Part shown: positions 1-64,000 of the stretch, piece by piece
Layout: each line of letters begins with the position of its first letter
Numbering within the stretch: position 1 is the first letter of the stretch
NCBI GenBank assembly: GCA_031267685.1
Contig: JAIRYV010000068.1
Coordinates: 1 to 64,000, forward strand
Origin: Treponema sp.
GTDB lineage: Bacteria > Spirochaetota > Spirochaetia > Treponematales > Breznakiellaceae
DNA length: 64,000 bases
Direction of reading: 5' to 3'
Notes under the pieces: model-generated
What the model saw: only the letters and a program-made list of their open reading frames with translations
Told to the model about the DNA's origin: nothing
Databases searched by the model: none
Position numbers and translations under genes: made by a program

Positions 1-165
1 AGTCGCCAAGAGAGGTCTCTTAGTCGCTAAGAGAGGACTCTTAGTCGCCAAGAGAGGACTCTTAGTCGCTAAGAGAGGACTCTTAGTCGCCAAGAGAGGA
101 CTCTTAGTCGCCAAGAGAGGACTCTTAGTCGCCAAGAGAGGACTCTTAGTCGCCAAGAGAGGACT
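1..165. repeat. 21-bp tandem array, left copy (cut by window edge)
   Basis: Seven full units and a partial one with a 21-bp period; each contains AGTCGCCAAGAG followed by AGGACTCTT, with C/T and A/T variants. AAGAG...CTCTT inside the unit is a short inverted repeat. The array ends five bases from the stop codon of tldD. The same unit in the opposite orientation forms the array at 15210-15480. There are no unique spacers, so it is not a CRISPR. It probably continues left of the window. Confidence 0.95.
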
Positions 166-169
166 AATT

Positions 170-1561
170 CTATACATCAGCCTCGCCCCCGACGATCAGC
201 TCTTTCACGCGGATCATGGGCTGACCTACGTTGGTGGGAACCGAGCCGCTTTCAGAACCGCAGAACCCCTGTTCCATGGCAAAGTTATTCGAGATGCGGT
301 CAATGTTCATCAAGACCTCGTTGCCCTTGCCAATGAGAGTCGCGCCGCGCACTGGCTCGGCGATTTTGCCATCGCGGATCAGATAGGCTTCTGTTACGGC
401 AAAGTTGAACTCACCAGTGCCGGGCATCACCGAACCACCACCCATCTTCTTTGCATAAAGACCATACTCCGTGTCAGCAATGATGTCTTCCTGTTTGTCA
501 TTACCATTTACAAAAAACGTGTTGGTCATGCGCGAAGTAGGGGCAAAACGATAGGACTCACGCCTCGCTGAACCAGTCGAGGACATTCCCATCTTGAGAC
601 CGTTCAAACGATCAATTAAAAAGGTTTTTAAGACGCCGTTTTCAATAAGAACATTACGCTGGGTCTTTGTACCCTCGTCATCGATAGTGAGCGATCCCCA
701 CTCGTTAGGCATGGTTCCATCATCAATAGCAGTAACAATGTCGCTGGCGATTTTTTGCCCCAGTTTGTCAGCGAAGACTGACGCCTTTTTTGCCACACTC
801 GTAGCTTCCAGCCCATGTACACAGGCTTCGTGGAGAATAACGCCACCAAAACCATTGTCAATCACCACCGGCATCTTCCCGCCAGGACACAAGCCCGCAC
901 TCAGCATGGTTAAGGCAATGTTAGCCGTGTTTTTACCAAGCTCTGCAAAGTTGATGCGGTCGTAAAACTCAAACCCGCACAGTCGTCCTGGGTGAAAGAA
1001 GGCTTCCTGTTTCTCGCTTTCATTTGACGCCACAACCACAATGCCCGCCTCTGTGCGAATCCGCTTGTCCTCTGCCCACAAGCCATCAGAGTTGGCGATG
1101 AGTACATTCTGCGTTGAATCCATATAGATCATCGCTGTCTGGGTTATGAGCGGACTCAGCCCGGACGCGCCTTTGTGTGCCTCCCGGAGCATTGCGACAA
1201 TCTGGCTTTTACGAACCATACCCGGAGGTATTTTACAAACGTGAATCCCCTCAATAGCTGCTGCCTCAAGCAGGGGTCGCGCCACAACGCGTCCCTGTTT
1301 ATCTATTGCTCCTGCTGCTATTTTCGCGGTTTTGATCAAGTGTTCTCGCGAAGTATCATTTGTGTACGTGTAGATAGCGTTGAATCCGTTGAAGATACGT
1401 ATCCCCGCTCCATAATCAATGCCTGCCTGCGCTTTTTCCACCACTCCATTGACCATGTTGATGGAATTTTTCGCGTTTTCTTCCACAAAAAGCTCGGCAA
1501 AGTCGCCGCCTGTGGATAGCGCTGCTTCCAGAACATCATGTACCAGTGTTTTATCCAGCAT
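170..1561 (-). CDS. tldD: TldD-family metalloprotease
   Basis: A 463-residue member of the TldD/PmbA (TldD/TldE) family, the catalytic partner of a heterodimer that degrades unfolded or leader peptides in the cytoplasm. The zinc motif HExxxH is seen as HEACVH near residue 243. The C-terminal FCGSESGS...VGQP segment supplies the cysteine expected as a further metal ligand. Length is normal for the family. The start is an ATG preceded by GAGGAGGAAAC, a strong ribosome binding site. Its usual partner pmbA/tldE is not adjacent but lies at 15535-16881 on the other strand. The 3' end abuts a 21-bp array. TldD rather than PmbA is chosen because the HExxxH motif is intact. Confidence 0.93.
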   Translation of the reverse strand: MLDKTLVHDVLEAALSTGGDFAELFVEENAKNSINMVNGVVEKAQAGIDYGAGIRIFNGFNAIYTYTNDTSREHLIKTAKIAAGAIDKQGRVVARPLLEAAAIEGIHVCKIPPGMVRKSQIVAMLREAHKGASGLSPLITQTAMIYMDSTQNVLIANSDGLWAEDKRIRTEAGIVVVASNESEKQEAFFHPGRLCGFEFYDRINFAELGKNTANIALTMLSAGLCPGGKMPVVIDNGFGGVILHEACVHGLEATSVAKKASVFADKLGQKIASDIVTAIDDGTMPNEWGSLTIDDEGTKTQRNVLIENGVLKTFLIDRLNGLKMGMSSTGSARRESYRFAPTSRMTNTFFVNGNDKQEDIIADTEYGLYAKKMGGGSVMPGTGEFNFAVTEAYLIRDGKIAEPVRGATLIGKGNEVLMNIDRISNNFAMEQGFCGSESGSVPTNVGQPMIRVKELIVGGEADV

Positions 1562-1712
1562 GTTTCCTCCTCTGTATCAGTATAAACAGCCTGCGGCTTA
1601 TGAGCAAGTAAAATTCTTTCAGTCAGGAAGAGAAGAAGACGCGTGGCTATGTTCCACACGCCTTTACAGGTCCGGAATCTATTGATATGGTCCTCAGAAA
1701 AAGAAACTTTGC

Positions 1713-1741
1713 TTGACATGACCTGGACGCGGGCTTATACT
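1713..1741 (+). promoter_or_regulatory. sigma-70-like promoter of the exported ChaN-like gene
   Basis: TTGACA (1713-1718), a 17-bp spacer, then TATACT (1736-1741). The downstream gene has AAGGAGA at about 1754-1760 and its ATG at 1768, giving an ordinary leader of roughly 20 bases. Confidence 0.75.
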
Positions 1742-1767
1742 GTTTTAGCTTATAAGGAGAGACTAAG

Positions 1768-3300
1768 ATGAGAACAAAGATTTCTATTGGTTTTTTGTGT
1801 ACGGCGCTATGTTGCTGGACAATATCGGCATCCGCTACCCCTATATATCACAAGTCGCCGGAGCCCTCTGATGCAAAGCAGTATATCATTGATGCGCTTA
1901 CGCAGAACAAGTTGGTGTTCATTGGTAAAGATCATGCACAAGTAAATGAAGAACTATTTATGGCAGAGAACCTGCAAGCCTTTTATGACGCTGGGCTGCG
2001 ATATATATTTGTGGAAGGCGCGTTTACGGAATTCAGCCCGGTGAGCGGCCAATCGTCTTTACCAGTAGATAACAGAATATGGCTATTCCCCCCGTGGAGA
2101 ACTGATGTTGGTGAAAAATATGAGGAGAATGTTTTGTACCAGGCGGTACTTCGTATAAATGTGGCTGTTCCTTATGAGGAACACATAAGATTTATTCCTG
2201 TTGATGCTGGGTATGAAGAAACTGATCTCAATAAACGTGAGCAAGAGGTGTTTAATAATATTTCTGCGTTTATGGAAAAACTGCCGCCTCAAAAGAAAGC
2301 GCTCATTTTTTATGGGGATGCTCACGGACGGACAAAGCCAGCAGAATGGCGAGTTCTCGGCGGGGAATCTTTTTTGTGGACCCCAATGGGTGTGTATCTA
2401 AAAGAACGCTATGGCGATAATTTTATCAGTATGTTATCTCCAATAAGCGCTAAAGACGAGCGGTATAATCTGTATCAGAATATCCCAGAATTAAGAGATT
2501 TTGCAAGCAGAACAAAAGTTGAGTTTGCGATTCCATCTCATTACGACGCTGTCATCGTGGATGAGGAAATTATATTTGGCACTGGTAAGAATTATATGCC
2601 AACGTATGAGAATCTTTTTGCTATGTATAATAACTTGCGCTATCTTGAAGGCAACATTGATACGTGGAAGGATGCTGTTGCCACACTTCGTGAAGAGGAG
2701 CAAGGGCAATATTTACAGCTTATTTATTATTTGAAATTATGGCTTGGCGATAGTTTCAATTACCGTTTCTGGGATACGGTGAAGCCAGTGCCTGTGGTGA
2801 TTCGCCTGCGGGATACCAGGAACTCTTTGCGTGAGGCGCTTGATAACTTAAACACTAGCACTATTCAAGAGATTGCGCGTACTCTCAACGCACAAGACGC
2901 ACAGAGTACGCAAAGAATGTATGCTTATAGCAAAGCAATGTTACTATCAGCCTTGACAGATTTTCTTTATGGTGAAGACACTGCTGAGGTATTTATATGG
3001 ATAGCGGATCACATGAAAGAGGCCATCACACTGTTCCCTCAAGACTTATGGTCTTACTATTGGCTTGCATACTCGGAAACTGAATTAGGTGATTATGACG
3101 CGGCTATAGAGCATTGGGAATATATTATCGCCCAGCCCTCGTCGTATTGCCTGGAAACATTGCCCAGGGTGTACCAGAAACTGAGCGCTTGTTACGCGGT
3201 GAAGGGCGACCTGGGAAAAAGCTATGAATATAAAATGACTGGTGAGAGTTTGCTTAATGAGCATGATTTGGTAGTAACAAACCTTAATGATGTGAGGTAA
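1768..3300 (+). CDS. exported protein with ChaN/EreA-like domain and C-terminal TPRs
   Basis: A 510-residue protein with a clear Sec signal peptide (MRTK, hydrophobic core, cleavage probably after SASA near residue 24). Residues ~38-215 contain FIGKDHAQVNEE, YIFVEGAF and ALIFYGDAHG, which resemble the conserved His/Glu positions of the haem-uptake/erythromycin-esterase (ChaN/TraB/EreA, 'Tiki') superfamily; this assignment is by pattern only. Residues ~400-500 look like two tetratricopeptide repeats (SYYWLAYSETELGDYDAAIEHW region). Promoter and AAGGAGA site are clear. The stop codon directly touches the stop of the convergent argA. The true substrate is unknown; periplasmic or surface location is inferred from the signal peptide. 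Confidence 0.8.
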   Translation: MRTKISIGFLCTALCCWTISASATPIYHKSPEPSDAKQYIIDALTQNKLVFIGKDHAQVNEELFMAENLQAFYDAGLRYIFVEGAFTEFSPVSGQSSLPVDNRIWLFPPWRTDVGEKYEENVLYQAVLRINVAVPYEEHIRFIPVDAGYEETDLNKREQEVFNNISAFMEKLPPQKKALIFYGDAHGRTKPAEWRVLGGESFLWTPMGVYLKERYGDNFISMLSPISAKDERYNLYQNIPELRDFASRTKVEFAIPSHYDAVIVDEEIIFGTGKNYMPTYENLFAMYNNLRYLEGNIDTWKDAVATLREEEQGQYLQLIYYLKLWLGDSFNYRFWDTVKPVPVVIRLRDTRNSLREALDNLNTSTIQEIARTLNAQDAQSTQRMYAYSKAMLLSALTDFLYGEDTAEVFIWIADHMKEAITLFPQDLWSYYWLAYSETELGDYDAAIEHWEYIIAQPSSYCLETLPRVYQKLSACYAVKGDLGKSYEYKMTGESLLNEHDLVVTNLNDVR

Positions 3301-4665
3301 TCAAAGTCCGTGGTGTTGTTGCAGCGCTTCATCACCACTTCCATACTGGCTCAGGGTGAGCGCAAAGACTTTGCTGTTTCGACTACGGTCGTAGTTTTTG
3401 CGCTCAGGCAGGCTTTCTGCAGGCACTTCCTTAAACCCCAGAAACTCGAACCAGTCGTGGGTACGGGTTGTCAGTACAAAGACGCGGCGGAGATCTTCCT
3501 TGCGTGCGCGGTCGATGAGGAACTTGACGATACGCCGTCCCATGCCCATATCCGCATAAGCAGGGTCAGTGGCGAGCGCGGCGATTTCAGCTTGACCATC
3601 TCCCCAGTCGTGAAGCGCGCCACAGGCGTGAATTGAGCCGTCAACCTCAAACACCACATAATCCGCCTTTTTTTCCTGAATCTGATCCGCGCTCCTGCGG
3701 ATTAGATTCCCCTTCTGCACTAGCGGTTCCATGAGCCTCAATATCACTGGTATCTCGGAATGGCGGAGCGCCCGAATTGACTCGTGTTCATCAGCGTAGA
3801 TCATGGTTCCGGCGCCCAGGTTAGAAAAGAGTTCCCGCAGGATAGCGCCTTCTTCTCTGCCATCTATGATTTGGGCGCGGTCAACGCCCGCCTTCACGGC
3901 TTTGAACGCGAGCCGCAATTCGCATAGGGCTGGATCATCATCTCTTTTGTTTGGCGCATTAAGCGCAATGATACGCTCTGCCTCTTGAGGTGTCAGACGT
4001 ACAATACGGCCATTTTCCCCCAACGCGATATGGGGGGGAATCTGATAGGCATCGGGACGCACACCCGCGTTGGCTGAGACAATGAAGAGCTTTATGGCGC
4101 TTAGAGCCGTAGACACAGCAAGGGCGATCTCATCACTCGGCACATTGTAAGGTTTACCCACCGGACTCCAACCAATGCAGGGAAGTATGGGGATAACACT
4201 TTGGTTCAAGACCCGCTCAAGGGAGCTGACATAGATTTTGTCCACCATGCCGGTGTTTTCCATATCAACACCATGGAGAACGCCAAGTCCCCGCGCCCGG
4301 ACAAAGTTACCGATCACGGCGTCCACACGGTCGGCTGAAAGGCCGGTCATAAAGCGCGTAGCAACATCAAAGGCGGCCATCTTCACAAACGGGATCTCGG
4401 ACATGGTTGTGATTCGTATGTTTCCCACATAGTGGGACATAATATCGTACTTATGCAGGACTGCGTCAATACGTTCCTTTGCCCCCGGAACAATGACCAC
4501 GCGGAATCCGCTTTTGGCGAGTAGGGCAAGGTCTTTCATAAGATAGGGAAAGCTTGATACCTCAGTAACAGGGAAATCAATTTTGAACACCATAGTTGAG
4601 CCTTCAAAACGACTCTGGTAGTGGAACGTCTCCCGGATAAGGTCAACGGCTGATTCATGTAACAT
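3301..4665 (-). CDS. argA: amino-acid N-acetyltransferase (N-acetylglutamate synthase, ArgA type)
   Basis: 454 residues in two parts: an amino-acid-kinase-like domain (about 20-290, with VVIVPGAKERID and the DEIALAVSTALSA segment) followed by a GNAT acetyltransferase domain (about 305-440, with AALATDPAYADMGMGRR as the acetyl-CoA loop). This is the ArgA architecture that makes N-acetylglutamate, the first step of arginine synthesis. argC, a later step, lies at 59285-60412, so the pathway genes are dispersed. There is no Shine-Dalgarno site before the ATG; a promoter-like pair sits immediately upstream instead. The feedback-inhibition state cannot be judged from sequence. Confidence 0.9.
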   Translation of the reverse strand: MLHESAVDLIRETFHYQSRFEGSTMVFKIDFPVTEVSSFPYLMKDLALLAKSGFRVVIVPGAKERIDAVLHKYDIMSHYVGNIRITTMSEIPFVKMAAFDVATRFMTGLSADRVDAVIGNFVRARGLGVLHGVDMENTGMVDKIYVSSLERVLNQSVIPILPCIGWSPVGKPYNVPSDEIALAVSTALSAIKLFIVSANAGVRPDAYQIPPHIALGENGRIVRLTPQEAERIIALNAPNKRDDDPALCELRLAFKAVKAGVDRAQIIDGREEGAILRELFSNLGAGTMIYADEHESIRALRHSEIPVILRLMEPLVQKGNLIRRSADQIQEKKADYVVFEVDGSIHACGALHDWGDGQAEIAALATDPAYADMGMGRRIVKFLIDRARKEDLRRVFVLTTRTHDWFEFLGFKEVPAESLPERKNYDRSRNSKVFALTLSQYGSGDEALQQHHGL

Positions 4666-4671
4666 AGTTGT

Positions 4672-4700
4672 ATTATCCCGAACCTAAGCATATATGAAAA
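4672..4700 (-). promoter_or_regulatory. putative argA promoter giving a leaderless mRNA
   Basis: On the minus strand: TTTTCA (4700-4695), 17 bp, GATAAT (4677-4672), then six bases and the ATG at 4665. Transcription would begin at or next to the start codon. The -35 matches consensus at only four of six positions. Confidence 0.45.
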
Positions 4701-4803
4701 GAGCTTCACCTATGCAGGTGAACAAAGTTTGGTATGGTGCTACTATTCTAATATATGCTCCACTCTTGTAGACAGTGAGGCGGAGAATAGCAGGAGACCG
4801 ACC

Positions 4804-5190
4804 ATGAAAATAGAACTCTTTACTTTTTGCGATTTTGCTCAGGAAAACAACGGTAAGCTCACCGTAGTGGGTACTTTTGACACAATCATCTCACGAAGCT
4901 TCCCCTGCGTACATCCCCTACTTTCTGTAGTTATCAGACTTCGCTTTGACATCTGGGAATTCGCCCGGCACAGCTTCAGGATCGAGGCACGGCCCCTCGA
5001 CGGAGAGATGAGTATTGATCCAATCAGCGGCAATGTGGAGGTACAAAGCACTGGAAACGCTTCAGCAGCGTCTCATTTGGTGTTTGCTATATCAAACCTC
5101 AAGTTTCAGCGAGGCGGCGTCGTGAACTTTGTCCTCTATATTGATGGTAAGGAACTCAGCTCGATTCCCCTCTATATACGAAAGGCTTGA
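4804..5190 (+). CDS. conserved small protein, DUF6941 family
   Basis: 128 residues beginning MKIELFTFCDFAQENNGKL, which is the hallmark opening of the DUF6941 family; the body is rich in beta strands (KLTVVGTFD, LSVVIRLRF, LVFAISNLKF, VVNFVLYIDG). The function of the family is not known. The open frame extends upstream, but the ATG at 4804 is chosen because GCAGGAG lies at the right distance before it and family similarity begins there. No signal peptide or membrane segment is seen. Confidence 0.8.
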   Translation: MKIELFTFCDFAQENNGKLTVVGTFDTIISRSFPCVHPLLSVVIRLRFDIWEFARHSFRIEARPLDGEMSIDPISGNVEVQSTGNASAASHLVFAISNLKFQRGGVVNFVLYIDGKELSSIPLYIRKA

Positions 5191-5215
5191 GTCCGTACTA
5201 GAGTCGTGATACCAT
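5187..5215 (+). promoter_or_regulatory. putative promoter giving a leaderless mRNA
   Basis: TTGAGT (5187-5192, overlapping the stop codon of the upstream gene), 17 bp, TACCAT (5210-5215), five bases, then ATG at 5221. No Shine-Dalgarno sequence lies between. Confidence 0.5.
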
Positions 5216-5220
5216 AAGCT

Positions 5221-5781
5221 ATGCAAACAATGCTTAATCAGCAGGGCGCTGAAGAGTCGCTATCTGCAATTCAGGCTCTTAACAAGGCTATTGAAGGGCG
5301 GGCTTACGAATGTGCCGTCATATCCACAGCGGACATTGTCTTTTTACCAGAGCTGCGCAAAGCCTGCGAAGTCAATATCTGCGGGAACTATGGTCGTAAC
5401 TGGGCCTGCCCGCCAGCTATCGGTACTTTTGAAGAGCTTGTGGCAAAGATACTGACGTATAAGAACGCCCTTGTCTTTACTACCAAGCACAATCTGGAAG
5501 ATTCCTTTGATTTTGAGGGTATGCAGAGAGGCAGAGAAGTCCATAATGAGTTAAGCATGGACCTGCACGAGCGTTTTGGAAAAACAAACCCCATCTATGG
5601 CGCGGGCGGCTGCTCAAACTGCGAGAAATGTGCCTACCCAGACCCATGCAGAGCGCCGGAAAAGCTGCTTTCCTCAATCGAAGCTTCTGGTATCAACGTA
5701 ACAGAATTGAGCCGTGCCGCTGGAATCAGGTATAACAATGGCCCCAACACAGTAACATACTTCTCAATGGTGCTTTTCTAG
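5221..5781 (+). CDS. predicted metal-binding protein, DUF2284 family
   Basis: 186 residues with two cysteine clusters typical of DUF2284: CEVNICGNYGRNWACPP near residues 50-66 and CSNCEKCAYPDPCR near 132-145. These suggest an iron-sulfur cluster or other metal site; the activity of the family is not established. No membrane segment is visible, so it is likely cytoplasmic. Length is usual for the family. A second ATG three codons in is an alternative start. It sits between an unrelated DUF6941 gene and an aminotransferase, each with its own promoter-like sequence. Confidence 0.85.
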   Translation: MQTMLNQQGAEESLSAIQALNKAIEGRAYECAVISTADIVFLPELRKACEVNICGNYGRNWACPPAIGTFEELVAKILTYKNALVFTTKHNLEDSFDFEGMQRGREVHNELSMDLHERFGKTNPIYGAGGCSNCEKCAYPDPCRAPEKLLSSIEASGINVTELSRAAGIRYNNGPNTVTYFSMVLF

Positions 5782-5866
5782 CAGCTTGCGTAGTGACTTG
5801 TTTTTCCCCTCCTCGCCAGCAAGAGACTATCCAGGAGCGATACCTAGCGAGGCTCAAAAGAGTCCA

Positions 5867-5894
5867 TTGACAGAGTCCCTGATTTTTCTACAAT
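5867..5894 (+). promoter_or_regulatory. aminotransferase promoter with -10 box six bases from the ATG
   Basis: TTGACA (5867-5872), 16 bp, TACAAT (5889-5894), then AGAGCT and ATG at 5901. The predicted start of transcription coincides with the start codon, and no Shine-Dalgarno site is present. Confidence 0.6.
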
Positions 5895-5900
5895 AGAGCT

Positions 5901-7193
5901 ATGAACTACCTAGCAGAAGAATTGAACACGATATTGGATGGAACCGTTGCGGGACGGCTTCTTTCGGGCCTGGGACGTCGTTTATACTTCCCCAAGGGTA
6001 TCATCGCACAATCGGCTGAGGCGAAGAAATCGGCTCACTTGGCAAATGCCACCATTGGTATGGTGTATCATAAGGGCAGGCCGCTTATTCTGTCGGCTAT
6101 GGCTGATAGTATGCCCACCCTGAGCCCCGCGGAGATCGTGGCTTATGCGCCAACTGCCGGCCTTGAGGAAATCCGCCACTCATGGAAGCAGCGCATGCTT
6201 GCCAAAAATCCCATGCTTGACGGGAACCATATATCGCTGCCTGTGGTAGTTCCGGGACTGAGCGCCGGAATCTCCTATACCGCAGACCTCTTCCTTGATG
6301 AGGGGAACACTATCATCACAAGCTATCCCTGCTGGGATAACTATGAGCTTATCTTTCAGGAACGACGGGGCGCGACTATGCGGACTATTCCGTTTTTCAG
6401 CGTGGGATCATCCGGGCTGGACATCAATGCCATTGCTCAAGCTTTGAAAGAAGAGGCAAAGACCGGGTCAGTGCGTATCATTCTTAATTTCCCCAATAAC
6501 CCCGCAGGTTATGCACCTACGTATGATGAGATAGAGACTCTGGTAGCGTTAGTCCTTGAAATCGCCGATGGTGGCGCTGATGTGCTGGTACTCTGCGACG
6601 ATGCCTACTTCGGCCTGTTTTACGAGGAATCGGTCAGCCGCGAATCATTGTTTACACGGCTTTCAACCCTGCATGAGCGAGTGCTGGCGATCAAAATCGA
6701 CGGGCCAACCAAAGAAGATTATGTCTGGGGACTCAGAATAGGCTTTGTTACCCTGGGTTCACGTGGACTTGACGCCCACCTTTACGACGCGCTGGAGAAA
6801 AAATACCTGGGCGTCATACGCTCGTCAGTTTCCTGCTCCAATACACCAGCCCAGTACTTGATAATGAAGACGATTAAGGATGCACGAACCATCAGTGAAC
6901 ACCAAAGATACTATGCCCTGCTCAAAAGCCGGTATGATGCGGCCAAGGGCTTTATTAACAAAACCCCAAGGAATCCGCGTTTGTTGCCCCTGCCCTTTAA
7001 CTCTGGCTACTTTATGAGCTTTCGCTGCGTCGGCATAGCAGCCGGGGCGCTGCGGCGGGAACTACTCGATAAACATGGCATCGGCACTATCGCGTTTGGC
7101 GATGAATTCCTCCGCATTACCTTTGCCAGCCTTGAGGCGAAACTGATTCCGACTGTGTATCAAATCATCTATCAGGTTGCCTCTGGGTTATAG
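5901..7193 (+). CDS. PLP-dependent aminotransferase, class I/II
   Basis: 430 residues of fold-type I. The substrate loop ILNFPNNPAGY near residue 195 and the VLCDDAYFGLFY strand carrying the PLP-contact Asp and Tyr are clear. The Schiff-base lysine is probably in DGPTKEDYVWGLRIGF near residue 272. It resembles aminotransferases of uncertain amino-acid specificity rather than a named biosynthetic enzyme. The solute-binding gene starts one base after its stop, so the two are probably co-transcribed. The -10 box is only six bases from the ATG, pointing to a leaderless message. Confidence 0.88.
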   Translation: MNYLAEELNTILDGTVAGRLLSGLGRRLYFPKGIIAQSAEAKKSAHLANATIGMVYHKGRPLILSAMADSMPTLSPAEIVAYAPTAGLEEIRHSWKQRMLAKNPMLDGNHISLPVVVPGLSAGISYTADLFLDEGNTIITSYPCWDNYELIFQERRGATMRTIPFFSVGSSGLDINAIAQALKEEAKTGSVRIILNFPNNPAGYAPTYDEIETLVALVLEIADGGADVLVLCDDAYFGLFYEESVSRESLFTRLSTLHERVLAIKIDGPTKEDYVWGLRIGFVTLGSRGLDAHLYDALEKKYLGVIRSSVSCSNTPAQYLIMKTIKDARTISEHQRYYALLKSRYDAAKGFINKTPRNPRLLPLPFNSGYFMSFRCVGIAAGALRRELLDKHGIGTIAFGDEFLRITFASLEAKLIPTVYQIIYQVASGL

Positions 7194-7194
7194 C

Positions 7195-8502
7195 ATGAAA
7201 AACCAGTGGAAACGGCTTCTCCTGTTGATATTGCCCTGTGCAGGAGTCACTTTTCTTGCCTTATGGGTCTTCTCCGAGTCTAATACTGCGGTACTTTGGA
7301 CTGATCGGCCTGAATTCGTCCTATATGTGGAATCTTTTAACGCAGCTCAGGATGATTACAAGATTGAATTTCATTATATGGAGGTTCCTGCTCAGGGTTT
7401 GAGCGTCTTGTCTGGGACAGCGCAGGAAACGCCGGACATTGTGATTGGCAACTGGCTCAAAAGCGCCACAACGCGCACCTTGTTTAAGCCGTTGGACAGT
7501 TTTTTTACCAAAAACAAAATAGACAAGGCTGCTTTTTATCCGCGACTGCTCAACCTTGGTACCATTGAGGAGCAACAGTACCTTCTGCCAGTGGCATTTA
7601 ACATTCCAGCGCTGGCTCTTACTCGCGCCAACGCCCAGTTACTCTCTAACTCGTTCACGATTGGCATTGATGAGATAAAGACGCTTAGCAAGGCTTACAA
7701 TGTTGAGCAGAACGGTGTCTATTCTCGTATGGGTTTTTCTCCAGTATGGAACGACGAATTCCTCTATGTTACCGCAGACATGTTTAATGCGGCGTTCAGA
7801 GAGGCGGAAACAGCGCCATCTGTTGCTTCTACGCTTTCCGGAAGCGTAGGCGATATAACGTGGAATCCAGAGGCGATCGAGGACGTAATCAAGGCACTGC
7901 GCGACTGGACTCAGGAGGTGAATACCAGCATTCAAGCTGAGGACGACTTTGTATTTAAGTATTTTTACGAACCATCCGCGAAACTCGCCATGTCTGGCAG
8001 AGTTCTCTTCACCTATATGAACAGCGCCAGCTTGTTTACCCTGAGTCAAGAACAGCGCTCTAACCTTGAATTTCGCTGGATTGCGGAGAATAATACAATT
8101 CCTGTGTCTGAAGACACGGTATATTACGGCATTTACAAAAGGGGTAAGGCGAAAAAGGCTGCTGACGCTTTCACTGAGTGGTTTTTTCAGGCTGAGACCC
8201 AGCGTCGGCTCCTAGAAATCAGCAAGGAACAGCGCATGAACGAGACTTACTTTGGCATAAGTAATGGTTTCTCAGCCATAAGAACAGTTACCGAGCAGAT
8301 TTTCCCACTATTTTACCCAAGTCTGCTTGGCCATATGCCTCCCAGCGACTTTCTCTCTCCCCCAAACATTCTGCCCCAGAACTGGAGCATCCTGAAAGCG
8401 CAAGTTATCATACCCTATCTCCATGCACGAATTCGCCAGCAGGATACCCGCTCGCTTGAGTGGCGGATCAGCGACTGGTATCGAACAAATAGCAGTTTTT
8501 AA
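7195..8502 (+). CDS. extracellular solute-binding protein (ABC uptake type)
   Basis: 435 residues starting MKNQWKRLLLLILPCAG, with one hydrophobic N-terminal segment that acts as a signal or anchor; the lone Cys does not form a good lipobox. The body resembles family-1 (sugar-type) binding proteins: VLYVESFNAAQDDYKIEF, DIVIGNWL, and a YGIYKRGKAKKAADAFTEWF segment near residues 300-325. ATG 7195 is preferred over the upstream in-frame ATG at 7177, which lies inside the aminotransferase gene. No permease or ATPase gene is adjacent, so its transporter must be encoded elsewhere. The ligand is unknown. Confidence 0.8.
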   Translation: MKNQWKRLLLLILPCAGVTFLALWVFSESNTAVLWTDRPEFVLYVESFNAAQDDYKIEFHYMEVPAQGLSVLSGTAQETPDIVIGNWLKSATTRTLFKPLDSFFTKNKIDKAAFYPRLLNLGTIEEQQYLLPVAFNIPALALTRANAQLLSNSFTIGIDEIKTLSKAYNVEQNGVYSRMGFSPVWNDEFLYVTADMFNAAFREAETAPSVASTLSGSVGDITWNPEAIEDVIKALRDWTQEVNTSIQAEDDFVFKYFYEPSAKLAMSGRVLFTYMNSASLFTLSQEQRSNLEFRWIAENNTIPVSEDTVYYGIYKRGKAKKAADAFTEWFFQAETQRRLLEISKEQRMNETYFGISNGFSAIRTVTEQIFPLFYPSLLGHMPPSDFLSPPNILPQNWSILKAQVIIPYLHARIRQQDTRSLEWRISDWYRTNSSF

Positions 8503-8549
8503 TATAACGTTTCTATAATCTTGTCCGATATTGAAGCTGGAGGGGTTAT

Positions 8550-8942
8550 ATGATTAAAGGAGTTCCAGCTACAGTTCCCAGTATTGGATATGCGATTAGT
8601 GCTTCCCACAATAGTAATGAAAAAATGTCATTACCAGTGTCGCATGCCAACTATATTTATTCGCATTTCCGGCATGTTTACGGTACGCTTGCACCTGAAG
8701 GTGTTCGAGGCGTTCCCATAAACAAGATGAAAGTGCTTGATGTACTCATTGAGCGACTGACACAGCTCAAGAAAAATGGAGACATCAGCGTTACGCCAGT
8801 GTCAGACGGGCAAATTGACGCCCTTATCAACCTGTATGAACAACAGATGCAACGAACAGCTCAACACGCCGCCATTGCCACTGTTCCATATCAGAGTATT
8901 CCGGTTGCTCAGCCGGGTATGATCTTTAACTTCGTGGCATAA
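8550..8942 (+). CDS. hypothetical protein
   Basis: 130 residues with no recognised domain, no signal peptide and no membrane segment. A central part (INKMKVLDVLIERLTQLKKNG and IDALINLYEQQMQR) looks helical, flanked by Pro/Val-rich ends. The start is supported by GGAGGGG about six bases before the ATG. It stands alone between the solute-binding gene and the convergent purF. Coding potential rests on the good ribosome binding site and sensible composition. Confidence 0.7.
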   Translation: MIKGVPATVPSIGYAISASHNSNEKMSLPVSHANYIYSHFRHVYGTLAPEGVRGVPINKMKVLDVLIERLTQLKKNGDISVTPVSDGQIDALINLYEQQMQRTAQHAAIATVPYQSIPVAQPGMIFNFVA

Positions 8943-8976
8943 CCAGAACCGTCCGGTTTACGGATGCTTTTCATGC

Positions 8977-10374
8977 TTATGTTTTTTCCTCACCCGGAAC
9001 ATGAAGCGGGTATTCCCCGATGAAGCAACCGAGACAAAAGCCCTTACCACCACGCTTGCCGGTAAGGGCTTCTAAAAGGCCATCAACCGAAATAAAGGCG
9101 AGAGAATCCGCGTCTAACGAAGCACAGAGTTCGCTCACACTGTTCACGTTGCTGATAAGCTCTCGGCGATGAGGCGTGTCAATGCCAAAGTAACAGGGAA
9201 AGCGTACAGGCGGGGAACACACACGGAAGTGTACCTCACACGCACCTGCTTTGCGAAGAATCGAAACTAAACGGCGACTGGTTGTGCCGCGTACAATAGA
9301 ATCGTCAATGATCACTACACGCTTGCCCTTAACCTCACTCTGAATCACATTATGTTTAACTGAAACGGCTTTTTCCCGCAGTTCCTGATCCGGGGATATA
9401 AACGTGCGCCCCACATATTTACTTTTGACAATGCCAAGACCAAATGGAATGCCAGCAGCTCTGCCATAACCAATAGCCGCAGGAATGCCGGAATCAGGCA
9501 CGCCAATGATCAGGTCAGCCTCAACCAAGGCTTCCCTGCTCAGTATTTCGCCCATGCGAACCCGCGCCTCATACACGTCAATGCGGTCAATGACACTATC
9601 AGGTCGCGCAAAATAAACATACTCAAAGGCACAGAGCGCCCGAGGCGTTTTCTCGCTGAACGTGAACGACAATACATGGTCACGATTGATAATAACCATT
9701 TCACCCGGCTCAATGTCGCGGACAAACTCGCCGCCCACCGCGTCAATCGCACAGGACTCGCTTGAAAGTATCCAAGCGCCGTCGAGCTTGCCCAGACACA
9801 AGGGCCGTATCCCGTTGGGGTCGCGTGCGCCCACCAGCGCATCGCCAGTTAGTACAACCAGAGCGTAAGAGCCTTTGATAAACTGAATCGTGTCAGTAAG
9901 CGCCTTTTCCAGTCCCTTTTTATAGTTCTTGGTAATGAGATTGATGATCACTTCGCTATCGCTGGAAGAGCTGAATCCAATACCCGCGTCCTCAAGCAAC
10001 TCCCGAATCACTGAGGCGTTGGTCAGTGTGCCGTTATGCGCCACTGCTATAGGGCCAAGCTTAGAGCGACTCACAAAGGGCTGCGCGTTTTCAATGCAGC
10101 TGGCGCCAGAGGTTGAGTACCGCACATGGCCTACTGCCGCAGACCCTTGCAACTGGCTCAGGAGGTCTGGACTGAAAACTTCGCCAACCAGACCCATGGC
10201 ACGTCGACACTCAATGGCAAAGTCTTTGGCTACAGCAATGCCGACGCTTTCCTGCCCTCGGTGCTGCAGAGCAAAAAGCCCGTAATACACAAGAGGTGTG
10301 GCATCTTTTTCTGGATCATCTATAAACACACCAAATACGCCACATTCCTCATGTAACTTGTCAGACTGATACAT
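8977..10374 (-). CDS. purF: amidophosphoribosyltransferase
   Basis: 465 residues; commits PRPP to purine synthesis by making phosphoribosylamine with glutamine as amide donor. A short propeptide precedes Cys11 of ECGVFG, the N-terminal nucleophile exposed by processing. The phosphoribosyltransferase loop VVIIDDSIVRGTTS is present. Cysteines in RALCAFEY, FRVCSPP and FCLGCF fit the four iron-sulfur ligands of the Bacillus subtilis-type enzyme. It is last in the purE-purC-purF unit, with AGGGG before the ATG. Confidence 0.96.
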   Translation of the reverse strand: MYQSDKLHEECGVFGVFIDDPEKDATPLVYYGLFALQHRGQESVGIAVAKDFAIECRRAMGLVGEVFSPDLLSQLQGSAAVGHVRYSTSGASCIENAQPFVSRSKLGPIAVAHNGTLTNASVIRELLEDAGIGFSSSSDSEVIINLITKNYKKGLEKALTDTIQFIKGSYALVVLTGDALVGARDPNGIRPLCLGKLDGAWILSSESCAIDAVGGEFVRDIEPGEMVIINRDHVLSFTFSEKTPRALCAFEYVYFARPDSVIDRIDVYEARVRMGEILSREALVEADLIIGVPDSGIPAAIGYGRAAGIPFGLGIVKSKYVGRTFISPDQELREKAVSVKHNVIQSEVKGKRVVIIDDSIVRGTTSRRLVSILRKAGACEVHFRVCSPPVRFPCYFGIDTPHRRELISNVNSVSELCASLDADSLAFISVDGLLEALTGKRGGKGFCLGCFIGEYPLHVPGEEKT

Positions 10375-10386
10375 TGTTTCCCCTAT

Positions 10387-11106
10387 TTATGTGATCCGGT
10401 TGAGAAGCTCAATATAGGCTTCTTTGACATTGCCCAAGTCTCGGCGAAAACGGTCTTTGTCCAGCTTTTCGTTAGTCTTCGCGTCCCAGAAACGACAGGT
10501 ATCCGGCGAGATTTCGTCAGCAAGCAGCAAGTCGCCGCTTGCGGTCCTGCCAAATTCGAGCTTGAAGTCAATCAGACGAACTCCTTTATTATAGAAGAAA
10601 TATGAAAGCACTTCATTAACCTTAAACGCAGTTGCCTTAATCGCTTCGATTTCCTCAAAAGTCGAAGCCCCGATAGCTACAGCGTGGCTGTCGTTGATGA
10701 GCGGATCGCCTAAAGCATCGTCCTTGTAGGATAACTCAAAGACAGTGGTCTTGAGCGCCGTACCTTCAGCAAGACCGAGACGCTTTGCCATGGAACCAGC
10801 AGCCACATTCCGCACAATCACCTCAAGCGGCACAATCCATAGCTTCTTGCAGACCATATCCCGCTCTGAAAGGCGGGCAACAAAGTGCGTGGAAACGCCA
10901 GATGCCATAAGTAATTCAAAAAGCCTGGAGGCGATCTGGTTATTCAGAACGCCCTTGCCCTCGATCTGCCCCTTCTTCTCGCCATTAAAGGCCGTGGCTT
11001 CGTCCTTGTAGTGAATAATGACCAGGTCAGCATTGTTAGTAGCAAAGACCTTTTTCGCCTTACCCTCGTAAAGCTCCTGCCCTCGCATAAGCGTTTGCAT
11101 ATTCAT
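10387..11106 (-). CDS. purC: phosphoribosylaminoimidazole-succinocarboxamide synthase
   Basis: 239 residues; SAICAR synthase of the purine pathway, joining aspartate to CAIR with ATP. Family landmarks are [11 protein letters not shown] at the N-terminus, [14 protein letters not shown] near residue 95 and [10 protein letters not shown] and [12 protein letters not shown] near 175-205. Its ATG overlaps the purE stop as ATGA, indicating translational coupling. purF follows after a 12-base gap. Confidence 0.96.
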
Positions 11107-11600
11107 GCCGTTATCTCCCTGTTCTCTTGAACAAAGTCTTGTTTCATAGTAACCCGAAAGGCAGCGAGCCTTTCCTTAAGCACTGGATACTTGAGCGCCA
11201 GCATTTCACAGGCAAGATAGCCAGCGTTTATCCCATTATCAATACCAACAGTGGCAACTGGAATAGGTCGAGGCATCTGAACAATCGACAGAAGCGCGTC
11301 CAGACCACCAAGACTACCAGAACTGATTGGTACGCCAATCACTGGAATGAGCGTAAGACTGGCGATTACTCCAGGCAGATGCGCCGCAAGCCCCGCCCCC
11401 GCTATGATCACCTCAACGCCATCACGTTCCAGCCGCACTAACGTATCACGGAGCAGTTCCGGTACGCGATGCGCAGACAAGATATGCGCCGAGAACTCAA
11501 CGCCAAACTCACGCAGAACATCAGCAGCCTTTTGCATAATAACTTTGTCCGATTGAGAACCAAAAATAAGAGCAACTTTCATTAGAAAAAAGACTACCAC
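11103..11600 (-). CDS. purE: N5-carboxyaminoimidazole ribonucleotide mutase (class I PurE)
   Basis: Catalyses the rearrangement that yields [21 protein letters not shown] and the [14 protein letters not shown] loop identify class I or II PurE; the short length (159-165) is normal. Two starts are possible: ATG at 11582, where the family usually begins, or GTG at 11600, which alone has a suitable GAGG seven bases upstream. The GTG is used here with moderate confidence. It heads the purE-purC-purF operon, though purK is not present. Confidence 0.92.
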
Positions 11601-11653
11601 AAAAACACCTCACAGAAAAGCCGTCAACACCATGCCATTTGAGTATTACATAC

Positions 11654-11682
11654 TTGACTATGCTTCAATGCCAAAATATGTT
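11654..11682 (+). promoter_or_regulatory. sigma-70-like promoter of the CAP-domain gene
   Basis: TTGACT (11654-11659), 17 bp, TATGTT (11677-11682); the gene's GAGGG site and ATG (11701) follow. Confidence 0.6.
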
Positions 11683-11700
11683 TGATTCAGAGGGACAAAA

Positions 11701-12948
11701 ATGAAACGTTTTATGACAAAGAGTCATTCACGCGCCATACTAGTCGCGGGATTCTTACTTTCCGCCTTCACCGCTCATGCGCTAGACGCCGATGGCTGGG
11801 ATATTGACGCGCTGGATACGGCGCGAAATGTAACCTATCTTACACGAGCTGAAAAAGATGTCATTTTGGAACTGAATAAAGTACGGAGTAATCCGGCAAA
11901 GTACGCGGAACTGTACATCAGACCCCGCCTCACATGGTTTGACGGAAGTAATGGCGGGAAAGGGTACAAAGTCCCCGGCCAATCCATCACGATAATAACC
12001 GTGGAAGGGCCAGATGCAGTACTGGAGTGCATTGCAGACCTATCTGGCAGGGAAAGCGCGCCCGTTTTGGTACTGCGCGAGGGACTGTTCAAGGCAGCGC
12101 GGGACCATACGCTGGATACCGGCGCTAAGGGGATTTTCGGCCATACGGGAAGCGACCGAAGCACGATAAGCGGGCGTATGAACCGGTATGGTCAGTGGGG
12201 CGGCGCCATAGGAGAGAACATTTCTTATGGGATAAGTGATGGGCGCGAGATTGTTATCCAGCTTCTGATTGACGATAACGTGTCCAATCGGGGACATCGG
12301 ACGAATAACATGGATAAGAACTTTGGCTGTGTGGGTGTTGCAATAGGTTCTCACACAAGGTATGAAACTCTGTGTGTCATAGATTTTGCCAGCCAATATA
12401 TCAGCACAAACAACACGGCTGAACAGCAGGAAGAGGAAAAACGTGCTGCAGCCCGCTTTGAGGCTCGGAACGATCCTGATGCACAACACTGGGATATTGG
12501 CACACTGGACACAGCAAAGAACATAAGCTGGCTCACGGGTATTGAGAAAGATGTCATGCTGGAACTCAACAAGCTCAGAAGCGATCCTCAGAAGTACGCC
12601 CTTCTGTATCTGAGCCTGAATCACACGGCATATCAAACGCTTCTGTCGGCACGTCCAGCAGCTTTGTTCACCATTGAGCGCGGGCTTTATCGTGCGTCAA
12701 AAGATAGTAACGGAAGTTTAGGAGACCGGATCAAAAGATACGGAGTCTGGCGAAGCGGCAGTGTTTCATCCAAAGTGCTTTCTGGCCCTTACCAGAATGC
12801 CAGGGACATAGTCATGGATTTGCTGGACAGCTCCAGTGAAAGCGCGCTTGATACAGGAAACAAGCACATAGGCTTTTCAGTGCGCTTCCATGAATATGGC
12901 CTGCGCGGTGATTTCATCTTTGCCGCCGCGTACACGAGCAATCCATAG
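11701..12948 (+). CDS. secreted CAP/SCP-domain protein with degenerate second copy
   Basis: 415 residues. A signal peptide (about 1-27, cleavage near AHA) is followed by a CAP (SCP/PR-1-like) domain at about 50-235: LNKVRSNPAKYAELYI, AARDHTLDTGAKGIFGHTG, GENISYG and NRGHRTNNMDKNFGCVGVAIG. Residues ~265-415 repeat the opening (WDIGTLDTAKNISWLTGIEKD beside WDIDALDTARNVTYLTRAEKD), but the second copy is shortened and lacks the GENISYG and GHR motifs, so it is probably not an active copy. Such proteins act outside the cytoplasm; the partner here is unknown. It has its own promoter and GAGGG site. Confidence 0.87.
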   Translation: MKRFMTKSHSRAILVAGFLLSAFTAHALDADGWDIDALDTARNVTYLTRAEKDVILELNKVRSNPAKYAELYIRPRLTWFDGSNGGKGYKVPGQSITIITVEGPDAVLECIADLSGRESAPVLVLREGLFKAARDHTLDTGAKGIFGHTGSDRSTISGRMNRYGQWGGAIGENISYGISDGREIVIQLLIDDNVSNRGHRTNNMDKNFGCVGVAIGSHTRYETLCVIDFASQYISTNNTAEQQEEEKRAAARFEARNDPDAQHWDIGTLDTAKNISWLTGIEKDVMLELNKLRSDPQKYALLYLSLNHTAYQTLLSARPAALFTIERGLYRASKDSNGSLGDRIKRYGVWRSGSVSSKVLSGPYQNARDIVMDLLDSSSESALDTGNKHIGFSVRFHEYGLRGDFIFAAAYTSNP

Positions 12949-12959
12949 AGCGCACTATC

Positions 12960-12988
12960 TTGACCGGGCAGAGCTGCTTGACTAAAAT
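12960..12988 (+). promoter_or_regulatory. sigma-70-like promoter of the DUF917 gene
   Basis: TTGACC (12960-12965), 17 bp, TAAAAT (12983-12988), followed by a 24-base leader with no clear Shine-Dalgarno sequence before ATG 13013. Confidence 0.6.
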
Positions 12989-13012
12989 ACTCAGATTCGC
13001 CAAGATAAAACC

Positions 13013-14143
13013 ATGAAAACACTTACATATGAAGAGATACTTGACTGTATCTGGGGCGCCACTCTGATGGCAGGTGGCGGCGGTGGGTCATTGCAAGACG
13101 GACTCAATCTTCTCAACACCTATATGGACTCAAACCATCTAAATCCAGAGGATGTATCACTTACAATGGTAGATGTCCAAGATATAGCAGAACAGGACTA
13201 TGCAGGGGTTATCGCAGCTATAGGCGCACCCACGGCAATCCAGGGGGACTTTAGTCCGTATGCGTACAATGCCTTTGCACTGCTTCAAACCCTGGGTCAA
13301 CAAGCTGTGCCAAAGCAGGACGTAGCATACTCTCTGGCAGTAGAGCTGGGCGGCTTTAACACCTTTGTCCCTATGCTTATTACTATGGCTAAGAATATAC
13401 CCTTAGTTGATGCAGATGGGTCTGGCCGTGCGGTTCCCGCATTGAATACAACCTTACTAGCGGTCAATGGAAATGACGCCGCCCCCTTAGGGCTTACAGA
13501 TAAAGCCAATAACCAGGTTACCCTGAAACTAGCGGATCCCAAAGACGCTCAGTTAGCTGAAACCTTAGCACGACAAGTGGCAGTGGGGTTCAACAATATA
13601 TGCGGCTTGTCCGGTTGGATGCTCCGTAAGGATGCTATAAACACTACCTTGGCAGTGGGTTCCATAAGCCAATGCCAAAAGATAGGCGCTGTGTTAAGAA
13701 ATGCCGCCATTACCGATAAATTCGGGGAGCTTCAGCGTAAAGACATACTGAAATGCCGTGAAGTATGCCGTGCTACGATTAGTAACGGCGAATCAAAAGA
13801 ACAAGATGGGTTTGATAAGGGATTCGTAGAGTATACTACTGACAATACCTCATACAAAACCCTGTTTCAAAACGAAACTTTGCTTATAGAATCGTCAACC
13901 GGAGAGGTAGTGATGACCGCTCCTGACATTATCGCATGCTATGAGCAGGAAACCGGGAGTCCGCTGACCAATGCAGACCTGTTTGATGATCAGGGAAACG
14001 TAAAACAGAATGTATCGGTTGTCCTTGGTCTCATTGCGGTTGACTCGCAGTGGTGGAAACAAGGGGACGCTGCTATAAACACCCTGTGGCAGGAGTATTT
14101 TAAGTCAGTAGGGTATACAGGGGACATAAAAAAGTTCTCATAA
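13013..14143 (+). CDS. DUF917 / S-methylthiohydantoin desulfurase-like protein
   Basis: 376 residues of the DUF917 family, whose members include enzymes acting on thiohydantoins and partners of hydantoinases. Diagnostic parts are the glycine-rich MAGGGGGSLQDG near residue 20 and PLVDADGSGRAVPAL near 128-142. No hydantoinase or transporter gene is next to it, so the substrate stays open. The last ~15 codons and the following hairpin are duplicated downstream in decayed form. The gene has its own promoter. Confidence 0.82.
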   Translation: MKTLTYEEILDCIWGATLMAGGGGGSLQDGLNLLNTYMDSNHLNPEDVSLTMVDVQDIAEQDYAGVIAAIGAPTAIQGDFSPYAYNAFALLQTLGQQAVPKQDVAYSLAVELGGFNTFVPMLITMAKNIPLVDADGSGRAVPALNTTLLAVNGNDAAPLGLTDKANNQVTLKLADPKDAQLAETLARQVAVGFNNICGLSGWMLRKDAINTTLAVGSISQCQKIGAVLRNAAITDKFGELQRKDILKCREVCRATISNGESKEQDGFDKGFVEYTTDNTSYKTLFQNETLLIESSTGEVVMTAPDIIACYEQETGSPLTNADLFDDQGNVKQNVSVVLGLIAVDSQWWKQGDAAINTLWQEYFKSVGYTGDIKKFS

Positions 14144-14368
14144 GAAAGGCGTAAGAAAATAAAAGCGCGGGAACTGGTGCATCGTGCGCTATAGCGCTAT
14201 ATATGCGATGCATCCAGGTTCCCGCATTTTTTTATTTTAAATCAGTAAGTATACAGAGGGCCTAAAAAAGGTCCCATAAGAAAGCGTGAGGATACAAAAG
14301 CGCGGGAACTGGTGCAACGTGCGCTATAGCGCTATATATGCGATGCATCCAGGTTCCCGCATTTTTGT
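14098..14368. repeat. ~138-bp tandem duplication of a gene end plus hairpin
   Basis: The segment from the last codons of the DUF917 gene through its terminator (14098-~14235) recurs at ~14236-14368. TCAGTA, GTATACAG, TAAAAAAG, CATAAGAAAG and the whole hairpin line up in both. The hairpins are almost identical, whereas the copied codons have drifted, suggesting selection on the hairpin only. Confidence 0.88.
14167..14238. terminator. large hairpin, probable bidirectional terminator (copy 1)
   Basis: GCGGGAAC...GTTCCCGC arms continue through TGCATCG/CGATGCA with small bulges around a GCGCTATAGCGC palindrome (14167-14225). A T-rich tail follows on the plus strand, and an A-rich run precedes it, serving the minus strand. 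Confidence 0.8.
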
Positions 14369-14370
14369 TT
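14302..14370. terminator. large hairpin, probable bidirectional terminator (copy 2)
   Basis: Nearly identical to copy 1 (14302-14360), followed by TTTTTGTTT. It lies just past the 3' end of the convergent minus-strand gene and could stop transcription from both sides. Confidence 0.8.
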
Positions 14371-14372
14371 CC

Positions 14373-15047
14373 TTACGCAATTATCACACTTACTATATCG
14401 GACCACGGCCCGCGTTTACCACCCTCATTCTCATAAGCTGTGGCATAATCAACTATTTTGCCATACTGTTCTTCAGTCCACTGGAAGTACCGTGCGGTCC
14501 GTAACTGAAAATCAGACGGCATATCCTGCGCTGCTATTTTTGGTTCGTCTAAGTTACGCACTCGGTGGGCAAAAGCAACCCCGCTTACCAGCGCTGGCTT
14601 CTTTTTGCTCTTCGTCTGTGTGTTCATAGCAATAACCGTATGTCTTCCCTTCCCGGAAGGAACTGCTTCAGTCTCTGGCTTTATGTCCGGCACAGGATGA
14701 TGGGTCGGCTTCTTATCCCTATTCGGTATAGACATTGCTGTTCTGTCCATATCAGTAACTGCAGACTGGTCATCCCGCAAGAAGAGATTCACAAAGGGGC
14801 GAATCTTTGCCTTTGCCGCGTCCTTTGCTTCGTTTTTAGCCTCAGTATCTACCGGCGTATGGGGGCCGATAGTCTTTGTATAAGCTGCATACCATGCAGT
14901 ATACGCGGTTTTCAGTTCTGCCCGGCGTTCAGCTGGAATATGGGTCCATTCGGGCGTTGCCCCATCGCATTTCTTGTCCGTGTACTCAATGATGATATTG
15001 AAAATATCATCAAAATGACCATCCGGCAGGTTTAAGTAATCCTGCAT
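14373..15047 (-). CDS. hypothetical protein
   Basis: 224 residues, no signal peptide or membrane segment. The first half is helical and charged; the middle (about 105-150) is Pro/Thr/Lys-rich and probably disordered; the end has RYFQWTEEQYGKIVDYATAY and GKRGPWSDIVSVIIA. A C-terminal 'GPWSxI...' ending is reminiscent of multi-copy hypothetical proteins of gut treponemes, but I cannot name a family. The start is fixed by a near-perfect AAGGAGG seven bases before the ATG. It converges on the DUF917 gene, with the duplicated terminator between them. Confidence 0.75.
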   Translation of the reverse strand: MQDYLNLPDGHFDDIFNIIIEYTDKKCDGATPEWTHIPAERRAELKTAYTAWYAAYTKTIGPHTPVDTEAKNEAKDAAKAKIRPFVNLFLRDDQSAVTDMDRTAMSIPNRDKKPTHHPVPDIKPETEAVPSGKGRHTVIAMNTQTKSKKKPALVSGVAFAHRVRNLDEPKIAAQDMPSDFQLRTARYFQWTEEQYGKIVDYATAYENEGGKRGPWSDIVSVIIA

Positions 15048-15209
15048 AGTTTACCTCCTTCATAGTTTCTTACGCTTCACGCATGTACTATATGTAGCTT
15101 AACTTATTTTTTTCTAATCGTCAATAGGTTTCTCTAAAATATTTTCCATCGCCTCATTATTTTCTGTTTGATAGAGATGCTCTAGTCATTGAGAGAAGAC
15201 TCTCTTACT

Positions 15210-15480
15210 AAGAGTCCTCTCTTAGCCACCAAGAGTCCTCTCTTGGCGACTAAGAGTCCTCTCTTGGCGACTAAGAGTCCTCTCTTAGCGACTAAGAGTC
15301 CTCTCTTAGCGACTAAGAGTCCTCTCTTGGCGACTAAGAGTCCTCTCTTAGCGACTAAGAGACCTCTCTTGGCGACTAAGAGTCCTCTCTTGGCGACTAA
15401 GAGTCCTCTCTTGGCGACTAAGAGTCCTCTCTTGGCGACTAAGAGACCTCTCTTGGCGACTAAGAGTCCTCTCTTGGCGA
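15210..15480. repeat. 21-bp tandem array, right copy (13 units)
   Basis: Thirteen units containing AAGAGTCCTCTCTT followed by (G/A)GCGACT, the reverse complement of the array at 1-165. It ends 55 bases before pmbA/tldE. One plus-strand frame is open throughout and would encode a TKSPLLA heptad, but it has only a TTG start without a ribosome site. The rest of the gap 15048-15534 shows an A/T-rich stretch and no gene. Confidence 0.95.
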
Positions 15481-15534
15481 CGGTGAATGCACATCTGAGT
15501 TAGGTGGAGCTATTATTAGAGTAAAGGAGAAACA

Positions 15535-16881
15535 ATGGAGTTCGAGCTTTTTAAAGAAAAACTGTTCGTTGCGGCCCTTGATAAGGGATTTAAGGACTGT
15601 GAAGTCTTTTATAGCAGCGGCACGGCGTTGAACCTCAAGGTCTTTGATGGAGAGTTGCGGGAATACAAGAACGCTGGTAACGCTGGTCTTTCGTTCAGGG
15701 GAACGTATCGCAATGGGAAGATGGGATATGCCTATACAGAGCGGCTTGGCGAGGACATTATCCCGTTTCTGGTGGAAAATGCAGCGCAGAATGCCGAGAT
15801 CATCGAAGATACGGACATTGAGGAGCTTTTTGCTGGTTCGTCGTCCTATCCGCAAGTGAAAACGTGGGATGAGTCTCTGGCAAAACTGCCAGTGGCGGAC
15901 AAGATTACCATTGCGCTTAAGGTCGAGAGTGCCGCCAGAGCCGCTGATCCGCGAGTCAAAGGTGTGGATTGGTGCGGTTTGGCTACCAATGAGGGCGAAA
16001 TTCGCATAGCCAATTCCCTGGGGCTGAATCTTTGCAAGCGGGAAAACTTCGCGGGTGTATGGTCAACACCTCGTGTTCAGGGCGATGATGGCCAGGTTAA
16101 GCAGCAGGGCGATTTCTGGAACGGCAAAGACTTGGCGCTTTTCGACCCGACGGCTTTTGGCAGGTGTACCGCTGAATGTGCGCTTTCGCACTTAGGCGCG
16201 AAGAGTGTTTCCACTGGTAAGTATGCCATCATCTTCACTGGAACCGCGATGAGTGATCTGCTGGACTGTTTTTGGAGCGTATTTTCCGCGGAGCAAGCGC
16301 AGAAGGGCTTTTCTTTGCTCAAAGGCAAGATTGGAACACAGGTTGGGAGCGCTGCGTTAAGCATCCGCGATGATCCGCTCCTCGATCAACTGCCTGGGTC
16401 TGGCGCGTTTGATTGTGAAGGTGTTGCCACGAAGAACAAGGTAATCATCGAGAACGGGGTTTTCCGCACTTTTTTGCATAACCGGAAGACCGCGAGGAAA
16501 GATGGGGTTGAACCTACTGGAAACGCTTCCAAGCGCTCGTTCAAGTCCTCCGTTGCTATTGGGCCGAGAAATCTTTACATTATTCCGTCGGCTAAAACGC
16601 AGGCAGAGCTTCTGGCAGAGATGAGCGAAGGTCTTTTGATTGATTCGCTTGCGGGCTTACATTCCGGCGCGAATCCCGTATCTGGTGACTTTTCGGTTTC
16701 CGCTGAAGGGTATGAGGTTCACGGTGGCAAGAAGGGCCGTGCTGTGGAACAAATCACCCTTGCCAGCAACTTTTTCATGCTGCTACAGGATGTGGTAGGT
16801 GTTGCCGCGGACCTTGAGTTCAAAGGCAATGTCAGCAGTCCGAGTGTATGGGTGAGGGAACTGAGCGTCAGCGGCTTATAA
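15535..16881 (+). CDS. pmbA: TldE/PmbA-family protein, partner of TldD
   Basis: 448 residues, the non-HExxxH member of the TldD/TldE pair; in the known heterodimer it completes the active site of TldD. Landmarks are FDGELREYKNAGNAGLSFRG near 40, PGSGAFDCEGVATKN near 280, NVIIENG-type KVIIENGVFRTFLHNRKTA and GDFSVSAEGYEV...VEQITLASNF near the end. AAAGGAG precedes the ATG. The gene lies 14 kb from tldD, and each of the two is bordered by the same 21-bp array in the orientation expected had they once been adjacent. Confidence 0.93.
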   Translation: MEFELFKEKLFVAALDKGFKDCEVFYSSGTALNLKVFDGELREYKNAGNAGLSFRGTYRNGKMGYAYTERLGEDIIPFLVENAAQNAEIIEDTDIEELFAGSSSYPQVKTWDESLAKLPVADKITIALKVESAARAADPRVKGVDWCGLATNEGEIRIANSLGLNLCKRENFAGVWSTPRVQGDDGQVKQQGDFWNGKDLALFDPTAFGRCTAECALSHLGAKSVSTGKYAIIFTGTAMSDLLDCFWSVFSAEQAQKGFSLLKGKIGTQVGSAALSIRDDPLLDQLPGSGAFDCEGVATKNKVIIENGVFRTFLHNRKTARKDGVEPTGNASKRSFKSSVAIGPRNLYIIPSAKTQAELLAEMSEGLLIDSLAGLHSGANPVSGDFSVSAEGYEVHGGKKGRAVEQITLASNFFMLLQDVVGVAADLEFKGNVSSPSVWVRELSVSGL

Positions 16882-16904
16882 GCGCTTAATTGTTTATGCA
16901 AGAT

Positions 16905-16951
16905 AAAGAGTGCAATGATACGATCACGTTTTTGTATCATTCGCGCTCTTT
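16905..16951. terminator. hairpin between pmbA and clpB
   Basis: AAAGAGTGCAATGATAC (16905-16921) pairs with GTATCATTCGCGCTCTTT (16934-16951) around a 12-base loop. It lies 24 bases after pmbA and is followed only by a weak T tract. Termination is likely; it does not match the CIRCE heat-shock operator. Confidence 0.6.
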
Positions 16952-17011
16952 ACTGTTTTGTTAAAAAGTCATTTGTTTTTAGCGGTTGAGAATGGTACAT
17001 TGAGAATCTGC

Positions 17012-17040
17012 TTGCCATATAAATTCGCTTTTTATATATA
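17012..17040 (+). promoter_or_regulatory. putative clpB promoter
   Basis: TTGCCA (17012-17017), 17 bp, TATATA (17035-17040) within an A/T-rich stretch, ten bases before ATG 17051. No Shine-Dalgarno site and no CIRCE element are present. Confidence 0.5.
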
Positions 17041-17050
17041 TATTATAAGT

Positions 17051-19657
17051 ATGAACTATGAAAAACTTACCATAAAGGCACAGGAGGCGGTTCAGCAAGC
17101 CACGACTCTTGCCCAGAAGAATGACCATTCTCAGGTTGAGACGGAACATCTTTTACTGGTGCTTCTCAAGCAGGAAGATGGTATTGTGAAGCCTCTTATT
17201 GAGCGCTTGGTGGCTGATACGGGGCAGATACAGAGTGCGGTTGAGGGGCTTATTGCCCAGGTTCCGAAGGTGTATGGCGAGGCTGCGCAGCTTTTTCTTT
17301 CGCAAAGTGCGGCGAAGGTACTTGCCAAAGCAGAGGCAGAGGCAGAGGCGCTCAAGGACGAGTATGTTTCCTGTGAGCATATTCTCCTTGCCATAGCTCA
17401 GAGTGAGGGCAAGGCAGGCGACGTACTGAAGAAGGCTGGCATTAAGCGGGATGCGCTTCTTGAGGCGCTAAAACAGATGCGTGGCAACACTCGCGTTACG
17501 GACCAGAATCCAGAGGATAAGTATCAGGTACTTGAGCGCTACTGTCGTGATTTGACTGCGTTGGCGCGACTTGAGAAGCTCGATCCGGTGATTGGCCGGG
17601 ACGAGGAGATCCGTCGTGTGATGCAGGTGCTGTCCCGCAGAACCAAGAACAACCCAGTGCTTATTGGTGAGCCGGGCGTGGGCAAAACGGCGATTGCCGA
17701 GGGGTTAGCGCGGCGTATTGTGGCTGGCGATGTGCCGGACGGACTGAAAGGCAAGCGACTTTTGTCGCTGGATTTGGGCGCATTGATTGCTGGTGCGAAG
17801 TTTCGGGGTGAGTTTGAGGAGCGGCTCAAGGCGGTGATTCATGAGATTCAGGCGTCTGATGGCAAGTTCATTCTTTTCATTGACGAATTGCATACGCTGG
17901 TTGGCGCGGGTGCGGCAGAGGGTGCAACCGATGCCTCTAACCTGCTGAAACCGGCGCTGGCGCGGGGAGAATTGCGCTGTGTTGGGGCTACCACGCTTGA
18001 CGAGTACCGTAAATACATTGAGAAAGATGCTGCTCTTGAGCGGCGTTTTCAGCAGGTCTACACGCCGGAGCCATCGGTTGAGGACACTATCGCCATACTG
18101 CGCGGCTTGAAGGAGCGCTATGAGGTACATCATGGTGTGCGTATCAAGGACGAGGCGCTGGTTGCGGCGGCAACGCTTTCCAATCGCTATATTACGAGCC
18201 GTTTTCTGCCGGACAAGGCCATTGACTTGGTGGATGAGGCAGCGAGTCGCCTCAAGATGGAGCTGGACAGTCGTCCCACAGACCTTGACAAGCTGGAACG
18301 CCGGCTATTGCAGCTTTCGATTGAGCAGCAGGCGCTTCAAAAAGAGGAAGACAAGGCATCGCGGGAACGAATCAGTAAGCTGGACAAAGAGATAGCCAAC
18401 CTCAATTCAGAACGGAACGCTATGAGGGCGAAGTGGGACAATGAGAAGCAGGACATTGAGAAGATACGCGGCCTGAAGCAGCGTATTGAAGAGCTTAAAA
18501 TTGAAGAAACGCGTTATGAACGTGAGGGAAACCTTGCGAAGGCTGCGGAAGTGAAGCATGGTAAGATTCCGTCTGCACAAAAAGAATTGGCCGCGCTTAC
18601 TGGCCAAATTGAAGCGAAGCGCGGTGAGACTGCGCTCCTGCGCGAGGAGGTGAGCGAGGACGACATTGCCCAAGTAGTGTCTGCGTGGACTGGCATTCCG
18701 GTCTCAAAGATGCTGTCTGGCGAGTTGCAAAAGTATCTTGACCTTGAAAAGGTGCTGACGCGGCGTGTAGTTGGTCAGGAACGCGCTGTGAGCGCGGTTG
18801 CTGATGCCATAAGGCGGAACAAGGCGGGTTTGTCTGATGCGAGCCGGCCTCTGGGTTCTTTCCTGTTTCTGGGGCCTACTGGCGTGGGTAAGACCGAGCT
18901 TGCTAAAACTCTTGCCGACTTTTTGTTTAATGATGAGAAGGCGCTTACCCGTATTGACATGAGCGAGTATGGGGAAAAGCACTCGGTGAGCCGCCTCATT
19001 GGAGCGCCGCCAGGGTATGTGGGTTATGAGCAGGGCGGTCAGCTTACCGAAGCGGTGCGTCGTCGGCCCTACAGTGTGATTCTTTTTGATGAAATTGAGA
19101 AGGCTCATCCTGAAGTGTTTAACGTGTTTTTGCAAATCCTTGACGACGGCAGGCTCACTGATGGTCAGGGGCGCGTGGTTGACTTTAAGAACGTCATCAT
19201 TATCCAGACCAGCAACCTCGGTTCCGATATTATTCTTGAGGCAAAGCCCACTGACGATATTCAGGCTATGCTGAAGGAACTGTTGAAACAGTATTTTAAG
19301 CCGGAGTTTCTGAACCGCATTGATGAGACCGTGATTTTTAACCGTCTTGGCAAAGGTGAGATCAGTAAAATTGTGGACATTCAGTTGACCCACCTGAGCG
19401 CCCGCCTTGCCGAGCGCAGAGTCAGCCTCAGTCTTACGCCTGTTGCAAAGGCTCTACTTACCAAGCGTGGCTATGACCCGCTTTTTGGCGCGCGTCCACT
19501 CAAGCGTACCATACAGTCTTTGCTGGAAAACCCGCTTGCCAAGGCCATTATTGCCGGCAAGATTCGGGATGGCGACCGCGTTGTGGTGGATGCTGACGCG
19601 GAGGGGCTTGTGTTTAAGAAAGAGACTCTGCCACAAGTGGCGGGGAGATCACATTAA
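17051..19657 (+). CDS. clpB: ATP-dependent disaggregase ClpB
   Basis: 868 residues from [14 protein letters not shown]. Order: Clp N-domain repeats (1-145), first AAA+ module (~160-390; Walker A GEPGVGKT, Walker B LFIDELHT), coiled-coil middle domain (~400-530, the mark of ClpB rather than ClpA or ClpC), second AAA+ module (~555-760; [21 protein letters not shown]) and the small D2 domain. It works with DnaK to rescue aggregated protein in the cytoplasm. The frame is open 93 bases further upstream, but family similarity begins at 17051. That ATG lacks a Shine-Dalgarno sequence, and a -10-like TATATA lies ten bases before it. Confidence 0.96.
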
Positions 19658-19712
19658 GTGGTGGCGCCAGATACCATAGCGTTATGAACGAGCGGTGGTG
19701 TCTGGCCGCCAC
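19658..19712. terminator. imperfect hairpin between convergent clpB and ABC-F gene
   Basis: GTGGTGGCGCCAGATACCA (19658-19676) pairs, with a two-base bulge and G-T pairs, with GGTGGTGTCTGGCCGCCAC (19694-19712). It starts right after the clpB stop; no T run follows, so termination is tentative. Confidence 0.5.
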
Positions 19713-19719
19713 ACAGCGG

Positions 19720-21348
19720 CTAGATGTGGAGCCGTTCAGCGCGGTGATAGGCTTCAGCGCGGAGCGCCTTGACTGAGGCGTCGGCAAGGTAATCGTCAAA
19801 GGGCAGCATACGATCAATGAGGCCGCCGGGGATGATTTCCACGATGCGATTGGCGACTGAATTGACGAATTCGTGGTCATGGGAATTGAACAGTACCACG
19901 CCGGAGAACGCGACAAGGCCATCGTTGAGTGCGCTTATGCTTTCAAGATCAAGGTGATTGGTCGGTTCGTCCAGAATTAGCACATTTGCACTGGAAAGCA
20001 TCATGCGCGAGAGCATACAGCGAACCTTTTCGCCGCCAGAGAGGACGTTTACCGGCTTCAGAGCCTCATCCCCTGAAAAAAGCATACGCCCTAAGAAGCC
20101 TCGCACATAGGTGTCGTCCTGATTTGGCGAATATTGCTTCAGCCAATCCACTATCGATAGGTCTGAATTGAAAAAGCCGGAGTTCTCCTTGGGGTAATAG
20201 GAAAACGTGGTGGTCTGACCCCAGTAGAATGTGCCAGAAACTGGCTGGGTAATCCCACTTATAAGGTCAAAGAGCGCAGTTTTAGCCTGATGCTTAATGC
20301 CTACAAAGGCGATCTTGTCTCCCTTGTTCACGATGAGAGAAAATTTTTGTAGGCCAGTGGATTCTTCTGCAGATAGTTTCTCGATCCTAAGCACATTGTT
20401 CCCGATCTCTCGCTCCGGCTTGAAGCCAACGTAAGGGAACTTCCGACTGGTAACGGTGATGTTCTCAAGGTCGAGCTTTTCAAGCACTTTTTTACGACTC
20501 GTGGCCTGTCTGCTCTTGGACGCATTGGACGCAAAGCGCTGGATAAACTCTCTGAGGTCTTTGGCCTTTTCCTCCCGCTTTTTAAGCTGGTCTCGCGCCT
20601 GTCTCTGGAGCATCTGACTCATCTGATACCAGAAATCGTAGTTACCCGCATAAAGTGTAATTTTGCCAAAGTCAATGTCACAGGTATGGGTACAAACCGC
20701 GTTGAGAAAGTGCCGGTCGTGGCTGACCACAATGACGGTATTGGGAAAGTCTATGAGGAAGTCTTCCAGCCACGCGATTGACTCAAGGTCAAGGCCGTTG
20801 GTTGGCTCGTCGAGTAAAAGTATGTCGGGATTGCCAAAAAGCGCCTGAGCGAGCAACACCCGTACTTTGCGGGTTTCGTCCAGTTCAGCCATTGTTTTCC
20901 CGTGATCAGCCTCGTCAAGCCCCAGGCCGGAGAGCAGTTGGCTGGCTTGGGCTTCAGCTTCCCAACCATCCAGATCGGCGAAGTCCGCCTCAAGCTCGCT
21001 TGCCCGCATTCCGTCTTCCTCAGAGAAGTTTTCTTTTGCATAGATGGCCTCGCGTTCTTTCTGTATGGCGTAGAGCTTGGGATAGCCCATAATCACAGTT
21101 TCAAGCACTGGATACTCTTCAAAAGCAAAGTGATCCTGCCTCAGTACCGCGATACGCTGGCCGGAACTTATAGAGATTTCGCCCTTATCGTGTTCTATGT
21201 CGCCAGAAAGTATGTTAAGAAACGTGGATTTACCTGCCCCGTTTGCGCCAATGATCCCGTAACAGTTGCCCGGGGTGAATTTGAGGTTAACATCCTTGAA
21301 AAGCGTCCGCTCTCCAAATACAAGACTCATATCGGTAATAGTTATCAT
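19720..21348 (-). CDS. ABC-F family ATPase (YbiT-like)
   Basis: 542 residues, two ATPase domains on one chain and no membrane segment, the ABC-F pattern of ribosome-associated translation factors. First domain: GANGAGKST (~40), LDEPTNGLDLES. Second domain: signature LSGGEKVRCMLSRM and LDEPTNHLDLES. The linker carries a basic helix (RQARDQLKKREEKAKDLREF). The second Walker A reads GIKHQAKT, with Ala in place of the usual Gly before Lys. The ATG at 21348 is preferred to the TTG three codons upstream. Neither has a Shine-Dalgarno site. YbiT-like is the closest subfamily by the GKITLYAGNYDFW segment. Confidence 0.9.
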   Translation of the reverse strand: MITITDMSLVFGERTLFKDVNLKFTPGNCYGIIGANGAGKSTFLNILSGDIEHDKGEISISSGQRIAVLRQDHFAFEEYPVLETVIMGYPKLYAIQKEREAIYAKENFSEEDGMRASELEADFADLDGWEAEAQASQLLSGLGLDEADHGKTMAELDETRKVRVLLAQALFGNPDILLLDEPTNGLDLESIAWLEDFLIDFPNTVIVVSHDRHFLNAVCTHTCDIDFGKITLYAGNYDFWYQMSQMLQRQARDQLKKREEKAKDLREFIQRFASNASKSRQATSRKKVLEKLDLENITVTSRKFPYVGFKPEREIGNNVLRIEKLSAEESTGLQKFSLIVNKGDKIAFVGIKHQAKTALFDLISGITQPVSGTFYWGQTTTFSYYPKENSGFFNSDLSIVDWLKQYSPNQDDTYVRGFLGRMLFSGDEALKPVNVLSGGEKVRCMLSRMMLSSANVLILDEPTNHLDLESISALNDGLVAFSGVVLFNSHDHEFVNSVANRIVEIIPGGLIDRMLPFDDYLADASVKALRAEAYHRAERLHI

Positions 21349-21413
21349 ATATTGCAAAAAGGTAGTCAGAAGAGGGCAAGCCTGTCAATAGTGTCGTCTG
21401 CAACACCCAGTAC

Positions 21414-21551
21414 AATTTTACCACGAACCAGTATTAGTGAAGGTCTTTCAAAGGTACTATTGAAGGTGCTTCAAAGCCACTGTTGAAGATGCTTCGACCA
21501 GTACCTGTGAACAAGATAAACGTTATAGAAATAAAATTTTACCACGAACCA
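21414..21551. repeat. 17-bp direct repeats enclosing three 23-bp repeats
   Basis: AATTTTACCACGAACCA occurs at 21414-21430 and 21535-21551. Between them are three degenerate 23-bp units (21438-21460, 21461-21483, 21484-21506), each opening with TGAAG. The rest of the gap 21349-21786 shows no gene; a GGGGG-rich inverted repeat (ACCCCCTTTC / GAAAGGGGGT) lies near 21703-21726. Confidence 0.8.
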
Positions 21552-21702
21552 CACGAAGAGAATAGAACAGTCTTCATTTTTCCCTATGGCTCTGAAAATT
21601 CTATGTGTTTACCCCGTCAACACCAGCAGGCTTACTGGACAAAAAGCGTGAGTATAGGCTAAGGTTCAGATAAATAATCCCCGCCCAGTAAGGTAGGGTA
21701 TT

Positions 21703-21727
21703 ACCCCCTTTCGTAAGAAAGGGGGTA
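21703..21727. terminator. small perfect inverted repeat
   Basis: ACCCCCTTTC and GAAAGGGGGT face each other around a five-base loop, about 60 bases upstream of maf. It could be a terminator or a leader hairpin; no T run settles it. Confidence 0.4.
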
Positions 21728-21786
21728 GGCGTGCTTAATATAAGCGTGCGGATTAACAGATAAACAAACGTAAAGGCGGTATACAC

Positions 21787-22380
21787 ATGGAGCCTATCAT
21801 CTTGGCATCCGGTTCTCTAAGGAGACAGGAATTTTTTCGTCTCCTTGACCTACCATTCAGCATCATGCCAGCGCTGATAGATGAAAACTACGGGGATGCG
21901 ACCGATCCTCGCGGAATAGCCGAGGACATGGCGCTGAAAAAGGTGAACAAAATTCTCGATCTGCTTAAAAGCGGTATGCCACCGTGGATCTGCGGGGCTG
22001 ATACGATCATTTCGGTTGATGGGATTATCTTTGGCAAGCCAAAAGACCGCGATGACGCTAAACGCATGTTGACTGCCTTACAGGGTAGAGAGCATGACGT
22101 GGTAACCGCAGTCACCCTCTATAATGGAAGAAATCGTTCCATCAATTCCCGAACTGTGGTCAGTACGGTAACATTTGCGCTGCTTTCTGAAGGGGAGATC
22201 GAGTGGTATCTCAACACCGGTGAATGGCAGGGTATGGCCGGCGCGTACAAGATACAAGGGCTTGCCGGCTGCTATGTATCCAAAATCAACGGTTCGTATA
22301 GCTCTATCGTAGGCTTGCCTATTCGTGAATTCTATGTCATGTTAAGAGAAAGTGGTTACCCTTATGGGGGCAATCAATAG
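21787..22380 (+). CDS. maf: Maf-family nucleoside triphosphate pyrophosphatase
   Basis: 197 residues; hydrolyses non-canonical or canonical NTPs to NMPs, a house-cleaning role in the cytoplasm. The opening ILASGSLRRQEFFRLL carries the family's SxSxRR-type motif (here SGSLRR). GADTIISVDG near residue 75 and GKPKDRDDAKRML follow, and the C-terminal AGAYKIQGLAGCYV matches Maf proteins. Length is normal. AAGGCGG precedes the ATG. It lies just upstream of the rpsB operon, separated by a hairpin. Confidence 0.92.
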   Translation: MEPIILASGSLRRQEFFRLLDLPFSIMPALIDENYGDATDPRGIAEDMALKKVNKILDLLKSGMPPWICGADTIISVDGIIFGKPKDRDDAKRMLTALQGREHDVVTAVTLYNGRNRSINSRTVVSTVTFALLSEGEIEWYLNTGEWQGMAGAYKIQGLAGCYVSKINGSYSSIVGLPIREFYVMLRESGYPYGGNQ

Positions 22381-22411
22381 GAAGCAACGGTTCACGAGAA
22401 CTGTTACTTCC
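22380..22411. terminator. hairpin after maf / in rpsB leader
   Basis: GGAAGCAACGGTTC (22380-22393) pairs with GAACTGTTACTTCC (22398-22411) across a four-base ACGA loop with one mismatch. It starts at the last base of the maf stop. It may end maf transcription or sit in the rpsB leader. Confidence 0.6.
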
Positions 22412-22532
22412 TTAAAACAAAGCTGGCGTTGCCAGTTAATCAATTTCCACCGCGTGGGTGTATAGCGCCCCTAACGTGGTGAGATAAAGGGAAGGCGCCG
22501 CGCTGACAAAAGCGCGGACATGGGAGGAAATT

Positions 22533-23432
22533 TTGGCAGTTGTAACGATGAAAAGCCTGCTTGAGTCAGGCGTACACTTCGGTCATCAGGTAAAACGCTG
22601 GGACCCGCGAATGAAGAAGTACATCTTCGCGGAACGAAATGGGATTCACATCATTGATCTGCAAAAAACCATTCAGGCCAGCAAGGATGCTTACGATGCG
22701 GTTCGCAAAACCGTAGCGCAGGGCAAGACCGTGTTGTTTGTGGGTACCAAAAAACAGGCACAGCAGGCAATCCAGAAAGAAGCAGAGCGCTGCGGCATGT
22801 TCTATGTGAATAACCGCTGGCTCGGCGGTATGCTCACGAACTTTGTTACCATTAAGAAGTCTCTGCTTCGTCTTAAAAAGCTGGAAAAAATGGAAGTGGA
22901 TGGGACTTTCGAGAATCTCACTAAGAAAGAGATTGCGGGGCTTGGCAAGGAGCGCGCCCGCCTCCAGAAAAACCTGGGCGGTATCAAGGATATGAAGGAG
23001 CTTCCGGGCATCCTTTTTATTATCGATACCCGCAAGGAAGCCATTGCCGTAACCGAAGCCCAGCGCATAGGAATCCCCATTGTCGCGGTGGTTGATACCA
23101 ACTGTAACCCCGAAGGCATCAACTATCCCATTCCGGGCAACGACGACGCGATTCGGGCGATCACGCTCTTTACCCAGATCGTGGCTAACGCGGTGGTGGA
23201 AGCGGATAACGAGGTCGGACTCCAGATTATCGAAAACCTGGGCGACGAGGATGAGGATATGGAAACCATCCTGACTGATGTTTCCATCAAAGAAGAGGAT
23301 CGGGAGATTGACATCGCTTCCTATTCGTCAGAAGCGCCGCTTGTTGTCGGTGTCAGTGTGGATATTCGTGAGGAACGTGAGGAAGAAGATGAGCTTCCGG
23401 TTGATGTTGACAAGGTCTATGATGAGGCATAA
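22533..23432 (+). CDS. rpsB: 30S ribosomal protein S2
   Basis: 299 residues starting [19 protein letters not shown] at a TTG codon, with GGGAGG five bases upstream supporting that start. S2 hallmarks: [30 protein letters not shown] and PVVDTNC-type [21 protein letters not shown]. The acidic C-terminal tail (~240-299, rich in Glu/Asp) is longer than in E. coli S2. First gene of rpsB-tsf-frr-uppS-cdsA. Confidence 0.97.
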
Positions 23433-23455
23433 ACAAGCACAGAGGAGGAGATTAT

Positions 23456-24307
23456 ATGGCGACTATCAGCGCGGCTGATGTAAAGCGGCTTCGGGAAAAG
23501 ACCGGAGCCGGCATGATGGAATGTAAAAATGCTCTTGTTGAAACCGACGGCGATTTTGATAAGGCGGAAAAGCTTCTTAAAGAAAAGGGGCTTGCAGCAG
23601 TGGAAAAACGCTCGGATCGGGCGACCAACGAGGGTAAGGTCTTTATTAAGACAAGGGACAACACTGCGGTTCTTGTGGAACTGGCGACTGAAACCGACTT
23701 TGTGGCCCGTAACCCTGAGTTCATCGCTCTGGGCAGTGCTATTACTGACCGCATCCTCGAAAGAGGCTATACCGACGTTAACGAAGAACTCGTCGGTATG
23801 GTAACAGACCTGGCGACCAAGATTCGGGAAAACATGAGCTTAAAGCGGATGCAGCTTATCAAAGCCGAAACCAATGAAGGCATCGCCGAGTACATCCATG
23901 GCGAGGGCAACATCGGCGTAGTGGTGAGGCTCGCGGCTGATACGCCAGAAGTTCTCGCGCAGGAGGCGTTCAAGGAACTGGCGCACGGGCTTGCCATGCA
24001 CATTGCATGGGCAAACCCGCTCGTTATTGACCGGAAGCAGCTCGACGCGGCCTTTGTTACCGAGCAGGAAGAAATTTTCCGTAAGCAGATGGAAGCTGAC
24101 GAAACCCTCAAGGGGAAACCAGCAGCAGCCCTCGACAACATCCTCAAGGGCAAGCTCTCGAAGTATCTCAAGAGCCTCTGTCTGCTGGATCAAGGTTATG
24201 TTAAGGATGAAAAACTCTCAGTTGCTCAGGTACTTGCCAACTGCGGTAAAGAACTTGGCGCGACACTGACCATAAGCGACTATGTGTACTTCAAGGTAGG
24301 ACAGTAA
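23456..24307 (+). CDS. tsf: elongation factor Ts
   Basis: 283 residues; nucleotide exchange factor for EF-Tu. The N-terminal UBA-like domain contains VKRLREKTGAGMMECKNAL; ETDFVARNPEF near residue 80 is the EF-Tu contact signature (TDFV). AGAGGAGG precedes the ATG. Follows rpsB by 23 bases and precedes frr, with an intervening hairpin. Confidence 0.97.
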   Translation: MATISAADVKRLREKTGAGMMECKNALVETDGDFDKAEKLLKEKGLAAVEKRSDRATNEGKVFIKTRDNTAVLVELATETDFVARNPEFIALGSAITDRILERGYTDVNEELVGMVTDLATKIRENMSLKRMQLIKAETNEGIAEYIHGEGNIGVVVRLAADTPEVLAQEAFKELAHGLAMHIAWANPLVIDRKQLDAAFVTEQEEIFRKQMEADETLKGKPAAALDNILKGKLSKYLKSLCLLDQGYVKDEKLSVAQVLANCGKELGATLTISDYVYFKVGQ

Positions 24308-24314
24308 ATCGTTT

Positions 24315-24348
24315 ACCGTAAGGGTAAATACTCTTTCTCCCTTACGGT
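24315..24348. terminator. perfect 10-bp hairpin between tsf and frr
   Basis: ACCGTAAGGG (24315-24324) and CCCTTACGGT (24339-24348) form a perfect stem with a 14-base loop. No T run follows, so it may be a partial terminator or an RNA-processing/stability element that sets different levels of the two gene groups. Confidence 0.6.
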
Positions 24349-24378
24349 TATCGTACCCACGTTAAAAAGGATTTTATT

Positions 24379-24933
24379 ATGGGAAATGTTATTCAAAAGT
24401 CCGAAGAAAAGATGAAGAAAACCCTTGTGAGTCTGCAAGACAGTTTTGCCTCCCTACGTACTGGCAGGGTGTCGGCAGCTCTCTTTGACAAGATTCGGGT
24501 TGACAGCTATGGCGTCAAGTCCCCGCTACGGGAAGTGGCGAACATCACAATTCCAGAAGCCCGTCTCGTGGTTATCAGCCCCTGGGATAAGGCGCTTATC
24601 AACGAAATCGAGCGGGCGATTCGCTCATCAGAGCTGTCGCTTAACCCGAGCAACGACGGCAAGGTGATTCGTATTGCTATCCCACCGCTCACTGAAGAGC
24701 GGCGGAGGGAAATCGCCAAGCAAGCCAGAACGCACGCGGAGCAGAGCCGCGTGGCCATACGAAATATACGCCGCGACGGTAATGATGAACTGAAAAAGCT
24801 CCTCAAAGACGCCAGTCTCTCAGAAGATGAAGAGAAAAAAACTGGAGACGAGCTGCAAAAGCTCACCGACACCTATATCAAGAAAGTCGATCAGGCTCTG
24901 GAAGAAAAAGACAAAGAAATAATGGAAGTCTGA
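24379..24933 (+). CDS. frr: ribosome recycling factor
   Basis: 184 residues, all in the RRF fold: LRTGRVSAALFDKIRVDSYG, the TIPEARLVVISPWDK loop, SDLGLNP-type SELSLNPSNDGKVIRI and the C-terminal three-helix part. It splits post-termination ribosomes with EF-G. AAGGAT precedes the ATG. The stop TGA shares its A with the uppS ATG, so the two are coupled. Confidence 0.97.
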   Translation: MGNVIQKSEEKMKKTLVSLQDSFASLRTGRVSAALFDKIRVDSYGVKSPLREVANITIPEARLVVISPWDKALINEIERAIRSSELSLNPSNDGKVIRIAIPPLTEERRREIAKQARTHAEQSRVAIRNIRRDGNDELKKLLKDASLSEDEEKKTGDELQKLTDTYIKKVDQALEEKDKEIMEV

Positions 24934-25685
24934 TGCCTGAGTCTCAAGCCGATGATAAACATCCACCCACCCACATCGCGATCATCATGGATGGGAATGG
25001 CCGCTGGGCTATCGCAAAAAATCGACCGCGCACCCAGGGCCATCTTGAAGGGTTGACAATTGCCAAAAAAATTGTCAAAGCAGCCAGTAATCGGGGAGTG
25101 CAGTACCTCACGCTCTATGTCTTTTCAACCGAGAACTGGAAGCGAAGCGCCTCTGAAGTGGGGTTTATCATGGGATTGGTGAAGCAACACCTCAAGCGGG
25201 AACTCAACTTTTACCGTGAAAACCATATCCGCACCCGCCACGCCGGAGACAGCGCAGGTCTGCCGCCAGATGTGGCGCAAGACCTGCACGACGTGTGCGA
25301 GGAAACAAAGCACTTTGACGGTTTACAGGTGATACTCGCACTTAACTACGGTGGCAGGGACGAAATCACGCGTGCGGTTCAGCGGCTTGCGCAAACAATT
25401 GCAATACATCCCAACGCAGCGCAAACAAACGCCGCTATCACCGAGCAAAGTATTCGAGACCATCTGGATAACCCCGATGTGCCTGATCCCGACCTCATCA
25501 TCAGAACCGGCGGGGACTTGCGGAGCAGCAACTTTCTTGTATGGCAGAGCGCATACAGCGAATACTACTTCTCCGACAAACTCTGGCCTGACTGGACCGA
25601 AGCCGACCTTGACCTTGCAATCGCGGCATACCAACAGCGCGACCGGCGCTTTGGCGGGGTAAAACAGCCGTCAGGCCGGCTTTAA
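24933..25685 (+). CDS. uppS: isoprenyl transferase (undecaprenyl diphosphate synthase)
   Basis: 250 residues; makes the C55 carrier lipid for cell-wall synthesis. IIMDGNGRWA near residue 16 carries the catalytic Asp; TLYVFSTENWKR and IIRTGGDLRSSNFLVWQSAY are family signatures. Starts on the shared base of the frr stop and is followed after 11 bases by cdsA. Confidence 0.96.
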   Translation: MPESQADDKHPPTHIAIIMDGNGRWAIAKNRPRTQGHLEGLTIAKKIVKAASNRGVQYLTLYVFSTENWKRSASEVGFIMGLVKQHLKRELNFYRENHIRTRHAGDSAGLPPDVAQDLHDVCEETKHFDGLQVILALNYGGRDEITRAVQRLAQTIAIHPNAAQTNAAITEQSIRDHLDNPDVPDPDLIIRTGGDLRSSNFLVWQSAYSEYYFSDKLWPDWTEADLDLAIAAYQQRDRRFGGVKQPSGRL

Positions 25686-25696
25686 GTGGAGTTACT

Positions 25697-26563
25697 ATGC
25701 AAGTCCCTAAAATCATGGAACGCTTCCTCATCTTTTTTATCGGGCTTCCCGTTGCCCTCTGCATTGTGCTACTCTTGCCTCAGCAACAGCATCTTGCCAC
25801 CAACTGCGCGGCTATAATCCTGAGCGCGCTTGGTGCCAGTGAATTCGCAACGTTCCTAAAACAGAAAACCAGCTTCTCGCTTTCCAAGCCCGAAGTCATG
25901 CTTCTCGGCGCAGCTTGCCCACTTGCCATGACCCTAAGCGTCAGCTTTGGCGTTGACTACCGCATCACGCCGATCTTTATGGCAATCAGCGCAGCTTGGC
26001 TCCTTATATCCAGAATCTTCTCGCCAGAAGACAGGCTTAAAGACGCGCTTGGCTCCATATCAGTGGGTTTTGCCACGCTTCTCTACCCGGGCTTTTTTAT
26101 TGCATGGATCGTCAGCATGGCAAGCTGGCCCCACGCAAACATGGTGATCCTCATCTTCCTGCTTATCCCTATAAGCAACGATTCAGCAGCTTGGGCTATA
26201 GGTATGCTGTTTGGCAAGAACAATCGCGGCATCATCAGGGTCAGTCCAAACAAGAGTGTGGCTGGCTTCATCGGTGGGCTTGTATTTTCTATGGTACTGG
26301 GTATGATAGCTGTCTTCCATATTCCAACCGCGTTCACCGCAAAGATCCTGCCCGCGCCACTAGCCGGCTTGATTCTGGGGTTGGCCGTTGGTCTGGCAGC
26401 CTGCCTTGGCGACCTTGCTGAATCAGCAATGAAACGAAGCGTCGGCGTCAAAGACTCTGGCTCCTTGATACCAGGACGCGGCGGAGTGCTGGACAGTATT
26501 GATTCCCTCTGTTTCGCCGCTCCAGTCTACTATATCCTGTACTGGCTGCTCTTCAGCGGATAG
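25697..26563 (+). CDS. cdsA: phosphatidate cytidylyltransferase
   Basis: 288 residues with about eight membrane segments; forms CDP-diacylglycerol for phospholipid synthesis at the inner membrane. The CdsA signature is seen near the C-terminus as SAMKRSVGVKDSGSLIPGRG. NDSAAWAIGMLFGKN is the upstream conserved loop. GGAG precedes the ATG. In many bacteria dxr and rseP follow; here the operon ends at a convergent alcohol dehydrogenase gene 44 bases away. Confidence 0.95.
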   Translation: MQVPKIMERFLIFFIGLPVALCIVLLLPQQQHLATNCAAIILSALGASEFATFLKQKTSFSLSKPEVMLLGAACPLAMTLSVSFGVDYRITPIFMAISAAWLLISRIFSPEDRLKDALGSISVGFATLLYPGFFIAWIVSMASWPHANMVILIFLLIPISNDSAAWAIGMLFGKNNRGIIRVSPNKSVAGFIGGLVFSMVLGMIAVFHIPTAFTAKILPAPLAGLILGLAVGLAACLGDLAESAMKRSVGVKDSGSLIPGRGGVLDSIDSLCFAAPVYYILYWLLFSG

Positions 26564-26607
26564 CAAGCGCCCAACAGTTGCTAATACTAATCGCTTTGTA
26601 CCGCCAC

Positions 26608-27906
26608 TCAATGTTCTATACTAACACTGGGGAACACGGTCTTGATGAGAGAGAAATCCCCACTCGCCGCAGCGCGAAGTATCGGCCCCATGTACTCATC
26701 CACCAGAGCAGAGCTGAACGGCACAGGCATGTTCTTCAGTTTCATTTCAAGCTGTGGGTCTTTAGCCGCCTCAAGCGCCTTATCAATATACGTGTCGTTG
26801 AAACCGGGAAGGTCTTTCAGCGTGGTGGGCGCACCAATGGACGTGCTAAAGGCAATCAGCGCTTTTGCCACCGCCAACCCTAGGTCTTTGCCAAAAAGCG
26901 CGTCTGGGTTCTCTTCTATTATGTAGCCATGCTTCTTGAAGACCGATCCAAGTAGTCGAACCTGCCGTTCAATCTTCGGGGCAAAGAAAACCATGTAGTA
27001 GGGATTCATTATGCCGCAAGCGCTTCCGTGCCCAGTGAGGTCTACCAGCGAAAAACTCGTGAGATGCGCCCCGTTTGTACTACCGAGCATGATCGCATAG
27101 CCACCCAGATCAGTGGCCATGCCAAGCGCTTCCCGCGCTTCCATGTCACTAGGATTGGCAATCACCTTAGGGGCATACTGAATCGTCAGTTCCATTGCTG
27201 TCTCCGTAATTTCAGCCACAAGATCATACTGTTCAGAGGAAATACCGCTGAACACTTCAGTGCAATGAGCAATAACGTCTAAGACACCGTCTATCGTAAC
27301 GCTCCGAGGCATGGAGCCGGTAAGGTCATAGTCAAAAAGCGCATACTGCGGCGTAAGCGCCTCATCAACCACCAGCTTCTTTTGACCACGCACCGGGTCG
27401 GTAACATTGGCATACTTAGTAAGATGAGTGCCAGAACTTGCTGAGGTTTGTACCGCGATGAGTGGGTAGAGCTTTTTCCCGGTCTTCTGAAGTTCCACGC
27501 TCACTACACCAGTTCCAAAGTAGTGATCAAGCTCAGGTGTAACATCTTTACCCAGAGTTGCAAGAAAGTTGGCCGCTTTACAGGCGTCTATCGTCGAGCC
27601 ACCGCCCACCGCTATGATCACATCAGGCTGATACTGAAGTATATACGTGGCAATACGATACACATCCTCACGCGGGGTGTTGGGACTGGCACCACGCACT
27701 ACATGATCACCCGCAAGGGATACGCCAGCTTTCTCAAGCACCGCAGAAACTGGCACCGTATACGTCGCGCTGCAGACCACAAGGGCGCTTTTACTAAACT
27801 TCGCAGCAAGTGAGCCAAGTTCACCCAACACTCCGCGCCCGAATACATAGCGATCTCTCTTCCATGTGGAAAGAAGTTCCTTCGCATTGATACATAACGC
27901 TTCCAT
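26608..27906 (-). CDS. iron-containing alcohol dehydrogenase
   Basis: 432 residues. The NAD-binding part has AVGGGSTIDACKAANF near residue 100. The metal site is spread over GVLDVIAHCTEVF and GAHLTSFSLVDLTGHGSACG, giving the Asp and His ligands expected of group III (iron-type) dehydrogenases. The substrate is not fixed by sequence; an aldehyde/alcohol is likely. CAGGAG lies before the ATG. It is the last gene of a three-gene operon after deoC, which releases acetaldehyde, so acetaldehyde reduction is a plausible role (inference). Confidence 0.9.
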   Translation of the reverse strand: MEALCINAKELLSTWKRDRYVFGRGVLGELGSLAAKFSKSALVVCSATYTVPVSAVLEKAGVSLAGDHVVRGASPNTPREDVYRIATYILQYQPDVIIAVGGGSTIDACKAANFLATLGKDVTPELDHYFGTGVVSVELQKTGKKLYPLIAVQTSASSGTHLTKYANVTDPVRGQKKLVVDEALTPQYALFDYDLTGSMPRSVTIDGVLDVIAHCTEVFSGISSEQYDLVAEITETAMELTIQYAPKVIANPSDMEAREALGMATDLGGYAIMLGSTNGAHLTSFSLVDLTGHGSACGIMNPYYMVFFAPKIERQVRLLGSVFKKHGYIIEENPDALFGKDLGLAVAKALIAFSTSIGAPTTLKDLPGFNDTYIDKALEAAKDPQLEMKLKNMPVPFSSALVDEYMGPILRAAASGDFSLIKTVFPSVSIEH

Positions 27907-27946
27907 ACAATTCGTCTCCTGACCTCACTCAAAAACATTCAGTGCT

Positions 27947-28639
27947 TTAAGATACAGGCCCCTTTAATTCCTCAATGATAGCAACACCGACTGAAGACCC
28001 AAGACGTTCCGCACCACAATCAAGCATAGCAAGGGCGGTTTTGAGATCGCGAATACCACCAGCAGCTTTTATCTTAATTTTGTCGCCAACTATATCCTTC
28101 ATAAGCCGCACATCCTCAAGGGTCGCACCGCCAGTACCAAAGCCTGTTGAGGTCTTGATAAAGTCCGGACGAACCGCAAGCGCAATGCGGCAGAGTTCCC
28201 CCTTTTCCTCGTCGCTGAGGTAGCAATTCTCAAAGATCACTTTTGAAAGCACATGATTCACGCGACAAAGCAGTACAATGCTATTCATCTCATCTTCAAT
28301 GTAGCGAAGGTTTTTGGCCTTGAGTTCAGTGAGATTTATCACATAGTCAATCTCATTCGCCCCTTCCTCTATCGCGTTCATGGCTTCAAGGAACTTCAGG
28401 TCTTTGATGTTCTGCCCCAGAGGAAAACCCACACACGCGCTCAGGCGCACACCACTCCCCTCAAGCTGTTTGAGGCAAAAAGCAACCTGCGCAGGGTTTA
28501 TCGCTATCGAGGCAAAACCATACTGCACTGCTTCAGCACAGAGCTTTTCAAGATCAGCACGTGTGGCTTGAGCTTTAAGTAAGGTATGATCGATGCACGC
28601 GGCAAGCTCTTCCGCACTTATCATTTTTGTATCACTCAT
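27947..28639 (-). CDS. deoC: deoxyribose-phosphate aldolase
   Basis: 230 residues; cleaves 2-deoxyribose-5-phosphate to glyceraldehyde-3-phosphate and acetaldehyde. The Schiff-base lysine lies in [14 protein letters not shown] near residue 155; [10 protein letters not shown] holds the second catalytic lysine. CVGFPLG is also diagnostic. Its ATG overlaps the stop of the chemoreceptor gene as ATGA, so the two are translated in tandem. No other deo genes are near. Confidence 0.95.
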
Positions 28640-30618
28640 GATTGTTTAAATTGTAACTCCACTGTATCATCAGAGATTTTCTTAATCCCTATAGGCGTAT
28701 GATAGTAAACGCCTATGCCTTTGAGCGCACCAAAAAAGTAGGGACTAAACATCTTCTTCCGATGCGATTTATAATGAACAATAAGAGTATGATCATTAAC
28801 CGTTTCTACATCAAAGCGCGGCGGATGCGCATTGGGTATATTTTTCATTACTTGCTCGTGTATCGCGTCCAGCCCTAGTATAAAATCTCTCGCGGTTTTG
28901 TACTGGCGATAATACGCCTTGTAAATCTTAGGCGCGTAAACGCTTATCCAGTATTCCCCCACAAGATCAGCTGCCTGCTGCCGGTTTAGTTTAAGAACCG
29001 TGCCAATACTATCCAATATCTTAATGGCCTGCTCATCTGGAATATCAGAATTGTGCATAAACTGATGGGTTTCCGGCAGACCCGATAATTTCAGAATCTC
29101 ACTCCACTTATTCTCTCCGTACTTTTCTTTTATCTGCTCAACCCAGGAGAGAACTACGCTTCCTTTTATCGTTCCCTTTTTCAGAGCAGTCATTTCAGCA
29201 GCGGTTTGCTTAGGCAGCTTGAATATCGAAACCATGTCTTTAACCTCCGCGGCACTGGCAAGGTTTAGATTCAACATCTGAAGCGACTGGTCCACTAACG
29301 CATCTGTTTCCTGCGTTTGCGAAGAAATCGTTATAGAAGACCGCTTCACATCACCAGTGATTGAACCTAGCTTTTTCATTTCCTTATCAATCAAATCACT
29401 CTTGGCTAAAACCTGCACCGCGCCATCAGCAATAGTGTGCGTAACCTCTTTGAGCTGGGTAAGGTCATCAAGAATTTTTCCAGTATGACTCGACTCCTGA
29501 TTAACCATGCGCAATATCTCTCGCTCATTACCTGTTACAGTTTGGATTGAACCAAAAATGCGATCAACAGAAGCATGCGTACTCTCAGTTGTTTTAACCG
29601 CAAGCTCAATTGATTCTTTAAGCTGCTGCATACTGCCGTTAATGATTTTCGATTGTTGACTTGAACTCTCTGCGAGCTTGCGTATCTCCTCTGCAACAAC
29701 CGCGAAGCCGCTCCCAGCCGCGCCCGCGTGTGCCGCTTCAATCGCGGCGTTCATAGCAAGCAGATTGGTCTGACTGGCAATAACATTGATTACCTTATTC
29801 GCCTCAAATACCGTATTTGACTGGCTATGTAATAGCTCAACGTTTTCTTTAAGAGTCTTGAGATCAGTGCGGCCTGTTTCAACATGACTATTGAGATTAT
29901 CACATTCAACAGCGCTCGTCTTCAGATACGCGACAACCTGCTGAATATCTTTCATCAGCTCTTCTATCGTAGAAGAACTTTCAGTAATATGATCCGCCTG
30001 CTGATTGATTATATCATTCTGAGCTTTTAAGGTATGAGCAATCGTATCCAGTTCCGACGAAGCATGAACCGTAGTCTCACTCTGTATAAGAATCGTTTCT
30101 TTAATCGCGCTGGTTGCTTCAGAAATTTCCGACATTCTTGATTGTACCTTCTCAACCATTTTATGCAGGGCTTCTGTATTTGTTTCCGTATGCCCAGAAC
30201 CTTCCCGTATTTGACCAATCAGCTTACTCAGATATTCAATAAAGGCGTTCAGCGCTTTTCCCAGAAAGCCTATTTCATTCTGTTGATCATCGTTCAATCT
30301 GATGAGCAGATTACCTTTACCTTCGGCAAGCTGGCTGATCATTTCATTAACTTCCTGTAAGGGGCGGGAAATTTTTCTGATTAACAACTGAATAAACACC
30401 GCGCCCAGAATCAAATCAAGCGGAATCACCCACAGGAACCAGAGAGCGCTTCCATATATACCCACAAGCAGACCAAGACCTATACTTATCTCGATATATA
30501 CCAGTAGGGGAAGGAACAAAGAACCAATAAGCGTATTGGGGAAAAAGAACTTAGCGATGAGCGCAACGCCGATGATTGAAACAAGCACTGAAACGCCAAA
30601 CGTAATGAACAATGACAT
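28636..30618 (-). CDS. methyl-accepting chemotaxis protein with C-terminal H-NOX (haem NO/O2-binding) domain
   Basis: 660 residues. Order: hydrophobic N-terminal segments (~3-75) with no large periplasmic domain, HAMP (~76-130), long cytoplasmic signalling coiled coil with its tip ([17 protein letters not shown]...[14 protein letters not shown]), then a 180-residue H-NOX domain (481-660) beginning [12 protein letters not shown]. The haem pieces are present: His587 in LDAIHEQ, PP before RFDVE, and Y616-S618-R620 (YKSHR), the YxSxR motif that holds the haem propionates. A Tyr precedes FFG at 627. It should steer motility in response to NO or O2. The start is ATG 30618, with AAGGAG seven bases upstream, rather than a longer frame. 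First gene of an operon with deoC and an alcohol dehydrogenase. Confidence 0.9.
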
Positions 30619-30638
30619 GATAAACTCCTTATCGGTCA

Positions 30639-30668
30639 AGTATTCCCGATTCCTAAGCAGTTTGTCAA
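30639..30668 (-). promoter_or_regulatory. putative promoter of the H-NOX chemoreceptor operon
   Basis: On the minus strand TTGACA (30668-30663), 18 bp, AATACT (30644-30639), followed by the AAGGAG site and ATG 30618. Confidence 0.5.
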
Positions 30669-30824
30669 GACCGCTGGTGAATGTTTTGCTTACTAAGTGC
30701 AGCAACTTTGTTGCCGACAAGTCAGCGTTTCATTACATGCGCTCATCTTTTGGCCGTATATCTCCAAGTCCACCTTTCAGCAAAACTCCCTCTTGACGGC
30801 AAACTCTTGAAGCGACGCGTTCTT

Positions 30825-30929
30825 ACACATATGTATAGCGCCTTTACAGACATGTGTAGCTCCTTTACACATATGTATAGAGCCTTTACACATATGTGTA
30901 AAGCTTTTACAGACATGTGTAGAGCCGTT
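30825..30929. repeat. 21-bp tandem array, five units
   Basis: Five units of 21 bp, alternating ACACATATGT(A/G)TA and ACAGACATGTGTA openings, each ending GC(C/T)...TT. The core ACACATATGTGT is palindromic. It lies between the two divergent chemoreceptor genes. The rest of the gap (30669-31312) also holds a doubled TGAGTATTGTTAT at ~30952-30976 and the short repeat at 31109; I see no gene in it. Confidence 0.92.
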
Positions 30930-31108
30930 ACACGCCATTCTGCTTATGTTTGAGTATTGTTATTGAGTATTGTTATACCGAAGGAATTTACCGAGAAACT
31001 GTATCAACTTGATAAACCTATGTTTTCCTAGTACCTTGTTCAGGCTAAAGGGAAGGGTTCAATAAGAGAGCGCGAAGTGAGGGAAGGCGAAAAAGGGAAA
31101 CATCCTTG

Positions 31109-31150
31109 CCCTCGTAGTATACTCCAAGACCTTCGTAGTGTACTACAAAA
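31109..31150. repeat. two 21-bp repeat units
   Basis: CC(C/T)TCGTAGT(A/G)TACT then C/A-rich ending, twice in tandem, period again 21 bp but sequence unrelated to the array at 30825. Confidence 0.7.
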
Positions 31151-31312
31151 CTGCAACTCAGTTTAGTTCACTGCGCCAATGGCTGGGCAACCTGTAATAA
31201 GATGACTCTCTGGTTGCGATAGTAACCAGACGTTTTTCGTCATGAGCCGCCACCCATGCCGCGTTTTCTGTGGCGGGAAAGTAAACAAGTTCCGTTATCC
31301 TTATAATTTTTG

Positions 31313-31341
31313 TTGACAGTGCTAGTTGATAGTGATAGTAT
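31313..31341 (+). promoter_or_regulatory. sigma-70-like promoter of the second chemoreceptor
   Basis: TTGACA (31313-31318), 17 bp, TAGTAT (31336-31341), ten bases before ATG 31352; no Shine-Dalgarno sequence between them. Confidence 0.6.
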
Positions 31342-31351
31342 GGTATTTACT

Positions 31352-33418
31352 ATGAAGTTGGCAAACAAGTTACCACTCCTTATTACTGTACTGGTGTTTG
31401 TGATTACCGTTTGTATAAGTTTTATCTCGTACAGCATCGCTAATAACGCGATACGCAGCACTGCTTATGACTCGATGATCAATGACGCGAAGACCGCAGC
31501 GATAATGGTGAAAATGAGCATAACTGCAGAACTCAACATATTGCAGAGTTTGGCAGACCGCGCCCGAGTAAGAAGTTTGGACTGGTCGTCCCAACAGTCC
31601 TCCTTGTTATTTGAAGTTGACAATCGAGACTTCTTAGATATGGCGATTGTGGATATGGACGGCATGGCTCATTACATCAAGGAATTCACCAGCTCAAACC
31701 TTGGAGATCGGGACTATATACAGAGCGCTTTTGCTGGCAGGCAGGCTGTCTCGGATGTGCTGATCAGTCGCGTCATCGGGAAGCCCGTAGTTATGCTTGC
31801 CACACCTATCACGACAAGCGATACCGATAGAACCGTGAAGCAAGTGCTTATTGCGCGACAGGCAGGCTCGATATTCAACGACCTGTTCAACAATATTGGA
31901 CGAACCGGCTATATCCACATGGTCAACGAACAGGGAACGTTCATTTCGCATGAGAACATAGACTTTGTATTCAATCAGTTTAATCCGATAGAAGCTGCCA
32001 AAACCGACTCATCTGTTGCGTCTCTGGGGCGTTTCATAAGTCAAGTGCTGACGGAGAAGCAGACTGTGGGGGAGTATACGTTTGAGGGTAAGCACTTAAA
32101 CGCTGTTGCTGCATCAGTGCCTGACATGGGCTGGTCGGTCATTATTGCCATTGAATCGTCCGTACTTATGGAACATCTGAATACCCTTGTGTTTTTTACT
32201 ATTATCTTTGTTGTCGGTTTTCTTGCTATTGGACTGGTGGTAGCCATAATCATTGGTGGTTCAGTGGTCAAGCCTTTGAAGAAGATTCAGCCGATTCTTG
32301 CGGACATATCCGATGGTGATCTCACGAAACGGCTTGATGTTTCCTCAAAAGATGAGATTGGAGACATGGTGGAAAAGTTTAACGCTTCCATCAACGCTCT
32401 TGCGGGTCTGCTATCGAAGACGGGAGAAACCGCGTCCCGTATTCAGGAGATTGCGGATGAACTGGCAAAGAGCATGGAGAGTGTGGCAGGGTCTGTACAA
32501 CATATCTCAGGTAACATCGTGGAAATCAAAGAGACGACGGTTGATCAGACTGAGTCTGTTACCGAGACCCACGCTATGATTACCCAGATTAAGTCGAATA
32601 CTGAGCATCTCAATACCGCGATTGAACAGCAATCTCAGTCTATGGGGCTTTCTTCCACAGCCACTGAGGAGATGGCGATGAACATTAAGAGCGTGGTAGA
32701 GATACTCCAGAAGAACACTGCGTCCATGGATGATCTGTTAGTAGCTTCAGAATCTGGCAGAGAGACTATTCAGAAGATGAGCGACATTATGAAGGCGCTG
32801 GAGCAGGGTTCTGACGGCATTATTGAAGCAAGCGCCATGATTGAGCGCATGGCATCTCAGACCAACCTGCTTGCGATGAATGCGGCGATTGAGGCGGCGC
32901 ATGCGGGTGATGTAGGCAGGGGCTTTGCGGTAGTGGCTGATGAAATCCGCAAACTGGCGGAAAACTCCGCGAACCAGAGCAAGTCTATCAAATCAGTGCT
33001 TACGACGCTCAAGAATCAGATCAGCATTGCAAGCGGCCTGTCCAATGATTCGCAGGAACGCTTTAGCCTGATTGTATCGCTGATTGACACTGTGCGTACT
33101 AAGGAATCGGCCATTAAAAACGCTATGAGCGAGCAGACCGTTGGCTGCAAGCAGATTCTCGACGTGATACGAGATATCAACGTCATAACTACTAAGGTTA
33201 AAGATAGTTCCAACGAAATGATGAATGCAAGCGCGAAAATCCTCTCTAATATGAACCGTGTCAGCATGGGCGCTAGCACAATGAACACTAAAATAGACAA
33301 GGTTGAGAGCAGTGCCAGGGATGTCAGTGCCAATATTACCATGCTCAACACGATCATTCAGGAAACAAGGGAGAGTGTTGACAAACTCTTGGGTGATATA
33401 TCACAGTTTAAGACTTGA
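31352..33418 (+). CDS. methyl-accepting chemotaxis protein, dCache-type sensor
   Basis: 688 residues from [16 protein letters not shown]. Membrane segment ~6-29; extracytoplasmic sensor ~35-265 of double-Cache type ([53 protein letters not shown]); second membrane segment ~270-295; HAMP ~295-350; signalling domain with [17 protein letters not shown] and [14 protein letters not shown]. It senses a small ligand outside the inner membrane; the ligand is unknown. The frame runs upstream to a TTG, but the promoter overlaps that part, so ATG 31352 is preferred. Divergent from the H-NOX receptor. Confidence 0.92.
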
Positions 33419-33568
33419 GGAAACAGTACCTATGCTTGGATCAGATGTATGTAGCGATAAGGTAGCTTTTATGTTTAGTCTATTCAATGGGCTTATGAGG
33501 AGTTGTGTTAAAATCTATGACTGATATGCGATTGCTCAGTTTTGTTAGCAATAAGGAATTGGCGTAAC

Positions 33569-34327
33569 ATGGCCTTTCGTCCAGGTCCTGATCCTGCTTT
33601 TCCTTATCTTACGGAACAGGAGTATTTTTTGTTTCCTCCGCCGGTAAAGTCGTATGGGAACATTGTTGCGGTAGGCGGGAATCTTTCACCTGGTATGTTA
33701 CTCTCCGCGTATAAGCAGGGCATTTTTCCGTGGTATGGCGAGGAAGACCCGGTACTCTGGCAATCGCCTGATCCCCGTTTTCTTTTGTTTCCTGAAAACC
33801 TCCACATCTCCACGTCCATGAAAAAAGTGCTTAGGAAAAAAATCTTTACGATTCTGTTTGACCATGACTTTGTCGGGGTGATTGAGAACTGTGCTACCAT
33901 GTATCGTCCTGATCAGGCTGGCACATGGATCACTGGCGATATGATTACCGCCTACACGGAGTTGTACCGTCTGGGTTGGGCGCATTCGGCGGAGAGTTAT
34001 GTTGGCGGGGAACTTGTCGGTGGCTGTTATGGGGTCAGACTGGGGAATGTTTTTTTCGGGGAATCAATGTTTTCAAAGGTAACAAATGCCTCGAAAGCGG
34101 CGTTTTTGACGCTTGCCCCTCTTCTCTTTGCCGATGAGGTTGCCTTCATTGACTGTCAAGCCTACACAGACTATCTTGCGAGTCTGGGCGCGGTAGAGAT
34201 TAGCCGCACTGTTTTCCTGAAGATGCTTCGTAAGACGCTTGGTTCTCGTGGTTCTGACGCAGATGACCGCCGAGGCACGTGGAGTAGGTGTGGTTTGAGT
34301 GCCAGATATCATTGTGTGGCGACTTGA
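33569..34327 (+). CDS. aat: leucyl/phenylalanyl-tRNA-protein transferase
   Basis: 252 residues; adds Leu or Phe to N-terminal Arg/Lys proteins, marking them for ClpAPS proteolysis. GNLSPGMLLSAYKQGIFPWY, WQSPDPRFLLFPE, SAESYVGGELVGGCYGV and FFGESMFSKVTNASKAAF are family blocks. Start ATG 33569 has AAGGAA upstream; an earlier TTG is unlikely. The last ten residues (LSARYHCVAT) are encoded by the first of two 29-bp repeats, so the C-terminal tail appears to be an extension made by that repeat. Confidence 0.94.
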   Translation: MAFRPGPDPAFPYLTEQEYFLFPPPVKSYGNIVAVGGNLSPGMLLSAYKQGIFPWYGEEDPVLWQSPDPRFLLFPENLHISTSMKKVLRKKIFTILFDHDFVGVIENCATMYRPDQAGTWITGDMITAYTELYRLGWAHSAESYVGGELVGGCYGVRLGNVFFGESMFSKVTNASKAAFLTLAPLLFADEVAFIDCQAYTDYLASLGAVEISRTVFLKMLRKTLGSRGSDADDRRGTWSRCGLSARYHCVAT

Positions 34328-34352
34328 GTGCCAGACATCATTGTGTGGCGAC
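34295..34352. repeat. two tandem 29-bp repeats with GTGCCAGA core
   Basis: TTGAGTGCCAGA(T/C)ATCATT followed by GTGTGGCGAC, at 34295-34323 and 34324-34352, 28 of 29 bases identical. The core resembles GTGCCAGACAC near the RAYT remnant at 61527-61577. Inverted relatives GTGTCTGGCAC (35008-35018) and GTCTGACACTC (35027-35037) lie just past rdgB, so rdgB is bracketed by the motif. Confidence 0.85.
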
Positions 34353-34355
34353 TAC

Positions 34356-34384
34356 TTGTCTTTTCGCGCGTTTTTGCTTAACAT
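34356..34384 (+). promoter_or_regulatory. putative rdgB promoter giving a leaderless mRNA
   Basis: TTGTCT (34356-34361), 17 bp, TAACAT (34379-34384), six bases, ATG 34391; no Shine-Dalgarno sequence. Confidence 0.45.
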
Positions 34385-34390
34385 AAGTTT

Positions 34391-34984
34391 ATGACCGTTT
34401 GGTTTGCCACGGGTAACCCCCACAAACAGCAGGAGCTTGCCGCTATTCTTCATGGCCATAGCGTTATAATTCCCTCTGAGGCTGGCATTATCTTTGCCCC
34501 TGAGGAAAACGGCGCAAGCTTTATCGACAATGTTCTCATTAAAGCGAAGGCTCTCTATCGTTTTGTACACGCGCCAGTCATTGCCGACGATTCTGGCTTG
34601 TGCGTAGATGCCTTGAATGGACGCCCTGGCGTCCATTCAGCCCGTTACGGAAGCGAAAATGGCGTAAACCTCAGCAGCGAGGAACGGAACGCTTTGTTAT
34701 TGAAGGAGCTTGGGGAGAATCCGTGGCGTGCCGCTCGTTTTGTCTGTGCCATGGCGCTGATGCTGAGTGAGGATCGCTTTTTTATTGTTCAGGAAACGCT
34801 GGAGGGGGAACTTAGCTGGACAGCCTCTGGCGCGGGTGGCTTTGGCTATGACCCTATTCTGTATCTGCCGAGCATGTCCTGTACTGTGGCCGAGGTTTCT
34901 GATGTTGAGAAGAACCGTATCAGCCATCGGGGGAAAGCCGGGCGTGCTATAGGGCGCATACTGGAAACCCTCGCACTGCCTTAG
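34391..34984 (+). CDS. rdgB: XTP/dITP pyrophosphatase (RdgB/HAM1)
   Basis: 197 residues; removes deaminated purine nucleoside triphosphates from the pool. FATGNPHKQQELAAIL at the start, PVIADDSGLCVDALNGRPGVHSARY near 65, and GFGYDPILYLP and ISHRGKAGRA near the C-terminus are the family's conserved blocks. Length is normal. It has no Shine-Dalgarno site, and a promoter-like pair ends six bases before the ATG. It sits between two sets of GTGCCAGAC-type motifs. Confidence 0.94.
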   Translation: MTVWFATGNPHKQQELAAILHGHSVIIPSEAGIIFAPEENGASFIDNVLIKAKALYRFVHAPVIADDSGLCVDALNGRPGVHSARYGSENGVNLSSEERNALLLKELGENPWRAARFVCAMALMLSEDRFFIVQETLEGELSWTASGAGGFGYDPILYLPSMSCTVAEVSDVEKNRISHRGKAGRAIGRILETLALP

Positions 34985-35128
34985 ACTTGGCGTTTAAATG
35001 CTTCTGTGTGTCTGGCACTGTTGGATGTCTGACACTCAAAGCCCACGCTAAACGTTGAGTTACTGTTGTCGGCATTTGCAATGGAAAATAAGAAGTTTAT
35101 TCTGTATATTAAAAGACAAGGAGCTATT

Positions 35129-36157
35129 ATGAAGATAAACAAAATTTTTGCGTTTATGTTGGGTATGGGACTGTTCGTGTCTTCAGTGTTTTCACAAACA
35201 TCAAAACCTCTGAGTGATCTGCAAGACGGGGTGAAGGAATTCTCGGCTAGTCTTGTGAAGTCTCTGCCGTTTAACGCGGCCATTGGCTTGAACTGGTCAG
35301 ACGCCTACATTGGTAAGGTTTTCCCCAGTCTGCCGCCGCATTTTGGTATAGGCGTATCAGCAGGAATGACCTCAATGAAGATGGACGCATTCAAGAAAGT
35401 ACTCGATGTGTTTGACGCCGGTGCTCTCGGCTCTCTCGGTGATCTCCCGTTTATGCCTCTGCCAGCTTACGCAGCTGAGGCGCGGGTTGGCGGGATATTC
35501 TTGCCTTTTGATCTAGGATTCAAATTCGGTATCTTACCGGAGAACTCTTTGCCTTTGGGCGATGTGAAGCTCAGTTATACGCTGTTGGGCGCTTCACTGC
35601 GTATTGCGCCGCTGGAACTCTTGTTGAGCGGCAATCCCTTGCTTCTGGTTCTGCCGAATATCTCGGTTGGGTTCGGCGTGAACTACCTCTCAGGCGGTAT
35701 CGGCGACATTGCTATTGGACAGAACATGAGCTTTAGCTTCGGCCAAAATAACACGTTAGAGCTTTCTCAACCGAAGCTTGGTCTTTCGTGGGAAACCACT
35801 GCGCTCGACTTCACGCTACAGGCTTCCAAAAGCCTGCTCATCATAACGCCATATATCGGCGTAGGCGTGAGCAGCGCGAAGTCAAAAGCTGGCTATGGTG
35901 TAACAACGAAGATGAAGTACAATAGTAATGATGTTAACGCGGATTCGTTGGAGAAGGAACTCGCAGATGCCGGACTTGACATTGACGTGGGTACAGACGG
36001 CTTTGAGTCAATCATTGAGAAGAGAGGTGTGGTGAGTGTCCGCGCCTTTGGCGGTCTTTCGTTCAATATAGCTGTGATTAGGATCGATCTTACTGGTATG
36101 TTCAACTTTACCGACCAAAACTGGGGCGTAAGCCTCGGCACTCGCTTCCAGCTTTAA
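35129..36157 (+). CDS. predicted outer-membrane beta-barrel protein
   Basis: 342 residues with a signal peptide (MKINKIFAFMLGMGLFVSSV, cleavage near VFS). The mature part shows many alternating amphipathic strands rich in Gly and aromatic residues (FGIGVSAGMTSM, DLGFKFGIL, ISVGFGVNYLSG, ITPYIGVGVSS, VSLGTRF) and ends near a Phe, as barrels do. I recognise no named family. Start ATG 35129 has AAGGAG upstream; the longer frame is not supported. Probably monocistronic. Confidence 0.78.
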   Translation: MKINKIFAFMLGMGLFVSSVFSQTSKPLSDLQDGVKEFSASLVKSLPFNAAIGLNWSDAYIGKVFPSLPPHFGIGVSAGMTSMKMDAFKKVLDVFDAGALGSLGDLPFMPLPAYAAEARVGGIFLPFDLGFKFGILPENSLPLGDVKLSYTLLGASLRIAPLELLLSGNPLLLVLPNISVGFGVNYLSGGIGDIAIGQNMSFSFGQNNTLELSQPKLGLSWETTALDFTLQASKSLLIITPYIGVGVSSAKSKAGYGVTTKMKYNSNDVNADSLEKELADAGLDIDVGTDGFESIIEKRGVVSVRAFGGLSFNIAVIRIDLTGMFNFTDQNWGVSLGTRFQL

Positions 36158-36164
36158 TCAAGCA

Positions 36165-36186
36165 GCCCCGTCTCAGGGCGGGGCAT
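36165..36186. terminator. short GC hairpin after the barrel gene
   Basis: GCCCCG ... CGGGGC, six to seven pairs with a seven-base loop, a few bases after the stop. No T run, so weak. Confidence 0.4.
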
Positions 36187-36208
36187 AAAATCTGGTCTTT
36201 AGATTGGG

Positions 36209-36760
36209 TTACTGTCCAACAAACGCCATGACAAGTTCAACTTCTGCGATGCTTACTTTGAGACTGGCGGCAATAAGGTCAGCAGAAAGGCCTGCTTTGG
36301 ACAGTTGAGCCACCCGTTCTGCGACAGGAAGCGGGGCGGGCTCGATTTGCTGTTCTGCAACCGTAATGCGGGGCGGCGGCGGCATAGTCAGCGTGGTGTC
36401 TGCCGGTGGCTGCGGCGGCGTTTCGGCAATAAGCGTGGTGCTGGGAGAAACAGGGCGACGCCTGCCAAGCTCGGCGTATGTTTCAGCGTGAACCCGCCGA
36501 CGTTCCTCTTCTCCGATGAGAACCCGTAAACGCTTGTCAACTTTTTCCATAAGCGCCTTGAGGCTTGTGATACGTTCTGTTACTAGACGCTCGTCCCGGT
36601 CTGTAGCCGCGTCAAGCTCGGCAATAAGCTTTTGTACTTCCTCACGATACTCGGCAAGCAGATGTTCACCTGTTCTGCTTTTGATGTAATGCCGGCAATA
36701 CAGAAAGAAGCATATACAGGAGAGCAGGCTTGCTGATGAAAGCACGATAGCTATATACAT
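36209..36760 (-). CDS. membrane-anchored coiled-coil protein, SwrB/DUF6115-like
   Basis: 183 residues: one N-terminal membrane segment (~3-22), a charged coiled coil (~30-90), a Pro/Thr-rich linker (~100-140) and a C-terminal helix-turn segment (VAERVAQLSKAGLSADLIAASLKVSIAEVELVMAF) resembling the DUF6115 end of SwrB. In Bacillus, SwrB follows the flagellar sigma factor and promotes assembly of the flagellar export apparatus; this gene is likewise near the end of a fla operon past the sigma-28 gene. The link is by architecture and position, not by detailed similarity. Start overlaps the stop of the upstream gene. Confidence 0.7.
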   Translation of the reverse strand: MYIAIVLSSASLLSCICFFLYCRHYIKSRTGEHLLAEYREEVQKLIAELDAATDRDERLVTERITSLKALMEKVDKRLRVLIGEEERRRVHAETYAELGRRRPVSPSTTLIAETPPQPPADTTLTMPPPPRITVAEQQIEPAPLPVAERVAQLSKAGLSADLIAASLKVSIAEVELVMAFVGQ

Positions 36761-37089
36761 CAGCCGCTCACATCAATATGGGTTCCCAGCGAGGGATCGC
36801 GGATAACTTCGGCATCCGGCGCTTCTTCGTCTGAGGTTTCAGCATGGCTGCGCTTGCCAGATGAGTCGCCTTGGTGCTTGCGGCTGTTCCGGTCTTTGAC
36901 CCGTTCAGCACCTTCGCCCATGTTCTGAGCCTCGTTCACCGATTGGATATGTTCCTCAGCTTTTTTCTGAGTCTGAGCGCCCTGCAAAGCCTGCTGGATC
37001 GCCACGCCCTCTTTCTGTGCTGCCTGTTCCTTACCCACCTTGTCAAGCTGGGTAAAGAGGGTTTGCAGATCAATCGGTTGTATAGCCAC
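36760..37089 (-). CDS. small hydrophilic protein of the flagellar operon
   Basis: 109 residues, very polar and probably disordered after residue 50 (AERVKDRNSRKHQGDSSGKRSHAETSDEEAPDAE). The first 40 residues form a Gln-rich helix (LQTLFTQLDKVGKEQAAQKEG). No known domain. It begins one base after fapA and ends on the start codon of the SwrB-like gene, so it belongs to the operon; function unknown. Confidence 0.75.
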   Translation of the reverse strand: MAIQPIDLQTLFTQLDKVGKEQAAQKEGVAIQQALQGAQTQKKAEEHIQSVNEAQNMGEGAERVKDRNSRKHQGDSSGKRSHAETSDEEAPDAEVIRDPSLGTHIDVSG

Positions 37090-37090
37090 G

Positions 37091-39064
37091 TTATTCTCCT
37101 AATCCTAATGAGAAACCAGCTGCTTCAGCTTCAGCGAGAGCAACCTTGTTCTCTTCGTAACGCTGAGGACGAATAATATCATCCTCAAGAACAAAAGTAA
37201 CTTTCTTATATTCCTTCTGGATTTTTTCCACCCTGTCCCGCAGTATGATCTTCACCCCTGGCAGAACCCGTTCTGAGGCGGAAATACGCGCCTGACCAGC
37301 AGCTTCGTTCATCTCCATCTGCTTTTGCGTAATTGCGTCTGTGAGTAGCTTACCTTCATCTGTGAGCAGTTTCCGCTGGGTGAGCAGATCTATCATCGCG
37401 GCATTCTTGTCTTCGGGAAGCTCATCCATTAGTTTTTTGAGCTTTGCCAGAGTCTCTAGGTTAAGCTTGACCTCATTAAACGTTTTATCTAATGCTATCT
37501 TTTTCGCAAGAAGCTCATCAAGCTCAGTCTTGAGTTTGGGATCAAAGCCAGCCTCACAGATTGTTTCTGTACCGCTGACGGCGCTCCCAATCGTTTTGGC
37601 GCTAATTTCCTCAGTGGCTTTGAGATGCCCTCCCACGATACTGGCGCGTTTGCCATGGCAGAGAATACGTCGATACGCAACCACCTGAGAATTGATGATC
37701 CCGTCCGAAACAATCACCGAATCTCCCGCGTCAACTGTTGCGTTTTCCACAAAACTTGCATAGACCCTTTTGCCAGCTTTTATCATCCCCCCATTCCGGC
37801 CTGTTATGCCCTTGTATGCCCTGATATCTCCTTCCGCCTCAACCTCAGCCTTTCCAATCGTGCCTTTGACTTCTATATTACCTTCAGCCTTCACGATAAA
37901 CCCATCTTCCACACTGCCGTTAACTATGACCGTACCTAAGAAGATGATGTTACCGGTTTTGATGTCTACATTTCCCTGAATGTTCAGAATCGGCTCAACG
38001 CTGATCTTACCGTTTACTATAAGAACCTGACCATTGATATCAGCAAGGATAGTCTCGCGATCCTCATCTAGATGTACATTGGCTCCAAGCTGTAATTCAC
38101 TATCCTTGCCATTATTCGCGGGAAGGTATGTGCCTAGCACGGTTTTTCCTTCAACTCCCTGTTCAGCGGGAATTTTCTTTGCCAGAGGCTGGCCCTTCAC
38201 TACGTTTTGCACCGTGCCTTTGTCTTTGAAGTCAACAGAACCGTCGCTCTTTTCTTCAATCTGGGTCTTACTGGTATCAACCTCAAAGTTGTACTGGATA
38301 TAAGCGTCGCCGCCATTCACCGGTTTGCGTCCTTCAGCCACAAGAACCGGCGTTTTGTAGCTTGGTCGATCCACAAAGTTATTGATAGCCTGTTCGTCAA
38401 AACCAAAAACCACTCGGCTGGCCTTGAGTACGGCCATGATGGTGTTAAACGAAGGATCACAGCCAGCTGGCCCCGGAGGGTTCACGATAATGAACGCCTT
38501 CATGTCCTGATCCGTGATGCTTACCTGCACCATGCTGTCATTCGTCATCCTACGCTCGAACTTACCGATATGCACATAAACGCCCTGGACTTCCTGAACC
38601 GTAAGCGCCAGAGTATCCTCAAAAATCTCGGAAACATTCCGCGTTTTAAGAACATGCTTGACCTGATCAAGGCTAACCGGTTTCCCGGTGCCGGATGGCG
38701 GTATAACCTTGAGCTTTACCCCATCATCAAAGAGATGCACGAAGAATTCGCCGTCTTTGTCCACTACCTGCGCCGTAACCGTTTGAGTTAGACTATCATC
38801 CATTGCCCGCGCTGTTGTCTGTTTTTCGTCGGTAGGCCGCTTATAGGCGCGAATCTCCCATTTTTTCTTAGCAGCTCCTAGAAACCCAGGGAACCCTTGC
38901 TCAATGATTTCACATTCGAGATGACCCACCGATAGGTTAAGCAGAGTAGCCGCCTCGTTCAGCGCCTCGTCAAGTGTAGCGCCCGAAGTTTCAACTGCGC
39001 GTATCATCCGATCAGCCTCAAGCTGCCGCTTCATAATTTTCTGGAGTTCAGGAAATTTTACCAT
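37091..39064 (-). CDS. fapA: FapA-family (DUF342) protein with N-terminal Jag-N-like domain
   Basis: 657 residues. Residues ~15-75 look like the small Jag-N domain of KhpB/Jag proteins (ETSGATLDEALNEAATLLNL, GFPGFLGAAKKKWEIRA). Then FapA follows: PPGPAGCDPSF, a long parallel beta-helix of Val/Ile/Gly repeats (~345-480, e.g. VIVNGSVEDGFIVKAEGNIEVKG) and a C-terminal coiled coil (~500-600). FapA proteins are tied to cell-envelope stress and flagellar loci, but their biochemistry is unclear. ATG 39064 shares a base with the sigma-factor stop. Confidence 0.88.
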   Translation of the reverse strand: MVKFPELQKIMKRQLEADRMIRAVETSGATLDEALNEAATLLNLSVGHLECEIIEQGFPGFLGAAKKKWEIRAYKRPTDEKQTTARAMDDSLTQTVTAQVVDKDGEFFVHLFDDGVKLKVIPPSGTGKPVSLDQVKHVLKTRNVSEIFEDTLALTVQEVQGVYVHIGKFERRMTNDSMVQVSITDQDMKAFIIVNPPGPAGCDPSFNTIMAVLKASRVVFGFDEQAINNFVDRPSYKTPVLVAEGRKPVNGGDAYIQYNFEVDTSKTQIEEKSDGSVDFKDKGTVQNVVKGQPLAKKIPAEQGVEGKTVLGTYLPANNGKDSELQLGANVHLDEDRETILADINGQVLIVNGKISVEPILNIQGNVDIKTGNIIFLGTVIVNGSVEDGFIVKAEGNIEVKGTIGKAEVEAEGDIRAYKGITGRNGGMIKAGKRVYASFVENATVDAGDSVIVSDGIINSQVVAYRRILCHGKRASIVGGHLKATEEISAKTIGSAVSGTETICEAGFDPKLKTELDELLAKKIALDKTFNEVKLNLETLAKLKKLMDELPEDKNAAMIDLLTQRKLLTDEGKLLTDAITQKQMEMNEAAGQARISASERVLPGVKIILRDRVEKIQKEYKKVTFVLEDDIIRPQRYEENKVALAEAEAAGFSLGLGE

Positions 39065-39828
39065 CACATAATCCCTTTACGAATGTTCGTAAGTTTTGAC
39101 CTGAGCCGCATAATCGCCTTAGTATGAAGTTGGGACACCCGCGACTCGGTAACATCCAGCACTTGACCAATCTCTTTCAGGGTCAGATCCTCATAGTAAT
39201 ACAGAATAAGAATCTTTTTTTCCTTATCAGGAAGCTCGTTAATCTGCTCGATAACGACACGCTTGATTTCCTCTTTTTCTACAATGACATCAGGATTAAG
39301 GCTTGCCGGCGCCTCAATGCTATCAACAATGGAAACCCTATCGTTTTCATCTTTGGAGAACCACACATCGTTGAGCGAAAGTATCGAAGTGCTGGAAAAC
39401 TTCATCACGGTTTTGAGGTAATCAGCCTCGCTCATGTTCAGCGACGCCGCGATTTCCTTATCCGAGGCAGCTCGGCCAAGCTGGGCTTCAAGAGACCCAA
39501 CTGCTTCCTCAATCTCCCGCATCTTCTGACGCACCGAGCGTGGAACCCAGTCAATGGAGCGCAGTTCATCAAAGATTGCGCCGCGGATACGGGTTACAGC
39601 ATAGGTTTTGAACTTGACGCCCTTGTGAGGGTCAAACTTGTCAATGGCATCAAGAAGCCCGAAGTTGCCATAGCCCACAAGGTCATCAAACTCAACCGTG
39701 TGCGGCATACCAATAGCGACTTTGCCTGCTACATATTTTACCAGAGGAGCATACTGTTTTATAAAATCTTCCCGTATTTGGAGGTTTTTGGTCTGGCAAT
39801 ACTCCAGCCAGCGTTCTTCTTCTGTCAT
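39064..39828 (-). CDS. fliA: RNA polymerase sigma factor of the FliA/WhiG (sigma-28) type
   Basis: 254 residues. Region 2 (YAPLVKYVAGKVAIG, FDDLVGYGNFGLLDAIDKFDPHKGVKFKTYAVTRIRG) and region 4 (LPDKEKKILILYYYEDLTLKEIGQVLDVTESRVSQLH) are complete, and region 3 is present. It should transcribe late flagellar and chemotaxis genes. Both spirochaete names fliA and whiG are used. Coupled to fapA at its 3' end. No anti-sigma gene (flgM) is seen in the window. Confidence 0.94.
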   Translation of the reverse strand: MTEEERWLEYCQTKNLQIREDFIKQYAPLVKYVAGKVAIGMPHTVEFDDLVGYGNFGLLDAIDKFDPHKGVKFKTYAVTRIRGAIFDELRSIDWVPRSVRQKMREIEEAVGSLEAQLGRAASDKEIAASLNMSEADYLKTVMKFSSTSILSLNDVWFSKDENDRVSIVDSIEAPASLNPDVIVEKEEIKRVVIEQINELPDKEKKILILYYYEDLTLKEIGQVLDVTESRVSQLHTKAIMRLRSKLTNIRKGIM

Positions 39829-39837
39829 TTGTGTTTT

Positions 39838-40404
39838 CTATTGTTTTAACATAGTAGTTATGGCGGATGCTAGATCTTTGGGGTTGTAATTCTTCCCCGG
39901 ATTGACTTCGCCATACTTCTTGTTAAAAGCTGGGTGATCAGGTTCCAGCTTTTTATCTTGTTCATCATTCAAAGCAGCCAAATTAAGCACACTATCGGAA
40001 TGATCTTTACGCTCTAAGTTATCATTATACCTAAGCGCTTCACCTTGATCCAGAGCAGGCTTGCCTGTAGTTTTGCTGTCAGCGCTGTTGCTTTGCCCAG
40101 TATCCACACCCGCGCTCGCAAGTAGCGCCGTGAGGTCGTCGTTGCTGCTGGTATCGTCTACGGATATGTCAAGCCTTGAACCGGGCGCCACGTCTGTAGG
40201 CACGACGAATTCATCGGTCAGTTCCGGCAGAAACTGATGGAGAAGAAACTGAGCGCACGTTGCCATGACAAAAAAACCCGCCCCCAGAATACCAGCACGT
40301 AAAAGTACCATGAGGATACTGCCGCCGCTCACAAGCCCTATAAGAAACGAAAGAACAAACGCGCCAATAGCAATACCTGCGCTTACTTTGCTGTTAAAAG
40401 GCAT
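39838..40404 (-). CDS. membrane protein of the flagellar operon, function unknown
   Basis: 188 residues with two N-terminal membrane segments (~8-30 and ~32-55) followed by a hydrophilic, Asp/Ser-rich tail (~60-188). No known domain. The position between flhG and the sigma-28 gene is that of a conserved hypothetical gene in treponemal fla operons. It may assist assembly or regulation, but nothing in the sequence shows how. Confidence 0.78.
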   Translation of the reverse strand: MPFNSKVSAGIAIGAFVLSFLIGLVSGGSILMVLLRAGILGAGFFVMATCAQFLLHQFLPELTDEFVVPTDVAPGSRLDISVDDTSSNDDLTALLASAGVDTGQSNSADSKTTGKPALDQGEALRYNDNLERKDHSDSVLNLAALNDEQDKKLEPDHPAFNKKYGEVNPGKNYNPKDLASAITTMLKQ

Positions 40405-40421
40405 ACATTACACTCCTCTGT

Positions 40422-41327
40422 TTAGGCGCGTCCAAACAAGCGCCGAATCATTGCAGTGAAACCACCAGTTTCCCGCACCTCAGTCTTTTCCAGACGATCC
40501 ACAATATGTTCAACACAGAACGAAGCACGCGCACGCGGATCAATAACCAGAAACGGTTTCTGCCGTAGAACACCCTGAGATACCACCGGATCATCGTATA
40601 TATAACCTAAGTAATCCACCTTGAGATTAAGAAACTGCCCTGCAATATTGGTCATACGGTCAGCAACCTTCTTCGCCTCAGCTGCACTCTTGACGCGGTT
40701 AACCACAAGCTTGAGTCCTATGCTGAGATTTTCGTATTCAGTGGCGATTATTTTTATAAGCCCATACGCGTCAGTGATGGCCGTTGGCTCCGGCGTTGTG
40801 ATGATCACTGCGTCCTCAGCAGCAGCCACGAAATCAATAACATTGCTGTTCACCCCCGCGCTTGTGTCAATGATGATAACATCCGCATCAGTTAAGGACT
40901 CAAGTTCATGGATAAAATTCTTCCGCTCCTCTTCATCCAAGTTAGCAATCTTTGCAAGTCCACTCGCACCAGCTACGATTGAGATGCCATACTCAGTCTT
41001 TTCCATGATCTCTTTCATAGTCTTTTGCCTACGCATCACATGAAACAGGGTAAAACGCGGAATGATATTCAACATAACATTAACGTTGGCAAGTCCCAGG
41101 TCCGCGTCCATAACCACGACCTTTTTCCCTATGCGGGCATAGGCAATAGCCATGTTCACAGACATATTAGTTTTTCCCACCCCGCCTTTCCCACTGGTAA
41201 CAGTGATGATGCGGGTCTTTTTGGTCTGCGTATCAACCGGTGTTATCAAGCGCTGTGTTTCCTGAGCGCTACTTTCACTCATAAGTTTTCGTAATTCTTC
41301 AGCCTGGTCGCCCATCATTTCCTCCAT
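40422..41327 (-). CDS. flhG: FlhG (FleN/MinD-like) ATPase
   Basis: 301 residues; MinD-type ATPase that works with FlhF to set flagellar number and position. Deviant Walker A SGKGGVGKTNMS near residue 45, VVVMDADLGLANV and IIIDTSAGV are clear. The N-terminal EELRKLMSE segment resembles the FlhF-activating helix of FlhG proteins. Start overlaps the end of flhF by 13 bases. Confidence 0.94.
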   Translation of the reverse strand: MEEMMGDQAEELRKLMSESSAQETQRLITPVDTQTKKTRIITVTSGKGGVGKTNMSVNMAIAYARIGKKVVVMDADLGLANVNVMLNIIPRFTLFHVMRRQKTMKEIMEKTEYGISIVAGASGLAKIANLDEEERKNFIHELESLTDADVIIIDTSAGVNSNVIDFVAAAEDAVIITTPEPTAITDAYGLIKIIATEYENLSIGLKLVVNRVKSAAEAKKVADRMTNIAGQFLNLKVDYLGYIYDDPVVSQGVLRQKPFLVIDPRARASFCVEHIVDRLEKTEVRETGGFTAMIRRLFGRA

Positions 41328-42604
41328 AGTTGTTCGGATTCATCATTGGGGAATCGTTCCTCAATCTTCGCCCGATTGACCTGAAAGCCCTCGAGATTGG
41401 TAAGGAAACGAACCACCGTAGCTTTTTGTATGTTCTTGGGAACATTCTGTCCATCAGTGATATAAAATATCGATTTGCTCAATTCAGAGAGTGAGCTAAT
41501 CACATTCCCTACCCGCGTGGTTTCATCAAGTTTAGTGATAATCACTGCCTGGTAACTAAACGGCTCGAACTGCCGCATGATCTCCTTGAGATCGCCAACT
41601 TTTGCCGCCGCGCTTACCGTCAGATATGTTTCTGCCTCGGTTCCACAAGCGTCTAGTATCTGCCGCATCTTACCCAAATTCACCGAATCTCGCGGACTTC
41701 TTCCTATAGTATCGACCAGAATCAGCTCCACCTCCTCTGAATACAGGGCTATAGTCTTTCTCAAGTCTTCGTGGTTATCTACGAACGAGACTGGAATCTG
41801 CATAATGTTACCGAAGCTTTCAAGCTGTTGCTTCGCGCCAATGCGATAGGCGTCAATGGTGATCATACGCACAGAAACCGGCCTGCCTGCGGCAGATGTC
41901 CCAATCCTGAACACCGCGGCCAGTTTAGCTATGGTTGTGGTCTTTCCCACACCCGTAGGCCCCACCAGGACCATAATGCGGGGACGACGATGGAATTCGG
42001 CCTCCTTGAAAAGCGTGATGCTTCCCCCTATCCATTCTAGCACAGTATCCTGCACACTCGCAAAGTCATTGAGCTTATCAAGGGGAAATTCTTTCTTGAT
42101 ACGTTCAAGTATCCGCTGGACATAGGTCGGCGAAAAATCATTGTGAATGAGAATATCCCTGATACGGCTGATACTCTCATGCTCTTCGCCAGCAGAGGAA
42201 ATCGACACTGGCGCACCAAGCCGATCTTTCAGTTCCTGCATCTCCATCAGAATCTTCTGGAGCGTGGGGTCTGAACGGCTCACGTTAGGATTGGCGCGAT
42301 TAGCCGCCTCAAGCAGCTTGCGTTTCTCTTCCTCGAAATCCGGCGCGCCTCTGCCGCTCTCTTCTTTTGGAACAGCTACAGGCAGAGCGCCAGACTCTGG
42401 TATATGTTGAAAGTCCCCGGGCTTTATCACCTTGTTCGAGGTATAGCCGGTAATCTCAACCCCGTCTTTTGCAAAGAGGCCCAAAACGCCTCCCATTCTG
42501 ATATTCTTGTGGGAAAGTATGGTAACGCCCTTCTCGCCGTACTTGAGCCGAATCTTGTTGAGACATTCCGTATAAGTAAGCGCTTGTTCAATAAAATATT
42601 CCAT
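41315..42604 (-). CDS. flhF: FlhF, SRP-type GTPase of the flagellum
   Basis: 429 residues: basic/variable N-region (1-~140), N domain, then G domain with [14 protein letters not shown] near 217, DAYRIGAKQQLESF, DTIGRSPRD near 300 and KLDETTRVGN. Belongs to the SRP54/FtsY/FlhF GTPases and sets the polar site of flagellar assembly, which in spirochaetes means subpolar periplasmic flagella. 11 bases after flhA. Confidence 0.95.
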   Translation of the reverse strand: MEYFIEQALTYTECLNKIRLKYGEKGVTILSHKNIRMGGVLGLFAKDGVEITGYTSNKVIKPGDFQHIPESGALPVAVPKEESGRGAPDFEEEKRKLLEAANRANPNVSRSDPTLQKILMEMQELKDRLGAPVSISSAGEEHESISRIRDILIHNDFSPTYVQRILERIKKEFPLDKLNDFASVQDTVLEWIGGSITLFKEAEFHRRPRIMVLVGPTGVGKTTTIAKLAAVFRIGTSAAGRPVSVRMITIDAYRIGAKQQLESFGNIMQIPVSFVDNHEDLRKTIALYSEEVELILVDTIGRSPRDSVNLGKMRQILDACGTEAETYLTVSAAAKVGDLKEIMRQFEPFSYQAVIITKLDETTRVGNVISSLSELSKSIFYITDGQNVPKNIQKATVVRFLTNLEGFQVNRAKIEERFPNDESEQLWRK

Positions 42605-42615
42605 ACCTTTTTCCC

Positions 42616-44733
42616 CTACAGTTTAATGACTCCAACTGATTCAAGGTTAATGTCTGTTACCAGTTCCGGCACTGAAAGCACTACGACCTCTGGCAGTTCC
42701 CGCTCGGTCAGTGATTTGACGAGATAACGCGCCGCTTCAGAACAGAGAATGACTGGGAACCAGCCGCGATCCTGCATCGCAGTAACCGCACGCGCCACTC
42801 CGTTAATCCACGCTTTCTGAGACCCAGGGTCCAGCGCCGCAATAACACCGCCACTCTTGGTTTCCACCCTGCTTTCTACAATTTTCTGTTCCAGGGCCGG
42901 GTCAATCGTTAATACATGCAGAACGCGATTTTCGTCGAGATAGCGGTCGCAGAGCTGGCGTCCCAGTGCCTGCCGTGCCTTCTCGGTGAGGAAACGAGTG
43001 TCCCGCGTAACCGGCGCAAAGTCTGCAATGGCTTCCATAATGCCAACCATGTTCCGAATCGAAACCTGTTCTTTAAGCAAGTTCTGCAAAACTTTCTGTA
43101 TCTCACCGAGATTCAAGACCTTCTGCGTATCATCAACAACCGCCGGATACTCCTTCCTCAAGGTTTCAAGTATAGCCTGTGTTTCCTGCCGGTCAAGAAT
43201 CTCTGCCGCGTGCCGTTTGATGATTTCCGTAAGGTGCGTGGCGATAATCGAGGGCGAATCCACCACCGTATAGCCCGCACGCTCGGCTTCATCGCGCTTG
43301 TCCTCACCAACCCACAGCGCGGGCAGGTTAAAGGCTGGATCACGGGTTTTTTCACCAGTAATTTCTTCCCGTACAGTTCCCGGATTGATACACAAATAGT
43401 GGCCCATACGTATCTTGCCGCGTCCAACCTCAACACCACGAATCTTGAAGCAGTAACCAGATGGTTCCAGCAAAATGTTATCAATAATACGGATTTTAGG
43501 AATCACCAGCCCCAGTTCCAGTGCTGATTGCTTTCTCACGCCCTGTACGCGCTCCAGCAATTCCGCGCCCTTATCCTTATCAACAAGGGGAATAAGCCCA
43601 TAACCAAGTTCCAGAGACAGGGGGTCTAACGGCACGATAGGGGACATCTCGCCAGTATCGCCACCGCCCTGGGGCTTGTGGGAGCCTGCGGTCTTACTCA
43701 TCATCTCGTTGAACTGCGCCGCCTTCTTCTTCCTCGTCTGAATAGTATAGGCGTAAAAGCCAATCAGTATGGATAGGGGAATCAGCACATACCAAGGGAA
43801 TCCGGGCAAGAGGGCAAAGCCCAGCAAAACCGCCGCACAAATCCAGTAAATCCGCGCATCGCGGGTAAACTGCTCCGAAACCGTGTTTCCCAAGTCACCA
43901 GGCGCAGCAGAACGGGTAACAACGATACCCATCGCAACTGACACCAGTAGAGCCGGCAGCTGGGACAAAAGCCCGTCGCCAATGGTTAAGGCAAAGTAGG
44001 TACCAGCAACCTGAGTGATCGATTCGCCTCGAAACGCCATGCCAGTGATGATGCCACCTAAAAGGTTTACCACAGTAACAAAGATGCCAAGTTTAACATT
44101 GCCGGAGATGAACTTACTTGATCCGTCCATTGCCCCATAAAAATCAACCTCGCGTTGAAGGTCTTGTTTCCGTGCCTGAGCCTCTTCCTGAGATATGGAG
44201 CCGGAGTTGAACTCAGCCTCTATCGCCATCTGCTTACCCGGCATGGCGTCAAGGGCGAATCGCGCCGCGACCTCTGACACCCGCGTCGCGCCCTTGGTTA
44301 TAACCACCATCTGCATTGCGATAATCACAATAAAGATGATAAAGCCAATGACAATGCCTTCAAGTCCGCCAGCTCCAACAACAAATGTAGAGAAGGCGCG
44401 TATCATTCTACCGTCAAAGGCCGGGCCTTGCGTCAAAATGAGCCGCGTGGAAGAGATGTTCAGTGCTAAGCCGAACAGCGTAACCACAAGCAGGATCGTT
44501 GGAAAGAGGGTGAAGTCAGTTGCCTTCTGTGTATACAGTACGATCAGCAGAATGAGCAGTGAAAACATAAGGTTCAATGCCATGAGGGTATCAAGCAGAA
44601 TCGTGGGCAAGGGAATCACAATCATCATTATGACAAGAACTACCCCTAGGGCGATGAGTACATCGTTGGATAGCTTGAACGGAGGAGAATTTTTTGTATC
44701 AGAGCCGGCGCCGGCTCTTGCTAAGTCAGCCAT
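42616..44733 (-). CDS. flhA: flagellar export apparatus protein FlhA
   Basis: 705 residues: about eight membrane segments (~25-325), the FHIPEP-type block between them (ATRVSEVAARFALDAMPGKQMAIEAE), then a large cytoplasmic domain (~360-705) that docks substrate-chaperone complexes and ends near LESVGVIKL. The internal ATG 44733 is chosen because TAGGAT lies eight bases before it; the ATG six codons earlier has no such site. Near its start the DNA has a perfect 18-bp palindrome. Confidence 0.95.
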   Translation of the reverse strand: MADLARAGAGSDTKNSPPFKLSNDVLIALGVVLVIMMIVIPLPTILLDTLMALNLMFSLLILLIVLYTQKATDFTLFPTILLVVTLFGLALNISSTRLILTQGPAFDGRMIRAFSTFVVGAGGLEGIVIGFIIFIVIIAMQMVVITKGATRVSEVAARFALDAMPGKQMAIEAEFNSGSISQEEAQARKQDLQREVDFYGAMDGSSKFISGNVKLGIFVTVVNLLGGIITGMAFRGESITQVAGTYFALTIGDGLLSQLPALLVSVAMGIVVTRSAAPGDLGNTVSEQFTRDARIYWICAAVLLGFALLPGFPWYVLIPLSILIGFYAYTIQTRKKKAAQFNEMMSKTAGSHKPQGGGDTGEMSPIVPLDPLSLELGYGLIPLVDKDKGAELLERVQGVRKQSALELGLVIPKIRIIDNILLEPSGYCFKIRGVEVGRGKIRMGHYLCINPGTVREEITGEKTRDPAFNLPALWVGEDKRDEAERAGYTVVDSPSIIATHLTEIIKRHAAEILDRQETQAILETLRKEYPAVVDDTQKVLNLGEIQKVLQNLLKEQVSIRNMVGIMEAIADFAPVTRDTRFLTEKARQALGRQLCDRYLDENRVLHVLTIDPALEQKIVESRVETKSGGVIAALDPGSQKAWINGVARAVTAMQDRGWFPVILCSEAARYLVKSLTERELPEVVVLSVPELVTDINLESVGVIKL
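44701..44718. other. perfect 18-bp palindrome in the flhA 5' coding region
   Basis: AGAGCCGGCGCCGGCTCT is identical to its reverse complement and lies ~15-32 bases into flhA. It could fold near the ribosome-loading site, or simply reflect the Ala/Gly codons. Confidence 0.5.
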
Positions 44734-44800
44734 ACTGTTAATCCTATACATTAGACGACACGTTCTCGAGTACGCGCCGATATTGTTTCGTAGTTCGCCC

Positions 44801-46504
44801 CTACGGACGTCTTCGCCTATCTTCGTTTATCTTCATCACTCGCGCTAGCACCTCTGCAACAACCTGCCAATATTTCGCCGGCACAAGATCACCTACTTTA
44901 GTTTCGGCGTAAAGCGCCCGCGCCAACGGTTTGTTTTCCACAATAGGCACACCACTATCTGTTGCCAGACGGCGTATCAGAAAAGCCATCTCATCCTCGC
45001 CTTTTGCCGTAACCTGCGGAGCGCCCCGCGTCTGCTCATACTCCAGTGCCACCGCAAAGTGGGTCGGGTTTGTTATCACGACATCAGCCTTTGGCACGTT
45101 CACCGCCATGTTCTGAGTCAACAGTTCCCGCATACGGGCGCGAAGCCTACTCTTAATCAGTGGGTCGCCCTCGTACTGCTTCCGTTCTTCCTTGACCTCC
45201 TGTTTGGTCATTTTAAGGGATTGCATATATTGATAGCGCTGAAACAGGTAATCAGGAATGGATAGTGCCAACAGCAACAAGGCTGATATAAGAAGCATTT
45301 TGATCGCCAGCCACGCCACCGTGCTTATGCCAGTCCACAAACTAGCGGTTTGCAAATTTACCAATAACTCTATCTTAGAGCGAATAACAAAAAAAGCAAC
45401 TCCTCCTATTATCGCCATTTTTACAATGGATTTTAAGAGATTAAAGATACCTTCAGCTGAAAAGATACGTCCGAAGTATTTGCCGAATTTGGGCAATATA
45501 CGGTCGAACTTGGGTGTGAGCGGTTTTGTGGTAAACAAAATACCAACCTGAAGGAGGTTAGCGAATATGCCTGCAATCATGCCCACGATGATAAGAGGCA
45601 AGCCCAGCCGCACATAGTAAAAAAGCGCCATAGCGGGAACAATCGGGTCTTTAGTAGGATCAAGCTCCATAGCGCGGAGCAGGTAGAAGCGCAGCATCTC
45701 CACGCAGGTTTGCAACATGGATGGCGCCAGAAACAAGAGTGTCAGCGCGGGCAACAGCAGCACCAGTGCGGAGATCAGTTCCTGACTCTTGGCAACCCGT
45801 CCTTCTTCTTCGCGTGCCTTACGGATGCGTTCCTCAGTCGGTTCCTCAGTACGTCCCTCGTCTTCCGGGTCGGCAAACCATTGCAAGTCCATCTTCAACG
45901 GAGGACGTGGATGTACCCGAAGTTTCGTCGTGAAACACCAAGTAAGTCTATGGCTTTTTTCCGTATCCAGAGACGTACAGAAGCAGTTTCCCTGTGCTAT
46001 TGATGAATCGCTTTTTACTATTGATGAACAGCTCTGTGCTATTGATGAATAGCTTTTTACTATTGGTGAATAGCTCTGTGCTATTGGTGAATCGCTTTTT
46101 ACTATTGGTGAATAGCTCTGTGCTATTGATGAATAGCTTTTTACTATTGGTGAATAGCTCTGTGCTATTGGTGAATAGCTTTTTACTATTGGTGAATAGC
46201 TCTGTGCTATTGATGAACAGCTTTTTACTATTGGTGAATAGCTCTGTGCTATTGATGAACAGCTCTGTGCTATTGATGAACAGCTTTTTACTATTGGTGA
46301 ATAGCTCTGTGCTATTGATGAATAGCTTTTTACTATTGATGAATAGCTCTGTGCTATTGGTGAATAGCTTTTTACTATTGATGAATAGCTCTGTGCTATT
46401 GATGAATAGCTTTTTACTATTGGTGAATAGCTCTGTGCTATTGATGAATCGCTCCTCTGTGTTAGTGAGCAGCTCAGAGACCTCATGGCTGCGGGCTTTT
46501 TCAC
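44801..46504 (-). CDS. flhB: flagellar export switch protein FlhB with N-terminal repeat extension
   Basis: 567 residues if translated from GTG 46504, which overlaps the fliR stop as GTGA and has GGAGG six bases upstream. Residues ~16-171 are a heptad repeat (QSYSSIV-KSYSPIA-like) encoded by the 21-bp array. The canonical protein begins at MDLQWFADPEDEGRTEEPTE (ATG 45892, no Shine-Dalgarno). It then has four membrane segments and the cytoplasmic domain with the self-cleaving NPTH (ITNPTHFAVALEY), so export switching should work. A core-only protein from 45892 would be 363 residues. Which start is used is not proven. Confidence 0.88.
   Translation of the reverse strand: MKKPAAMRSLSCSLTQRSDSSIAQSYSPIVKSYSSIAQSYSSIVKSYSPIAQSYSSIVKSYSSIAQSYSPIVKSCSSIAQSCSSIAQSYSPIVKSCSSIAQSYSPIVKSYSPIAQSYSPIVKSYSSIAQSYSPIVKSDSPIAQSYSPIVKSYSSIAQSCSSIVKSDSSIAQGNCFCTSLDTEKSHRLTWCFTTKLRVHPRPPLKMDLQWFADPEDEGRTEEPTEERIRKAREEEGRVAKSQELISALVLLLPALTLLFLAPSMLQTCVEMLRFYLLRAMELDPTKDPIVPAMALFYYVRLGLPLIIVGMIAGIFANLLQVGILFTTKPLTPKFDRILPKFGKYFGRIFSAEGIFNLLKSIVKMAIIGGVAFFVIRSKIELLVNLQTASLWTGISTVAWLAIKMLLISALLLLALSIPDYLFQRYQYMQSLKMTKQEVKEERKQYEGDPLIKSRLRARMRELLTQNMAVNVPKADVVITNPTHFAVALEYEQTRGAPQVTAKGEDEMAFLIRRLATDSGVPIVENKPLARALYAETKVGDLVPAKYWQVVAEVLARVMKINEDRRRRP
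45991..46456. repeat. 21-bp tandem array within the 5' part of flhB, ~22 units
   Basis: Two unit types, one with CTGTGCTATTG(A/G)TGAA and one with TTTTTACTATTG(A/G)TGAA, mostly alternate so that a 42-bp super-repeat appears. Three of the six frames are open through the whole array. The sequence is unrelated to the arrays at 1, 15210 and 30825 but has the same period. Confidence 0.95.
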
Positions 46505-47298
46505 AGTGCGCCTCCGAGGTAGGCGTAGAGGTTCTCGATGTTTTTGAAGCCAGCATCAATGACGCGACTGAAGGCTTCAACCATGAATGGCAGAGATGTG
46601 TATATCAGGACAAAGGCCACGGTGATGGATATGGGGAAACCTTCGGAGAGTATGTTTACCTGCGGGGCAGCTTTGGAGATGAGGCCCGTGGTGAGCGAGG
46701 TGAGAAAAAGCGTACCGAGTATGGGCATGGAAATTATCATGGCGTCGAGAAAGAGTCCGCTCAGGCCAGTGAGGAGCATGGAGATAACATGCTCACGGCC
46801 AGCCGCAATGTCCACAATGTTAATCGTCTGAATTGAGCGCCAGAAGCCGCCAAGAAACAGTTCCTGAAAGCCGCCAACTGACACAAAGACGAGCATGGCG
46901 ACAATGTTGAGGTACTGACCGAGAAGCGGGTTTTCCGCCTGAGCCAAAGGGTCAAAGGTTTCTGACGCGCCAAAGCCCATTTGTAAGGAAAAGAACTGAC
47001 CAGCAGTGGAAAAGGCTGAGAAGATGAGGGTGAGATAAAATCCAAGAATGATGCCAATCAGCCCTTCTCCGATAATGAGATACACAAAGGTAAGGTTATA
47101 CGCTGATACGTTCCAGTTGCTTGCTAGGGCTGTGGGGAAGGCGCTATACGCGGCAAAGCCCGCGAGCGCCAGCTTTACCACCTGAGGGATCGAGTCCGAG
47201 GACATGAGTGGCGCGGTCTCGATCATGGCAAGCGCCCGTGCCGCGACAAGCAGGAACGCTGGCCATGCGCGTAGTACCTCATTGAGCATCTCTTCCAT
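46501..47298 (-). CDS. fliR: flagellar export protein FliR
   Basis: 265 residues, about six membrane segments; with FliP and FliQ it forms the export gate. LVAARALAMIETAPLMSS at the N-terminus, GEGLIGIILGFYLTLIFSAFSTAGQFFSLQMGFG and DPLAQAENPLLGQYLN are family blocks. Stop overlaps the GTG start of the extended flhB; starts three bases after fliQ. Confidence 0.94.
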   Translation of the reverse strand: MEEMLNEVLRAWPAFLLVAARALAMIETAPLMSSDSIPQVVKLALAGFAAYSAFPTALASNWNVSAYNLTFVYLIIGEGLIGIILGFYLTLIFSAFSTAGQFFSLQMGFGASETFDPLAQAENPLLGQYLNIVAMLVFVSVGGFQELFLGGFWRSIQTINIVDIAAGREHVISMLLTGLSGLFLDAMIISMPILGTLFLTSLTTGLISKAAPQVNILSEGFPISITVAFVLIYTSLPFMVEAFSRVIDAGFKNIENLYAYLGGAL

Positions 47299-47301
47299 AG
47301 A

Positions 47302-47571
47302 TTACCGCGCCATGCTTGGAATCAACTTGAAGAGCTGTATGGTATAATCCCCCAGCGACGAAAACATCCAGCCACCTAGCACGGCAAGCACGGTCAGAAT
47401 GGCGATGATCTTGGGGACAAAGGTGAGGGTCTGTTCTTGAATCGAGGTTGTTGCCTGCAAGATCGCCACAACGAGACCTACGATTAACGCGGAAAAGAGC
47501 AGGGGACTGGCAAGCAAGAGAACTTGGATGATACCGCCTCGTAACAGTGTGGTGATTTGCCCGATACTCAT
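47302..47571 (-). CDS. fliQ: flagellar export protein FliQ
   Basis: 89 residues with two membrane segments. LLASPLLFSALIVGLVVAILQATTSIQEQTLTFVPK is the FliQ/SpaQ family core. Lies between fliP and fliR. Confidence 0.94.
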   Translation of the reverse strand: MSIGQITTLLRGGIIQVLLLASPLLFSALIVGLVVAILQATTSIQEQTLTFVPKIIAILTVLAVLGGWMFSSLGDYTIQLFKLIPSMAR

Positions 47572-47580
47572 TTTACTCTC

Positions 47581-48414
47581 CTATATAAACGACTGGATGA
47601 GCTGATTCGTCAGCAGCCCCCAGCCATCAATCAGAATAAACAGGATCAGCTTGAACGGCATGGAAATCATCACCGGCGGCAGCATGATCATGCCCATTGA
47701 CATGAGCGCGCTGGCCACTACCATGTCAATCACGATAAAGGGAATGAATAACACAATCCCGATCTTGAACGCAGCGGTTAGCTCGTTAAGAATAAAGGCA
47801 GGGATAAGCACATATGTTGGCACGTCGGCCAGAGTTTCAGGCGTATCCAAGCCGCGCATGGACATAAAGAGCCGGATATTGTCCGGCTTGCCCTGCATCT
47901 GCCGGTACATAAAGACCCGTAAAGGCCCCTCAGCCTCGTGATATGCCTCTTCCACAGAAATCTGCCCGTCCGCCAGCGGCTTAAATGAGTTGTTGTAGAT
48001 GGACTCAAACGTTGGCCACATGATGAAGAGGGTCAGGAACAGGGAAATGCCCATGAGTACCTGAGCTGGCGGGACTTGCTGGAGTGAAAGCGCCCGTTTT
48101 ATGAAGTCAAGGACAATGGAAATCCGAAGGAAGCTTGTCATCAGAATGATGATACTTGGCGCAAGGGATAGAATAGTTATCAGCAGGAGCAGTTGCAGGG
48201 AAAAGGCCACCTCCTGACCTGACTCCGGGTTTCTTACGCTGAGATCGATAAAAGGCACAAGCGGTGTTTGAACTTGGGGAATACTCATCGAAGGAGTGGT
48301 GGACATGGTGGGGAATGGCGTTGTGGTCTGCACGTCTGTCTGCGCGAAACCTGAGTGCGCCGCGAACCCTAACAAAAACAACATTATGGATAGAAAAAAT
48401 AGAATATGCCGCAT
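47581..48414 (-). CDS. fliP: flagellar export protein FliP
   Basis: 277 residues: signal peptide (~1-25), then four membrane segments. FLRISIVLDFIKRALSLQQVPPAQVLMGISLFLTLFIM, LIPAFILNELTAAFKIGIVLFIPFIVIDMVVAS and MLPPVMISMPFKLILFIL are typical. Forms the export-gate ring with FliQ and FliR. Confidence 0.95.
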   Translation of the reverse strand: MRHILFFLSIMLFLLGFAAHSGFAQTDVQTTTPFPTMSTTPSMSIPQVQTPLVPFIDLSVRNPESGQEVAFSLQLLLLITILSLAPSIIILMTSFLRISIVLDFIKRALSLQQVPPAQVLMGISLFLTLFIMWPTFESIYNNSFKPLADGQISVEEAYHEAEGPLRVFMYRQMQGKPDNIRLFMSMRGLDTPETLADVPTYVLIPAFILNELTAAFKIGIVLFIPFIVIDMVVASALMSMGMIMLPPVMISMPFKLILFILIDGWGLLTNQLIQSFI

Positions 48415-48420
48415 AGTTTA

Positions 48421-49092
48421 TTAAAGCCCCTTTAAGCGTTCACGGCGCTTACGGACATTCTCCGCTTTAAGATCGCCGAACACGCTCGTTTGAGTATCTG
48501 CGCCGCGCGCCCGGCGTAGGATCGCGCCAAAATCTGCCAGCTTACCAGCTCCCGCTTCAGCGTTTTTCTGCGACTCGTCAAGCAGCATGGTGTCAATCAG
48601 TTCCTGATCGTTGATTTCCGCCAGCATGGACACGTTATTCTCAGCGGCCCCCACGAGCCAGGCTCTGGTTCCCACAGAAACTACTGCCGCCATAGAGCCG
48701 GCGCTCAGGGGAACCCTCGCTAATACCTTGAGGTACGGGTTTTTCTGCTGAGGTGGCCGCGAAAGCCGCTTGAGGAAAAACACCAATCCATAGATAGCCG
48801 CGGCAGCCAGCGCCAAAACCAGCACGATCCGTAGAAGCGCAAACCCTGACGCTGGTTCTCCGATCACCACATTGTCAGCCACCTCTTCGCCAATGAGCAA
48901 CTGGCGTTCAGCCTCCTGATTCCGCGTTGCCACTCCCTGAGCATTATCGCTTACTGGTGGAACAAGGTCTTGCGCGCTATCCTGTGGGAACGCGACAGAC
49001 GCATTGATAGTGGTAAAAAAAATAAAAAAGATAGCATACGCCAGATAAAAGTTCTTCAGTTTCTCCCCTCCCAAGTTAAAACTGCTGTGCAA
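48421..49092 (-). CDS. fliZ: FliO/FliZ-like flagellar membrane protein
   Basis: 223 residues as the longest frame (TTG 49092). A signal-like segment (KNFYLAYAIFFIFF) and one membrane segment (~100-118, LRIVLVLALAAAAIYGLVFFL) precede the FliO-type domain LKVLARVPLSAGSMAAVVSVGTRAWLVGA. FliO helps assemble the FliP ring. The only good ribosome site, GGGAGGGGAG, lies 5-6 bases before a CTG codon at 49059, which may be the true start (MKNFYL...); the TTG has none. Position between fliY and fliP fits FliO (FliZ in treponemes). Confidence 0.85.
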   Translation of the reverse strand: MHSSFNLGGEKLKNFYLAYAIFFIFFTTINASVAFPQDSAQDLVPPVSDNAQGVATRNQEAERQLLIGEEVADNVVIGEPASGFALLRIVLVLALAAAAIYGLVFFLKRLSRPPQQKNPYLKVLARVPLSAGSMAAVVSVGTRAWLVGAAENNVSMLAEINDQELIDTMLLDESQKNAEAGAGKLADFGAILRRARGADTQTSVFGDLKAENVRKRRERLKGL

Positions 49093-49130
49093 CGCTTAGT
49101 TGTTAGAAAAGAGATGTTCCCTAGCACTAA

Positions 49131-50195
49131 TCATGTCATATCTCTCACTCGTTCTTGCGGGGAAACGATTTCCGTAACCCGCACACCGAAGTTTTCATCA
49201 ATGACCACAACCTCGCCCTTGGCAATCAGTTTGTGATTAACCAAAATATCCACCGGTTCACCAGCAAGTTTATCAAGCTCAATGACCGTTCCTTCACCCA
49301 TACCAAGAATTTCCTTAATCATTTTTCTGGTACGCCCCAACTCCACAGTCATTTCCATGAACACATCCATGATAAGACTGATGTTCCCCTGTTCCTGTGC
49401 AGTTATATGAGGCGTTAAACTGGGAAATTGTACCGCTTGCACATTAGCTGATCCGGATCCATTCATTGCTCCCATTACTGGCCTTCCCCCTCCTCCACTG
49501 GTTTGAGCACCTCTTGATGGCACCTCACGGGATGCCCCGCGTGGTGGTGCGGAAGGAGCTTTTGTGCCATTGTTTAGCGCATAGGCTATCGCTTCCGATA
49601 CACTTGAACTATAAATTTCCCAAAATTGTCGTGTTTTTCCTTCCCCAAGGTCAAGTTGGTATTCGGCGCTCAAAAAGTCGCCACTGGGAAACGCGACCAA
49701 CGCCTTAGGAACCCTCGTTGCTTCCGGCGCGATTGAGGCAATGGATTGGTTATTAGTCTGCTTGGTAAGCGCGGTGATCTGAGTTCCCACAAGGTTGGAC
49801 ACCATTTCACTCACCACAGATAGGTTGCGTTCATCGAGGTCCACGTCTTCCTCGTGGGTCATAAGACCTACCACAGACTTTGCCGTGTCTTCACCCATGA
49901 CGAATATATGCTCACCCGGAAAGCCGGAGTTGAAATCAGCCTTAACCACAGCCACTGTAATGGGCAACTCACCGAGGAATGTATCGCGGTTGGTGAAGCT
50001 GACAGACGGGCTTTTAAGAGAAGCATCAGGAATTGTCAACTGAGCGAGATTAGAAGAAAGCGCAGCTACTGACCCGGCAAGAAAATCCTCAAGGGCTTTC
50101 CGGTCTCCTTCAGACCCGCCAGCCGGTTCGCTGCCTATATCGCTCCCTGCCATCAGCGCATCAAGTTCTTCTTGTGAAAGAGCGCTTTCGCTCAT
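49131..50195 (-). CDS. fliY: flagellar motor switch phosphatase-type protein FliY
   Basis: 354 residues: short N-terminal EALSQEELDALMAG-like motif as in FliM, a CheC-like domain (~30-200, FVMGEDTAKSVVGLMTHEEDVD, NLSVVSEMVSNLVGTQITAL), a Gly/Ser linker (~205-255) and a C-terminal FliN/SpoA domain (~265-350, MTVELGRTRKMIKEILGMGEGTVIELDKLAGEPVDI). Part of the C-ring switch that also may dephosphorylate CheY. Overlaps fliM by four bases. Confidence 0.93.
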   Translation of the reverse strand: MSESALSQEELDALMAGSDIGSEPAGGSEGDRKALEDFLAGSVAALSSNLAQLTIPDASLKSPSVSFTNRDTFLGELPITVAVVKADFNSGFPGEHIFVMGEDTAKSVVGLMTHEEDVDLDERNLSVVSEMVSNLVGTQITALTKQTNNQSIASIAPEATRVPKALVAFPSGDFLSAEYQLDLGEGKTRQFWEIYSSSVSEAIAYALNNGTKAPSAPPRGASREVPSRGAQTSGGGGRPVMGAMNGSGSANVQAVQFPSLTPHITAQEQGNISLIMDVFMEMTVELGRTRKMIKEILGMGEGTVIELDKLAGEPVDILVNHKLIAKGEVVVIDENFGVRVTEIVSPQERVRDMT

Positions 50196-51226
50196 ATTAC
50201 TTCCTCCCCATCAATTGTAAGTTCCTCAAAATCTTCCTGCTGAATCTCAGCAATTTTTTTCGTGATCTGCACTGCCATCTTCTTACCAAGCACACCGGGC
50301 CTGCACAAGAATTTTGGCTTGTTACCGATGTTAAGGGAATAAGGATCTCCAACACGAGTGTTATAGAGACACACCACATCTCCGGTCTGAAGCTCAAGTA
50401 CATCACGGACAGTTACATCTATCTTACCAATTTCAGCTACTACATTTACATCGACTGATGACAGCTTTTCCTTGAGGATATTTAGATTTTCAGTAGTGGT
50501 TCCCCGTCGCACCGAAGAATACCAGAACTGCGCTGAGAGCTTGCTGATGATTGGCTCAATCGTGAGATAGGGGATACAGAAGTTCATCATGCCCTCAATA
50601 TCTCCAACCTTAGTTTCCAGGGTTACCAGTACGACCATTTCGTTAGGCGGCACGATCTGCGCAAACTGCGGGTTCGTGTCGATCTGGCCTAATCGTGGAC
50701 GCAGGTCAATAACCGTGGTCCACGCCTCACGCATATTGCCCAGAATACGCACAATGATACTTTCCATAACCGATTGCTCGATGTCGGTAAGTTCATGTTG
50801 AGCCTTGTTACCTTCGCCCGTGCCGCCAAAAAGCCGGTCTATAATGGAAAACGTAACCGCAGGGTCTATCTCAAAAATAGCGTTTCCTTTGAGTGGGTCC
50901 ATGTTGATAATCGCCAGTGTGGTTGGCGTGGGAATCGAGCGGATGAACTCCTCGTAGGTGAGCTGGTCTACCGACGCCACATGGACGTGTACCATGCTTC
51001 GCAGGTTTGCTGACAACGATGTGGTGGTCAGACGCGCAAACGTTTCGTGCATAATCGAAACCGTACGAATCTGTTCTTTGGAAAATTTATCAGGCCGCTT
51101 GAAGTCGTATATCTTGATCTTGCGAGTCTCGGCTGACGGTATAAAATGTTCAGACGTAGAGCCTTCCGAGTTTATTGCGGTGAGAAGCTGGTCGATTTCA
51201 TCCTGAGAGAGAACCTCTGCCATCAT
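50192..51226 (-). CDS. fliM: flagellar motor switch protein FliM
   Basis: 344 residues. The N-terminal LSQDEIDQLLTAI segment is the CheY-P-binding region. The middle domain (IYDFKRPDKFSKEQIRTV, MDPLKGNAIFEIDPAVTFSIIDRLFGG) and the C-terminal SpoA domain are complete. Binds CheY-P and sets the direction of rotation. Upstream fliL follows by four bases. Confidence 0.95.
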   Translation of the reverse strand: MMAEVLSQDEIDQLLTAINSEGSTSEHFIPSAETRKIKIYDFKRPDKFSKEQIRTVSIMHETFARLTTTSLSANLRSMVHVHVASVDQLTYEEFIRSIPTPTTLAIINMDPLKGNAIFEIDPAVTFSIIDRLFGGTGEGNKAQHELTDIEQSVMESIIVRILGNMREAWTTVIDLRPRLGQIDTNPQFAQIVPPNEMVVLVTLETKVGDIEGMMNFCIPYLTIEPIISKLSAQFWYSSVRRGTTTENLNILKEKLSSVDVNVVAEIGKIDVTVRDVLELQTGDVVCLYNTRVGDPYSLNIGNKPKFLCRPGVLGKKMAVQITKKIAEIQQEDFEELTIDGEEVI

Positions 51227-51230
51227 GGTG

Positions 51231-51794
51231 TTACATCTCCATCACGCTTAACTGATTAAACACGATGTTTCTGGCCTTGGCAGTATCAAGGATACGGATG
51301 TTCAGCAGTTCCATAAGTTCCTGCTTGAGCTGAGGCTCCTTTTCCGGCATCAAATCTTCTGCGTACTTGGTGCTGAAATAGTTACGGATAAAGTCCCGCA
51401 GTTCAAACTGCCGTGCTGTAAACTCGGTCTGTGCCTGAGAGTCATTCAGCGTATATCCAATAGCCACATCAACTACCACCGAGTAGGGAGTCGGGTCCCG
51501 GGTGTTACACCGTACAGTTCCCACTATGGTTGAGTAGGAATACTGAGGCTTGGTTCCAACGTAGGGCGAGTTTTCAGGAATCAGCGTCTGTCCCTTAGAG
51601 TTATTACTGTTCAGCACGGTGTATGTAATTACTGATATGGTAACAACCACCACTAATGAGGCAAGCCCGATAGCAAAGAATTTTAATAGGATAGGCAGTA
51701 ACTCAATCAGACCATTTTTTTTCTTTTTAGAACCCGATGTTTCCTCTACGGGTTCATCCTCAACAGTGCTAGGGGCCGCTCGATCTTCAGACAT
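51231..51794 (-). CDS. fliL: flagellar basal-body-associated protein FliL
   Basis: 187 residues: a cytoplasmic N-terminus with SKKKKNG, one membrane segment (~30-55), and a periplasmic FliL domain (YSTIVGTVRCNTRDPTPYSVVVDVAIGY, ending in NIRILDTAKARNIVFNQLSVMEM). It surrounds the stator in spirochaetes. Lies between motB and fliM. Confidence 0.93.
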   Translation of the reverse strand: MSEDRAAPSTVEDEPVEETSGSKKKKNGLIELLPILLKFFAIGLASLVVVVTISVITYTVLNSNNSKGQTLIPENSPYVGTKPQYSYSTIVGTVRCNTRDPTPYSVVVDVAIGYTLNDSQAQTEFTARQFELRDFIRNYFSTKYAEDLMPEKEPQLKQELMELLNIRILDTAKARNIVFNQLSVMEM

Positions 51795-51825
51795 AATACA
51801 ACCTCCGTTTATATACTATAAAATA

Positions 51826-52554
51826 CTACAGATGCGCGTCATCAAGAATAATGACGTCAACCCGCCGATTATAGGCACGACCTTCGGCAGTGCTGTTATC
51901 ACCTATTGGTACAGTATCGGCAAATCCAGCCACTTGAAAACGTTTTTCTTCGATTCCAAGATCCATAAGAAAGTGCAGAACCGCTATGGCGCGGGCTGTT
52001 GAAAGTTCCCAGTTTGACGGCCATGGTCCAAAGGGGTCGGTTGCCTCCGCGTCAGTGTGTCCCTCTATCCTGAACTTCCGCCCACTAAGTTCAGGCGCAT
52101 TGAGCGTGCTAACTAGATTGAGCAGAATTTCTCTGGTTTGCTCTATGTTAAGGGTCGCGCTTGCAATATTAAAAAAAGCGTCCGACGCGAGACTGATGAT
52201 AATACCCCGCTCTTCCTGGGTTATTTTCACCTTGTTGGACTTCACTTCTAGATTGAAGATACTCGTTGCCTTGCGAAGCGCTGATCCCAAGGAACGCCCG
52301 CGATCCATCGACGGCAGGGAGTTAATCGTATTTCCCAGATCAGCGCTCTTTCCCGCAGACAGCGTGTTCCCGCCAGTCTGCCCGCCCAAGCCAGTATTGT
52401 TGAGGGCAGAGATAAAAGAAGCAATATCCCCGGAAACAGTATCACTGGCGTCAAACATCATGACAAAGAAGCAGAGCAGAAGTGTTACCATGTCCGAGTA
52501 TGTAACGATCCAGTCGCCCTTTACGCCTTCAGCTTCTTTCTTTTTCCTTGCCAT
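51826..52554 (-). CDS. motB: stator protein MotB
   Basis: 242 residues. The single membrane segment carries the proton-path Asp (VTLLLCFFVMMFDASD). The C-terminal OmpA-like domain (FRIEGHTDAEATDPFGPW, NWELSTARAIAVLHFLMD, VAGFADTVPIGDNSTAEGRAYNRRVDVIIL) binds peptidoglycan. Pairs with MotA two bases away. Confidence 0.95.
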   Translation of the reverse strand: MARKKKEAEGVKGDWIVTYSDMVTLLLCFFVMMFDASDTVSGDIASFISALNNTGLGGQTGGNTLSAGKSADLGNTINSLPSMDRGRSLGSALRKATSIFNLEVKSNKVKITQEERGIIISLASDAFFNIASATLNIEQTREILLNLVSTLNAPELSGRKFRIEGHTDAEATDPFGPWPSNWELSTARAIAVLHFLMDLGIEEKRFQVAGFADTVPIGDNSTAEGRAYNRRVDVIILDDAHL

Positions 52555-52556
52555 GG

Positions 52557-53339
52557 TTAATCCTTTGACATCTCTTTTTCAACCGAATTGCGGGTTATTG
52601 GATCAAGGTAGGTTAAGAGCTTACTGGCGAGAACACGGGTGTTTTCACCAGCCTGTATTGAGAGAATCCCCTCAATTTCCATTTCCTTAACCAGCGACTC
52701 ACTGGCATCATAGGTTTTGAGCTTGCCAGCTATGGGAATACACACAAGGTTGGCAATTATAGCACCGTACAAGGTGGTAATAAGCGCGACGGCCATGTTC
52801 GGGCCCAGAGTACTCTTGTCATCAAGGTTCAATAACATGGCGATAAGACCAATGACCGTGCCTAACATTCCGAGACCGGGCGCCACTGTTCCCCACATAT
52901 TAATGACGCCGATTTTGTCGCTGTGCCTGCTCTCTATATGCTCCAGGTCGAGTTCCAGAAGGTTGCGGATAACCGCGCCGTCAGTGCCGTCCACGACCAG
53001 GCGCATTCCTTTTTTCAAAAACTCGTCATCAAGGTCCTCCAGTTCTTCTTCCAGCGCCAACAATCCTTCACGCCGCGCCTTTTCGGAAAAAGCTAGGAGC
53101 TTGACGATGACCGCTTTCTCATTTGATGACCGAGTCTTGAACGCCAGCCCAAACGTTTTCCACATAGTAATCGCGTCGCTGAAACTGGAAAACGTTATTA
53201 CCGCCAGATAGGAACCTACCACCGTAATCAAGACCGACGGCAGATCGACATAAGTCCCAATCTGACCGCCTGACGTATAAACACCTATGATACATACAGC
53301 AATCGTGCCAACAAGCCCAACAAGTGTCGATATATTCAT
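52557..53339 (-). CDS. motA: stator protein MotA
   Basis: 260 residues with four membrane segments. GTVAPGLGMLGTVIGLIAML and LYGAIIANLVCIPIAGKL are the two inner stator helices with the conserved Pro and Gly; the cytoplasmic loop (~75-140) carries the charged residues that touch FliG. Forms the ion-driven motor with MotB. Confidence 0.95.
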   Translation of the reverse strand: MNISTLVGLVGTIAVCIIGVYTSGGQIGTYVDLPSVLITVVGSYLAVITFSSFSDAITMWKTFGLAFKTRSSNEKAVIVKLLAFSEKARREGLLALEEELEDLDDEFLKKGMRLVVDGTDGAVIRNLLELDLEHIESRHSDKIGVINMWGTVAPGLGMLGTVIGLIAMLLNLDDKSTLGPNMAVALITTLYGAIIANLVCIPIAGKLKTYDASESLVKEMEIEGILSIQAGENTRVLASKLLTYLDPITRNSVEKEMSKD

Positions 53340-53345
53340 GCCTTG

Positions 53346-53543
53346 CTACTCCTCATTCTTGAAGGCGCCAATGCGTCGGCGGTATTCAACAATACGCTCA
53401 ATGACGACCAGCGCCGGTTCCCGTACTACAAGATATTTCCCTGATAACATCAGCAGCGTCGTATCAGGTTTCGTTTCAATATACTCGATCTGATGAGGAT
53501 TGATATAGTATTCAACACCGTCAAGCCGCGTTACTTTTACCAT
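53346..53543 (-). CDS. flbD: FlbD, small flagellar protein
   Basis: 65 residues: MVKVTRLDGVEYYINPHQIEYIE and TTLLMLSGKYLVVRE are characteristic of the FlbD (swarming-motility) family. Sits between flgE and motA as in spirochaetes. Role not well defined. Confidence 0.92.
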   Translation of the reverse strand: MVKVTRLDGVEYYINPHQIEYIETKPDTTLLMLSGKYLVVREPALVVIERIVEYRRRIGAFKNEE

Positions 53544-53561
53544 TTTTTTCTAACCGTTTCC

Positions 53562-54992
53562 CTATCGTTTAAGGCTCAGAACTTCCTGCAAGAGTTGGTC
53601 TGCAGTTTGTATGGTTCGTGAATTGGCCTGGAAGCCTCTTTGGGTTACGATCATGTCGGTGAATGACTCGGACATATCCACGTTAGACATTTCCAGTACA
53701 CCAGCAACGATACTTCCCTTACCTGCTATCCCGGATGCGCCGATATTGGCCGTGCCTGAGTTGCTGGACACCTGATAGGTCGAATCACCAGCCTTCTCAA
53801 GGCCACCCTGATTGGTGAAGCTGGCAAGCGCCACCTGACCAATGATGCGGTTTGTACCGTTGGAATACTCGCCAGATATGATGCCGCTTGAGTCGATCTT
53901 GAAGTTATCAAGATAGCCCATCACATAGCCGTCCTGAGACACTGCCTTGGAGGAACTGGCTTCCGCAAATTGGGTGATTGAGTTGACAAAGCCACCTACG
54001 GTGCCGAGGTTCAGAGCAAAGGTCTGCCGTACAGGAGCGCCGTCAGCAGCGGGGTCTGTGTCTGGCACGGTGTATGCCACGTTCATAATGACCTGCTCGC
54101 CTGCCTCATTGCCGGATTCATTTTCCGCGCCGTCAACCGCGCTTAAAAGTGTGCCGGTGTTGGAGAAGTTCACGGTGAAGTTAGCTGGGCCGCCTATTGC
54201 TGGCGCATCGTCGCCAAGTCCAATCGTGGCTCCACGCAGGTTCGCGCCATCCGCGTCAAGCGCTTCAGGATCAACAGTAACGTTAGCGTTCCATTGATTG
54301 GGTAAGGCCGGGTCCTGGCTGCGGGTGAATTCTACCTGCAAGGTATGCTCCTGGCCAAAGCTGTCGTACACCTTGATCTGAGTTGTCCAAGTGCCTTCGC
54401 GTACCTGAAGCGGGCTTGCGCCCTCAGCCGGAATCACCGGCATACGCTTGTCAAGGTTACAGGCGAAGTCAACCTCAGTGGTTGCCCGCGCTGGGTCTTT
54501 GGAGCCAACCGGAATCGTGAGGTTTTCCACATCACGGGAAACATCAAGTATCTGCTGGCCACCTATATCCTGTGCCATCCAGCCCTGTACCTTCATGCCA
54601 CTGGCTGGATTCACCAGCACGCCATCCGCGTCAAGGTTAAAAGCACCCGCCCTTGTATAAAAGAAATTCTCTCCTTCTTTGAGTACAAAGAACCCTGTGC
54701 CTTCAACCGCGAGATCGGTTCCAACGCCTGTGGACTGGAACGCGCCTTGAGAATGTACGGTATCAATGGTAGCAATAGACATACCAAGACCCACTTCCTG
54801 AGGGTTCACGCCGCCCAGTTCAGCGGTGGGCCGAGACGCGCCCTGAAGCTGCTGGTAGAGCATATCTTGAAAGTTCACCCTGCCCTTTTTGAATCCGACA
54901 GTATTGATATTGGCGAGATTATTGCCAATCACGTCCATCCTAGTCTGATGGTTCTGCAAGCCTGATACGGCCGCAAATAAAGATCGCATCAT
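53562..54992 (-). CDS. flgE: flagellar hook protein FlgE
   Basis: 476 residues. Starts [30 protein letters not shown], the rod/hook N-terminal motif, and ends with the matching helix ([33 protein letters not shown]). The middle holds the hook-specific beta domains. Spirochaete FlgE subunits are cross-linked through lysinoalanine between hook subunits. ATG then GAGGAG-like site upstream. Confidence 0.96.
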
Positions 54993-54998
54993 AGTGAG

Positions 54999-55436
54999 TT
55001 ACTCCTCAAATACCTTTGTTACCTGATTCCACTGGTAATACATACCATTTACCAGAATTTCGGGACTCACGTCCCGTGTAACTGCTTTAACCACACCCTG
55101 AACCACCCGTTCACCGTCCAGCAGCTCCACGCCTTTACCAAGCGCAACGCTTGCGCCGTTTTCTTCAAGCAGGGAAGCAAGGCGGGAGAAATCAGCGGCC
55201 ATGTTGGTCATCTGATCCAATGTGGAAAACTGAGCCATCTGCGCGATGAACTCCTTGTCTTCCATAGGGGCAGTAGGGTCTTGATTGGAAAGTTGGGTAA
55301 TCAAGAGCTTGAGAAAATCATCTTTTCCCAATTCATTCTGGTTCCCCTTCCCCTGATTAACCATGCTGTTGTGCTTTTGCACCAATTGACTGACTTCTGC
55401 CATATCCTGTGAACTCAATACAGCTTTAAGCTCCAT
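54999..55436 (-). CDS. flgD: hook-capping protein FlgD
   Basis: 145 residues, short form without a long C-terminal domain. GKDDFLKLLITQLSNQDPTAPMEDKEFIAQMAQFSTLDQM is the FlgD signature. Caps the growing hook during FlgE assembly. Lies between fliK and flgE. Confidence 0.94.
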   Translation of the reverse strand: MELKAVLSSQDMAEVSQLVQKHNSMVNQGKGNQNELGKDDFLKLLITQLSNQDPTAPMEDKEFIAQMAQFSTLDQMTNMAADFSRLASLLEENGASVALGKGVELLDGERVVQGVVKAVTRDVSPEILVNGMYYQWNQVTKVFEE

Positions 55437-55445
55437 ATTAACTCC

Positions 55446-56975
55446 TTATGCAAGCATATTAATGGTGGACAGTTCATTAGCTCTTCCACCTGATACGAGA
55501 TGAGCTTTCGGCTCATACTGGCCGACAGCGAGGCGTTCCGAGAAGAAGGCGGCGTTTTCCTGCTGCTGCCAATTCTCCTCGGTGTTCTGATTGCTGCCCG
55601 ATGCGAGCGCCGTGTAAAGACTGACTCCACTAAAACCGGAATCCCGAAAAGCCTGTTCAAGGGATTGAATTTCCCTATCAAATGCCCGCAGGGCCTCATT
55701 GCTTTCAACAATAATCTGCCCAGTGATCCTATTTTCGACCATTTCAAGACGCACTTTAACAATTCCCAGATTCTCTGGTTTAAGCGACAGTTTTATCGTT
55801 CCGGCGTCGCCGTCGCGCAGCAGCACCTGAGCTTGCTGCACAATATCGCTGTTCAGGCGCTGGGAAAGTTCGTGGGCGAGCAGGTTCTCAAAGCGAGTAG
55901 CCTGCGCCTCACTGGTATCAACAGGTGTGTCAAAGGGCTTTGCTCCATCAGGCAAAAGGTCGAGGCTGATTTCGGCGATGTTTTGCGCTCCGGTCTCTGA
56001 CACCGTGGTGGTCTTATCCGCGCCAGTAAACGCCGTTGACGTAACACCGACCCCTGTATCTCGCACGCGCAGATCGCGCAGTTCCAGTCGGCCTTTGCCC
56101 CGCGGGTCAGCGGGTTTCGCTGCATTGTCTGGCTCTTCCTTAGCAGCCTGCGTGGTTCCAGCAAACAGGCTCTGTACCCTGAGCTTTTCAGCCGAGACGT
56201 TTTGCTTAACTGAAGTATACCTAAGGTCTTTGTTGTGGCTCACTTCATTTGCCGCGCTTATCAAGGCAACCTCGTTCCGATCTGGCTGGGTGTGTTCCAC
56301 CAGGGCATCCTCAAGCACCGCAGACTCATGGGGAAGCGTGCCCCGCGAGACCTCGTTCTTGGTTTTAGCTACGCTAGAAAACGCCTCAGCCGCTTCTTTG
56401 GCTATGGTGTCAGCCAGGTTTACATCAGTGCCAGACTCTTTTGCGATATTGGCGTTATCTGAAAATACCATGGGCGCCTTTTCAGCGATGGCGATCTCAG
56501 CAGTAGTGCCAGACATCTTTTCGATAGTGTCAGAGGCTTTTGCCATATTAGCCTTAGCCTCAACAAGAGTGCCAGACTCTTGTTCAGCGATAGCGATGGT
56601 GTCAGAGACCTTTTGCGTGGGATGATCAGCCTCGTCTATTTTTTTTGCCGCTTTAGTGGGCATTTTGCCAGCCTTGACCACTGTCTCCGCTTTCACGTCG
56701 CCAGCCGTATGCGCCGTCGTCTTTCGCGCTACTGTCGCAAGCTGCGCCGTTTTCACCGACAACACTGTTATCCCCGCTTGTGCTGCTGCCGGCGGCGTCG
56801 CTCCAACCGGGCCCTGCTTACTGTTGCTGATTAAGCCGTCAATAAGCTTGGCAAACACGCCAAGCTTATTGTTCTTTACCACTGCTTTTACCAGTATTTG
56901 CTGCCCCGATGCTGTTTGTTCTGTTGCCCTTTGCGCTACTGTCTGCGCAAGTTGCGAAGAAATCGCTTGTATCAA
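55446..56975 (-). CDS. fliK: flagellar hook-length control protein FliK
   Basis: 509 residues. The C-terminal Flg_hook domain (~380-470, LLRDGDAGTIKLSLKPENLGIVKVRLEM, GQIIVESNEALRAFDREI) is clear. The long N-terminal part is disordered and includes imperfect SDTI...SGT repeats at ~120-210. Start is TTG with GAGGAGGGG five bases before it. It measures the hook and switches export with FlhB. Confidence 0.9.
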   Translation of the reverse strand: MIQAISSQLAQTVAQRATEQTASGQQILVKAVVKNNKLGVFAKLIDGLISNSKQGPVGATPPAAAQAGITVLSVKTAQLATVARKTTAHTAGDVKAETVVKAGKMPTKAAKKIDEADHPTQKVSDTIAIAEQESGTLVEAKANMAKASDTIEKMSGTTAEIAIAEKAPMVFSDNANIAKESGTDVNLADTIAKEAAEAFSSVAKTKNEVSRGTLPHESAVLEDALVEHTQPDRNEVALISAANEVSHNKDLRYTSVKQNVSAEKLRVQSLFAGTTQAAKEEPDNAAKPADPRGKGRLELRDLRVRDTGVGVTSTAFTGADKTTTVSETGAQNIAEISLDLLPDGAKPFDTPVDTSEAQATRFENLLAHELSQRLNSDIVQQAQVLLRDGDAGTIKLSLKPENLGIVKVRLEMVENRITGQIIVESNEALRAFDREIQSLEQAFRDSGFSGVSLYTALASGSNQNTEENWQQQENAAFFSERLAVGQYEPKAHLVSGGRANELSTINMLA

Positions 56976-57017
56976 ACCTGCCCCTCCTCGTCTTCAGGTG
57001 ATTTGGCCGGGGCAATT

Positions 57018-57665
57018 TCAGTTCAAGTTAAGGCTTGAGGGCCTCCCTACCATCTTCCGCTGTAACTCAGCAGCCCGTTCAGGAGCCATGAGCGACAGCC
57101 AATATGATACAATGGAAGTTGTTCCCTCTGCTTGAGCGATTTCCTCGGTCTTCCGAAGCACGTCAATAGCATCCTGATCGTCAAATCCGTCAAGTATCCT
57201 CACCGCATTTGTCGGTGGCATACCAGAAAGATAACGCGCATTTTGCTCGACATTTCTACTCTTATCTTCGGTCGCCATTACCAGCGCGTTAATCGAATTC
57301 TCCCGATCATCAAGCGCTTTTTGGCGCTCCTCAAGCTCCTGCTTAATTTGCTCTAACTCAGCCAGTCGGGAGCTTATATCTTGCTCCTGCTTCTCCAGAT
57401 CCAGCTTCTGTAAGCTCAATGCCTCTTCACGCACCAACAGCCGCTCTCGATCCAGTGAAAGCGGCTCATCAGCGTTGCTCAAAGTCTGGGTGCGCCCAAC
57501 CCTGTCCACAAACTTGTAAAGTGGCGCAAGCAGCGTCTTCGCGTCAATCACGTTGAGATAATCAAACCAAACAAGCCCACCACCAGCCATGGCGATAATT
57601 AGAAACAAAAGGACTATAACTCTTCCCAATACTCGTTTCTTTCCATATTCAGCCACTTCTACCAA
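57018..57665 (-). CDS. flbB: FlbB-like flagellar collar protein
   Basis: 215 residues: short cytoplasmic N-terminus, one membrane segment (~16-36), long periplasmic coiled coil (~75-145, DLEKQEQDISSRLAELEQIKQELEERQ) and a C-terminal MgtE-N-like helical part (ARYLSGMPPTNAVRILDGFDDQDAIDVLRK). This fits FlbB, part of the periplasmic collar of spirochaete motors. The TTG at 57665 is one base from GGAGG; a GTG three codons in (57656) has better spacing and may be the real start. First gene of this flagellar block; the flgB-fliJ genes are not here. Confidence 0.85.
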   Translation of the reverse strand: MVEVAEYGKKRVLGRVIVLLFLIIAMAGGGLVWFDYLNVIDAKTLLAPLYKFVDRVGRTQTLSNADEPLSLDRERLLVREEALSLQKLDLEKQEQDISSRLAELEQIKQELEERQKALDDRENSINALVMATEDKSRNVEQNARYLSGMPPTNAVRILDGFDDQDAIDVLRKTEEIAQAEGTTSIVSYWLSLMAPERAAELQRKMVGRPSSLNLN

Positions 57666-57712
57666 GCCTCCTTTCCCTTAACAAATCGGTCAATTTGACG
57701 ATGGAATTAAGC

Positions 57713-58741
57713 TCAACCATACGCCAGTTCAACATTGCTGGAAGACCCCAGCAATTCTATCCGCGCCTTCACATGAGCCAACTGGTCATAGTTCAGCACC
57801 GAACGACAGTAATTCGTTCCGGGCAGCACATACACTTTGTACCCGCCCCGACTCACGAAGTTTTTCCCCTTTCCTACAATAAACCAGTATACCAGCGAGA
57901 TGCTCTCATTGTTCAGCTCAATCGCGTTTACCCCTTTCTTTCCAATCGCGCTTCCAGAGTTAAACAGACAGGGTACCGGCAGCTCATCCCCATACAGACT
58001 CTGACGAAGCACATCACGCCGCTCAGAACGCTTGAGCTTGGTCAATTCGCGCCGGAGCATCCACACCTCATGGGCAATCCGCTCACGCTCCTCGCCCTCA
58101 GATGTAGGATAATCCCGACACAGCCGCTCTATCTCAAACTTGATGAAATCAAAACGCCCCAGAGATTCAAAAAGTGCCCGATGGGTATGTCCAATGATGG
58201 AGATACAGCTATTGGCAAGTGAAAAATCATACGCCTGCTTCTCTACATAAAACCGCCGGTGTGGACTACGCGCCGAGGAGATATTACGGATACCCACAGG
58301 TTTCAGAATGAAACGGATACTGGCGTTGATGAGGGTGTTAAAGCTCGTATACATTCGCGAAGACTGATGGCCGTGATAAACATAGAGCGGAATGACGCCG
58401 GTCTCGATTCTGACCGCATGGTACAAGGGATATGGATAATTCTTCTCAAAAACAAGAGCCGCGTCATGGTTGCCAAGGGTCTTGTAAAGCCGACCATCCT
58501 CGTCAAACTGATCAAAGATCCGAAAGAGTCGAGGCCACTGCTCCCTGATTGCCAGCAGGGAATAACGCAAGAGCTCCTCAATGTCGCCGTTTAACACAAG
58601 TATCCAGCCATTTCGCAGGTAATACGTCTCCAACACATCGGTAAGAAACGCACCGTTTCCAGCAAGATCGTCGCGCCGCCCAACCCCCATGTGCAAATCG
58701 CTCATCACCAGCACTTTGCCGCCATTGCTAATGTCCAACAC
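57713..58741 (-). CDS. metallophosphoesterase
   Basis: 342 residues of the calcineurin-like phosphoesterase fold. The metal motifs are complete: SDLHMG near 15, VLNGDIEE near 50, TLGNHDAA near 90, YVYHGHQ near 118 and IIGHTHRA near 185. The C-terminal ~130 residues have no clear family. Substrate unknown. Lies upstream of flbB on the same strand with 47 bases between, so it may be co-transcribed with the flagellar block. Confidence 0.88.
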   Translation of the reverse strand: MLDISNGGKVLVMSDLHMGVGRRDDLAGNGAFLTDVLETYYLRNGWILVLNGDIEELLRYSLLAIREQWPRLFRIFDQFDEDGRLYKTLGNHDAALVFEKNYPYPLYHAVRIETGVIPLYVYHGHQSSRMYTSFNTLINASIRFILKPVGIRNISSARSPHRRFYVEKQAYDFSLANSCISIIGHTHRALFESLGRFDFIKFEIERLCRDYPTSEGEERERIAHEVWMLRRELTKLKRSERRDVLRQSLYGDELPVPCLFNSGSAIGKKGVNAIELNNESISLVYWFIVGKGKNFVSRGGYKVYVLPGTNYCRSVLNYDQLAHVKARIELLGSSSNVELAYG

Positions 58742-58821
58742 ACCAGCAGGGTTAAACTTAGGTCCTAGTATATCAGTAAAAAATGAAAACTCACTCAGTT
58801 GCGGCCACCTTGTCTAAGCAA

Positions 58822-59223
58822 TCACTCTTGCTGTTTATCCGCGATTTTCCCAAGTACAAGTTCAGCCAGCACACGGTACTGTGGCGGAAGTAGCTCAGCG
58901 TCAGCACCTTCATAGCGTACAAGGAGCGCGTTAAAGCCCGTGATCGCGGTTTCATAATCTTTTTGCTTATAGTGAATAAAAGCAATCTCGTATTCAGCAG
59001 CGCAGATGTCGTCTGTGTTAAACGGGTAACGCTCAATAACAGCTTCATAGAACTGGAGCGCCCGCTTATAGTTGTTTCGGTCGGTAGCTTCCTGCGCCCG
59101 CTGTATCAGTTCCGCCGGTGTTAATTCAGCCGGAATCTCAATCGGCCCAGAGGCACAGGCACTCTGGTTCATAATAACAATAACAAACATGGCAACAAAG
59201 CCAAACCAGATAACACGTTTCAT
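58822..59223 (-). CDS. TPR-repeat lipoprotein (candidate)
   Basis: 133 residues from ATG 59223: MKRVIWFGFVAMFVIVIMNQSAC is a signal segment with a relaxed lipobox (QSAC). Two tetratricopeptide units follow (NNYKRALQFYEAVIERYP, AEYEIAFIHYKQKDYETAITGFNALL). Similar in layout to small BamD/YfiO-like proteins but too short for that family. The frame runs upstream into the argC start region; the shorter start is preferred because the signal peptide begins there. Divergent from argC. Confidence 0.75.
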   Translation of the reverse strand: MKRVIWFGFVAMFVIVIMNQSACASGPIEIPAELTPAELIQRAQEATDRNNYKRALQFYEAVIERYPFNTDDICAAEYEIAFIHYKQKDYETAITGFNALLVRYEGADAELLPPQYRVLAELVLGKIADKQQE

Positions 59224-59284
59224 AGCTTTGATATAGCAAAAAGGACAGACAAAAACAAGGGGTGTGTTGACAGCAGGAGCGAAA

Positions 59285-60412
59285 ATGCTCAATATAGCAG
59301 ATACTATGATTGTGGGTATTATTGGCGCCACAGGCTATGCGGGCGCGGAACTGGTCAGACTGCTCGCTGGACATCCTGAGATTACCAAGATTGTTCCGGC
59401 CTCAGTGAGCTTTCAGGGGGAGCGAATCGAAGAGGTTTACCCCAACTTTCAGGGCGTAGTTTCAGCCGTGCTGCTTAAACCAGAAGCGGCGGTGGACAAG
59501 GCTGATGTGGTGTTTGCCGCCTTGCCAACAGGCGTGGGCGAGGCGTTTGCTAAAGCCTGCATGGAACAGGGAAAAAACTTTATCGACCTGTCCGCGGACT
59601 TCCGCTTTGATGATGACGAGGCGACCTTCACCGCGTGGTATGGCAAACCGTATATATACCCTGAACTGCGGCAACGGTCGGTTTACGGCCTGCCGGAACT
59701 GAACCGCGCCCGAATCCGTGAACTTGCTGTCAGGGGTCCGCTCATCATCGGGAGTCCTGGCTGTTACCCCACTGGCGCGAGCCTGGGGATCTATCCGGCG
59801 CTCAGCCTTGGTATCGCAGCCAGTGGCGCCGCCATCATCATAGACGCCGCGTCTGGCGTTACTGGCGGGGGACGAGAACCAAGCCGCTCGTTCCATTACC
59901 CGGAATGTGCCGACTCACTCGCGCCTTACAAAGTCGGGGCACATCGACACACACCGGAAATCAGCCGGAACCTAACTTTTATGACCTGCGCAAGCTCCTC
60001 GCCCGTCATATTCACCCCACACCTTGCGCCCATGAACCGAGGCATCCTCAGCACGATTTACATTCCGCTTGCTGAAGTGTGTCGTCTGGAACAACGCGCC
60101 CAGCCCCGACCACCCGCCAAAGCAGTTACTGAACGCGCTGAGGAAATCCGTGAACGTTATGCTGCGTTCTATGAGCATGAGCCGTTTGTGCGGGTTCTTC
60201 CCAAAGGCGGCATTGCATCCACTGGTCGTGTGCGGCTGTCAAACTTCTGCGACATATCAGTACATCTGGATCAGACCGGAACAATGCTCATCATTGCCAC
60301 AGCCATGGACAACATGGTGAAAGGTGCGGCTGGTCAGGCGATTCAGAACATGAACATTATTTATGGTTTTGACGAGCGTGCGGGACTCACCGCGCCGCCA
60401 GCCTCGTTCTAA
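59285..60412 (+). CDS. argC: N-acetyl-gamma-glutamyl-phosphate reductase
   Basis: 375 residues from ATG 59285, which has CAGGAGC before it. Reduces N-acetylglutamyl phosphate in arginine synthesis. GIIGATGYAGAELVRLL binds NADP; the catalytic Cys is in GSPGCYPTGASLGIYP near residue 160; DAASGVTGGGREPS and HRHTPEI follow. An internal ATG at 59306 is an alternative. argJ, argB and argD are not adjacent; argA is at 3301-4665. Confidence 0.95.
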   Translation: MLNIADTMIVGIIGATGYAGAELVRLLAGHPEITKIVPASVSFQGERIEEVYPNFQGVVSAVLLKPEAAVDKADVVFAALPTGVGEAFAKACMEQGKNFIDLSADFRFDDDEATFTAWYGKPYIYPELRQRSVYGLPELNRARIRELAVRGPLIIGSPGCYPTGASLGIYPALSLGIAASGAAIIIDAASGVTGGGREPSRSFHYPECADSLAPYKVGAHRHTPEISRNLTFMTCASSSPVIFTPHLAPMNRGILSTIYIPLAEVCRLEQRAQPRPPAKAVTERAEEIRERYAAFYEHEPFVRVLPKGGIASTGRVRLSNFCDISVHLDQTGTMLIIATAMDNMVKGAAGQAIQNMNIIYGFDERAGLTAPPASF

Positions 60413-60458
60413 ACACAAACGACTGTCCCCTAAAGAACCAACAGACAACCAGCAAGAC

Positions 60459-61418
60459 TCAGTTACGGAAGGGTGAGCCGTCAAGTTCCATGCGGAGAAA
60501 TACACTGCCAATGTTCTCATGTTCTATTTGAATAGAGTTGTTCCCTATAGTGGCAAAATCAATCCGGTCGTTCCAAGAGCTGTATGCGGTTAAAAATTCG
60601 CCGCTGACCGAAAAATACCGGTTCCATTTTCCATAGCTATGGCTATTTTCCAGTACTATCGCACCGACTAAGCTGTTGTTTGCGGTGTATGCCTCTATCC
60701 TTACATTTGTCCCCTCGCCATTAGGGCTGTCCAGTCCGGCCCACTCCAATGTTATGTATACAATTTCGTCAGCACGTTCTATCCCAGCGATTTTACAGGA
60801 AACAACATTCCGCCGCACCAGCGTACTATTCGTCGGTGTTCGTGCGGACGCCTGTGCCGTTACCGACGTCTGCCTCGTGTTAGTGATCGGTGCCGCCCTG
60901 TTAGCACTCATCGTCGTCGCCGCTACCGCCGTGTTAGCGCTGCGCACCTCAGCCTCAAACGGGTTCTCATAGTGTCGATTCGCTTCCCAGAGACCTTCAC
61001 GGATTTCATTACACAATGGAGGTATCAAGAGCATCGTGCCTGAAAAAATCAAGTCTGGGTTCGCGATCTTGTCGCGATTTGCGTTATAGATGTTTGTCCA
61101 TAGAGTTTCGTTCCAATAGATACCGGGGCGGGCCGCTATAGTACGAAACGTATCACCAGGCTGAATCCTATACTGCCCGGGAAGCGTGGTTCTCGTTACC
61201 ACAACCGACGCAGTGGACGTCTCTGGCACGGTACCGGTGTCTCGCACGGTATCGGTGGAAGATGACTCTGGCACGGTATCGTCAAGTACAGGTTCCACCG
61301 CCGCTGCCGTAACCTGTTCCGACTCAGACGATTCATCGTGCATGGCCAGTTTGTCCTCAGACACACAGGACGCCAAACTCAATAAAACAATCAATAAGAT
61401 AATATACCTGCTTTTCAT
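60459..61418 (-). CDS. LysM-domain lipoprotein
   Basis: 319 residues: lipoprotein signal (MKSRYIILLIVLLSLASC, lipobox LASC, Cys18), a Ser/Thr/Val-rich linker with repeated DTVPES/GTVPET (~40-75), a LysM domain (~82-135, YRIQPGDTFRTIAARPGIYW...LIFSGTMLLIPP), a second Ala/Thr-rich linker and a C-terminal beta domain (~205-319) of unknown family. LysM would bind peptidoglycan in the periplasm. Downstream neighbour argC is convergent. Confidence 0.88.
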   Translation of the reverse strand: MKSRYIILLIVLLSLASCVSEDKLAMHDESSESEQVTAAAVEPVLDDTVPESSSTDTVRDTGTVPETSTASVVVTRTTLPGQYRIQPGDTFRTIAARPGIYWNETLWTNIYNANRDKIANPDLIFSGTMLLIPPLCNEIREGLWEANRHYENPFEAEVRSANTAVAATTMSANRAAPITNTRQTSVTAQASARTPTNSTLVRRNVVSCKIAGIERADEIVYITLEWAGLDSPNGEGTNVRIEAYTANNSLVGAIVLENSHSYGKWNRYFSVSGEFLTAYSSWNDRIDFATIGNNSIQIEHENIGSVFLRMELDGSPFRN

Positions 61419-61526
61419 ATTCCCTCACTAAAATTGACAAAGCCAGAACGCATATAGCTAAACGTATTGAATCTTTCTTCTATTATAAACACGTCGAAAT
61501 CTGAGGTAAAGAGGAATCGGGCTTTA

Positions 61527-61577
61527 GTGCCAGACACCTACAAAGTGCTTAGGCTTGCAAGGTGCCAGACACCTACA
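61527..61577. repeat. two exact 16-bp GTGCCAGACACCTACA repeats upstream of the RAYT remnant
   Basis: At 61527-61542 and 61562-61577, 35 bp apart. GTGCCAGACAC-type motifs of this kind commonly accompany REP-associated tyrosine transposases. Related copies lie at 34295-34352 and inverted at 35008-35018. Confidence 0.75.
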
Positions 61578-61638
61578 CCCCCAAAAAAACTTCACTAAGC
61601 ATCAAAGCAATACACCCTCTCAGCCCCTTATCATAGTT

Positions 61639-61870
61639 ATGGGGCACCAAAGAATACTAAAGGTCGGAGCCATCTATTACGTTACCTCGGAAATTAACCG
61701 ATACGAGATGTATTTCTAGTCGTCGTGGATCAAGGAAATACTCTTGACCTACATCAAAAGAGCAAAAGAAAAGTACCCCTTTGAGCTTTTCAACTTCTAT
61801 ATCATGGATAATCACATCCATCTACTCATCAGACTGGAAAAGGGTCAGTCCCTTTCCACTATGAAGCTTT
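61639..61870 (+). pseudogene. remnant of a REP-associated tyrosine transposase (RAYT, IS200-like)
   Basis: From ATG 61639 the frame reads MGHQRILKVGAIYYVTSEINRY, then a TAG at 61717-61719, then continues in the same frame as IKRAKEKYPFELFNFYIMD and DNHIHLLIRLEKGQSLS. This matches the N-terminal two-thirds of the Y1/RAYT transposases, including the metal-binding HxH (HIH). The part with the catalytic Tyr is missing: the sequence runs into the 3' end of the opposite-strand membrane protein gene. Dead by both stop and truncation. Confidence 0.8.
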
Positions 61871-62229
61871 TTCAGCAGTTTCTCTGCTTCAAGCTGCTGT
61901 CGCTTCCGTTCCTTCATGGCCTGATAAACAATCACGAGTAAAAGCAGTATGAACATCCCCGCGAGGATCAGCGCCATAATGATATCGTCATGGCTTATAC
62001 CTTCCGATGGCTCGACTATCAAAGGGTCTTGCGCTGGCTCGTCGCTGATAACAAACGCCGGCTGGCTGAATAGCACATAGACGATCACGCTGACCAGCGA
62101 CGACAGGGCGACGATGATCAGCGCAATAATGGCAATGTTCTTTATCTGACGACTCGAATTCTTTGACAGGGCAAAGTAGATGATGAGTAGCAATAAGCCT
62201 ATGGATAAAATGAGCGCTCCTAGTAACAT
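61822..62229 (-). CDS. small membrane protein downstream of secA
   Basis: 135 residues with two or three hydrophobic segments (~3-20, ~32-55 and ~85-105), separated by an acidic loop, then a basic coiled tail (MKERKRQQLEAEKLLKKL). No known family. Its ATG begins directly after the secA stop (TAGATG), so it is co-transcribed. The last ~13 residues (HSGKGLTLFQSDE) are read from the antisense of the RAYT remnant, which suggests the original 3' end was replaced. A role with secretion is only a guess from position. Confidence 0.7.
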   Translation of the reverse strand: MLLGALILSIGLLLLIIYFALSKNSSRQIKNIAIIALIIVALSSLVSVIVYVLFSQPAFVISDEPAQDPLIVEPSEGISHDDIIMALILAGMFILLLLVIVYQAMKERKRQQLEAEKLLKKLHSGKGLTLFQSDE

Positions 62230-63999
62230 CTATCTGCCATGACAAAACTTGTACTTCTTGCCTGAGCCGCAAGGACAGGGTTCGTTGCGGCCCACTTTGG
62301 GCATGGAACGTACCACTGTGGCATTTTCAGGTTGCTGAGAACGGGACACGGCTGTTGCAGCGCTTTGTCTGCTCGCGCCCGCAAAAGCACCTACGCTGCC
62401 GTGGCTCGCAGCCTGTGTGGTTGTTACGGAACGTGCGCGTAACGCGGCCTCCCGTTCACGGTCTTCAGCGAGCTGTATGCGCACAAGATGAAGCCGCGAC
62501 GCGATCTCTTCCCGAATCTGGTCTATCATCTTGTCAAAAATCTGGAACCCCTCAACCTTGTACTCAGTAAGCGGGTTCTTCTGTGCGTAACTGCGGAGGT
62601 ACACGGCCTCACGCAAGGCTTCCATGTTCTCAAGATGATCAAGCCATTTGCGGTCAACCGCCTGAAGGTACTGCATCCGTATAAACATGTTAAGATTACC
62701 TTCACCCACGAGTGCGACTTTGTTGGCGATATCCCTTTCCAGGTCAACGATAAAACGCTGCTCAAGAAGATCGATGTTCTGATCTTTACCCGCGTTTTCA
62801 ATCGAAGGGGTATAGCCGAATTTAGTCTTGAGCAACTCAAGCAACGCGGCGAGCGCGGCGGATGGATCACGGCGTTGGGTGTCACGGAACATGCCAAGGG
62901 CCGCGATAAGCATGTCCCGTGTGGCATCATTCACCCGCTTAACAAGATTCGTGTCTGAAAGAATGGCGTCACGTTGTTCATAGATGAACTTCCGCTGCTG
63001 ATTAAGCACATCGTCATACTCAAGCAGGTGTTTGCGAATCTCGAAGTTGCGCTCCTCCACCTTTTTCTGAGCTCGCTCAATGCTCTTGTTCAACCAGGGG
63101 TGATAGATAGGCTCACCTGGGGTCATGCCAATCTTAGCCATGAGGCTCTTGATGTTATCGCCACCAAAGAGACGCATAAGGTCATCATCCATTGAAATGA
63201 AGAACTTTGAGCGTCCAGGATCGCCCTGTCTGCCAGAACGCCCACGTAGCTGGTTATCAATACGCCGACTCTCATGGCGCTCAGTGCCAATTACATAAAG
63301 TCCGCCCAGGCGTTTCACTTCCTCATAATCAGCCTGCCACTTCTCATACTCATCGCGGAGTACCTCCGCGTATCTTTCAGGACTCGCCTCAGTGCCGGCG
63401 CGTTTCTTGGCGCGATGCTCAGGGCTGCCACCGAGCTTGATGTCTGTGCCGCGCCCTGCCATGTTGGTGGCGATGGTTACCGCGCCTTTGGAACCAGCTT
63501 CAGCGATGATGAGCGCTTCGCGGGCGTGATTTTTAGCGTTCAGTACTTCATGCCGTACACCCCGGCGCGTAAGCAGCGAGGAGATAAGCTCAGACTTTTC
63601 GATGGACACCGTGCCAACTAGGATCGGCTGTCCCTGCTTATGCGCCGCCGCAATCTCATCACAAAGCGCGTTCCACTTTTCCTTTTCGTTAAGGTACACT
63701 GTGTCGTCCTCATCGTTACGCGCCACTGGTAGGTTCGTGGGAACGACTACCACTTCGAGCTTGTAAATCTTGGTAAACTCCACAGCCTCAGTATCAGCGG
63801 TGCCAGTCATGCCGGAAATTTTGGTGTAGAGCCTGAAGTAGTTCTGGAAGGTAATGGTTGCCAGGGTGCGGTTACGCTGGGCAATGCGTATCTTTTCTTT
63901 AGCCTCGATTGCCTGATGCAGGCCATCCGAGTAACGGCGGCCATGCAGGATGCGTCCGGTGAACTCGTCCACAATCTGCACCTGACCATCCTGCACCAC
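62230..63999 (-). CDS. secA: preprotein translocase ATPase SecA, C-terminal part (cut by window edge)
   Basis: 589 residues of the C-terminal portion; the N-terminal part lies beyond base 64000. Seen in order: the end of the first nucleotide-binding/cross-linking region ([27 protein letters not shown]), second ATPase domain ([42 protein letters not shown]), helical scaffold and wing domains, a Ser/Ala-rich linker and the zinc-binding tail [17 protein letters not shown], which contacts SecB or lipids. It drives Sec secretion at the inner membrane. Confidence 0.96.
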
Positions 64000-64000
64000 A

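Follow-up and report, generated by a model that had tools for sequence, protein, structure and literature searches.

The repeat-filled leader of FlhB in a termite-gut Treponema is probably a translated, disposable propeptide

The tandem array that lies in frame in flhB of this Treponema sp. is probably a translated and disposable propeptide, invaded by satellite DNA, which the protease Prp would remove and which would be absent from mature FlhB. This reading is drawn from the sequence of the window (the whole stretch of 64,000 nucleotides that was analysed) and from comparisons with ~400 genomes, those of congeners and others of the phylum.

Organization of the flhB Gene

The flagellar genes fliP, fliQ, fliR, flhB and flhA form an operon on the minus strand of the window. 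The flhB ORF (44801–46504, minus strand) begins with a GTG, counts 567 codons (567 aa) and remains open through the array into FlhB. It is followed by flhA (42616–44751, minus strand), the next flagellar gene of the operon, an ORF named from its sequence. The fliR ORF (46501–47298, minus strand), whose 3' end aligns with fliR of relatives, ends with a TGA (46503–46501) that overlaps the GTG at 46504. A Shine-Dalgarno sequence, GGAGG, can be read six bases upstream of this GTG (46511–46515, minus strand). The same GGAGG is found in the congeners G001 and G002, and GGAGA in G003. The sequence-only reading had described this coupled start, and also an internal ATG at 45892 without a Shine-Dalgarno sequence; both descriptions are correct, as none was found in the bases before that ATG (CCTCCGTTGAAG-ATG).

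Three parts can be distinguished in the gene, all on the minus strand. The leader, a predicted propeptide (45893–46504), is an open frame of 204 codons counted from the GTG. It is closed by MDLQWF (45875–45892), the predicted Prp recognition motif, with a predicted cut between 45875 and 45874 and with its ATG as an alternative start. The predicted mature FlhB (ADPEDEGRTEE..., 44801–45874) contains the membrane part and the NPTH autocleavage domain. The protein belongs to the FlhB family, with matches to PF01312 (residues 217–556, 4e-114) and TIGR00328 (residues 216–562, 2e-116) and with NPTH present; Pfam and NCBIfam thus confine FlhB proper to residues 216–562. Pfam matches to YqfQ and Talin in the repeat were below the cut-off and were rejected as low-complexity. 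An AlphaFold model from the single sequence was uninformative (mean pLDDT 49.8).

The 21-bp Array

The array (45992–46454, minus strand) consists of 22 tandem units of 21 bp, which carry the dyad GCTATT-CATC-AATAGC. Tandem Repeats Finder gave a period of 21, 22.0 copies, a score of 597 and zero indels. An in-frame array of this kind, in a frame open from the GTG into FlhB, had been noticed in the sequence-only reading and is borne out here. That reading also suggested that FlhB may have a heptad tail of ~150 residues. The length agrees with the array, which makes up ~154 of the 204 leader codons, but the leader as a whole is longer and two unit types alternate, so that the true repeat is one of 42 bp or 14 residues.

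Across the array, stops are also absent from two of the three sense frames and from at least one antisense frame, and 52% of all frames are open in the 24 arrays of the window genome with a period divisible by three. The open frame is therefore unsurprising by itself: a 21-bp unit that contains no stop necessarily stays open when repeated. The unit GCTATTSATSAATAGC, searched in the window genome and four congeners, is confined to the flhB array. The leader has a codon score of −0.25, under that of every gene window of 462 nt (mean 0.18, minimum −0.12).

The fliR-flhB Junction in Congeners and Relatives

The end of fliR and the FlhB core align at ~89–91% among the genus's five genomes, and the DNA between them is replaced. 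The alignable flanks reach 13 nt past the GTG and stop 12–18 nt short of the ATG. The window genome (G000) has 22 units of 21 bp at this junction and G001 has ten units of a different 23-bp sequence. G003 has only two units of 23 bp (an array of 48 bp), and G002 degenerate repeats only; the DNA in between is short in these two (149 nt in G002, 102 nt in G003). In G004, yet another 23-bp unit is found, at a contig end. G000 and G002 have the coupled GTG in the flhB frame; in G003, and in G001 as assembled, it lies in another frame. An assembly error is an unlikely cause of the frame in G003, whose array is only 48 bp long; in G001, the copy number, and hence the frame, could result from one. 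A comparison of arrays between strains had been proposed earlier, with frameshifts or stops at normal motility as the outcome that would speak against a repeat tail. The comparison did reveal different arrays at the junction, and the frame break, the sequence half of that outcome, does occur in the sister species G003 and in G001 as assembled. The leader is without conserved sequence. With unrelated units in the congener arrays, and with two congeners whose coupled GTG is not in the flhB frame, the repeat peptide is not conserved, and the junction does not hold a conserved coding repeat of the VNTR type.

Of the junctions outside the genus, 23 were resolved, and each shows an in-frame start that coincides with the end of fliR or closely follows it, with a leader of 3–82 residues before [MI]DLQWFA. 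The coupled start is therefore ancestral and real. One of these leaders, in G030, also holds 21-bp repeats. Across the family, the FlhB leader is hypervariable, ranging from 3 to 204 residues, and the boundary [MI]DLQWF/A is almost invariant. The out-of-frame GTG in G003 and G001 indicates that coupling is not the whole story within the genus.

Translation of the leader is also suggested by the junction arrays. In the 23-bp arrays of G001 and G004, all three frames of the sense strand are without stops, as compared with two of 32 strands in similar arrays at other sites of the window genome; from few cases, this suggests that ribosomes pass through them. Given that the coupled in-frame start is general and that the sense strand of the junction arrays contains no stops, the leader is probably translated.

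The best of the alternatives is that the array is an untranslated spacer, with FlhB starting at ATG 45892 (MDLQWF...) and the in-frame GTG being a relic. The frames of G003 and G001, the noncoding-like codon score, and the ATG directly 5' of DLQWF in all five genomes of the genus speak for it. However, this ATG is the one without a Shine-Dalgarno sequence, and the family-wide coupled start and the stop-free junction arrays are at odds with a relic. Nor is the ATG diagnostic, as Met or Ile is common before DLQWF in the family; a genus-specific start at this position was considered and rejected, Met being found there in other genera too. An untranslated spacer is thus unlikely.

Far less probable is a contingency switch, in which the number of 23-bp units would shift the coupled start in and out of the flhB frame and so phase-vary flagellar export in the genus. 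The ATG of MDLQWF would then act as a weak fallback, and the window's 21-bp array would represent the switch locked in its on state.

The Boundary Motif and Prp

The boundary MDLQWF/ADPEDEG matches the site proposed for Prp in FlhB and L27, [DN]LQ-aromatic-F/A, and lies between leader and core. In a 2022 review of Prp, the protease that processes L27, the FlhB of T. pallidum is given as FIIDLQWF'AAE, and the proposal that FlhB is a Prp substrate in flagellated bacteria is credited to Wall et al. (PMC9405229). The same review notes that spirochetes possess Prp and lack a long L27. No experimental proof of FlhB cleavage by Prp was found in the literature, where the cleavage stands as a proposal.

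The window genome encodes Prp (G000:C108:18579-18884; PF04327, 2e-13, 51.5 bits against a cut-off of 27), and its translation has the GHA and CAA motifs. The gene adjoins rpmA, whose L27 product is short, begins with MARKRGG and has no leader. Given the predicted site and the presence of Prp in the genome, mature FlhB should begin at the Ala codon at 45874.

In three loci (L164, L165 and L171), a tandem pair of LQW-type sites was observed in the FlhB leader (e.g., AIDIQWFVANG...AIDLQWFAAEDEG), resembling a duplicated Prp site.

The Prp site also bears on the view put forward in the sequence-only reading, that mature cytoplasmic FlhB carries a functional repeat tail of some 150 residues and of variable length. 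The array is in frame, stop-free, of 21-bp period and behind a good start. Yet no congener conserves the peptide in its hypervariable leader, the 23-bp units at the junction break the frame, the codon usage is noncoding-like, and a predicted cleavage site separates leader from core in a genome that encodes the protease. Such a tail is highly improbable.

Distribution of Prp and FlhB in the Phylum

Among 392 genomes of the phylum, all at least 90% complete except the window genome, 259 have both FlhB and Prp, two have Prp only, 75 have FlhB only and 56 have neither. Five relatives without FlhB are all without Prp, and all keep L27. The FlhB-only genomes include 31 of family f7, most likely the Borreliaceae, in which the protease is known but scores weakly, and 20 of genus g43.

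Within g43, FlhB aligns through DLQWF in all 40 Prp-positive genomes, and in all 19 informative Prp-negative ones it starts with M-AAEDEG, which is the predicted cut. In 36 further genomes, the 13 that are motif-less are all Prp-negative, and 21 of the 23 that bear the motif are Prp-positive. As predicted, the motif goes and the core start is encoded directly where Prp has been lost (19/19 in g43, 13/13 at the named loci). In a tree of the FlhB core, the loss of Prp and motif falls in one clade, and the co-loss therefore counts as one strong event and not as 32 independent ones.

The members of this Prp-less clade with an FlhB starting M-AAEDEG are mostly rumen treponemes (L058, L061, L064-L067, L070-L075, L078, L173-L191). 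Four Prp-negative genomes (G308, G333, G118 and G423) have a leader with a QWF or IQLF motif, and in G016, the motif and L27 are present and Prp was undetected. The motif in Prp-negative genomes is perhaps due to a missed Prp or to incomplete or unassembled sequence. In families f41 and f55 (L197, L198, L200, L201), where Prp was likewise undetected, the leader is kept and the boundary is degenerate (GLYF, LVLL or SVFF before AAEDEG).

A Genome-Wide Class of Satellite Arrays

The flhB array belongs to a genome-wide class of satellites, by class features and not by shared sequence. In 20 sampled stretches of the window genome (374 kb), 40 arrays with periods of 20–24 or 42–48 bp were counted, corresponding to ~107 per Mb, or ~75 per Mb at four or more copies. 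The commonest periods are 21 and 23. The arrays are mostly intergenic, and 34 of the 40 lie outside coding-like frames. Sampled contig stretches from congeners and from one further genus (G030) also contained the class, though several of these contigs had been chosen for their array matches. None was found in 60 kb of each of two complete relatives. A literature search on such arrays in termite spirochetes returned nothing.

Three further intergenic 21-bp arrays of this kind are present in the window. Those at 1–165 and 15207–15481 share one unit, inverted relative to each other over a distance of 15 kb, and could mediate inversions; similar inverted pairs occur in L121 (7428/18834) and L128 (1/8170). 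The third (30823–30933) is missing from the orthologous site of G004. Conversely, G004 has 27 copies of a 21-bp unit (L238:11009-11570) at the site orthologous to window positions 34990–35102, where the window has no array. Arrays thus come and go between congeners. Many contig ends of the window assembly are tandem arrays (L115, L117, L118, L121, L122, L129, L130, L132 and L134), some with 5- or 7-base units in 17–23 copies, and arrays appear to break the assembly.

That the array acts at the DNA or RNA level, as a hairpin ladder, in pausing or in the processing of mRNA at the fliR-flhB junction, is highly improbable. In favour of it, units of the class carry longer dyads than their shuffled versions do (mean stem 5.03 vs. 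3.51, sd 0.15), and the array RNA is more stably folded than shuffled RNA (z −6.9, inflated by repetition). Against it, G002 and G003 have little array in their 149 or 102 nt, and the flhB dyads show no compensatory pair changes (115 pairs unchanged, 17 single breaks, 0 double), such counts being blurred in other arrays by slipping registers.

Comparison with Known Systems

Prp-processed N-terminal leaders have been described for long L27 and for the capsid and scaffold proteins of phage 80alpha, and proposed for FlhB (PMC9405229). As in these substrates, a hydrophobic-[DN]LQ-aromatic-F/A boundary separates a leader from a conserved core, and the Prp gene lies beside rpmA. In contrast to the L27 leaders of ~9 residues, the leader here reaches 204 residues with a satellite array, and L27 is short in the window genome. 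The arrays resemble the noncoding satellites of Leptospira interrogans (PMC6749651) in being scattered, multi-copy and intergenic, with some periods not divisible by three. They differ in unit size (21–24 bp here, 46 bp there), in the turnover of units between congeners and in density, the ~75 per Mb at four or more copies here standing against 9.7 per Mb reported for L. interrogans (PMC6749651) with different search criteria.

With coding VNTRs, i.e., contingency and surface-protein repeats, the array shares an in-frame unit divisible by three; unlike them, it has unrelated 23-bp arrays as its counterparts in congeners, and its peptide is not conserved. Rickettsia palindromic elements are palindrome-bearing repeats that are tolerated in frame in genes, with dispersed copies kept in the proteins. 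The repeats described here are in tandem, and in a leader that is predicted to be removed.

Proposed Origin and Processing of the Leader

Taken as a disposable propeptide, the array can be explained as follows. In these termite-gut spirochetes, flhB would be made as a precursor, with ribosomes leaving fliR starting at the coupled GTG. The sequence of the leader would be irrelevant, as its lack of conservation and of stops suggests. The cysteine protease Prp would cut after DLQWF, before the Ala; the motif, the presence of the gene and its co-loss all point in this direction. As the leader would be discarded, fast-turning satellite arrays of 21–24 bp may invade it, expand and accumulate. The array of the window genome would have its period divisible by three and be in frame by chance, which gives a leader of 204 residues. 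Mature FlhB would begin at the Ala (45874) from either GTG 46504 or ATG 45892, and the repeat would be absent both ways. In species whose GTG lies in another frame, the ATG of MDLQWF would have to be the start, perhaps, as a tentative suggestion, by re-initiation.

With its satellite filling, this leader puts the Prp-FlhB idea to an extreme natural test, and comparative support for Prp as the FlhB protease of spirochetes comes from the treponeme clade in which Prp and leader were lost together. If this is true, spirochetes would use Prp as a protease of flagellar assembly, and the annotated N-termini of FlhB throughout the phylum would differ from the mature ones.
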